Made by a program: the position numbers and the translations under genes
Part shown: piece after piece, positions 1-35,154 of the stretch
Layout of the letters: the number at the start of each line of letters is the position of its first letter
Position numbering within the stretch: the stretch's first letter is position 1
DNA from: Cyanobacteria bacterium RYN_339
Lineage (GTDB): Bacteria; Cyanobacteriota; Sericytochromatia; S15B-MN24; JAQBPE01
Length of the DNA: 35,154 nt
Assembly (NCBI GenBank): GCA_028287685.1
Contig: JAQBPE010000343.1
Location: 1 to 35,154 of the forward strand
Reading direction: 5' to 3'
Notes under the pieces: generated by a model
Told to the model about the DNA's origin: nothing
What the model saw: the letters and a program-made list of their open reading frames with translations, nothing else
Database searches by the model: none

Positions 1-20
1 GCCCCGCCAACCGGCGGGGC
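1..20. terminator. hairpin at the left edge, probable terminator of an off-window gene
   Basis: A perfect inverted repeat, GCCCCGCC and GGCGGGGC around the 4-nt loop AACC, is followed by a loosely T-rich stretch (TTGCGCGTTT). No gene overlaps it, and the next gene starts at 188, so it most likely closes a gene lying left of the window. The lack of a clean T-run leaves direction uncertain. Confidence 0.55.
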
Positions 21-142
21 TTGCGCGTTTCCAGGTTTTTCCCTACGATCGGTTGTCGAGCGTTTCAACGCACCTTCGCCAGACTTTAACGTGGTGATAA
101 GCAAGTTTGCAGGCGGCGCCAGGGATAAGACCGGGGTACCTC

Positions 143-157
143 TTAACAGCGTGTTAA
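143..157. promoter_or_regulatory. TTAA-N7-TTAA element before the NHL lipoprotein gene
   Basis: The sequence TTAACAGCGTGTTAA is a 6+3+6 perfect inverted repeat and also two TTAA cores 11 bp apart. It lies 31 bp upstream of the ATG at 188. The same geometry recurs before several other envelope genes in this window. Eleven-bp spacing is typical of PhoB/OmpR-family regulator sites; that assignment is inference. Confidence 0.45.
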
Positions 158-187
158 AAGTCTGTCCGAACCGAAAGGGTGAGCCCG

Positions 188-1576
188 ATGTTCAACCAGC
201 CTATCCGTAACCTCGCGCAGCTGACCGCTCTGGTCGCCGTGTTGACGTCGACGGGCTGCGGCAGGGCGCCGATGCAAACGGCGTTGCCCTCGTCGAACGA
301 TTCGTCGTTCACCCAGGGCAGCTACGGCTACTCGGCCCGCATCCCCTCCGGCACCGTGACCGGCCGGGTCGTCGACGAGCGCACGAAGATGGGCATCCCC
401 GACGTCTACGTCGAGGTCCAGAACGTCAGCCCCGCCGTCTCCACCCGCACGGACTCGAGCGGCAACTTCTCCTTGCAGAACGTGCCCCAGGGCCAGCAGG
501 TCATCGTCGTCAACAAGCAGGACTACGTGTACCTGGCGACGCAGGGCTCGATCATCGCCCAGGTGCTGCCCAGCGCCACCGTTTCGCTCGCCCAGATCAA
601 CCTGAGCCCGGCCATCGCGTCGGCCTCCAACGCCTACCTGACGTCCATCGGCGGCCTGGTGGAGCCCTACGGCCTCGCCATCGACAACAACCACGGCTAC
701 CTCTACGCGGTGGACCGCGTGGGCATCAACGACCTGCTCGACAAGCGTTGCGAAGTCAAGAAGTTCAACACCTCGGGCGGCTTCGTGAAGCGCTTCGGCG
801 GCGAGAAGTTCGGCGTCTCGAAGGGCAACGAGAGCAGCAGCTGGTTCGACCTGTTCAGCCACCTGAGCTGGAGCTACGGCGTCGACGTCGATGCCGGCGG
901 CAACGTGTACGTGGCCGAGGCCAACAAGGACCGCGTCGTGAAGTTCAGCGGCGACGGCGACTACATCACCAGCTTCAAGGACAACGTGAAGAACGACTTC
1001 GACGTCGCGGTGCTGAACAACGGCCAGATCGGCGTCAGCTCCAGCGGCAACTCCAAGATCGTCCTGTTCGACGTCAACCTGACGGCGAGCGCGAAGGACT
1101 TCTCCGGCACCGCCGGCAACGCTTCCGTCAACGGCGGCTTCCGCGGCCTGGCGGTGGACAGCGCCAACTTCCTCTACGTGATCGACAACTCCGCCGGCCC
1201 CGGCGGCGCCATCAAGAAGTACGACGGCCGTGGCGGCAACCCGGTGCTGCAGTTCGGCAACAACAGCGGTTCGGGCCCCAGCCAGTTCCGCGGCGCGACC
1301 GACGTCGCCATCGACAACCGCAGCGGCGACGTCTACGTCGTCGACGCCGGCAACAACCGCATCCAGCGCTTCGACCGCGACGGCCGCTTCATCAGCGAGT
1401 TCGGCTCCGCCGGCCGCGGCAACGGCCAGTTCGACCGCCCCTACGGCATCGCCATCGACAAGGACGGCTACGTCTACGTCTCCGACGCGGGCAACAAGCG
1501 CATCCAGAAGTTCGCCCCCGGTCGCATCCTGAACGGCACCACCTCGTACAGCAACGTTTACTACCCCACCAAGTAA
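188..1576 (+). CDS. NHL-repeat beta-propeller lipoprotein with N-terminal carboxypeptidase-regulatory-like domain
   Basis: The 462-residue product begins with a lipoprotein signal (hydrophobic stretch, then STGC with Cys at 24). Residues about 51-105 look like a carboxypeptidase-regulatory-like beta-sandwich (GRVVDERT..GIPDVYVEV, then DSSGNFSLQNVPQG). From about 151 to 455 there are roughly six NHL units with the signature YGLAID..GYLYAVD and GNNRIQRFDRDG, enough for one six-bladed propeller. The ATG at 188 is preferred over a GTG at 179 because the ribosome site GAAAGGG (173-179) sits 8 nt before 188 and would overlap the GTG. NHL propellers bind proteins, glycans or other ligands; no catalytic residues are evident, so a surface-exposed binding role is inferred. 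It is monocistronic, with its own terminator. Confidence 0.85.
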   Translation: MFNQPIRNLAQLTALVAVLTSTGCGRAPMQTALPSSNDSSFTQGSYGYSARIPSGTVTGRVVDERTKMGIPDVYVEVQNVSPAVSTRTDSSGNFSLQNVPQGQQVIVVNKQDYVYLATQGSIIAQVLPSATVSLAQINLSPAIASASNAYLTSIGGLVEPYGLAIDNNHGYLYAVDRVGINDLLDKRCEVKKFNTSGGFVKRFGGEKFGVSKGNESSSWFDLFSHLSWSYGVDVDAGGNVYVAEANKDRVVKFSGDGDYITSFKDNVKNDFDVAVLNNGQIGVSSSGNSKIVLFDVNLTASAKDFSGTAGNASVNGGFRGLAVDSANFLYVIDNSAGPGGAIKKYDGRGGNPVLQFGNNSGSGPSQFRGATDVAIDNRSGDVYVVDAGNNRIQRFDRDGRFISEFGSAGRGNGQFDRPYGIAIDKDGYVYVSDAGNKRIQKFAPGRILNGTTSYSNVYYPTK

Positions 1577-1593
1577 AGGTAGAGCCCAAACGC

Positions 1594-1623
1594 CGGTCGC
1601 CCCAACGGGCGGCCGTTTTTTTT
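1594..1623 (+). terminator. Rho-independent terminator of the NHL lipoprotein gene
   Basis: A 9-bp stem (CGGTCGCCC with GGGCGGCCG, one G-U pair), loop CAAC, is followed directly by eight T. It starts 17 bp after the TAA of the preceding gene. Confidence 0.9.
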
Positions 1624-1682
1624 GTGGCGCCTCGGGTATGTTTGTGGCGGCACCATAACGCACCTAGAGGAGAGGAAGACCA

Positions 1683-2555
1683 ATGTCGAGAAACGTCCGC
1701 TGTGGCCTGGTCCAGGCCGCGTGTGAGATCCCCGGCGATCGCCCGATCGACGAGATCAAGAAGCACATGATCGATAAGCACGTGAAGTTCACGGAGGAGG
1801 CCGCCAAGCAGGGGGTCAAGATCCTGTGCTTCCAGGAGATCTTCTACGGGCCCTACTTCTGCGCCGAGCAGGAGACCAAGTGGTACGACAGCGCGGAGCA
1901 GAAGGACGGCCCGACCATCAAGCTGTTCCAGGAGCTCGCCAAGAAGCACGACATGGTCATCGTGGTGCCGTACTACGAGGAGGAAGGCAACTCCAACTAC
2001 TACAACACCGCGGCCGTGATCGACGCCGACGGCACGGTGCTGGGCCAGTACCGCAAGCAGCACATCCCCCACACCCACCCCGGCTTCTGGGAGAAGTTCT
2101 ACTTCAAGCCCGGCAACCTGGGCTACCCGGTCTTCAAGACCAAGTACGGCAACGTGGGCGTGTACATCTGCTATGACCGCCACTTCCCGGAGGGCGCGCG
2201 TCTGCTGGGCCTGAACGGCGCGGACATCGTCTTCAACCCCTCGGCCACCGTGGCCGGCCTCTCGGAGTACCTCTGGAAGCTCGAGCAGCCCGCGCATGCG
2301 GTTGCGAACGGCTACTTCGTCGGCGCGATCAACCGCGTGGGCAAGGAAGCGCCCTGGAACATCGGCGAGTTCTACGGCCAGTCCTACTTCGTGAACCCGC
2401 GCGGCCAGTTCCTGGCGACGGGCTCGCGCGAGAACGACGAGCTGGTGGTGGCCGACCTCGACCTGGACCTGATCAAGGAGACCCGCCACACCTGGCAGTT
2501 CTACCGCGATCGCCGTCCCGAGACCTACCGCGATCTCGCCGAGCTGCTGCCCTAA
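1683..2555 (+). CDS. carbon-nitrogen hydrolase, probable beta-ureidopropionase (N-carbamoyl-beta-alanine amidase)
   Basis: A 290-residue nitrilase-superfamily enzyme. The catalytic triad is visible as Glu52 (FQEIFYGPYF), Lys125 (YRKQHIPH) and Cys163 (YICYDRHFPEGAR). The surrounding blocks FWEKFYFKPGNLGYPVF, NPSATVAGLSEYLWKLEQ and GEFYGQSYFVNPRG are typical of bacterial beta-ureidopropionases, which release beta-alanine, CO2 and ammonia in reductive pyrimidine breakdown. N-carbamoylputrescine amidase is the closest alternative and motifs alone do not exclude it. No dihydropyrimidinase or dihydropyrimidine dehydrogenase gene is in the window. The start is supported by GAGGAGAGG at 1667-1675. 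No signal peptide, so cytoplasmic; monocistronic with its own terminator. Confidence 0.88.
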   Translation: MSRNVRCGLVQAACEIPGDRPIDEIKKHMIDKHVKFTEEAAKQGVKILCFQEIFYGPYFCAEQETKWYDSAEQKDGPTIKLFQELAKKHDMVIVVPYYEEEGNSNYYNTAAVIDADGTVLGQYRKQHIPHTHPGFWEKFYFKPGNLGYPVFKTKYGNVGVYICYDRHFPEGARLLGLNGADIVFNPSATVAGLSEYLWKLEQPAHAVANGYFVGAINRVGKEAPWNIGEFYGQSYFVNPRGQFLATGSRENDELVVADLDLDLIKETRHTWQFYRDRRPETYRDLAELLP

Positions 2556-2582
2556 AGCGCAGCAGCGGACCCGCGCCCTAAA

Positions 2583-2609
2583 CAACGGGAAACGTCCCGT
2601 TGATGTTTT
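2583..2609 (+). terminator. terminator of the amidase gene
   Basis: A perfect 8-bp stem (CAACGGGA with TCCCGTTG) around AACG is followed by ATGTTTT. It lies 27 bp after the stop codon at 2555. The T-run is short, so it may be a moderate terminator. Confidence 0.7.
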
Positions 2610-2622
2610 AACAACTCGCGAT

Positions 2623-2652
2623 CTGGCCCACTTCCCCGGGGAAGTGGGCCAG
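2623..2652. repeat. perfect 30-bp palindrome
   Basis: Two 15-bp arms, CTGGCCCACTTCCCC and its exact complement, abut without a loop. There is no T-run on the plus strand. The inner CCCACTTCCC recurs in the terminator at 3776-3806, so the gene at 2824 is bracketed by related hairpins. It could be a second, bidirectional terminator or a protein-binding palindrome. Confidence 0.7.
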
Positions 2653-2687
2653 CTGTGTATTTGCCGGGAATTAGATCGGAGGAATTG

Positions 2688-2702
2688 TTAAAGAACTGTT
2701 AG
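2688..2702. promoter_or_regulatory. TTAA-N7-TTAG element before the helical-protein gene
   Basis: GTTAA and GTTAG repeat 11 bp apart (TTAA at 2688, TTAG at 2699), and a third TTAG follows at 2720, 21 bp further on. It is an imperfect member of the TTAA-N7-TTAA group in this window. The gene starts at 2824, 122 bp downstream. Confidence 0.3.
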
Positions 2703-2823
2703 CCCGTAATAAGTGTTCGTTAGAAGCGACACGCTGGCCGGAAACATTCCCATAACATTCAAGGAAGTTGGTTGGTAGTTGGGACCCGGCATCGTCATCC
2801 ACGTAGCGAGAGAGGTCCCCCCC

Positions 2824-3753
2824 ATGACCGTAGTGAACGCCCAGATCGCCCCCGTCGCTTTCCAGCCCCGCGTGGCGGCTCCCGTGACCGGCACGACGCT
2901 TCCGGTCAACGTTGCCCCCCGGACGGATGACCGCTGCCAGTTGCAGGGTGCCGCGGCCCCCAAGGCCGACCCCCTGGCCGGCTACGCCGCCCGCACCGGC
3001 ATCAACGCTGCTGACTTCCTGGCTGCCGGTTGGCAGGACAAGACTCCCCTTCAATTGGAAATCGCCGACACGAAGGCAAAGCTGAAGGAGGCGAAGGTCG
3101 ACATGGTCTGGCCCGGGATGGTGACGCTGGACGCCCACCTCAAGGCCTTGGAGGCGCGCGAAGCGTTCCAGAACGGCGGCGCGGACAGCGCCGAGCTGCT
3201 GTGGCAGATGGACGACATGGACAAGGCGATCCAGGCCTGTGACCCCGGCGACATGGACAAGATCATCAACCTGCACGAATCGATGCAGATCCGCGACACG
3301 CAACTGCGGCAGTTCGGCAAGCCGCACTCGCCCGAGCAAAAGGCCCACCTCGAGAAGCTGAGCAACCTCGAGCACGAGCTCTGGGCCGCCAAGACGTCGA
3401 TGGAGCGGGGCAGCGTCCAACAGCGCATCCAGGTCGAGCAGGCCATCCTCGGGCAGCTGGAGCGCCCCGTCACCCCTGCGCAGCGGCAGCTGATGGACCA
3501 GATGACGGCGCTCGGCGAGCAGACGACGAAAGCCATGGACTCCCGTGGGGCCACGCAGTTGCAATTGGCTCTCCAGACCTGCACCTGCCGCCTGCAAGCC
3601 TCCAACCTTCCTCATTCGCAAGCGCGCACCGCGCTGTTGGCTGCCATGGAAGCGACGGCTCGCGAGGTGGGCACGGCCAGCTCCGCCGCGGCGATCCAGC
3701 AGGGCATCATCAAGTTCCAATCCTTGCAGGACAGCTTCGAGCAGACGCTCTAA
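2824..3753 (+). CDS. unknown helical protein with a disordered N-terminus
   Basis: I do not recognise this 309-residue protein. The first 45 or so residues are rich in Pro, Ala and Val and look disordered (VNAQIAPVAFQPRVAAPV). The rest is strongly helical and charged, with heptad-like stretches (LEIADTKAKLKEAK, AHLEKLSNLEHELWAAK), so a helical bundle or coiled coil is likely. There is no signal peptide or membrane segment, so it is predicted cytoplasmic. A Cys-Thr-Cys lies near residue 265. The ATG at 2824 has GAGAGAGG at 2808-2815; a TTG further upstream has no such support. It stands alone between two hairpins. The PVAFQ segment near the N-terminus resembles PVAYQ in the membrane protein at 32257. 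Confidence 0.75.
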   Translation: MTVVNAQIAPVAFQPRVAAPVTGTTLPVNVAPRTDDRCQLQGAAAPKADPLAGYAARTGINAADFLAAGWQDKTPLQLEIADTKAKLKEAKVDMVWPGMVTLDAHLKALEAREAFQNGGADSAELLWQMDDMDKAIQACDPGDMDKIINLHESMQIRDTQLRQFGKPHSPEQKAHLEKLSNLEHELWAAKTSMERGSVQQRIQVEQAILGQLERPVTPAQRQLMDQMTALGEQTTKAMDSRGATQLQLALQTCTCRLQASNLPHSQARTALLAAMEATAREVGTASSAAAIQQGIIKFQSLQDSFEQTL

Positions 3754-3775
3754 GCATCCCGCTCGCGGCGCCTTC

Positions 3776-3806
3776 GACCCACTTCCCTTCGGGAGGTGGG
3801 TCTTTT
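3776..3806 (+). terminator. terminator of the helical-protein gene
   Basis: A 12-bp stem (GACCCACTTCCC with GGGAGGTGGGTC, one G-U pair) around a TTC loop is followed by TTTT. It begins 23 bp after the stop codon. Its CCCACTTCCC arm matches the palindrome at 2623-2652. Confidence 0.85.
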
Positions 3807-3836
3807 GACGTTTACTTGCTGGTTCCGCGTTGGGGG

Positions 3837-3842
3837 TATAGT
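3837..3842 (+). promoter_or_regulatory. possible -10 box of the CoA-transferase gene
   Basis: TATAGT lies 38 bp before the GTG at 3881, just after the preceding terminator. A weak -35 (TTGCTG at 3816-3821, 15-bp spacer) is the best match upstream. Start of transcription would be near 3849, giving a leader of about 30 nt with the ribosome site AAGAGGAG. Confidence 0.35.
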
Positions 3843-3880
3843 GCCTCCGTCCGCCCCCACCCCCAAGAGGAGCCACCCCC

Positions 3881-5047
3881 GTGACCTTGCCGCTTTCCGG
3901 CCTGCGCGTGATCGACCTGACCCGGGCCCTGGCCGGTCCCTACTGCGCCATGATGCTGGGCGACCTCGGCGCGGACGTGATCAAGGTGGAGCAGCCCGGC
4001 AAGGGCGACGAGAGCCGGGGTTGGGGCCCGCCGTTCCAGGAGGGCGAGTCCAGCTACTTCCTCTCGATCAACCGTAACAAGCGCAGCATCACGCTGGACC
4101 TCAAGAGCCCGGAAGGCAAGGAGGCGCTCACGCGGCTGATCGCCAGCGCCGACGTGCTCTTGGAGAACTTCTCGCCGGGCACCATGAGCAAGCTCGGCTT
4201 CGAGCCGAAGGACGTCTGCGCGCGCCACCCCCGCCTGATTTACTGTTCCATCTCCGGCTTCGGCCAGGCGGGCCCCAACCGCAACCTGCCCGCCTATGAC
4301 CTGATCCTGCAAGGTATGGGTGGCCTGATGAGCATCACCGGACCGGTGGACGGCCCGCCGACCAAGGTGGGCGTGCCAATTGCGGACCTGACGGCCGGGA
4401 TGTTCGCCTCCACGGCCATCATGACGGCGCTGTTCCACCGGGAGCGCACCGGCCAGGGCCAGTACGTGGACACCTCCTTGTTGGACGGCCAGCTGGCCCT
4501 GCTCACCTTCCAGGGCGGCCGCTACTTCGCCACCAACGAGGCCCCGACCTGGCAGGGCAACGAGCACCCCTCGATCGCCCCCTACGAGACCTTCAAGGCC
4601 AAGGACGGCTACGTGAACATGGCCGTCGGCAACGAGAGCCTGTGGGCCAAGTTCTGCCCCGCTTTCGGCCTCGAAGCCTGCCTGGAAGACCCGCGCTTCC
4701 TGAAAAACGCCGATCGCCTGCAGCACCGCCCGGCCCTGATCGGCCTGATCGAAGGCGCGTTCGCACCCTTCTCGACGGCGGAGGTGCTTGCCAGGCTCCA
4801 GGCAGCCGGCGTGCCGTGCGGCCCCATCTACGACCTGGCCCAGGCATTGACGGACCCCCATGTGGTGGATCAGGGCCTGGTGCGCGAGGTCCAGCACCCC
4901 ACGGCCGGGACCGTGAAGTACCCCGGCATGCCGTATCGCTTCTCGGCCAGCCCCGCGGGCGTGGATCGGCCGCCGCCGCGGTTGGGCGAGCACACGGCCG
5001 CGATCCTCGCCGAACTTGGGCTGGCTCCGGCCCCTGTGCCAGGGTGA
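3881..5047 (+). CDS. CaiB/BaiF family (class III) CoA-transferase
   Basis: A 388-residue class III CoA-transferase, the usual length of the family. The N-terminal LSGLRVIDLTRALAGPYCAMMLGDLGAD block and IKVEQPG.GD..R are the CoA-binding hallmark, and Asp140 in LPAYDLILQGMGGLMSITG matches the catalytic Asp that forms the acyl anhydride. The family moves CoA between carboxylic acids (formyl/oxalyl, carnitine, succinyl/mesaconyl and others); the substrate cannot be read from the sequence. The GTG start is supported by AAGAGGAG at 3865-3872, 8 nt upstream. No partner acyl-CoA dehydrogenase or lyase lies nearby. It converges on the lipoprotein operon with only 6 bp between the stop codons. Confidence 0.9.
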   Translation: MTLPLSGLRVIDLTRALAGPYCAMMLGDLGADVIKVEQPGKGDESRGWGPPFQEGESSYFLSINRNKRSITLDLKSPEGKEALTRLIASADVLLENFSPGTMSKLGFEPKDVCARHPRLIYCSISGFGQAGPNRNLPAYDLILQGMGGLMSITGPVDGPPTKVGVPIADLTAGMFASTAIMTALFHRERTGQGQYVDTSLLDGQLALLTFQGGRYFATNEAPTWQGNEHPSIAPYETFKAKDGYVNMAVGNESLWAKFCPAFGLEACLEDPRFLKNADRLQHRPALIGLIEGAFAPFSTAEVLARLQAAGVPCGPIYDLAQALTDPHVVDQGLVREVQHPTAGTVKYPGMPYRFSASPAGVDRPPPRLGEHTAAILAELGLAPAPVPG

Positions 5048-5053
5048 CGCCCT

Positions 5054-6409
5054 TTACGGCGTGGGGGTGGGCGGTCTGGACGGGTTGACCATGGCCTCGG
5101 GGGACCCGGTGATGAGGGTGCCGTCGCTGACGACGATCTGGCCGTAGACGTCGACCGGGATGGGCTCGATGGGGATGCTGGCGTAACCACCTCCCCCAAT
5201 CGGCTGCGCCGCGGCCGGTGGGATGACGGCGGGCTCGCCGGCCGACCCGTCGGGGTGGGCCAACACCGGACCCATGTATGTTGACGCGACGTCCGGATCG
5301 ATGTGCCTGGGGTCGGCGTCCGGCTGCACGGCCAGTTCGATGGCCTGGGTCGCGGCCGCCAGCGCCGCCATTTCCGCCACGGATTCGCCGAAGTAGTAAC
5401 GCAGGGCCGCTGCCACCGCAGGCTTGTCCGTGGCATCCGCGGGGGTGCCGGCTTGGAACAGCTCCAGCACGAACGCCGGTGAGTAGAGCGGCAGGTCGTT
5501 CGTCGCTGTGGCCTGCCCGGCCTCTTGCAGCCAGGACCGGTTGCCGCCGAGGTACACCCCGTCGAACGAGGCATAGGCGAAGCGCGCGGCGCTGGCCTGG
5601 TCGACGGCCGGCACCAGGGACGTGGCCTGGTATCCCGTGGCCGGGCCGGCCTGGAGCCGGAGCGTCTGGACCAACTGCTGCAGCGTCGCCAGGAAGGAGG
5701 GCAGGCCGTCGGCCGCAAGCAGCCGCCTGGGCGCCGTACCAGCAACGAGGTTGCCCGCGCCCGCCGCCACGATGCCCGTGCCGATCGCCAGGAGCGTTTG
5801 GCCCGGCGCCGCGACGACGTTGCCGCCGTGGCCCTGGACGAACTTGTCGTAAGCGTTGCAGGCTTTCACGATCGCCGGGGACATGGCGTCCGGATCGCGG
5901 ATGGCGGTGACGGTCCCCATGCCGTAGAGGGCGTGTGACAGCACGCCCGTGGCGACCGTCGTGGTCTCGGAGAGTTGGGAAACGTCATACAGGCCGCGGG
6001 CGGCCTGCAGCGTGCCATCCGCCATGACCCGCGGGAACGCAACCGTGGCGACGACGTGACCGGCCTTCAATGCCACGATCTCCAGCGGGATGCCGGCCTT
6101 GACGCCTTCCAGGCGCACGAGGAACGACCCGTCCGAGGCGGTCCGGCTCGTACCGGCCGGGGTCGCTTCGCCGAGGCGGAAGACGGCGACCGGGGCGTCG
6201 GCCAGCGGCGCGCCCGCGTAGGTGGCGACGCCCGCAACGGGCAGCACCGGGATCGCCAACCTGGTTGGCCGTTCCAGCGGGGCGATCGCGGGGGGAGCCG
6301 TCGTCTTCGCAGATGGAGGGGCACCGCTTGCCACCGGCACGGGGGCACAGGCGGCGCAGGCCAGCACGAGGACGATCGGCAAGCCGAAGACACGGGAAGG
6401 ATGGGGCAT
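5054..6409 (-). CDS. secreted lipoprotein of unknown function, last gene of the lipoprotein operon
   Basis: A 451-residue protein with an N-terminal hydrophobic segment ending in Cys18 or Cys21 (VLACAAC), either of which could be the lipidated Cys. Residues about 50-125 resemble a small Ig or carboxypeptidase-regulatory fold (YAGAPLADAPVAVFRLGE..SDGSFLVRL). The long middle part is Ala-rich and helical with no family I recognise. The end (SDGTLITGSPEAMV) resembles the VDGALVTTGAESMV of the lipoprotein at 7887, so a C-terminal element is shared with the neighbouring paralogues. Its ribosome site AGGAA overlaps the stop codon of the gene before it, 8 bp away, so the two are co-translated. Confidence 0.8.
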   Translation of the reverse strand: MPHPSRVFGLPIVLVLACAACAPVPVASGAPPSAKTTAPPAIAPLERPTRLAIPVLPVAGVATYAGAPLADAPVAVFRLGEATPAGTSRTASDGSFLVRLEGVKAGIPLEIVALKAGHVVATVAFPRVMADGTLQAARGLYDVSQLSETTTVATGVLSHALYGMGTVTAIRDPDAMSPAIVKACNAYDKFVQGHGGNVVAAPGQTLLAIGTGIVAAGAGNLVAGTAPRRLLAADGLPSFLATLQQLVQTLRLQAGPATGYQATSLVPAVDQASAARFAYASFDGVYLGGNRSWLQEAGQATATNDLPLYSPAFVLELFQAGTPADATDKPAVAAALRYYFGESVAEMAALAAATQAIELAVQPDADPRHIDPDVASTYMGPVLAHPDGSAGEPAVIPPAAAQPIGGGGYASIPIEPIPVDVYGQIVVSDGTLITGSPEAMVNPSRPPTPTP

Positions 6410-6417
6410 GGTCGTTC

Positions 6418-7212
6418 CTACAGGGAGATGGGGGAAAGCACCATCTCGTCGTCCTTGATCCGGAGGAGCAGGTCTTCGAGGGTGCTGGCGGTGAAGGCGA
6501 GGATCCGGGTTTCCGGCAGCATGGTCAGCAACTGGAAACTCGGGCGGCTCGGGGGGCTCCCCGTTACGGTGAGCATGTAGTCGGCCCCGGGAACCAGGCC
6601 TTCAAGGTCGAAAGGCACCGTGCCCGTGGCGCCGGCGTCCGAGGCGATGGTCTGGTCGCTGACGCGGTCATCGCCGGCGCTCCCCGCGAGGTGGGCGGTC
6701 ACCAGGCCGTAGGCCGGCCCATCAAAGGTGACCGTGCCATGGGCGGTGACGTTGACGGGGCGATCGCCGAAGGCCAGGTGGAACGGCACGTTGGCTTGGT
6801 CGTCCTCGACCTGACCGAGGGCCGATACCAACCGCATATCAATGGCCGTGCGAGACGGTTGCGGAAGGCTGATGAGGGTCTCGCTCGCGCTGCCGGTATA
6901 CGCCTCGAGCCCGATCGTGTAGACCGCGTCCGGTGCCAGGCCTTCGATGCGGATCGGGGTCCCGGCGTCGATGTCACCCTGCAACGTGTTGCGGATCATC
7001 TCGTGGTCGAGGCGGTCGTAGACCACCACCACCAGGCGCGTAACGCTGGCGAGGGTCCAGGGAGCGACCGCCGCGGCCAGCCTGAAGCCCGAAGGCTGGA
7101 CGTGACCGACCAACGCGCGCGTGGTAGCCACCGGGGCCGCCGCCGGAAGGGCGGAGGCCTGGCAGCCCGCCAGCATCGCCATGGCGATCAGCGCGGAGAG
7201 CGGGCGCATCAT
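6418..7212 (-). CDS. secreted lipoprotein, divergent member of the paralogous trio
   Basis: A 264-residue product with a clean lipobox LAGC (Cys17). The body is predicted beta-rich and appears to have two Ig-like parts, each with a motif of the form I.GL.P...Y.I.L.AY (residues about 85-105) and LEGLVPGADYMLTV. It aligns loosely with the lipoproteins at 7209 and 7887 (PWTLASVTRLVVVVYD against PYTLAHLDHVEVFLLD). The start codon overlaps the stop of the upstream gene as ATGA, which indicates translational coupling. A second ATG follows immediately and could be the start instead. Confidence 0.82.
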   Translation of the reverse strand: MMRPLSALIAMAMLAGCQASALPAAAPVATTRALVGHVQPSGFRLAAAVAPWTLASVTRLVVVVYDRLDHEMIRNTLQGDIDAGTPIRIEGLAPDAVYTIGLEAYTGSASETLISLPQPSRTAIDMRLVSALGQVEDDQANVPFHLAFGDRPVNVTAHGTVTFDGPAYGLVTAHLAGSAGDDRVSDQTIASDAGATGTVPFDLEGLVPGADYMLTVTGSPPSRPSFQLLTMLPETRILAFTASTLEDLLLRIKDDEMVLSPISL

Positions 7213-7832
7213 TGTTGCACCGGCAGCACGATCGCGAGGGGTTTGGTTCCGGGGACCAGGGTTCCATCCGTCACGGAGACGGATCCGCCTGCCTGGCCGC
7301 TGAACGGCTGGTCGGCGAGGCGCAACGTGAAGGTCAGGTCGCCCACGTCGTCGTTCGCGCCACCGTCTCCGCCGGTGCTGAAGCTGGAGATGTTCGCGGC
7401 GGTGCGGTCGTCCACGCGGATGGGCGTGGAGGTCGTGCCGTTAGCCGGGTCCACCTGGTAGGCCTCGAGGCGGACCTTGTATTGCTTGGCGGCCTTGAGG
7501 TTGGCGAGCCGCACCTGCATGGGCGTGACGTCGTCGGCGCCCGTCGGGAAGAGCGGCCCCAGGTCCTGCTCGCCGGGTTGGGACAGGTCCGAACCGTAGT
7601 CGCCCTGGTCGGTCACGTCGAGCAGGAAGACTTCGACGTGATCGAGGTGGGCCAAGGTGTAGGGCTGCCGGACGGCCTGGACCGCGTAGCGCGCAGCCGG
7701 GGAAACTTGTACGGTGCCATGGGCCGTCATGGGGTGTCGAGGCGCAGCGCTTGGAACGCTGCTGCAGGCGCCGAGCGTGCCGGCGAATAGAAAGAGAAGT
7801 AGACGAGACAACTGCCAGGGCTCCGATCGCAT
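7209..7832 (-). CDS. secreted lipoprotein, paralogue of the 7887 product
   Basis: With the ATG at 7832 the product has 207 residues and a standard lipoprotein signal (LLLFLFAGTLGAC). A longer TTG-started form (from 7877) would put 15 Pro/Arg-rich residues in front and run through the hairpin at 7844-7866, so I prefer 7832, although no strong ribosome site is visible before it. The body matches the 7887 product block by block: PYTLAHLDHVEVFLLDVTD, then L.NLKAAKQYKVRLEAYQVDP, PIRVDD, DLTFTLRLADQPFSG and VTDGTLVPG. No known domain is recognised; a beta-sandwich surface protein is inferred. It overlaps the next gene by 4 bp. Confidence 0.8.
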   Translation of the reverse strand: MRSEPWQLSRLLLFLFAGTLGACSSVPSAAPRHPMTAHGTVQVSPAARYAVQAVRQPYTLAHLDHVEVFLLDVTDQGDYGSDLSQPGEQDLGPLFPTGADDVTPMQVRLANLKAAKQYKVRLEAYQVDPANGTTSTPIRVDDRTAANISSFSTGGDGGANDDVGDLTFTLRLADQPFSGQAGGSVSVTDGTLVPGTKPLAIVLPVQQ

Positions 7833-7843
7833 GGGGAAGGGGT

Positions 7844-7866
7844 GGCCCGGCGGTTGCCGCCGGGCC
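7844..7866 (-). promoter_or_regulatory. intercistronic hairpin in the lipoprotein operon
   Basis: A perfect 10-bp GC stem (GGCCCGGCGG with CCGCCGGGCC) around a 3-nt loop lies between two lipoprotein genes, 11 nt before the ATG at 7832. No T-run follows on the minus strand, so it is more likely an RNA-stability or translation-control element than a strong terminator. Confidence 0.55.
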
Positions 7867-7886
7867 TGGATGAGCAAGGGCCGGAG

Positions 7887-8816
7887 CTAATAGTCGCTGC
7901 CCACCCAGATCGAGGTGACGGCAGGGTAAACCATCTTGAAATCGTAGGACCAGCGTGCCTCACGCTGGTACTGGGTCGCCGTCAACGTCCCGAGCGGCTG
8001 GCCGTCGATCTCGTTGGCGAACCCCGTCAGGCTGACGTTCCACGCCTGGCTGTTGGATGCCAAAGTCACGTCGTTCAGCGTGAAGCCGTTGCAATTCACG
8101 GGCACCGTGAGCGTCTTGCCGCCCCCAATGGGCGTCAGGGTGATGCTCCTGGCTACCTGATCGCAGCTGGAGTAATTCGTTGACACGTACATGGCGTTGT
8201 CCATGATGCGGTAGGAGACCATCGACTCGGCGCCCGTGGTGACGAGCGCGCCGTCAACCGCGCTCACCTTGCCGTTGGCGAGGCCGTTGAAGTTCTGGTC
8301 GCGCAACTGCATCGTGAAGGTGGTCTTGAGCTGGTCGTTGCCACCGTTCGCGACATGGTCGGTGATCTGGTTGCTGGTGGTGTAGAGGTCCGTGACGTTG
8401 ATGTTCGACAAGTCATCGACCTCGACGGGCAGGGTGGGGTTCTCGAGGGCCGGGTCTACCTGGAAGGCGCGCAGGGTCACCTGGTAGTGCTTGTCGGCCT
8501 TCAGGCCCATCAGTTGGATCGGATCGAAGGAGTGGTCATTGGAGAGGTCGTCGGTGCCGTGGTAGCCCAGGGACCCCATCTGGACCGTTGGCAAGGCGTC
8601 CGTCACGTTTGTCAGATATACGTCAACATGATGGAGGCGCTGGAGCTCGTAAGGGGTGCGCACGTTCTGCAGCGAGAAGCCCTTTAGCTGTCCGGTGACG
8701 ACCTGGATCGCGCCGGTGACGTTGACCAGATGGGACGACGCGGGGGCGGTTGCCGGCGTACTTGAACAGGCGGCGAGCAGCAAGGCGGCGACGAGGGGAA
8801 GGGTACGTTTGATCAT
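7887..8816 (-). CDS. secreted lipoprotein, first gene of the lipoprotein operon
   Basis: A 309-residue protein with lipobox LAAC (Cys17). Its first 200 residues are clearly homologous to the 7209 product (PYELQRLHHVDVYLTNVTD, LMGLKADKHYQVTLRAFQVDP, PVEVDD, TFTMQLRDQNFNGLANG, VDGALVTTG). A further C-terminal beta-rich part (residues about 205-309) contains two Cys (SSCDQV, VNCNGF) that could form a disulfide in the periplasm or outside the cell. AGGAG lies about 12 nt before the ATG. It is the first gene of the minus-strand operon that runs to 5054, and shares a 286-bp upstream region with the divergent lipoprotein at 9103. Confidence 0.83.
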   Translation of the reverse strand: MIKRTLPLVAALLLAACSSTPATAPASSHLVNVTGAIQVVTGQLKGFSLQNVRTPYELQRLHHVDVYLTNVTDALPTVQMGSLGYHGTDDLSNDHSFDPIQLMGLKADKHYQVTLRAFQVDPALENPTLPVEVDDLSNINVTDLYTTSNQITDHVANGGNDQLKTTFTMQLRDQNFNGLANGKVSAVDGALVTTGAESMVSYRIMDNAMYVSTNYSSCDQVARSITLTPIGGGKTLTVPVNCNGFTLNDVTLASNSQAWNVSLTGFANEIDGQPLGTLTATQYQREARWSYDFKMVYPAVTSIWVGSDY

Positions 8817-9010
8817 GGGGAAAGGCTCCTAACGCGGTGTGGGACGGGAATTCAAATGCGACACCTTGATGCCGTAATATTGACTTATGGCAGAATAGCA
8901 CACCCGTCGCGTCCGGTACCCGAATCACACTAAATCTTTACGTTCGTCCTTTGTGCATGCCTGCTCGCGACACCGTCCCGGACGTCTTTAAATCACGGAC
9001 GGGGCGAACC

Positions 9011-9025
9011 TTAATTCGTGCTTTA
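9011..9025. promoter_or_regulatory. TTAA-N7-TTTA element in the divergent lipoprotein control region
   Basis: CTTAAT and CTTTAC lie 11 bp apart, with further TTAA cores at 8988 and 9041. The gap 8817-9102 separates divergent lipoprotein genes (8816 minus, 9103 plus) and is more AT-rich than the surrounding coding DNA. The element could serve either gene. No convincing -10/-35 pair is assigned. Confidence 0.3.
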
Positions 9026-9102
9026 CCTGATGACAACTTCTTAAGGCCCACAACCACGGCAGCCATCCCCCAGCTGCTGCTGTGAGCCATAAGGAGCCCG
9101 TC

Positions 9103-9615
9103 ATGCTACGTCCCGTCGCCACCCTCGCCCTCGTTACCGCCCTCGCCCTGGCCGGTTGCGGCCGCTCGCCGCAGCCCGTGGCGCCCGCCCTCGACACGCC
9201 CGCCAGCTTGCAAGCAGAAGCCGCCAGCCCGCGGGTCATGATCCTGGCGGCCACCCAAACCGACAACCAGGTCTCGCTGCGTTACACCGTCACGCGTGCC
9301 GGTCACACGGAGACCCGCGACGTGGTGCTGAAGACCCACCGGGACGCCGAAGGCCGGGCCGCCTTCGCGTCGGGCTCCGTCAATGGCCAGCCGATCACCG
9401 CGGCGATGGTGGGCTCCGCCGAGGGCAAGCAGGTCGTGCGCGAGCTGGCGGGCATCGGCCAGGCGAAGGGCGGCGGCTACCGCGTCCAGTTCGTCGGCAT
9501 CATCGTCGCCGTGGCCGGCGGCGTGGTGGCCGGCGTGGTGTTGGGCGCGGCGCTGGTGATCAAGGCGATCATCGACGCGCTGCGGCCTTGCAGCGAAGGC
9601 GGCGCCCTGTGTTAA
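9103..9615 (+). CDS. small lipoprotein with a glycine-rich C-terminal membrane segment
   Basis: A 170-residue product with lipobox LAGC (Cys19). The middle region (about 44-125) is probably beta-rich. Residues 129-160 form a Gly-rich hydrophobic segment with small-residue spacing (VAGGVVAGVVLGAALVI) like glycine-zipper membrane helices. The last ten residues contain two Cys (RPCSEGGALC, 163 and 170). A lipidated N-terminus together with a C-terminal membrane helix is unusual. I do not recognise the family. The ATG at 9103 is chosen over a GTG at 9082 because AAGGAG at 9091-9096 is 6 nt before it. It converges on the dehydrogenase gene with 7 bp between. Confidence 0.8.
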   Translation: MLRPVATLALVTALALAGCGRSPQPVAPALDTPASLQAEAASPRVMILAATQTDNQVSLRYTVTRAGHTETRDVVLKTHRDAEGRAAFASGSVNGQPITAAMVGSAEGKQVVRELAGIGQAKGGGYRVQFVGIIVAVAGGVVAGVVLGAALVIKAIIDALRPCSEGGALC

Positions 9616-9622
9616 TCCACGG

Positions 9623-10399
9623 CTACTGTGCCGTGTAGCCGCCGTCCATGACCACCGCCTGGCCCGTGACCCCGCCCGCGCGGTCGCTGGCCAGGAACAT
9701 GGCGTAGTCCGCGATCTCCGCGACGGACAGCAGGCGCTTCTGCGGGATCAACGGGTACAGGACCTCCTCCAGCACGCGCTCCAACGGCACGCCGCGCGTG
9801 GTGGCCAGGTCCTGCATCTGGCCGCGCACCATCGGCGTGTCTACGTAGCCCGGGCACAGGGCGTTGACGGTGATGCCGTGCGTGGCCCCCTCCAGGGCCG
9901 CCACCTTGGTCAGGCCGATCACGCCGTGCTTGGCGCTGTTGTAGGCCGCCTTGCCGGCGAAGCCCACCAGCCCGTTGATCGAGGCCATGTTGATCACGCG
10001 CCCGTAGCCCTGCGCCTTCATGGTCGGGAACGCCCGCTTGATCGCGACGAACGGCGCCGTCAGCATGATCTCGACGAGCAGGCGGAAGCGCTCCGTGGAG
10101 AACTCCTCGATCGGCGCCACGTGCTGCAGGCCGGCGTTGTTGATCAACACGTCCAGCCGGCCGAAGGCGGCGATCGCCTGGTCGATGGCGGTGTTGAGTT
10201 GGTCTTCCTTGGTGACGTCGCAGCCAAAGCCGAGGGCGCCGTTGGGTAGCGCCGCCGCGGCCTGCTGGGCCGCTTCCGCGTTCAGGTCGGCAATCGCCAC
10301 GCGAGCGCCCGCCTGGGCGAAGGCTTGCGCAACGGCCAGGCCGATGCCGCCTGCCGCGCCGGTAATGAAGAGCGTCCTGCCGGAGTAATCAAAATTCAT
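9623..10399 (-). CDS. bdhA: 3-hydroxybutyrate dehydrogenase (SDR family)
   Basis: A 258-residue classical short-chain dehydrogenase that oxidises D-3-hydroxybutyrate to acetoacetate with NAD. The dinucleotide motif TGAAGGIG (13-20), NNAG (87-90) and the catalytic Ser140, Tyr153 and Lys157 are all present. The stretches INMASINGLVGFAGKAAY and VNALCPGYVDTP, and the C-terminal PLIPQKRLLSV, are characteristic of the 3-hydroxybutyrate branch rather than generic ketoreductases. AGGAG lies before the ATG. It follows a GntP-type permease by 53 bp on the same strand, a pairing known for hydroxybutyrate use, so the two are probably one operon. Confidence 0.9.
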   Translation of the reverse strand: MNFDYSGRTLFITGAAGGIGLAVAQAFAQAGARVAIADLNAEAAQQAAAALPNGALGFGCDVTKEDQLNTAIDQAIAAFGRLDVLINNAGLQHVAPIEEFSTERFRLLVEIMLTAPFVAIKRAFPTMKAQGYGRVINMASINGLVGFAGKAAYNSAKHGVIGLTKVAALEGATHGITVNALCPGYVDTPMVRGQMQDLATTRGVPLERVLEEVLYPLIPQKRLLSVAEIADYAMFLASDRAGGVTGQAVVMDGGYTAQ

Positions 10400-10452
10400 G
10401 TGAGGCTCCTGGGCTCCGCGTGAAGGCTACCGCTACCGAACGCCGCGGGCGC

Positions 10453-11850
10453 TTAGTAAAGTCCCGTGGTCTCGTAGACCAGGATGGCGACGAACACCGC
10501 CGCCGTCTTGATCAGCGTCATGGCGAAGATATCAATATAGCTCTGCCGGTGTGTCAAACCCGTTACGGCCAACAAGGTAATCACCGCGCCGTTGTGCGGC
10601 AGCGTGTCCATGCCCCCGGATGCCATCGAGGCCACCCGGTGCAGGACCTCGGGCGGGATGTGCAGCGCCTTGGCCTGTTCGAGGTAGCTGGGCGCCATGG
10701 TCGCGAGCGCGATGCTCATGCCGCCCGAAGCCGAACCCGTGATGCCGGCCAGCGTGGTGGTGGTCACGGCCTCGTTGAGCAGTGGGTCGTGGATCGCCCC
10801 GGCCAGCGCGCCGCTCACGACCTTGAAGCCCGGCAGGCTCGAGACCACCGCCCCGAAGCCATATTCCGACGCGGTGTTCACGCACGCGAGCATCGCGCCG
10901 CCGATGGCCAGGTTCACGCCCTGGGCGAAGCCGCTTGTAACGCGTTTGTACGCCAGGGCCGTCACCATAAGGATGGCGGCCACCAGCGCGCCCTCGACGG
11001 CCCAGACGGCCGCCACCTTGGAGACCTCGATGGCCTCCGCATGGGCGAACCCCCGGCCCGCCAGGTCGATGCTGGCGCCATAGGCCCGCGGGATCGCCAC
11101 GGAGAAGACCTTGTTCAACACGCCCACCGCCACCAACGGGATCAGCGCCACCAGCGGGTGGGGCAACCGCTCCTCCGCGTCCGGCGGGGCGGGCTCGTTG
11201 GTATGACCTTCGCCGTAGCCCTCGCCGGCCGCCTGGGCCTGGCGGCGCCGGAAGTCGAGGTACGCCATGCCGGCGCAGAAGACCACCAGCGCGCCGATGC
11301 AGCCCAGCTTGGGGGCGGCCCAGGTGTCCGTGCCGAAGAAGGTGGTGGGGATGATGTTCTGGATTTGGGGCGTGCCGGGCAGCGCGTCCATGGTGAACGT
11401 GAAGGCGCCCAGCGCGATCGTGCCGGGCACCAGGCGCTTGGGGATGCCCGCCGCGCGGAACAGCTCCGCCGCGAAGGGGTAGACCGCGAAGGCCACCACG
11501 AACAGCGAGACGCCGCCGTAGGTCAGCAGGGCGCAGACCAGCACGATCGCGACCATCGCGCGCTCCGGCCCCAACACGCGGGTCACGGCGCGCACGATCG
11601 AGCGGGCGAAGCCGCTCAGCTCCACCAGCTTGCCGAAGATGGCGCCCAGCATGAACACGGGGAAGTACAGCTTCACGAAGCCGACCAGCTTCTCCATGAA
11701 CACGCCCGTGTAGACGGCGGGCACCAGGCTGGCATCCGTGAGCAGCACCGCGGCCAGCGCGGCGACGGGCGCGAACAGGATCACGCTGTAGCCGCGGTAG
11801 GCGACGGCCATGAGGAAGGCGAGCGCCAGCAAGATCACGAGCACGGACAT
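10453..11850 (-). CDS. GntP-family permease, probable 3-hydroxybutyrate transporter
   Basis: A 465-residue polytopic inner-membrane protein of the GntP/H+ symporter family, with about 12 hydrophobic segments. Conserved-looking blocks include TYGGVSLFVVAFAVYPFAAELFR, TFTMDALPGTPQIQNIIPTTFFGTD and GSASGGMSIAL. Many GntP members carry gluconate, but the pairing with 3-hydroxybutyrate dehydrogenase directly downstream points to hydroxybutyrate or a related hydroxy acid; this is inferred from context. An earlier ATG (11868) is only 2 nt from the GGGAG ribosome site, whereas the ATG at 11850 has a 9-nt spacing, so 11850 is chosen. Confidence 0.85.
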   Translation of the reverse strand: MSVLVILLALAFLMAVAYRGYSVILFAPVAALAAVLLTDASLVPAVYTGVFMEKLVGFVKLYFPVFMLGAIFGKLVELSGFARSIVRAVTRVLGPERAMVAIVLVCALLTYGGVSLFVVAFAVYPFAAELFRAAGIPKRLVPGTIALGAFTFTMDALPGTPQIQNIIPTTFFGTDTWAAPKLGCIGALVVFCAGMAYLDFRRRQAQAAGEGYGEGHTNEPAPPDAEERLPHPLVALIPLVAVGVLNKVFSVAIPRAYGASIDLAGRGFAHAEAIEVSKVAAVWAVEGALVAAILMVTALAYKRVTSGFAQGVNLAIGGAMLACVNTASEYGFGAVVSSLPGFKVVSGALAGAIHDPLLNEAVTTTTLAGITGSASGGMSIALATMAPSYLEQAKALHIPPEVLHRVASMASGGMDTLPHNGAVITLLAVTGLTHRQSYIDIFAMTLIKTAAVFVAILVYETTGLY

Positions 11851-11962
11851 AGGGCCATTCTCCCGCAACGCTCGCTCGTCCGTAGGGCGCCAGGCGGATT
11901 TTGGCCTAACGTTTTGTTACCGGGCGGCATCCGGCGCCACCTTCGGGCGATATGGGCGTAAC

Positions 11963-13111
11963 ATGGGCGTGATGCTTGAAACCAAGCCAACCTGGACGGA
12001 CCGGGTCACCGTCGGACGAGACTGGGCGCGCATCGAGCGCCTGGCCAACACCGCGGAAGCCTTCCCGGAAGAGCGTGCCCGCGCGAACGGCGCGCACCTG
12101 GAAGCCGACGTCATAACCGGCTTCGGCAGCTCCACGCCGTCGTCGCGCCAGGTGCTGCTGCATGCCTACGCGGGCTGGGACGGCCCCGACCGCCGGCCGC
12201 CGGTGCTGCTGGTCCATGGCGCCACCGCCGACGCCGCCTGCTGGATCCGCCCCTACGGCCACAAGGGCGTCGGCCTGGCCGAGCGCTTCGCCGCGGACGG
12301 CCGCCGCGTCTTCGCCGTGACCTTCGCGCACAAGCATGGCTGCAACCTCCTGCAGGCCGAGCAGCTCAACCAGGCGCTGCGCCGCGTGCGCGCCATGGCC
12401 GGGGCCGGGTTGGTGGACGTGCTGGCCCATTCCAAGGGGGCCGTGGCAGCACGCGCCCTGGCCTCGGGCTTCCGCGAGCCCTGGATGACGCCCTACAACA
12501 ACGACATCCGGCGCCTAATATTGGTCGGCGCGCCCAACGGGGGCATCGACTACAGCTTCCGCCACCCGCTGGCGAACCTGGCCCTGATCCCCGAGAAGGC
12601 CTGCCTGAACGCCCCCATGAGCTGGCGCAAGGCGCGGCTGTTCGGCTTCTGGGTAGACACCGGCGCGCGCTCGATCATGACGGACGCCGGCAACTACTTC
12701 CCCGGCCAGGCCCAGATGTTGGCCCGCTGGGACCACCGCTTCCCGCTCACGCCCTACGAGCCGGACTGGCACGCCACGTACCATGGCGGCACCGGGCTCT
12801 TCGGCCAGTCGGACGGGATCGACGTGGCGATCGCCCAGAGCGGCCACTTCATGGCCCGCCTGGCCGAGCACCCGCTGCACCCCGACGTGGAGCTGGCCAT
12901 GCTGGCCGGCAACCGCGCCAACCGCTTGGGCTACCTCAACGAGACGTCCGGACCCTCCGACGGCACGGTCTTCGTCGAGAGCGCCACGGCCACGGCCGAC
13001 CTCCTGTGCGGCGGCGCGACCTTGCGGGCCTGCGACGTGCTGCCGCTGAACCATGGCGAGCTGATCTACCACGAAGCCGCTCACGCTTGGTTTGCGAAGG
13101 TGCTGGCCTGA
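11963..13111 (+). CDS. alpha/beta hydrolase (lipase-like), possible polyhydroxybutyrate or hydroxyalkanoate esterase
   Basis: A 382-residue alpha/beta hydrolase. The oxyanion region is PVLLVHGATAD (80-90), the nucleophile is Ser157 in AHSKG, and Asp333 (SDGTV) and His364 (LNHGEL) complete a plausible triad. The first Gly of the usual GxSxG box is Ala, as in the PHB depolymerase PhaZ7 (AHSMG). With the 3-hydroxybutyrate permease and dehydrogenase directly divergent, hydrolysis of hydroxybutyrate esters is an attractive but unproven role; a general lipase remains possible. No signal peptide is seen. The start is ambiguous between ATGs at 11963 and 11972; an 8-bp repeat ATGGGCGT (11952 and 11963) lies at the start and no strong ribosome site is visible. 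Confidence 0.78.
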   Translation: MGVMLETKPTWTDRVTVGRDWARIERLANTAEAFPEERARANGAHLEADVITGFGSSTPSSRQVLLHAYAGWDGPDRRPPVLLVHGATADAACWIRPYGHKGVGLAERFAADGRRVFAVTFAHKHGCNLLQAEQLNQALRRVRAMAGAGLVDVLAHSKGAVAARALASGFREPWMTPYNNDIRRLILVGAPNGGIDYSFRHPLANLALIPEKACLNAPMSWRKARLFGFWVDTGARSIMTDAGNYFPGQAQMLARWDHRFPLTPYEPDWHATYHGGTGLFGQSDGIDVAIAQSGHFMARLAEHPLHPDVELAMLAGNRANRLGYLNETSGPSDGTVFVESATATADLLCGGATLRACDVLPLNHGELIYHEAAHAWFAKVLA

Positions 13112-13131
13112 TCGCGGTACAATAGGTCCAC

Positions 13132-14103
13132 ATGCTGGACCGCTTCAAGCGCAAGGTCGACTACCTGCGCATCTCCGTCACGGACCGCTGCAACCTCCGT
13201 TGCCAGTACTGCATGCCCGCGACGGGCATGGACTGGATCGATCGCGACGAGATCCTGACCTACGAGGAAATCGAGCGGTTCGTGCGCGAAGTGGCCGTGC
13301 CGCTGGGCATCCGCAAGCTGCGCCTGACGGGTGGCGAGCCGATGGTTCGCAAGGACCTCGCGGGCCTCATCGCCCGCCTGGCCGTCATTCCCGGCATCGA
13401 CGACCTGGCCTTGACCACCAACGGCCTCTTCCTGGAGCAACAAGCCCAGGCGCTGAAGCTCGCGGGCCTGCAACGGATCAACGTCTCGATGGATTCCCTG
13501 CGCGCGGAGCGCTTCAAGGAGATCACCCGCGGCGGAGACTTGGAGCGCGTCTGGCGCGGCGTGGACGCCGCCATGGCCGTCGGCCTCACGCCGCTGAAGC
13601 TGAACGTGGTCGTGATGGCCGGCTTCAACGAGGACGAGCTGTCCGATTTCGTGGGGCTCACGCTCAACCGCCCGTACCACGTGCGCTTCATCGAATTCAT
13701 GCCGGTGGGCGAATACGAGCTGTTCAAGCAGGTGGGCTACGTGAGCTCGCAACGCATGCGCGAGCTGATCACCTACGACCTCGAGCCCACGGAGATGACG
13801 GGGAACGGCCCGGCACGCTACTGGCAGGTGCCCGGCGCCCTCGGCACGGTGGGCTTCATCAGCCAGATGAGCCATGACTTCTGTTCTAGCTGCAACCGCA
13901 TCCGCCTGACCGCCGACGGCAAGGTGCGCCACTGCCTCTTGTCGGACCACGAGATCGACGTGCGCGGCTGGCTGCGGGGCGGCACCGCCCCGGCGGAAAT
14001 CCAGGCCGCCCTCGAAGCCGACATCCAGCTCAAGGCCGAGAACCATGAAGGCGCGCTGCGCCTGAGCGGACAGTCCCGCACGATGTCGCAGATCGGCGGC
14101 TGA
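13132..14103 (+). CDS. moaA: GTP 3',8-cyclase (molybdopterin biosynthesis)
   Basis: A 323-residue radical SAM enzyme that, with MoaC, turns GTP into cyclic pyranopterin monophosphate, the first step of molybdenum cofactor synthesis. The N-terminal [4Fe-4S] cluster Cys20, Cys24 and Cys27 (CNLRCQYC), the SAM-binding LTGGEP (65-70), the C-terminal cluster Cys251, Cys254 and Cys268, and the terminal Gly-Gly needed for catalysis are all intact. The length is normal. It begins 20 bp after the hydrolase gene; TACAAT sits 8 nt before the ATG, which could indicate a near-leaderless message, and AGG within TAGGT could act as a weak ribosome site. The next gene follows without a gap. Confidence 0.96.
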   Translation: MLDRFKRKVDYLRISVTDRCNLRCQYCMPATGMDWIDRDEILTYEEIERFVREVAVPLGIRKLRLTGGEPMVRKDLAGLIARLAVIPGIDDLALTTNGLFLEQQAQALKLAGLQRINVSMDSLRAERFKEITRGGDLERVWRGVDAAMAVGLTPLKLNVVVMAGFNEDELSDFVGLTLNRPYHVRFIEFMPVGEYELFKQVGYVSSQRMRELITYDLEPTEMTGNGPARYWQVPGALGTVGFISQMSHDFCSSCNRIRLTADGKVRHCLLSDHEIDVRGWLRGGTAPAEIQAALEADIQLKAENHEGALRLSGQSRTMSQIGG

Positions 14104-14832
14104 ATGCAGCCGTTTACCCACATCAACGACGAAGGCCGCGCGCGCATGGTCGACGTGACGGCCAAGCCGGCCACCGCCCGCTTGGCCGTTGCCAGGGCCA
14201 GCGTTTGGATGCAGCCCGAGACCCTGGCAGCCATCCGCCAGGGCGCCATCGCCAAGGGCGACGTGCTGGCCGTGGCCCAGGTGGCCGGGGTGATGGGCGC
14301 CAAGCAGACCGGCCAATGGATCCCCATGTGCCACCCGCTGCCCATCACGGGCGTGGACCTGCACTTCCGGCTGGACGACGAGCTTGCCCGCATCGAAATC
14401 GAGGCCCAGGTCCAGGTGCTCGGCCCGACGGGCGTGGAGATGGAAGCCCTGACGGCCGTGACCGCCGCCGCTCTGACGATTTACGACATGGCCAAGGCCA
14501 TCGACCGGGGCATGACGATCGGGCCCGCCTACCTCGTGCGGAAGGAGGGCGGGAAGTCCGGCGTCTACCAGCACGTGCGCGCGCATGTCACCCGCATCGC
14601 GGGGGGCGACGACGGCCTCGGCGCGTTGCTGCTGAGGGCTGGTGAGGTGGTTCAACTCCTACCGGCGGGGGCCCAGGCTGCCGTTGGCACGCCGGCGGCC
14701 TGGCTGGACCGGGCGCCGGCGCCGGGGACTTCCCTAAGTAATGGCCCGTTGTGCCTCGAGGTCATCGCGGATGGCCGCGCCGAGGTCCGCCATGCGGGCG
14801 TACTCCGCCCTGGCGATTCGCTCACCACATGA
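14104..14832 (+). CDS. moaC: cyclic pyranopterin monophosphate synthase with a C-terminal extension
   Basis: Residues 1-155 are a complete MoaC: MVDVT near the start, [17 protein letters not shown] (65-81) with His77, VEMEALTAV (111-119), and YDMAKAID with Asp128 and Lys131, then GGKSGVY. It converts the MoaA product to cPMP. MoaC is usually about 160 residues; here some 87 more follow. That tail ([25 protein letters not shown], ending GVLRPGDSL) is predicted beta-rich, and its end resembles the last strand of MOSC domains, but the match is partial and this is inference. The ATG directly abuts the TGA of moaA, so translation is coupled. No other molybdopterin genes are in the window. Confidence 0.93.
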
Positions 14833-14836
14833 GCAA

Positions 14837-14862
14837 GGCCCGGCTGCCGAAGCAGCCGGGCC
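14837..14862. terminator. bidirectional terminator between moaC and the cytochrome gene
   Basis: A perfect 11-bp stem, GGCCCGGCTGC with GCAGCCGGGCC, lies between convergent genes. On the minus strand the loop reads C(TTCG)G, a very stable tetraloop. T-runs are weak on both sides. Confidence 0.75.
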
Positions 14863-14881
14863 CACCCAAAACCGTGATTTC

Positions 14882-15403
14882 TTAGAGCGTCTTGACGTAG
14901 CCAACCAGCGCGTCGACCTCGGCAGCCTTGAGCATGCCGGTGTCGCCGAAGGCCGGCATGCCCTTGGTCGCAGAACCCTTCATGATCCGGGTCTTGATCA
15001 AGGCGTCGCCCTTGGAGGCCACATGTTGGAGGCTGGGGCCCATGCCGCCGCCGCCGTTGGCACCGTGGCAGCCGGCGCACTTGGACGAGAAGATCGCCTT
15101 CGCGTCGATGCCGCCGGTGCTGGCCGCCATCGTCGACTTCGTGCCGGACGAGGCCGCGGCGCTGGGCGCCGTGGACGTCTTGGCAGTGGTGGAGGCGCCG
15201 GAACCGGCCCCGTCCGCCGCACCGGTAGCGGTCGTCGTCGTGGTGGTGGTCGACGACGCGGCAGCCTCGGCCGTAGGCGCGGTGCTGGTCGTGGTCGTCG
15301 TCGTGGTGGTGGTGTCGGTCTTTTTGTCCTCGGCAGGGCAGCCGGCAAGCAGCGCCGCGCCGAGGGCCGCCGAGGCGGCAAGACCCAGGAAGTTCAGCTT
15401 CAT
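14882..15403 (-). CDS. membrane-anchored mono-haem cytochrome c lipoprotein with Thr-rich linker
   Basis: A 173-residue protein in three parts: a lipoprotein signal with LAGC (Cys22), a low-complexity Thr/Ala/Ser linker (about 29-95, with runs of eight or more Thr), and a class I cytochrome c domain (about 97-173). The haem site is CAGCH (109-113) and the sixth ligand is probably Met149 (KGMPAFGD). It should carry electrons outside the inner membrane while tethered by lipid. No oxidase or dehydrogenase partner is adjacent. Its signal, GCPAEDKK junction and Thr linker are closely matched by the upstream gene at 15418, 14 bp away, which suggests duplication. Confidence 0.9.
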   Translation of the reverse strand: MKLNFLGLAASAALGAALLAGCPAEDKKTDTTTTTTTTTSTAPTAEAAASSTTTTTTTATGAADGAGSGASTTAKTSTAPSAAASSGTKSTMAASTGGIDAKAIFSSKCAGCHGANGGGGMGPSLQHVASKGDALIKTRIMKGSATKGMPAFGDTGMLKAAEVDALVGYVKTL

Positions 15404-15417
15404 GGGGCCCCTGACCT

Positions 15418-15732
15418 TTACGGCTTGGTCGAAGACGTGGTGGTCGTCGTGGTGGTCGTCTTGGTGTCCTTCTTGACGGGGGCGGTGCCGGTGGCGGCCT
15501 TCGTCGTGGTGGTCGACGTGGTGCCCGTACCCGTCGCGTCGGGGCTGGCAGCGCCGGTCGACGTGGTGGTGGTGGTCGACGAAGTCGACGACGAACCCGT
15601 GTCAGCCGACGGCGCCGTGCTGGTCGTGGTGGTCGTGGTCGTGTCGGTGGTCTTCTTCTCTTCGGCGGGGCAGCCCACCAGGGCAGCCATGGCGATCGCG
15701 ACGACGGCCGCGCGTCCGAACATTTGCATCAT
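15418..15732 (-). CDS. Thr-rich low-complexity lipoprotein, haem-less twin of the cytochrome gene
   Basis: A 104-residue product consisting only of a lipoprotein signal (LVGC, Cys21), the segment PAEEKK and about 75 residues of Thr, Ser, Ala, Gly and Lys. Signal and junction match the neighbouring cytochrome lipoprotein (GCPAEEKKTTDTTTT against GCPAEDKKTDTTTT), but no haem motif follows. It is either an intact linker-only lipoprotein or a copy that lost its domain. A strong ribosome site AGGAGGA precedes the ATG by 6 nt, which argues that it is expressed. Thr and Ser runs of this kind can be glycosylated in some bacteria; that is speculation here. Confidence 0.8.
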   Translation of the reverse strand: MMQMFGRAAVVAIAMAALVGCPAEEKKTTDTTTTTTTSTAPSADTGSSSTSSTTTTTSTGAASPDATGTGTTSTTTTKAATGTAPVKKDTKTTTTTTTTSSTKP

Positions 15733-15775
15733 CTCGTTCCTCCTAGATTGGTGTGATCGATGGTTCGATGGTTAA

Positions 15776-15791
15776 GGTTGATAAATCAACC
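15776..15791. promoter_or_regulatory. 16-bp operator-like inverted repeat before the Thr-rich lipoprotein gene
   Basis: GGTTGAT and ATCAACC are exact complements separated by 2 bp, 44 bp upstream of the ATG at 15732 and 29 bp downstream of the permease stop. Size and position suit a dimeric repressor site. There is no T-run on the minus strand, so a terminator is less likely. Confidence 0.4.
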
Positions 15792-15820
15792 AATGAAAGT
15801 ACCGCAGCTTGGCAGCTCCG

Positions 15821-16711
15821 TCAAGCGTTCTGGCCTGCGGGCGTGCCTTGTTCGAAGAACCTCAAGTTGATGATGGAGAACACGAGGATGATGACGAAGA
15901 GCACCATCCCAATCGCGTTGGCATATCCCATCTCGAGGTTCTCGAACGACTGCTGGTAAAGGTAATACACGACGGTCGTGCTGGCGTCGAGAGGCCCGCC
16001 ACGTGTCATTACGTAAATCTCCGTGAAGACTTTCAGCGCGGAAATGCTGGAAACGATCGCCACGAACGCGATGCTGGGCAGCATCAGCGGGATCGTGAGG
16101 CGCGTGGTCTGCTGCCAGGGCGAAGCCCCGTCGATGGCGCTGACCTCGTAGATCTCCGTCGGGATCGTCTGCAAGCCGGCCAGGTAGATCACCATGTAGT
16201 AGCCCAGGCCCTTCCAGACCGTTACCGCCATGACCGCCGCCAGGGCTGTTTCCGGCCGCGAGAGCCAGGCAACCTGGGTGCCCGCCAGCCAGGGCAACAA
16301 CAGGCCCACGACGTAGTTCAGCAGCCCGTTCTCCGCGAAGATCCACTTCCACATCAGGCCCGCGACGACCATCGACACCACCACCGGCAGGTAGTAGGCC
16401 GCACGGAAGAAGGCGATGCCCGGGATCGTTCGGTTGACCAGCACGGCCAGGAACAACGGCAGGATGATCAGCGCGGGCACCACGCCCACGAGATACAGCA
16501 GCGAGTTGAAGAGGCTCTTCCAGAACAGCGGGTCGTGGACCATGCGCTCGTAGTTCCGCAACCCCACCCAGGCCGGCACGCCGATGGCGTTGTAGTTCGT
16601 GAAGCTCAGGTAGGCCGCGTGCAACACGGGCCACACCATGAACACCGCCAGGATCAACGTGGCGGGGGCCAGGAACAGGTAGGGGACGGGGCTAAGGCGT
16701 TGCGAGGACAC
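15821..16711 (-). CDS. ABC sugar transporter permease, MalF/UgpA type
   Basis: A 296-residue permease with six hydrophobic segments and the cytoplasmic EAA loop that contacts the ATPase (EIYEVSAIDGASPWQQTTRLTIPLM, about residues 195-219). Family and length are typical of the first permease (MalF, UgpA, LacF) of carbohydrate importers. The start is a GTG that overlaps the end of the binding-protein gene by 20 bp, so the two are co-translated. The second permease (MalG type) and the ATPase that such importers need are not next to it; they would have to be encoded elsewhere. Confidence 0.9.
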   Translation of the reverse strand: MSSQRLSPVPYLFLAPATLILAVFMVWPVLHAAYLSFTNYNAIGVPAWVGLRNYERMVHDPLFWKSLFNSLLYLVGVVPALIILPLFLAVLVNRTIPGIAFFRAAYYLPVVVSMVVAGLMWKWIFAENGLLNYVVGLLLPWLAGTQVAWLSRPETALAAVMAVTVWKGLGYYMVIYLAGLQTIPTEIYEVSAIDGASPWQQTTRLTIPLMLPSIAFVAIVSSISALKVFTEIYVMTRGGPLDASTTVVYYLYQQSFENLEMGYANAIGMVLFVIILVFSIINLRFFEQGTPAGQNA

Positions 16712-17951
16712 GGTCCCAGTCCTCGGCGGCTTGCTTGAGCGCCTCGGCAGGCGTCTGCTTGCCGAGGGCGGCGCGTTGGAGCGCGTCGTCCAGCGCCTTC
16801 GCCAGCTCGTTCTGGTGCGGCAACGGGGGCACCAGCAGGGTGGCGTGCTGCAGCTGTTCGGCGGCGATCGCCCGCGCCTTCTCCTCCAGGCCGCCGCCGA
16901 GGGGCTTGAAGAACGTGTCGGCGGCGGCGGACTTCTCCGAAGGCAGGATCGGCACGATCTTGCAGAACGCCAGCTGGTTGGGCCCGCTCACGATGAACTT
17001 GCCGAGGTCCAGCGCCAGGTCCTGGTGGGTGCTCGCGACAGGGATCACGAGGTTCATGACGCCCACGCCCAGCTTGCCGCTGCCGCCCGTGATCTGGCGG
17101 CCTACGTCGATCTTGGCGTAGAGCTGCGGGGAGTTCTGCTTGATGGTGGTCAGGAACTGCGGCCCGGCCGGGAACACGGCCGTTTGGCCGGCCTGGAAGC
17201 GATCGATCGCCTCGCGGTGGCCCTGCGTCAGACACTCCTGCGGGATCACGCCGTCGTGGATCAGGTCCGCCCAGAACTTCACGACGTCGGCGCCGGCGGG
17301 CGTGTTGAAAGATGCGTGCTTGCCGTCCGTGCTCAACAAGCCGATCCCCTCGGACGCCAGGATCTCCATGAACTTGCCGCGGTCGCCGAAGTTGGGCATG
17401 AAGCCGCGCGCCTTGGTCTTGGCCTTGATGGTGCGGGCGGCCTCGCCCAGGTCCTTCCAGCTGTGGGGCTGGTCGGTCAGGCCGGCTTGCTTCCAGAGGT
17501 CGCGGTTGAACAGCGTGACGGAGGTGGAAAGGTACCAGGGCAAGCCGACGATTTGGCCGTCCACGGTGTTGGCCTGCCAGGCGGCCTCGAAGAACTGGTC
17601 CTTGTACGCCGCGTCCACGGGCAAGGTCTTGAGCGCCTTGGCGTTCGCCAGCTTGTTCGCGAAGGCCGGGTTCAGGTTCACGAGGTCCGGCGCGTGGCCG
17701 CTGGCGGCGGCCGTCAGCGTCTTGTTCTCGATTTCGCTGGACGGCAGGTCGACCCACGTGACCTTGACCCCGGGATGCGTCTTCTCCCAGGCCGCGATCA
17801 GCCCGGTCATGTACGTCTCGAAGGTGGGCTTGAGCTGCATGGTCCACAGCTCGACGCTGTTGCCGGTGGCCTGGTCGGCTTCCTTGGGACAGCCGACGAG
17901 CGTGAGCGCGAGCGCCAAGAGCAGGATGCGGTGGGTCGATGATAGCGGCAT
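16692..17951 (-). CDS. ABC transporter extracellular sugar-binding lipoprotein
   Basis: A 419-residue family 1 solute-binding protein. Lipobox LVGC gives Cys21. The N-terminal lobe has WEKTHPGVKVTWVDLPSSE and GHAPDLVNLNP, and GQIVGLPWYLSTSVTLFNRDLWKQAGL is the usual hinge region of carbohydrate-binding members. It delivers a sugar or glycerol-phosphate-like ligand to the permease encoded directly downstream; the ligand cannot be read from sequence. GGAG precedes the ATG, and an extended -10 box at 17980-17988 gives it its own promoter at the end of ricT. Confidence 0.9.
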   Translation of the reverse strand: MPLSSTHRILLLALALTLVGCPKEADQATGNSVELWTMQLKPTFETYMTGLIAAWEKTHPGVKVTWVDLPSSEIENKTLTAAASGHAPDLVNLNPAFANKLANAKALKTLPVDAAYKDQFFEAAWQANTVDGQIVGLPWYLSTSVTLFNRDLWKQAGLTDQPHSWKDLGEAARTIKAKTKARGFMPNFGDRGKFMEILASEGIGLLSTDGKHASFNTPAGADVVKFWADLIHDGVIPQECLTQGHREAIDRFQAGQTAVFPAGPQFLTTIKQNSPQLYAKIDVGRQITGGSGKLGVGVMNLVIPVASTHQDLALDLGKFIVSGPNQLAFCKIVPILPSEKSAAADTFFKPLGGGLEEKARAIAAEQLQHATLLVPPLPHQNELAKALDDALQRAALGKQTPAEALKQAAEDWDRVLATP

Positions 17952-17979
17952 GGGGGCTCCGGGGGTTCAGGGCCCGCGC

Positions 17980-17988
17980 ATTATATCA
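17980..17988 (-). promoter_or_regulatory. extended -10 promoter of the sugar-binding protein gene
   Basis: On the minus strand the sequence reads TGATATAAT, a consensus -10 with the TGn extension; no good -35 is visible, as is usual for extended -10 promoters. The TGA is also the stop codon of ricT. Transcription would start near 17973, leaving a leader of about 22 nt. Confidence 0.6.
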
Positions 17989-18879
17989 CTCCGGGTTGGG
18001 CTCGCGCGGCGGGCGCCGGTGCTGGCGGTGCTGGCGCAGCGGGCGGATCGGCGCGTCGGGCACGGGGCCGCCCGGATGGTCGTCGGCCAGCACGTTCATC
18101 TGGTCGCCCTGAACGTCGATCAGCCGGCCGTCCAGGAGCTCGACCAGGCAACGCTCGTTGAAGGCACGCAGATCGAGCACGCGGCCCTCGCCCTCGGCGG
18201 TCAACACGCGAGAGCCTTGCGTGGGCAGCAGCTTCTTGGCCTCGCGGTAGGAGTCGACCTCGTAGCTCAGGCAGCACTTCAGCCGGCCGCAGGCGCCGGA
18301 CAGCTTGGCCGGGTTCAGCGAGAGGTCCTGGTCCTTGGCGAGCTTGATGTTGATGGGCATGAACTCCTTCAGGAAGGTCGAACAACACAGCTCCTTGCCG
18401 CACGGGCCCGCGCCGGACAGGTGCTTGGCCTCGTCACGCACGCCGATTTGCCGCAGCAAGATGCGCGTGCGCTTGAAGGTGCTGGTCAAATCTTTCAGCA
18501 ACTCGCGGAAGTCCACGCGGCCGTCGGAGGTGTAGAGGAAGGTCAGCCGGCTGAAGTCGAGCGTGTAGATGGCGTCGACCAGCTTCATCGGCAGCACATG
18601 CCGGGAGATCTTCTCCGCGCAGACGCTATGGGCCTTGGCCTCCTCCGCGAGCTTGACCTCCAGTTGCTGGAGGTCGCTGTCGGTGGCCTTGCGGATGAAC
18701 TTGGCCGTCTCGAGCGGGCCATGCGCCGCGAGCACCGCGTTCGGCATCAGCGTGACGGGCCGGCAGTCCAGGCCGCCTTCGAGCTCGTAGATGACGTGGT
18801 CGCGAGGGCCGACGTCTTCGGGGTTGCTATCGAGGATGCGGATCTCGCCCGGTCGGAACCGGATCGCGAGCTTGGCCAT
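17986..18879 (-). CDS. ricT: PSP1-domain regulator of RNA maturation (RicT/YaaT type)
   Basis: A 297-residue PSP1 protein. The core (about 85-250) contains YTLDFSRLTFLYTSDGRVDFRELLKDL and two Cys clusters, GPCGKELCC (Cys160, 165, 166) and GACGRLKCC (Cys197, 202, 203). In Bacillus subtilis RicT with RicA and RicF binds iron-sulfur clusters and directs RNase Y cleavage of mRNAs. The C-terminal 30 residues are basic and Pro-rich. The order holB then ricT is the same as in Firmicutes. An AGGAAGAG ribosome site lies before the ATG. RicA and RicF genes are not in the window. Confidence 0.9.
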   Translation of the reverse strand: MAKLAIRFRPGEIRILDSNPEDVGPRDHVIYELEGGLDCRPVTLMPNAVLAAHGPLETAKFIRKATDSDLQQLEVKLAEEAKAHSVCAEKISRHVLPMKLVDAIYTLDFSRLTFLYTSDGRVDFRELLKDLTSTFKRTRILLRQIGVRDEAKHLSGAGPCGKELCCSTFLKEFMPINIKLAKDQDLSLNPAKLSGACGRLKCCLSYEVDSYREAKKLLPTQGSRVLTAEGEGRVLDLRAFNERCLVELLDGRLIDVQGDQMNVLADDHPGGPVPDAPIRPLRQHRQHRRPPREPNPE

Positions 18880-18946
18880 GGGGATCTCTTCCTGACAGGT
18901 GGGTCATCCGACCTGTACCCGGTTTAGCCGCTTGCTACGCAGGTCT

Positions 18947-19939
18947 TCAACGCCCGACCAGTTCGCGCGCCAGGTGGTCCAGCACGAGCTTGGCGTTGGC
19001 GTGCCGTTCCAGTTGCTCGCGGGCGGCCTCCACCGCTTCCGCCAGCCGCACCCATTGTTCGGCGGGGCGGGCGGCCGCGGCGCCGTGCAGGCGCGCCATG
19101 TCGTCCGCGCGGACCACGCGTTCCGCGTTGCCGCCGGCGGCCAGCCAGGCCGCGTCGCGCAGCCATGTGAGCATGGCCGCCAGGTGCAGCTGTTGGTCCG
19201 GGCCCGGCAGGGCCGCGAGCTTGTCGGCCCACGCGATCGCCTCCAGCCCCGGACCGGGCGGCAGTTCGATCAACGGCGGCGGCGCGGGCGGCTCCGTGGC
19301 GGCGGTGATGGCGCGGCCCAGCCGTCCTTCGGCCTGGTGGGCAATCAGCCGGGCGCGGGTGGCGTCGAGGCCGAGCGCCGCGCGCAGGTGGGCCTCGATC
19401 GCCTCCGGCGGCGTGAGCCCGAACGTGACGACCTGGCTGCGCGAGACCAGCGTAGGCAGCACGTTCTCCAGCTCGCGGGCCAGGAGGATCAGCGTGGTGC
19501 TGGAGGGGGGCTCTTCCAGCGTCTTGAGCAAGGCGTTGGCGCCGGCCGGCTGGGTTTGGTCGAGGGCGGCCAGGATGTGCACCTGGCGCTCGGCCTGGAA
19601 CGGGCGGCGCTGGACCGCGGAAACCAGCTCGCGAACGATCTCGATCTTGAAGGTCTTCTCGCCCTCGGGCACGTCCCAGACGCGCACGTCCGGGTGTCCC
19701 CCGCCCAGCACCATGCGGCAGGTCGCGCAGGTGCCGCAGCCGCGCTGATCGCAAATCAGGGCGCGCGCGAACAGCATCGCGGCCGTGCGCTTGCCCACGC
19801 CCGTGGGCCCCACGAACAGGTAGGCGTGGCTGGGGCGCAAAAGGGCGCGGGTCAGCCGGCTAGATGCCTGGGGCTGACCCGCGAGAGAATCCAGGGGGTG
19901 CAGGCTACTGCCCGTCGCCGCGCCAGAATTGCAGGCCAT
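18947..19939 (-). CDS. holB: DNA polymerase III delta' subunit
   Basis: A 330-residue clamp-loader subunit. The GQ..A...L block (20-30), HAYLFVGPTGVGKRT with the Walker A motif (44-52), the four-Cys zinc module (Cys63, 68, 71, 74) and NALLKTLEEPP are all in place; SRS replaces the SRC sensor of the ATP-hydrolysing tau/gamma subunit. The C-terminal half is the less conserved clamp-loader collar. The only reasonable ATG is at 19939, inside the end of the upstream gene, giving a 35-bp overlap with no clear ribosome site, so translation probably depends on the preceding reading frame. ricT follows 67 bp downstream. Confidence 0.9.
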   Translation of the reverse strand: MACNSGAATGSSLHPLDSLAGQPQASSRLTRALLRPSHAYLFVGPTGVGKRTAAMLFARALICDQRGCGTCATCRMVLGGGHPDVRVWDVPEGEKTFKIEIVRELVSAVQRRPFQAERQVHILAALDQTQPAGANALLKTLEEPPSSTTLILLARELENVLPTLVSRSQVVTFGLTPPEAIEAHLRAALGLDATRARLIAHQAEGRLGRAITAATEPPAPPPLIELPPGPGLEAIAWADKLAALPGPDQQLHLAAMLTWLRDAAWLAAGGNAERVVRADDMARLHGAAAARPAEQWVRLAEAVEAAREQLERHANAKLVLDHLARELVGR

Positions 19940-20858
19940 GGGCCGGCGTGGCGTAGCAGATGACGCGGCGGTTGCCGTCCTTGCGGGCCAGGTCCAGGCG
20001 GCGGGTGGCCAGCTGGATCAGCGCGCGGGGCGAGGTGGTCTCCACCGTGCTGGACAGGCCAACGAGGGGCTCCAGGATGGCGTGGGAGGCCAGCAGGCGC
20101 TTGCCGAAGCGCTTCAGGACTTCCAGGGCCGCATCGGCCGGGGTGGACGGGAAGTAGAAGAGCAGCTCGTTGTTGTCCCAGCGAACGGCCCAGTCGGTTT
20201 GACGGATGACCTGACGGACGGTCTGGCCGACCTGGCTGTAGAGGCCGTTGACCTCGTCCGCGGGCATGGTCTTGGAGAGGGCGGCGAAGTTGTCGAGGCC
20301 AATGATGGCGACGGCGCCGGTTTCCTTGGAGCGGACCAGGCGCTCGCACTCTTCGCGGAAGCGCTCGTTGAAGTACTGGCGGTTCCAGAGGCCGGTCAGC
20401 TTGTCCGTGCTGGTGCGCTTCGCGACTTCTTCCGTCAGGGCGTAGGACAGGCGCGCCAGGCCCAGCTGCGGGAGGATCATCTTCAGCGCCGCCTGGGCGA
20501 TCTCGCCCTTGCCGCCCGTGACGAAGGCCAGGCCGAACGTCTGGCGGTTGGCGACGATGCCGGACATCCAGGCGCCATCGACGTCCGGGAACTCGCGGAA
20601 GCTCGCGTCCTGCTGGACGGTCTCGAGCTGGTGGCTGTTGACGAAGCCGCCGAAGATGTCGCCAGCGCCGTCCGTGACGGACACGAAGCCGTCCGGCGAG
20701 GGCCACCAGAGGCCCAGCTCGACGTCCGGCGCATACTGCGCGAGGAGCTGCTTGATGTTCTGGTGGTTGTAATCCCACGAGACCGTCAGGTTCAGCTGGG
20801 TCGCGATTTGGACGAGCGATTGGAGCTGAGCGGGCGTCAAGGCGGTCACGGTTTCCAT
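19905..20858 (-). CDS. degenerate GGDEF-domain protein, probably without cyclase activity
   Basis: A 317-residue protein. Residues about 10-140 look like a GAF-type sensor fold. A GGDEF domain follows, beginning with TDKLTGLWNRQYF (151-163) and keeping Asp189 (GLDNF), but the signature itself is DNNEL (228-232) instead of GG(D/E)EF. Loss of both Gly, with Asn in the catalytic position, predicts no diguanylate cyclase activity; such domains can act as ligand or protein-binding modules. There is no membrane segment, so it is cytoplasmic. GAGGA lies before the ATG. It overlaps holB, which ties a signalling-type protein to replication and RNA-processing genes. Confidence 0.82.
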   Translation of the reverse strand: METVTALTPAQLQSLVQIATQLNLTVSWDYNHQNIKQLLAQYAPDVELGLWWPSPDGFVSVTDGAGDIFGGFVNSHQLETVQQDASFREFPDVDGAWMSGIVANRQTFGLAFVTGGKGEIAQAALKMILPQLGLARLSYALTEEVAKRTSTDKLTGLWNRQYFNERFREECERLVRSKETGAVAIIGLDNFAALSKTMPADEVNGLYSQVGQTVRQVIRQTDWAVRWDNNELLFYFPSTPADAALEVLKRFGKRLLASHAILEPLVGLSSTVETTSPRALIQLATRRLDLARKDGNRRVICYATPAHGLQFWRGDGQ

Positions 20859-20916
20859 TCTTCTAGTTCCTCGATTCGGCGGTGTTTGCGGTCAAAGCCG
20901 TGCTACTAACGTATTG

Positions 20917-20952
20917 AACCCATAAACAAGCAAAACTTGCGTTCTGTGGGTT
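20917..20952. repeat. imperfect inverted repeat between gpmI and the GGDEF gene
   Basis: AACCCA and TGGGTT form the outer arms; AACAAG with CTTG-C-GTT around CAAAA forms an inner stem. It lies 19 bp after the gpmI stop and could be its terminator, though no T-run follows. The outer arm runs into TTAA at 20951, which is followed by GTAA 11 bp further (20962), a weak relative of the TTAA-N7-TTAA elements. Confidence 0.35.
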
Positions 20953-20970
20953 AAGAAAAGGGTAAATCTC

Positions 20971-22482
20971 TTAATGCGTGATCAATGTAGAAGCCGTCAT
21001 GGCGTCGGGTTTGGACTGATCGAGCAAGTCCAGGATCGTGGGCGCGATGTCTGCCAAAACGCCACCCTCACGGAGCTTCATTTGCATGCCGGCCACCAGC
21101 AAGGGCACGGGGTTGGTGGTGTGCGCCGTGTGCGGTTGCCCGGTTTCGTAGTCTACCATCATCTCCGCGTTGCCGTGGTCTGATGTCACCAGCGCCACGC
21201 CCCCCGATTTGATGACGGCGTCCACCACGCGGCCCACCGCGGCATCCACGGCCTCGATCGCCCGCACGGTGGCGTCGAAGTTGCCGGTGTGCCCGACCAT
21301 GTCCGCGTTGGCGAAGTTCATGATCAGCACGTCCGCATGGCGGTTTTCCATGGCTGCGGCTGCGGCCGCGGCCACTTCGGGCGCGGACATCTCGGGCTGC
21401 AAATCGTAGGTGGCGACCTTGGGCGAGGGGATCAAGATGCGCTCTTCCAGGTCGTAGGGGTCCTCCCGGCCGCAGTTGAAGAAGAAGGTCACATGCGCGT
21501 ACTTCTCCGTCTCCGCGGTATGCAACTGGCGCACCTTGCGGTCCGCCAGCACCTGGGCCAGGTTGTCCACCAGTTGTTGGGGCAGGTACGCCACGGGCAG
21601 GTTGAGCTTGGCGTCGTACTGCGTCATGCAGACAAAGGTGAGCGCCAGCGCCTTGGGGCGCGGGAAGTCCGTGAAGTCGGCCTGGGTGAGCGCGCGCGCG
21701 ATCTGGCGGGCGCGGTCCGGCCGGAAGTTGAAGAAGATCACGGCATCGCCGTCCTGGATCGTGCCGTGGGGGTGCAGCACCGTGGGGGCCACGAACTCGT
21801 CCGTGACGCCTGCAGCGTAAGACTTCTCGATGGCTTCGGCGCTGGAGCCGGCGCTTTCGCCCATGGCCTCGACCATGGCGCGGTAGGCCTTCTCCGTACG
21901 CTCCCAGTTCTTGTCGCGGTCCATCGCGTAGTAGCGGCCGGACACGGTCGCGACCTGCCCCAGGCCCACTTCCTGCATCACGGCCTCGATTTGCGCCAGG
22001 TACTTGGCCGCGCTCTTGGGCGGCACGTCGCGGCCGTCGAGGAAGGCGTGCAGGTAGAGCTTGCCCACGCCGCGCTGCTTGGCGAGCTTCACCAGCGCGG
22101 CGACGTGGTTGATCATGCTGTGGACGCCCCCATCGGAGAGCAGCCCGATCAGGTGGACGGTCTTGCCGGGCTGCATCGCGGCCATCAGCTTGGGGTTGGT
22201 GAAGAAGCCACCGTCGCGGATTTCCTTGTCGATGCGCGTCAGCTCCTGGTACACGATGCGGCCGGCGCCCATGTTCATGTGGCCGACTTCGGAGTTGCCC
22301 ATCTGGCCCTCCGGCAGGCCCACGGCCAACCCGGAGGTGAACAAGGACGTGTTCGGCCACTTCGCGTTCAAGGCGTCGATGTGGGGCGTGCGCGCGGCCG
22401 CGATCGCGTTGTGGTCCTTGCGGGGGTTGATGCCCCAGCCATCGCACACGATCAGCGCGACGGGACGGGCGATCCGGCTCAC
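20971..22482 (-). CDS. gpmI: 2,3-bisphosphoglycerate-independent phosphoglycerate mutase
   Basis: A 503-residue manganese-dependent mutase that interconverts 3- and 2-phosphoglycerate. Near the N-terminus are Asp14 (VCDGWG) and the phosphorylated Ser64 in QMGNSEVGHMNMGAGR; HAFLDGRDVPPKSA follows, and the C-terminal metal site TSDHGNAEMMVD is intact. The length is normal for the family (about 510). The GTG start overlaps the tpiA stop as GTGA, so the two are translationally coupled. It is the last gene of the glycolytic run. Confidence 0.97.
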   Translation of the reverse strand: MSRIARPVALIVCDGWGINPRKDHNAIAAARTPHIDALNAKWPNTSLFTSGLAVGLPEGQMGNSEVGHMNMGAGRIVYQELTRIDKEIRDGGFFTNPKLMAAMQPGKTVHLIGLLSDGGVHSMINHVAALVKLAKQRGVGKLYLHAFLDGRDVPPKSAAKYLAQIEAVMQEVGLGQVATVSGRYYAMDRDKNWERTEKAYRAMVEAMGESAGSSAEAIEKSYAAGVTDEFVAPTVLHPHGTIQDGDAVIFFNFRPDRARQIARALTQADFTDFPRPKALALTFVCMTQYDAKLNLPVAYLPQQLVDNLAQVLADRKVRQLHTAETEKYAHVTFFFNCGREDPYDLEERILIPSPKVATYDLQPEMSAPEVAAAAAAAMENRHADVLIMNFANADMVGHTGNFDATVRAIEAVDAAVGRVVDAVIKSGGVALVTSDHGNAEMMVDYETGQPHTAHTTNPVPLLVAGMQMKLREGGVLADIAPTILDLLDQSKPDAMTASTLITH

Positions 22483-23249
22483 CGAGCCACCGCCTGGTAG
22501 TTGGCGATCGCCGCGAAGGAGTCAGCCTCCAAGCAGGCCCCACCCACCAGCGCGCCGTCGACGTGCGGCTTCGCCATCTGCTCGGCGATCGTCTCCGGCT
22601 TCACGCTGCCGCCGTAGAGGATGCGCACGCCGTCCGCGGTGGCCTGGTCGGCCAGGCGCGCGAGCGTGTCGCGGATCAGCCCGCAGACGCGATCGGCTTC
22701 CTGCGACTCGCAGGTCTTGCCCGTGCCGATCGCCCAGACCGGCTCGTAGGCGAAGACGACCTTGGCGACTTGTTCCGCGGTCCAGCCGTGCAAGGCGCGC
22801 TGCACCTGCACGATCACCACGTTGTCCGTCAGCGCGGCCTCGCGTTGCTCGAGGGTCTCGCCCACGCAGATGATCGGCGTAAGGCCGTTGGCGAGCGCGG
22901 CTTCGGCCTTCTGACACACGGCTTCGTCGGTCTCGCCGAAGAGCGTGCGGCGCTCGGAGTGGCCCACAATCACGAACGTGCAGCCCAGGTCGGTCAACAT
23001 GCCGGGCGCGATCTCGCCCGTGAACGCGCCCTTGGCGTGCCAGTCCATGTTCTGGCCGCCCCAGGCAATGGCGGATCCCTTGAGCTCCTCGGCCACGGCG
23101 AAGAGCGCCGTGGCGGGCGGGCACACGACGACCTCGGGCCCACCGGCCGCGACCTTGGCGCGCAGCGCGTTGGCCAACTGGCGGGCCTCGGCCACGGTCT
23201 TGTGCATCTTCCAGTTGCCCGCGATCAGCGGGCGGCGGGCGGTACTCAT
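22479..23249 (-). CDS. tpiA: triosephosphate isomerase
   Basis: A 256-residue TIM barrel. Asn12 and Lys14 (GNWKM), His97 (IVGHSERR) and the general base Glu169 (AYEPVWAIGTG) are present, and the phosphate-binding YGGSVKP lies near the C-terminus. It interconverts dihydroxyacetone phosphate and glyceraldehyde 3-phosphate. AAGGGG precedes the ATG, 9 bp after pgk. The 4-bp overlap with gpmI supports one transcript. Confidence 0.97.
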   Translation of the reverse strand: MSTARRPLIAGNWKMHKTVAEARQLANALRAKVAAGGPEVVVCPPATALFAVAEELKGSAIAWGGQNMDWHAKGAFTGEIAPGMLTDLGCTFVIVGHSERRTLFGETDEAVCQKAEAALANGLTPIICVGETLEQREAALTDNVVIVQVQRALHGWTAEQVAKVVFAYEPVWAIGTGKTCESQEADRVCGLIRDTLARLADQATADGVRILYGGSVKPETIAEQMAKPHVDGALVGGACLEADSFAAIANYQAVAR

Positions 23250-23258
23250 GGCAACCCC

Positions 23259-24467
<1,209 letters not shown>

Positions 24468-24477
24468 AAACGCTCCT

Positions 24478-24511
24478 AAAAAAGGTTGGCCGCGCCCCGA
24501 AGGGCACGGCC
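24478..24511 (-). terminator. terminator or attenuator between gap and pgk
   Basis: On the minus strand a 10-bp stem (GGCCGTGCCC with GGGCGCGGCC, one G-U pair) carries the C(TTCG)G tetraloop and is followed by AACC and six T. It lies 10 bp after the gap stop codon. The pgk ribosome site follows directly, so the hairpin probably makes gap mRNA more abundant than the downstream genes. Confidence 0.85.
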
Positions 24512-24521
24512 GGCTGTTGGT

Positions 24522-25547
<1,026 letters not shown>

Positions 25548-25630
25548 TTACTAAGCCTCTCTCTCGATTGGTATCCCGTTTTGCTCGCGACTCCCGGTTA
25601 CTACCGTTCTTGGCCGCAGGCGCTCACACT

Positions 25631-26689
25631 TTACCACCGCGCTTCACGAAGCGCCAACAGCCGCTCCGCCACCGCGGCCCAGTCGTAGCGCCGGGCCGAT
25701 TGCCTGGCCGCCTGGCCCCATTCCGCCCGGTGGGGCAGGGCGGTGGCGATCGCCCGCGCAAGCTCGGCCGGGTCGCGTGGGTCTTCCACGAAGAGCCCGT
25801 TCACGCCCGCCTCCACCATCGCGTCCGACCCCGGGAAGTGCGACGTCACGACCGGCAGCCCCGCCGCCATCGCCTCGCCCAACACCAGCCCCCAGCCCTC
25901 GTAGGTGGAGGGCATCACGAACAGGTCCGCGGCCCGGTAGACCGGCCCCACCTCGACGTGGCCCAAGAACTCCGCCCGCACGCCCAACCGCGCGGCCTGC
26001 GCCTGGTAGGGCGTCGCGTCGTCGCGGCCCGCCACCACCAGTTTAAGGGTTGGATCGGCCAGCAGGCCCAGGGCGTCGATGATCGTGGCCAGGCCCTTGC
26101 GCTTGAACTCGTTCGCCACCAACACCAGCGTCAGCTCGTCGTGCGGCGTCGGCTCGCCGAAGAACGCCGGGTCGATCCCCCATGGAATAGAAACCACCCG
26201 GGCGGGGTCGGCCCCGTAGAACTTGATGACCTCCTCGCGCACCTCGTCGGAGCAGGCATGGATCAGGCCGAGGTGGTGGGCGACCTGGTGGCGCTCGATG
26301 GCGATGGCGGCCCGGTGGAAGGGGTACACGCGCTTCAGCAGTCCCAGGCCCTGCTTGGCCGACACCTCCAACCACGCCGCATGCACGGAATGGAAGGTGA
26401 GCAGGTCCATGTGCATCGCGCTCGTCCCTTGCGCGTGGATGAAGTCGAATTTCCGGCCGGCGGTCGCCTGGTCGATGGCGCGGTGCAAGCGCAGCGTGCG
26501 CAGCCAGGCGGGGCTGGCCGGGGCCGAAACACGCACCAATTCGAAGCCCTCCGCCACGGCCGGGTCCCAATCGGTCGCGAAGACCGTGATGTCGTGCCCC
26601 AAGTCGCGGTAGGCGCGCGCCAACTGGACGGTGACGCGCTCGATTCCGCCCAGGGTGTTGAACGAGCCGACGGTGAGGGCAATGCGCAT
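25631..26689 (-). CDS. glycosyltransferase family 4
   Basis: A 352-residue GT-B fold retaining glycosyltransferase. The N-terminal domain starts with GSFNTLGGIERVTVQLARAYRDLGH, the acceptor-side loop of GT4 enzymes. The C-terminal nucleotide-sugar domain has VANEFKRKG and the E-x7-E motif in STYEGWGLVLGEAMAAGLPVV. It should add a hexose to a glycan or lipid acceptor in the cytoplasm; the acceptor is unknown, since no polysaccharide genes flank it. Its ATG is only 16 bp from the divergent gene at 26706, so at least one of the two promoters must lie inside the opposite coding region. Confidence 0.9.
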   Translation of the reverse strand: MRIALTVGSFNTLGGIERVTVQLARAYRDLGHDITVFATDWDPAVAEGFELVRVSAPASPAWLRTLRLHRAIDQATAGRKFDFIHAQGTSAMHMDLLTFHSVHAAWLEVSAKQGLGLLKRVYPFHRAAIAIERHQVAHHLGLIHACSDEVREEVIKFYGADPARVVSIPWGIDPAFFGEPTPHDELTLVLVANEFKRKGLATIIDALGLLADPTLKLVVAGRDDATPYQAQAARLGVRAEFLGHVEVGPVYRAADLFVMPSTYEGWGLVLGEAMAAGLPVVTSHFPGSDAMVEAGVNGLFVEDPRDPAELARAIATALPHRAEWGQAARQSARRYDWAAVAERLLALREARW

Positions 26690-26705
26690 GGTGTAGGATC
26701 ATCTC

Positions 26706-27140
26706 ATGTCCTATGAGAAAGAACGGCTACGAATCCTGGAAATGGTCTCCAAGGGCGAATTGACGCCGGAGGAAGGCCAGCTGCGGATTGCGATGGGCAA
26801 GGTGAAGGCCCAACGGCAAGAGCCGGCGGTTTTCACGCCGGAGGAGCCGGCCGCGCGCAAGGCGCCCGGCCTGGGACCCCTGCTGGCCCTGTTGGCGCTG
26901 CCCGTGGTGCTGGTGCTCGGCTTCGTCATGACCGGCCTGACCCTCCTGTTGGCCTTCCCCGTCTACATGGGCGTCTGGCTCTGGAACGCGCAGGTGGTGC
27001 CCGCCTTCGCCGGCACGCCGCCGCTGGCGTACCTGCCCACCTTGGCCCTGGTCGTGCTGCTCATGCTGCTGTCTGGCGCCCTGCGTTGGCGACGCAGCCT
27101 GCGGGTCTCGTTCATGGGGGTCCGGCGCGGGGAACAATGA
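26706..27140 (+). CDS. small membrane protein with N-terminal SHOCT-like helix
   Basis: A 144-residue protein. The first 30 residues (ERLRILEMVSKGELTPEEGQLRI) match the short helical SHOCT-like motif at the N-terminus of many bacterial envelope-stress and unknown proteins. Residues about 55-125 hold two or three membrane helices (LLALLALPVVLVLGFVMTGLTLLLAF and LPTLALVVLLMLLSG), and the C-terminus is basic. AGGAT at 26695-26699 is 6 nt before the ATG and can serve as a ribosome site. It heads a four-gene operon (to 28786) with short gaps and overlaps. Function unknown. Confidence 0.8.
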   Translation: MSYEKERLRILEMVSKGELTPEEGQLRIAMGKVKAQRQEPAVFTPEEPAARKAPGLGPLLALLALPVVLVLGFVMTGLTLLLAFPVYMGVWLWNAQVVPAFAGTPPLAYLPTLALVVLLMLLSGALRWRRSLRVSFMGVRRGEQ

Positions 27141-27150
27141 ACATAACCCT

Positions 27151-28263
27151 ATGAGATTCGCGCTGTTTGCCAAGTCGATCGTAGTCGGCCTGCTGCTCGC
27201 GGGCCTTGTCAAGCTGCCTGGCGCCGTGCGCTGGGGGCAAGACCCCTACGGCCTGGGCGCCGCCGGCCTGGTCCCGCGCGACGCCATGCCCGTGTTGCCC
27301 GACGAGGGCGGCGATTTCACCATGGAGATCCTGGGCGCGCTCGAGGCCCATGATAAGAAGGACGGCGACGGCGTCATCGCGCGCCTGTCCCGGGCGGTGC
27401 TGCTCGCGCCCAAGGACCCCGCGCTGCGCCGCGCGCTGGGCTCGCAGCTCGCAGAGCAAGGCCGCGGCCAGGAGGCCGTGGACCAGCTGAAGCTGGCGCA
27501 ACAGGCCCTGCCCGATGACCCCGTCACCTGGTACGAGTTGGGCCGCGCCTATGGCCAGGCCATGCAGCCGGAGGCGGCGCTGGAAGCGGCCAAGCAGGCC
27601 ATCCACCTGCGGCCCCTCTGGGCCACCGCCCACCTGCGCCTCGGCCTGCTGCAACTGGAGAACGGGCTGACGGAGGCCGGTTTCGACCAGCTCCAACAAG
27701 CCATCAACTGCCCGACCGTGCCCGCCCCGGTTTACTTCGAGCTGGGCAACTACTACCTCCAACACGACGGCGCCTCGCAGGCCGTGGCGTACTTCCAGGA
27801 GGCGCTCAAGCTGCAGCCGCACTTCTCGCATGCCGCCAACAACCTGGGCAATGCCTACAAGGCCATGAAGCTGCCCAAGGAAGCCCGCGCGTGGTACCTC
27901 AAGGCGATCGCCATGGACCCGGCCAACCCCAACCCCCGCAACGCGCTGGGCGTCATTTATAAAGAAGAGCACCTGCCCAAGGCCGCGCTCGACGCCTTCC
28001 ATGAAGCGGAGCAGCGCGACGCCACCTACTTCGACGCGCGCTACAACGCCGGCGTGCTCTTGCTGGAACTGCACCGGGACCAGGAGGCCCTTGAAGAGTT
28101 GCGGGCGGCCAGCGCGCTGCGCCCGCACTACGCCCTGGCCCACTACCAGCTGGCGCTCGCGGAGATGCGGCTGGGGTTGGTCCAGGAGGCGCAGGCCAGC
28201 TACGAGCTGGCGGCCCGGCTCGACCCCAAGATCCGCGACATGGTCCGGGGGACCGACCGATGA
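27151..28263 (+). CDS. membrane-anchored TPR-repeat protein
   Basis: A 370-residue protein with an N-terminal signal or anchor (residues 1-24) and about nine consecutive TPR units from residue 55 to 365, recognisable by W/Y-x2-LG-x2-Y and A-x4-F/Y-x-A-x2-L-x-P spacing (for example NNLGNAYKAMKLPKEARAWY). It has no catalytic domain and probably scaffolds protein contacts on the periplasmic side. It starts 10 bp after the previous gene, and its TGA overlaps the next ATG as ATGA, so the operon is tightly coupled. Confidence 0.85.
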   Translation: MRFALFAKSIVVGLLLAGLVKLPGAVRWGQDPYGLGAAGLVPRDAMPVLPDEGGDFTMEILGALEAHDKKDGDGVIARLSRAVLLAPKDPALRRALGSQLAEQGRGQEAVDQLKLAQQALPDDPVTWYELGRAYGQAMQPEAALEAAKQAIHLRPLWATAHLRLGLLQLENGLTEAGFDQLQQAINCPTVPAPVYFELGNYYLQHDGASQAVAYFQEALKLQPHFSHAANNLGNAYKAMKLPKEARAWYLKAIAMDPANPNPRNALGVIYKEEHLPKAALDAFHEAEQRDATYFDARYNAGVLLLELHRDQEALEELRAASALRPHYALAHYQLALAEMRLGLVQEAQASYELAARLDPKIRDMVRGTDR

Positions 28264-28607
28264 CGGATCCGGAAGAGCACAGCCCGGCGCTGGGCGGCGA
28301 TCGCGCCCAGAGTCCGCCGCCCCCGCCGCCCCCGCCGCCGGAGCCCGAGCAGGCCAATCAAGCGGACGCTGCGGAGCCCGACCTCGCCACGATCTTCGGC
28401 GCCTTGCTGGGCGAAGTCGGCATCGAAGGCAGCGCCCGCATCGAAATCAACCAGTCCATCCAGGAGATCTCGCACCACTTCGCGTCGTTCTTCGGCACGG
28501 TGCAGCAGCGCATGCAAGCCGTAGACAACATCTTCGACGCCGTGGAGAATGCCCTGGAGCCGCTCTTCCGCGAGCCACCATCGAACGACCAAGGGAACCC
28601 CCACTGA
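28260..28607 (+). CDS. small Pro-rich and helical protein of unknown function
   Basis: A 115-residue protein. A run of nine Pro followed by EPE (residues 19-30) links an acidic N-terminus to a helical C-terminal part with heptad-like spacing (EISHHFASFFGTVQQRMQAVDNIFDAVENAL, given here by positions about 70-100). It has no membrane segment. The start overlaps the TPR gene by 4 bp (ATGA) and its TGA overlaps the next gene by 1 bp (TGATG). It may bind the TPR protein or oligomerise; this is inference from the gene order. I do not recognise the family. Confidence 0.75.
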   Translation: MTDPEEHSPALGGDRAQSPPPPPPPPPEPEQANQADAAEPDLATIFGALLGEVGIEGSARIEINQSIQEISHHFASFFGTVQQRMQAVDNIFDAVENALEPLFREPPSNDQGNPH

Positions 28608-28786
28608 TGCCGAAGTCCAAGACCCGCAAGACCAGCGCCGCGCAGCCCGAACGCCCGATCTTGGCCGACGACGACGCCCCCAGGCCCCGCAACCGCTTCC
28701 AGGCGATCGCCGGCGCCGCCATCGCGCTCCTGATCGTCCTGTCCATGGTGATTTCGGTCTTCCTGCCGTTCCTCAACTGGCGTTGA
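28607..28786 (+). CDS. 59-residue single-pass membrane protein
   Basis: A small reading frame that starts at ATG 28607, overlapping the previous stop as TGATG. The product has a basic N-terminus (MPKSKTRKT), an acidic patch (DDDAP) and one membrane helix near the C-terminus (AIALLIVLSMVISVFLPFL, about 37-55), ending LNWR. The charge pattern favours an N-inside orientation. Coupled translation supports it as real despite its size. It closes the four-gene operon; no terminator is obvious after it. Function unknown. Confidence 0.7.
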   Translation: MPKSKTRKTSAAQPERPILADDDAPRPRNRFQAIAGAAIALLIVLSMVISVFLPFLNWR

Positions 28787-28822
28787 TCGCCCCGGCCGCC
28801 TTTACGTATGATTTGTCTAAAA

Positions 28823-28837
28823 TTAAAGACGCCTTAA
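28823..28837. promoter_or_regulatory. TTAA-N7-TTAA element before the FxLYD-like lipoprotein gene
   Basis: TTAAA repeats exactly 11 bp apart (28823 and 28834). The lipoprotein start is 84 bp downstream. Another TTAA lies at 28863. Same geometry as the elements at 143, 29682, 29730 and 32188. Confidence 0.45.
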
Positions 28838-28921
28838 ACAGGCCGCGTTCAGGCACTGTACATTAACAGCTATAAAGGGATCATCCAAGCGCAAGAGCTT
28901 ACCAATAGAGGAGATCCCGCA

Positions 28922-29473
28922 ATGCTGAATCAGAACGTGGTTATGGCCGGAATGGTCGCCATCGCCCTGTGCCTGGCCGGCTGCGGCAACCGCACCCCCG
29001 CCAACGTCGTGCCCGAAGACGCGGGGGCCACCGCGCCGACCGCCCCGGCGGCGTCCACCGCCCCCCCGGCAGCTACGCCCGTGGTCGCGGCCCCGCCCGT
29101 GGCCTACAGCCAGCCCGTCACCGGCTCGCTGGTCGTCAGCGGCGTGAACCTCACCAAGAAGGGCCTGATTTTCCGCACCATGACTGCCGCCGGCTCCGTG
29201 GTGAACTCCAGCAACGTGGCGCTTTCCGGCACGCTCAAGGTCCAATTCAAGAAGAAGGGCCTGCTCAGCAGCACGCTGAAGGACACCACGGTCAAGTCGA
29301 TCGTCGTGCCTTCGCTGCAGCCCGGCCAGTCGTTCCCCTTCACCGTCACGGCCGACAAGAGCGGCGACGACGACGCGGAATGCACCGTCGAAACCAACCA
29401 GCCCGCGGCCACCACGGCGGCCCCCACCACCGGCGCCGCTGCCGCGATGATGACCACCGGCACCGCTTACTAA
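28922..29473 (+). CDS. lipoprotein with FxLYD-like beta-sandwich domain
   Basis: A 183-residue product with lipobox LAGC (Cys21), a Pro/Ala/Thr-rich linker (about 25-65), one predicted beta-sandwich domain (66-158) and an Ala/Thr-rich tail. The domain (GSLVVSGVNLTKKGL, then NSSNVALSGTLKVQFKK, VPSLQPGQSFPFTV) resembles FxLYD/DUF3426-type folds, in which strands follow the pattern v.G.v.N.s; the match is tentative. AGAGGAGA at 28907-28914 gives a good start. It is monocistronic, with its own terminator. Confidence 0.82.
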   Translation: MLNQNVVMAGMVAIALCLAGCGNRTPANVVPEDAGATAPTAPAASTAPPAATPVVAAPPVAYSQPVTGSLVVSGVNLTKKGLIFRTMTAAGSVVNSSNVALSGTLKVQFKKKGLLSSTLKDTTVKSIVVPSLQPGQSFPFTVTADKSGDDDAECTVETNQPAATTAAPTTGAAAAMMTTGTAY

Positions 29474-29487
29474 GCCTTTCCCCAGGA

Positions 29488-29512
29488 CGCCCGGCTTCGG
29501 CCGGGCGTTTTT
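29488..29512 (+). terminator. Rho-independent terminator of the FxLYD-like lipoprotein gene
   Basis: An 8-bp stem CGCCCGGC with GCCGGGCG around the TTCG tetraloop is followed by five T. It lies 15 bp after the stop codon. Confidence 0.93.
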
Positions 29513-29557
29513 GCGTTGGCCACCTTGCAAGGTTAAGACCGGGCGGAAGGCCCTATG

Positions 29558-29744
29558 TTAACGGCTGGCTAACGGCTTAGGCTAAGAACCATGATGGTTC
29601 GGTTAAGGCCCGGTAAAGCGCAACCCAGGCCGATCTGGCATTTAACGCTTACCAATAAACATTTAACACCACGGCCTCCATTTAATACCGAATTAAGTTA
29701 CCCGGTCGGAAGCCGGCGGTACATGACAGTTAACCGAGCGTTAA
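29558..29744. promoter_or_regulatory. array of TTAA-type 11-bp repeats before the LssY_C lipoprotein gene
   Basis: The 318-bp gap 29474-29791 holds the preceding terminator and then an unusual array. Pairs 11 bp apart are TTAACGG/CTAACGG (29558, 29569), GGTTAA/GGTAAA (29601, 29612), TTAAT/TTAAG (29682, 29693) and GTTAAC/GTTAAT (29729, 29740). TTAAC cores 21 bp apart lie at 29642 and 29663. The last pair ends 47 bp before the GTG start. The arrangement fits several dimeric sites for one regulator. No standard -10/-35 pair is evident. Confidence 0.5.
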
Positions 29745-29791
29745 TCCCCGAAGCACGGGTCCTTAGTAGGCCCGCTGACCAGGAGAGCCCA

Positions 29792-30568
29792 GTGTTCAAC
29801 CGTCATACCGCCAAGCTGTTCACCGTCGCTACCATCGCCTCCGTGCTGGTCGGTTGCGGCAAGGCGCCCGTCACGGGCGCGATCCTGGGCCAGGCCAACG
29901 CCGGCCAGATCGTCGGCATCCCGGCCAACTACCAGGCCGGCCAGCCCCTGGCGGGCACCGAGGGCCAGCCCACCCTGCGCAAGGTGAACTGGCCCACCAT
30001 CACCCGCACGGCCGACGGCACCCCCTCGGATCCGGTCAACCTGATCATCGCCGGCACCGAGGCCCAGGTCCGGCACGTCTTCGGGGCGGAGGGCTGGGTG
30101 GAGGCCGACAAGCTGACGGCCTGGACCGCCATCAAGACGATCAAGGGCGCGCTGGCCGACAGCGCCTACCCCACCTCGCCGATGAGCGACCTCTACATGT
30201 ACAACCGCAAGCAGGACATCGCGCTCCAGAAGAACGCCACCTCCGTGCGGCACCGCGACCACCTGCGCGTGTGGCAGACCCCCTTGAAGGACCACTACGG
30301 CCGCCCGTTCTGGGCCGTTGCCGCCACCCACGACATCGCCATCAAGTGGAGCGCGGGTGAAGTGCTCCCCACCCACGAAATCGCGCCCAGCATCGACCTG
30401 GAGCGCCAGCTGGTGGTGGACGACTTCGCGAAGAGCGGCCAGATCAAGCTGCGCTACCAACTACAAGCGTTGCCCACCAACTTCCACAGCGTGAACGGCG
30501 GCGGCGACGAGATCTTCTCCGACGGCAAGTGCGAAGTCCTGGAGCTGGTCGTCCTCAAAATCAAGTAA
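29792..30568 (+). CDS. LssY_C-domain lipoprotein
   Basis: With a GTG start at 29792 (AGGAGAG at 29781-29787) the product has 258 residues and a lipoprotein signal with LVGC (Cys22). Upstream in-frame ATGs would bury this signal behind 67 residues translated from the repeat-rich control region, so they are rejected. Residues about 78-215 match the LssY C-terminal domain: VNLIIAGTEAQVRHVF..AGW-like, YPTSPMSDLYMYNRKQDIALQK, RHRDHLRVWQ, GRPFWAVAATHDIAIK and THEIAPSIDLERQ. The domain's function is unknown; in LssY it follows a PAP2 phosphatase, absent here. The signal peptide (MFNRHTAK) resembles that of the NHL lipoprotein. Confidence 0.82.
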   Translation: MFNRHTAKLFTVATIASVLVGCGKAPVTGAILGQANAGQIVGIPANYQAGQPLAGTEGQPTLRKVNWPTITRTADGTPSDPVNLIIAGTEAQVRHVFGAEGWVEADKLTAWTAIKTIKGALADSAYPTSPMSDLYMYNRKQDIALQKNATSVRHRDHLRVWQTPLKDHYGRPFWAVAATHDIAIKWSAGEVLPTHEIAPSIDLERQLVVDDFAKSGQIKLRYQLQALPTNFHSVNGGGDEIFSDGKCEVLELVVLKIK

Positions 30569-30574
30569 ATCGAT

Positions 30575-30606
30575 CACGGGGCCACTGGATGACCAGCGGC
30601 CCCGTG
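30575..30606. terminator. bidirectional terminator hairpin between convergent genes
   Basis: CACGGGGCC and GGCCCCGTG form a 9-bp outer stem; CTGG-ATGA-CCAG continues it after one mismatch. It lies 6 bp after the LssY_C stop and before the end of the convergent gene at 30624. T-runs are weak on both strands. Confidence 0.65.
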
Positions 30607-30623
30607 TCTCATGGGCGGACCTC

Positions 30624-30860
30624 CTACCCTTCGAGCGCGTGCTCGAAGGCCTGCTTGATGGGGGTCTCGGGGATGTCATCGCGGTGCGCCACGTCATCGA
30701 TCATGTGGCTGACCGCCTCGCGCGCTCCTTCGTCCTGGATCCGGCTCTTCGGCGTCTTGGCCGCTTCGCGGCCCGCCGGAGCTTCTTGAGCCTGGGAGAA
30801 GTGCACGGCCCCGGCCAAGCCGAGGAAAACACCAACCAAAAGCCATCCCATCCGCATCAT
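30624..30860 (-). CDS. small exported or membrane-anchored protein of unknown function
   Basis: A 78-residue product with an N-terminal hydrophobic segment (WLLVGVFLGLAGAVHF) and a possible signal-peptidase site after SQA, leaving a charged helical tail (REAVSHMIDDVAHRDDIPETPIKQAFEHAL, about residues 46-76). The start is one of two adjacent ATGs (30860 or 30857) behind a strong AAGGAGGAGG; a longer frame from 30905 has no ribosome site. It lies 72 bp downstream of the DUF4349 gene on the same strand. I do not recognise a family. Confidence 0.72.
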   Translation of the reverse strand: MMRMGWLLVGVFLGLAGAVHFSQAQEAPAGREAAKTPKSRIQDEGAREAVSHMIDDVAHRDDIPETPIKQAFEHALEG

Positions 30861-30932
30861 CGCCCCTCCTCCTTGCATCCAACGACCGCATGTTCGCACA
30901 CGCAAATCGTCAAAACAACGGAGGGGCGAGGG

Positions 30933-32129
30933 TTAGGAATCCAAATCGGAGCCCTTGCGTTTGAACATGCGCCCGAACAGCGCACTACCCGCCCAAAGCA
31001 GCCCCACCACGACGAGCGCGGCGAACAGGAGGCCGAACAACGGCGGGAAGGCGATCGCCAGCGTGACGAAGCCGACGCCCAGCCAGAGCCGCCCGAAGAA
31101 GCGCGCCGGCAGCAGCTTGAAGTGATCCACCAGGACCTTGCGCAACACCCAGCCCAGCGCCAGGAAGGCCAGCAGGCCCAACACGAAGATGGGCAAGACG
31201 GCGACCACCAGCGTGATGCCCGTGGTGATCAGCCAGTTCAGCGTGCCCGCCAGCTCGCGCTCGGCGTTGTGGATGGCGTTCTCCAGCGTGGCGCCCAGGT
31301 TCCAGGGCGACGTGGTGGAAATTTGGACCTGCTCCGTAAGCGTGATCTCGATGGTGGCGAGGTCTACCTGGTTGGACAGGTGGCGCAGGCGGCCTTGCGA
31401 CCGTTCGATTTCCCCGCGTACGCGCGAGAGCTCGCGCTCGACTTCCAGGACGTCGCTCAGCTTGCCGGCGCGCTTGAGCAGCTCGAGCAGCTGGCCCTCC
31501 TCCTTCTGGAGGTTGCGGACGCGGCTGGTGGTGTCGACGTACTCCAGCGTGACGTCGTCACCCGTGACCTGCCGGGTGCGTACGTTGCCCACGTCGCCCA
31601 GGGCGTTGAGCAGCTTGTCGAACTGGGTCGCGGGCACGCGCACGGTCAAGGACGCGGCAGGCACGCCGCCCTCGCTGGCATCGAGGCGCGAGTCGCTGAT
31701 GAAGCCGCCGACGTCCTTGACCAGGCCGGAGACGCGCTCCTGCGCTGCCTTGACGGAGTTGACCTGCAGGGTCAGGTTGCCGTGGCGGATGATATACAGC
31801 CCGGCCGTGGGGTTCTGCTTGGCCGGCTTGGCTGGCTTGCCGGCGATGGCGCCATGCGCGGATCCAGCGGGCGCCTTCGCGGCAGGCGGTGCCGCGGGGG
31901 CGTACTCGCCGGCTTCTTCGCGGGTCGCGGAGGGCGCGGCCTCCTTGGCCAGCTCCGGTTGATCCGTCGACGACATGTTCGCGGACTTCTTGTCGGCCAG
32001 GCCACCGCCGACGCCTTGGGCGACACTGGCGGCGCGGGACCTCAGGTCGTCGATCGCTTCCGGCGACCTCGCGCTGGAGCAGGCTGCCAGCAGGACGGCG
32101 ATGAGCAAGATGAAAGGCTTCTTTGACAT
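30933..32129 (-). CDS. DUF4349 lipoprotein with C-terminal membrane helices
   Basis: A 398-residue protein. Lipobox LAAC (Cys17) is followed by a disordered Ala/Pro/Lys region to about 105, then DUF4349 (GNLTLQV, GGFISDSRL, LTVRVPATQFDKLLNALG, DVTLEYVDTTSRVRNLQ, VERELSRVRGEIERSQGRL), which contains a coiled coil. Two long hydrophobic segments follow, typical of the family, and a basic C-terminus. DUF4349 proteins have no established function. The ATG at 32129 is chosen because an earlier ATG (32150) would precede the signal with polar residues; the ribosome site is weak, while TATAAC lies 6 nt upstream, which could mean a leaderless message. Confidence 0.88.
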   Translation of the reverse strand: MSKKPFILLIAVLLAACSSARSPEAIDDLRSRAASVAQGVGGGLADKKSANMSSTDQPELAKEAAPSATREEAGEYAPAAPPAAKAPAGSAHGAIAGKPAKPAKQNPTAGLYIIRHGNLTLQVNSVKAAQERVSGLVKDVGGFISDSRLDASEGGVPAASLTVRVPATQFDKLLNALGDVGNVRTRQVTGDDVTLEYVDTTSRVRNLQKEEGQLLELLKRAGKLSDVLEVERELSRVRGEIERSQGRLRHLSNQVDLATIEITLTEQVQISTTSPWNLGATLENAIHNAERELAGTLNWLITTGITLVVAVLPIFVLGLLAFLALGWVLRKVLVDHFKLLPARFFGRLWLGVGFVTLAIAFPPLFGLLFAALVVVGLLWAGSALFGRMFKRKGSDLDS

Positions 32130-32187
32130 GCGAGCGTTATACCCTGGCAAGCAACCGTTGCGCCCTTTGGTGAACTTTGTCCCAAGC

Positions 32188-32202
32188 TTAAAGCGCCTTT
32201 AA
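32188..32202. promoter_or_regulatory. TTAA-N7-TTAA element in a divergent control region
   Basis: TTAAAGCGCCTTTAA is a perfect inverted repeat (extended by C and G to 17 bp) and two TTAA cores 11 bp apart. It lies between the DUF4349 gene (start 32129, minus) and the multi-pass membrane protein (start 32257, plus) and could control either. Confidence 0.45.
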
Positions 32203-32203
32203 G

Positions 32204-32226
32204 AAAAAAACGCCTGGAAGCAGGCG
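32204..32226 (-). terminator. left-facing terminator-like hairpin upstream of the DUF4349 gene
   Basis: On the minus strand CGCCTG-CTTC-CAGGCG is followed by seven T. The stem is only 6 bp but GC-rich. No minus-strand gene ends here; it would stop antisense transcription from the right, or act in the DUF4349 leader if the promoter lies further right. Confidence 0.55.
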
Positions 32227-32256
32227 ATAAGTCGCATGTCCTCGAAAGGAGTCGGC

Positions 32257-32958
32257 ATGTCCCTCTCGCCCTTGCGTCCGGTCGCTTACCAAGCCCCCGT
32301 AAGCCCTTACCAGGCCTACCAGGCGGCCCCGGCCCCGGTGCAGGCTCCCCTGGCCGCTCCCCTGGCACCCGCGGGCCCCGGCGTCGCCGCCGTCGCCCAT
32401 GCCGCCATGACCGGGCAGCAACTGCCCGGCGCCTCGCCGTTGCAGACCTCCGTGCTGGGCCTGGTCCAGCGAGGGCAGGCGGCGATGAAGGGCATCGCCG
32501 ACCACTTCTTCCCCGCTCCGCCGCCGCGGCTGGGCGTGCTCGCCACGACGCCGCTGACGCTGACGGAGAAGCTCCAGAAGGTCGGGCGCGCGGCGCTGTT
32601 CTTCGCCTTGCCGGTCGGCGGCGCCGCGGCCGTGGCTTGCGGCCTCGGCTGGGTGGTGGGGCCTTGGGTGCCTTTCATTGGTGGCCACGTGTTCGGCGCG
32701 GTGTGCGCGACCTTGGCGGTCGGCCAGACCGCGGGCATGTTGCTGCATGGCTCGATGCGCTTGCCGTTGATCACGAACCCGGAAGACCGGGAATACAACT
32801 CCGCCGGGGCGACCGCCGCCAGCGCCGGCATGGGCGCGCTGTTCGCCGCGGGCATTTGGGCTGCCGCCGGCAACCCCGTCACCCTGCCCCTCGTGCTGGC
32901 CGGCGCGGCCATCGGCGCCCTGCCCCGCATCCTGGAGTGGGGCATTGGCCACCACTAA
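32257..32958 (+). CDS. multi-pass membrane protein with disordered Pro/Ala/Tyr N-terminus
   Basis: A 233-residue protein. Residues 1-45 are rich in Pro, Ala, Tyr and Gln (PLRPVAYQAPVSPYQAYQ) and look disordered. From about residue 100 there are four hydrophobic segments (LFFALPVGGAAAVACGLGWVV; IGGHVFGAVCATLAVG; GALFAAGIWAAAG; LVLAGAAIGALP) rich in Gly and Ala, so a small-residue-packed membrane bundle is likely. The ATG at 32257 has AAAGGAG at 32245-32251, 5 nt away, and is preferred over the ATG at 32236. I do not recognise the family. The PVA(Y/F)Q segment near the N-terminus is shared with the product at 2824. Confidence 0.78.
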   Translation: MSLSPLRPVAYQAPVSPYQAYQAAPAPVQAPLAAPLAPAGPGVAAVAHAAMTGQQLPGASPLQTSVLGLVQRGQAAMKGIADHFFPAPPPRLGVLATTPLTLTEKLQKVGRAALFFALPVGGAAAVACGLGWVVGPWVPFIGGHVFGAVCATLAVGQTAGMLLHGSMRLPLITNPEDREYNSAGATAASAGMGALFAAGIWAAAGNPVTLPLVLAGAAIGALPRILEWGIGHH

Positions 32959-33064
32959 GCTTCGATTTCGCATAACGTAACGTGCGTTTCTCACAGCATT
33001 CGACCCTGGGTCTTGTTATGATCACCGGCGCGTAACAGAAAACCCAACGCCATAAGGGGTCGTC

Positions 33065-34669
33065 ATGCTGCTTCAGCCCAAATTCTTCGCCGCAACGGCG
33101 ACGGCCGCAATTGCGGCCGTGATCGCTGCCTCGCCACCAGCCCACGCGGCATCGTCTTGGGTGGGGACCGCCCACTACGATGCCGCCAGGAAGGCCGTGG
33201 TGGTGCCGTATAGCGGCACCTTCCCCACCTTCGCGACGGACTCGCTCGGCGGACCGCCGCGCGTGTACTTCGATTTCGACGCCAGCTCCAACGTGGGCGG
33301 CCTGCGGGAGGCCAACGTGTACGGCCACCCGAGCCTGGTCCGTTGGGCCATGGCGTCCAAGGGCGGCGGGCGCGTGCGCCTGACCCTGACGTTCAACCGC
33401 GGCACCAAGGTGCTGGTGTTGAACGATGCCTCGCACAAGCAAATCATCCTGATCCCGCAGGGTGCCGCCGGCATGGCCTGGAACCCGCCGGCCAACAACC
33501 CGCCGGTGACGGCACCCTGGAAGCCCGGCACGCCGCACACCTTCAAGCAGACGTTCGGCACCACGGACTTCACCTACACGACCGGCCCGCGCCTGAAGAA
33601 CTCCAAGCGCGATGCGGTTGACGTCAACGTCCACTCGAACGGCGTGACGGACTTCCACGTGCAATCCGACCCGGCCCACAACTACGTCAACTTCTCGATC
33701 TCGATCAAGGGCCAACAGGCGCCTATGACCGGCGCGAGGCCCCAGGTGGGCCCTACGCCGCGGGCGACGATCACGGCACCGCCGACCATTCGGCCGACCG
33801 CTCGCCCGCAAGCAACGCCGACGCCAATGAAAATCGCAACGCCGGAGCCGTTGCCGACCCCGGAGCCTCTTCCGACGCCAACGCCAGCCCCGGTGGCGAC
33901 CCCAACACCCGCTCCGACGCCGACCGCAACCCCTAGTCCTACGCCGGCTCCCGTCAGCAACGGGCCCGGGTTCATCGTCTCGTTGCGCGGCGGTTACCCG
34001 GTGGGCGTGGACGAAACCTTCACGGGCGTTGGCACGGCGGCTTCCCAGTTCAGCGCCACCAACAGCTCGATCGAGGGTGGCGAAATCGAGGCGCACTTCC
34101 TGGATAACTGGGCGTTCCTGCTCGGGGCGGACCATGACCGCTTCCGCATCAGCGACACCCAGACCAGCGACAAGACCGGCCACGAGCGCGACGAAATCGA
34201 ATTCAACTCCGGCTTCGGCTACCGGTTCACGCCGGGCGGCACGGAGGAGATGATCGGCATCGGCGTGCTGGGCCGCTACCTCAGCACCAACAACATCTCG
34301 ATCGAAGGCGCGGTCGACAACCCGACGAGCACCCAGTCGATCTCGGCCCCCGCGGTCGAGACCCCGCTGACGGCCGCGTCGCAGCTGTACATCGGGCCGT
34401 CGATCTTCACCCGCCTGGACTTCCCGGTGTTCGCCGGGTTGGGCCTGGAAATCAAGGGCGGCGTGGCGCCCTACATGATTGGCATGTTGTCGCCGACCGC
34501 GGAAGGCAACTCCGGCATCCTGGGCTTCTGGGGCGTCCCGTCATTGTACTATCGCCTGGGCATGGTGCAGCTAACCGCCGGCTACCAGTACGAGTCCTTC
34601 TTGAGCACCTCCGGCGGGTATAACTATACTCGCAGTGGTCCGCTCGCCCGCCTGGATTTGAGGTTCTGA
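33065..34669 (+). CDS. outer-membrane beta-barrel protein with N-terminal AMIN-like domain
   Basis: A 534-residue protein in four parts. A signal peptide ends near AHA (about 28). Residues 30-135 resemble an AMIN domain (VVVPYSGTFPTF, PPRVYFDFDAS, then R-V-R-L-T-L-TF and IILIPQ), a fold that in known proteins binds peptidoglycan. A second beta-rich stretch runs to about 218, then a Pro/Thr linker of repeated TPxP units (220-300). Residues 303-534 form alternating amphipathic strands consistent with about eight barrel strands, ending LARLDLRF with a terminal Phe, the usual BAM signal. It could tie the outer membrane to the cell wall. AAGGGG precedes the ATG. The next gene starts 5 bp after it. 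Confidence 0.83.
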   Translation: MLLQPKFFAATATAAIAAVIAASPPAHAASSWVGTAHYDAARKAVVVPYSGTFPTFATDSLGGPPRVYFDFDASSNVGGLREANVYGHPSLVRWAMASKGGGRVRLTLTFNRGTKVLVLNDASHKQIILIPQGAAGMAWNPPANNPPVTAPWKPGTPHTFKQTFGTTDFTYTTGPRLKNSKRDAVDVNVHSNGVTDFHVQSDPAHNYVNFSISIKGQQAPMTGARPQVGPTPRATITAPPTIRPTARPQATPTPMKIATPEPLPTPEPLPTPTPAPVATPTPAPTPTATPSPTPAPVSNGPGFIVSLRGGYPVGVDETFTGVGTAASQFSATNSSIEGGEIEAHFLDNWAFLLGADHDRFRISDTQTSDKTGHERDEIEFNSGFGYRFTPGGTEEMIGIGVLGRYLSTNNISIEGAVDNPTSTQSISAPAVETPLTAASQLYIGPSIFTRLDFPVFAGLGLEIKGGVAPYMIGMLSPTAEGNSGILGFWGVPSLYYRLGMVQLTAGYQYESFLSTSGGYNYTRSGPLARLDLRF

Positions 34670-34674
34670 GCCGT

Positions 34675-35022
34675 ATGCGTCCTGTCTTCTTTCTCTTAGC
34701 CGCAGCCCTGGTGGGCTGCACCGGGACCGGGGTCAACAGCAAGAACGTCTATGACCCCATCTCCGGCCGGACCAAGCTGACCGCCACGGTGGCGGAAGGC
34801 CAGACGGCCCCCCAGAGCGTGTCGTTCTCCGTGGACGGCACCGCCCTGGCCGGGACCGTGACGCCTTCGGGCAACACGTTCTCGATCGACTTCGACAGCG
34901 TCCCGTTCGCCAACGGGATCCACTTCGTGAAGGCGACCGGCAACGACGGGACGGAGCTGCTGAACGCCAGCATCTTCATCCAGAACTCCGCCGCGGCCGC
35001 TCCGACGGCCGCCCCGAAGTAA
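34675..35022 (+). CDS. small Ig-like lipoprotein
   Basis: A 115-residue product with lipobox LVGC (Cys15) and one predicted Ig-like beta-sandwich: TKLTATVAEGQTAPQSVSFSVDGT, then SIDFDSVPFANGIHFVKATGNDGT, the pattern of bacterial Ig domains found in surface proteins (F.vDg..v, ..G.H.v.A.a.D..G). It follows the barrel gene by 5 bp and is probably co-transcribed, so it may be an accessory of the barrel protein. Its TAA is separated from the stop of the convergent gene by 1 bp, with no terminator. Confidence 0.8.
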   Translation: MRPVFFLLAAALVGCTGTGVNSKNVYDPISGRTKLTATVAEGQTAPQSVSFSVDGTALAGTVTPSGNTFSIDFDSVPFANGIHFVKATGNDGTELLNASIFIQNSAAAAPTAAPK

Positions 35023-35023
35023 G

Positions 35024-35154
35024 CTACCTGGCCTCGGCGAAGAGGCACTTCAAGTAATCGGTCTCCGGCGATGCCGGCAGCACCGGGTGGTCCGGCGACG
35101 GACCACGCAATTCGATCATCCGGAGGCGGCGGCGGGTATCCGCCGCCGCCCCTG
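35024..35154 (-). CDS. rlmI: C-terminus of a class I SAM-dependent rRNA cytosine methyltransferase (RlmI type), cut by the window edge
   Basis: Only the last 42 codons are present. The reading frame ends RRLRMIELRGPSPDHPVLP followed by PETDYLKCLFAEAR and TAG. The order R-x-E-x-RG-x-x-PDHPVLP...PET-x-YLKCL is the conserved end of RlmI/YccW-type enzymes, which methylate a 23S rRNA cytosine (C1962 in E. coli). Paralogous SAM enzymes of the same superfamily share this end, so the exact target is uncertain. Confidence 0.75.
   Translation of the reverse strand, partial: GAAADTRRRLRMIELRGPSPDHPVLPASPETDYLKCLFAEAR

Follow-up and report, generated by a model that had tools for sequence, protein, structure and literature searches.

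A dense TTAA-N7-TTAA array before an LssY_C-domain lipoprotein gene and a recurrent box of Sericytochromatia with a candidate OmpR/PhoB-family regulator

Introduction

Does the dense series of TTAA repeats before an LssY_C-domain lipoprotein gene serve this gene alone or a regulon, and which regulator is likely to read it? The array lies in the window, by which we mean the whole analysed stretch of 35,154 nucleotides, contig C455 of the 7-Mb genome G000 (a draft with an estimated contamination of 6.7%). G000 is placed in Sericytochromatia, a class of Cyanobacteriota, because the nearest named records with its candidate regulator L082 are of Candidatus Sericytochromatia. A first-pass annotation had interpreted the repeats as an unusually large multi-dimer site of a PhoB/OmpR-type response regulator, controlling one lipoprotein gene, and had drawn a parallel to Pho boxes.

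For gene regulation in Sericytochromatia no description was found; the listed papers naming the class deal, judged by title, with phylogeny, metabolism or diversity. A combined search for regulators and promoter motifs of the non-photosynthetic lineages also yielded nothing relevant. With a box that recurs across the class and a candidate regulator named for it, a first regulon would be available for this uncultured sister lineage of Cyanobacteria, together with a handle on what Sericytochromatia export. Furthermore, the box would be a clean test case for the question of whether recognition of TTAA-N7-TTAA, as by CtrA, SaeR, HP1043 and SphR, has arisen repeatedly from one OmpR-type recognition helix.

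Results

The promoter gap (29474-29791, 318 bp) separates a lipoprotein gene (28922-29473) from the LssY_C lipoprotein gene (29792-30568, plus strand). The latter, the target gene, starts with GTG and encodes 258 aa with the lipobox VLVGC and a Pfam LssY_C match of 5.7e-50. On its left the promoter region is bounded by the terminator of the upstream gene (29488-29512, plus strand), which consists of an 8-bp GC stem, a UUCG loop and five T. It is visible by direct reading and folds as RNA with -22.7 kcal/mol; a consensus scan did not list it. No Rfam-type RNA family was detected in the gap; the single hit, SorX over the terminator, stayed below the threshold (17.4 bits, with 46.6 required). A consensus scan found no sigma-70 promoter there.

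Nine TTAA were counted in the gap, together with four pairs at 11 bp, two exact and two with one mismatch in eight; no strand is assigned to these repeats. An isolated half-site (29533-29536) stands in GGTTAAGACCGGG, a string found again at 29601. It is followed by a TTAA-N7-CTAA pair (29558-29572), in which TTAACGG and CTAACGG enclose CTGG, and by a TTAA-N7-TAAA pair (29603-29617) composed of GGTTAAGGCCC and GGTAAAG; these are the two pairs with a mismatch. The annotation had placed the second of them at 29601/29612 (GGTTAA/GGTAAA), which corresponds to TTAA at 29603 and TAAA at 29614. Two TTAAC half-sites, 21 bp apart, are located at 29642-29645 inside a CATTTAACGCT repeat and at 29663-29666 inside a CATTTAACACC repeat. 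The exact pairs occupy 29682-29696 (TTAA at 29682 and 29693) and 29730-29744 (TTAA at 29730 and 29741), the second of which, 51-62 nt ahead of the start codon, is nearest to the gene. Hence, all four pairs and both TTAAC cores described before were recovered. With four pairs, 11 bp is the commonest TTAA-type spacing in the gap, each other spacing occurring zero to two times. As a separate observation, CATTTAA is present at 29639, 29660 and 29679 (29639-29689), spaced 21 and 19 bp; these three repeats overlap single half-sites and are out of the 11-bp register.

The array was compared with 5000 dinucleotide-shuffled versions of the gap (318 bp), a control by which the annotation had proposed to judge its reading. 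The nine TTAA stand against a mean of 2.67 and a maximum of 8, and the two exact TTAA-N7-TTAA pairs against 0.02 (fraction 0.0002). YTAA-N7-YTAA occurred three times, compared with 0.05, and none of the shuffles reached this number. Among the upstream regions of the sampled G000 sequence the gap ranked first in number of TTAA, and it is the densest example of the recurrent TTAA-N7-TTAA box found so far. Within this sample the size attributed to the site is thus borne out. A comparably dense array, with seven TTAA and four 11-bp pairs, was noticed in G003, which belongs to another family of the order, upstream of a lipoprotein gene (L275, 10054-11286, plus strand).

The assignment to a single gene did not survive. 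In the window all five strict TTAA-N7-TTAA sites precede genes, two of them being the exact pairs of the focal gap. The others, likewise without assigned strand, are found at 143-157, before a gene for an NHL-repeat protein with a lipobox-like STGC (188-1576, plus strand), at 28823-28837, before the neighbouring lipoprotein gene (28922-29473, plus strand), and at 32188-32202, between the divergent genes 30933-32129 (minus strand), coding for a DUF4349 lipoprotein, and 32257-32958 (plus strand). At the last site, on the plus side, the second TTAA is followed after 27 nt by GATAAG. In the whole of G000, TTAA-N7-TTAA was counted 181 times, TTAA-N6-TTAA 27 times and a reversed control pattern 13 times; these 181 sites mark a regulon. 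The pattern is genome-wide and class-wide and goes beyond the reading of a single window.

The spacing autocorrelation and the gene-level tests refer to sampled contigs, not to the whole genome. In 676 kb of G000, TTAA-to-TTAA distances of 11, 22 and 33 bp were found 20, 8 and 4 times and other distances zero to three times. For AATT, TATA, ATAT, TTTA, AAAA, CTAG and others no comparable 11-bp peak appeared in these 676 kb. When every tetramer was examined at distances of 5-40 in intergenic DNA, TTAA at 11 ranked first in the blind contigs of G000, from which the window was left out (10 pairs, where 0.77 were expected; p=1e-8). It was also first in G003 (32 vs 1.5), where the stretches had been chosen around sites. 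The shuffles, the controls with N6 and with the reversed pattern, and the test of all tetramers rule out a chance product of AT-rich gaps.

The scan of relatives, which the annotation had likewise proposed, showed enrichment in almost every genome of the order. The ratio of N7 to N6 pairs amounted there to about 4- to 19-fold (4.3-19), with 2.4 in G009, which is 64% complete. Elsewhere in the class it was 4.9 in G010, 2.9 in G012, 2.2 in G011, 2.1 in G013 and 1.3 in G016; G015 (1.1) had no significant enrichment. Twelve photosynthetic Cyanobacteria gave 0.8-1.7, and low ratios are less informative in AT-rich genomes, which have a high background. The box is a class-wide signal of Sericytochromatia (Cyanobacteriota) that is hardly enriched in photosynthetic Cyanobacteria.

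Regarding placement, the tandem and divergent gaps of the blind contigs have 2.5-3.8 TTAA per kb and the convergent ones 1.3; 11-bp pairs were found in the former, with none in the convergent gaps of these contigs. In oriented pairs TTAA alone is conserved, with C weakly preferred at the next position, and linkers and flanks contain almost no information. A third half-site was seen at +22, a signal partly due to ten triple sites that had been fetched on purpose. Downstream of TTAA, GATAA(C/G) occurs in G000 at 26-27, 37-38, 48-49 and 59-60 nt, close before ribosome-binding sites. Of 55 GATAA occurrences between 20 and 62 nt, 34 are in the phase 26/27+11k, which was picked after seeing the data, so its p-value is optimistic. 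Examples of GATAAC or GATAAG in register are located near 10671 in L052, near 1537 in L115 and near 1538 in L120. In G003 the phasing is weak, and some of it falls on distances of 31 and 42 instead; in the focal LssY_C promoter GATAAC was not found at the usual distance. We infer that GATAAC is a -10-like element.

The genes behind the boxes were classified with our own small gene finder for the starts and a simple regular expression for lipoproteins, and some divergent pairs were counted for both genes. Of 63 G000 genes preceded by a pair or by a phased GATAA promoter, 24 encode lipoproteins, compared with 58 of 438 others (p=6e-6). For G003, with pairs only, the numbers were 17 of 41 and 28 of 217 (p=6e-5). 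In the blind contigs of G000 the lipoprotein share was 11% with no TTAA upstream, 21%, 20% and 36% with one, two and at least three, and 42% with an 11-bp pair; at least two TTAA compared with none gave p=0.007. In the G000 sample, lipoprotein genes follow each of the three upstream regions with the most TTAA, of which the focal one is first. The target proteins include subtilases, zinc carboxypeptidases (M14), papain- and clostripain-type peptidases, GH1 glycosidases, NHL/SGL propellers, EF-hand and peptidoglycan-binding proteins. Two neighbouring lipoprotein genes of G003 (L271, 13919-14845 and 15483-16409, both minus strand) have near-identical N-termini and TTAA arrays, apparently after a recent duplication of gene and promoter.

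The focal gap could be compared only with distant homologues and paralogues, because G001, the only genome of the same family, has no LssY_C match. Among these the box is frequent. An exact pair precedes L007 (G007) and L017, and a degenerate pair with GATAAC lies upstream of L008 (G003). Other LssY_C homologues have single or off-phase TTAA upstream, and no TTAA pair was found before L009 and L010.

Discussion

The half-sites recur with a fixed period in promoter regions, as in the direct-repeat operators of OmpR/PhoB-family regulators with their period of 10-11 bp. The most probable reading, to which we assign a probability of roughly 0.7, is a head-to-tail platform for such a regulator, most likely L082, which would serve a surface and secretome regulon across Sericytochromatia. 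Each TTAA would be a half-site, and two half-sites 11 bp apart would hold one dimer. In the focal gap four dimer pairs and additional single half-sites would be lined up before one lipoprotein gene, and a winged-helix response regulator would occupy the array head-to-tail. The same box with a free linker would control many genes for surface lipoproteins and secreted enzymes as one large regulon. That the site is of the OmpR/PhoB type, which the annotation had predicted in its multi-dimer form, is strongly supported by the 11-bp spacing throughout the genome, the position in promoter gaps, the conservation in the class and the SphR-like helix of the candidates discussed below.

Four known systems are similar. 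The CtrA box of Alphaproteobacteria has the consensus TTAA-N7-TTAA, and the variant TTAA-N7-CTAA is also bound (PMC11264516). Half-site, spacing and free linker are the same here, and a TTAA-N7-CTAA pair is part of the focal array. CtrA controls a global regulon of about 100 genes from sites at -35, with occasional multi-site promoters such as that of pilA (PMC11264516). In contrast to this cell cycle regulator, the regulon described here comprises surface lipoproteins and exoenzymes. No CtrA orthologue was detected among the scored candidates (L081 165 bits and RpaB 155 bits; NCBIfam cut-off 350 bits), and the CtrA model was outside the best 25 models for L082 and L086; the remaining regulators were inspected by eye. 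The box is not assigned to a CtrA regulon: the consensus matches, but the candidates scored are far below the cut-off of the model.

SaeR of Staphylococcus binds GTTAA-N6-GTTAA, a direct repeat of 11 bp that needs TTAA but does not strictly depend on the flanking G (PMC5083920). The likeness extends to the regulon, as SaeR controls secreted and surface proteins. The lineages are unrelated, however, and the SaeR linker prefers A/T, a preference not seen here. The HP1043 box of Helicobacter, TTTAAG-N5-TTTAAG, is recognised by an OmpR/PhoB regulator that is essential and has a broad regulon (PMC8345958); it also consists of TTAA-containing hexamers spaced by 11 bp and overlapping promoters. HP1043 is an orphan and works without phosphorylation, whereas L082 adjoins a kinase gene. 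The fourth system is the Pho box of Cyanobacteria, where SphR binds repeats of CTTAACCT with 3-bp linkers and therefore an 11-bp period (PMC1906773). TTAA core, period and tandem arrangement of two or three repeats are common to both, but the conserved CC after TTAA is absent here, with only the weak C at this position.

For G000, 25 matches to PF00486 over the cut-off were obtained. Among them L082 (G000:C499), a regulator of the PhoB/SphR type, is the leading candidate. Orthologues with 84-95% identity are present in all genomes of the order except the incomplete G009, and others with 75-81% in G010-G013 and G016. In G015 and the Cyanobacteria no orthologue above 56% was found, G014 and G017 not being part of this search. 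The median N7/N6 ratio was 5.25 with an L082 orthologue and 1.12 without, a co-occurrence confounded by phylogeny and GC content. In nearly all genomes with a sufficiently long flank a histidine kinase gene adjoins L082, and both could form the two-component system serving the box. A single residue separates the recognition helix of L082, TVDVHIHWLREK, from that of L081 and the cyanobacterial SphR-like clade, TVDVHIRWLREK; the candidate regulators and the SphR-like proteins have TVDVHI[H/R]WLREK in common. Because of this distribution and the kinase neighbour, L082 is preferred to L081, which is present in G015 and beside which no kinase gene was found. Taken alone, the assignment to L082 has about even odds, and L081 would be second.

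It counts against L082 that other OmpR-type regulators, among them L081, L084 and L086, are likewise kept across the order. L084 is RpaB, passing its NCBIfam cut-off. Each of the twelve sampled photosynthetic genomes has an RpaB orthologue, and the N7/N6 ratio there is 0.8-1.7; an RpaB-dependent box is disfavoured, because Cyanobacteria have this regulator without enrichment of the box. Autoregulation is no proof for L082 either: an 11-bp pair in its own promoter was found in G000 and is not conserved, and the promoters of its orthologues contain mostly a single TTAA near -35.

The alternative that survives best is a Pho box of Sericytochromatia, bound by SphR (L081), with the lipoproteins as phosphate-starvation genes. 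L081 is an SphR-lineage paralogue of L082, sister to the cyanobacterial SphR-like clade (96/98 support), and reached 268 bits with the PhoB equivalog model, compared with 236 bits for L082 and a cut-off of 296 bits. The TTAAC-type 11-bp repeats fit this explanation. A literal Pho box is nevertheless disfavoured: PBP_like_2/PstS is missing from six of the ten Sericytochromatia genomes tested, including the strongly enriched G001, G003 and G006, and none of the four PBP_like_2 matches obtained has a TTAA pair in front. The regulon is of another kind. L081 also occurs in G015, where the box is not significantly enriched, and lacks the kinase neighbour, so we regard this alternative as improbable. 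The photosynthetic G018 and G024, which have no L082 orthologue, show a mild TTAA-N7-TTAA excess (1.5 and 1.7 over N6); these are possibly SphR sites.

Slightly less probable still is that TTAA belongs to the core promoter, either as the -35 element read by the main sigma factor, 22-23 nt before -10, or together with GATAAC as the signal of a FliA-type or other group-3 sigma factor. Single TTAA indeed lie 21-23 nt before TATAAT-like hexamers at the regulator genes L123, L124, L126, L128, L135, L137, L139 and L140. CGATAA (CCGATAA) resembles the -10 element of sigma-28, the phasing of GATAA with TTAA agrees with a sigma factor, and a FliA-like sigma is encoded in G000 (L154, C472). A sigma factor leaves unexplained, however, why two, three or four TTAA follow at exact 11-bp steps and why an excess occurs at 22 and 33 bp; a separate TTGAC-N18-TANNNT signal is present in the genome as well, and the GATAA phase carries the bias of its selection. 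Phased flexible TpA steps for a nucleoid protein or DNA bending, with no specific regulator, would suit the AT-rich TTAA in a genome with 67% GC and the nearly information-free linkers, but are very improbable given a spacing of exactly 11 instead of one smeared across 10-12, the lack of a comparable peak for AATT, TATA, ATAT, TTTA and AAAA, and the convergent gaps without 11-bp pairs.

Returning to the OmpR/PhoB-family platform, the regulator probably acts mainly as an activator, because many boxes of G000 are in register with the -10-like GATAAC element. At some boxes the last half-site is 12-40 nt away from the start codon, which differs from an activator site at -35, and at boxes very close to the start codon repression is equally possible. 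More tentatively, and somewhat short of even odds, surface lipoproteome and degradative exoenzymes may form one regulon through the lineage-specific L082/kinase system. Its box would then be convergent with those of CtrA and SphR or share an ancestry with them, and the number of dimers would tune expression, with the LssY_C gene as the extreme.

A second class of target proteins was noticed, without signal peptide and with Pro/Ala-rich N-termini that look disordered. It is encoded in G000 by L021 (4358-5719, plus strand; 3270-4250, minus strand), L023 (9367-10548, minus strand), the window (32257-32958, plus strand), L070 (2158-2796, plus strand) and L075 (6678-7820, plus strand), and in G003 by L262 (14308-16170), L277 (5267-6007) and L279 (10656-12587), all three on the plus strand. 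Thus, in two genera this class shares the box with lipoproteins.
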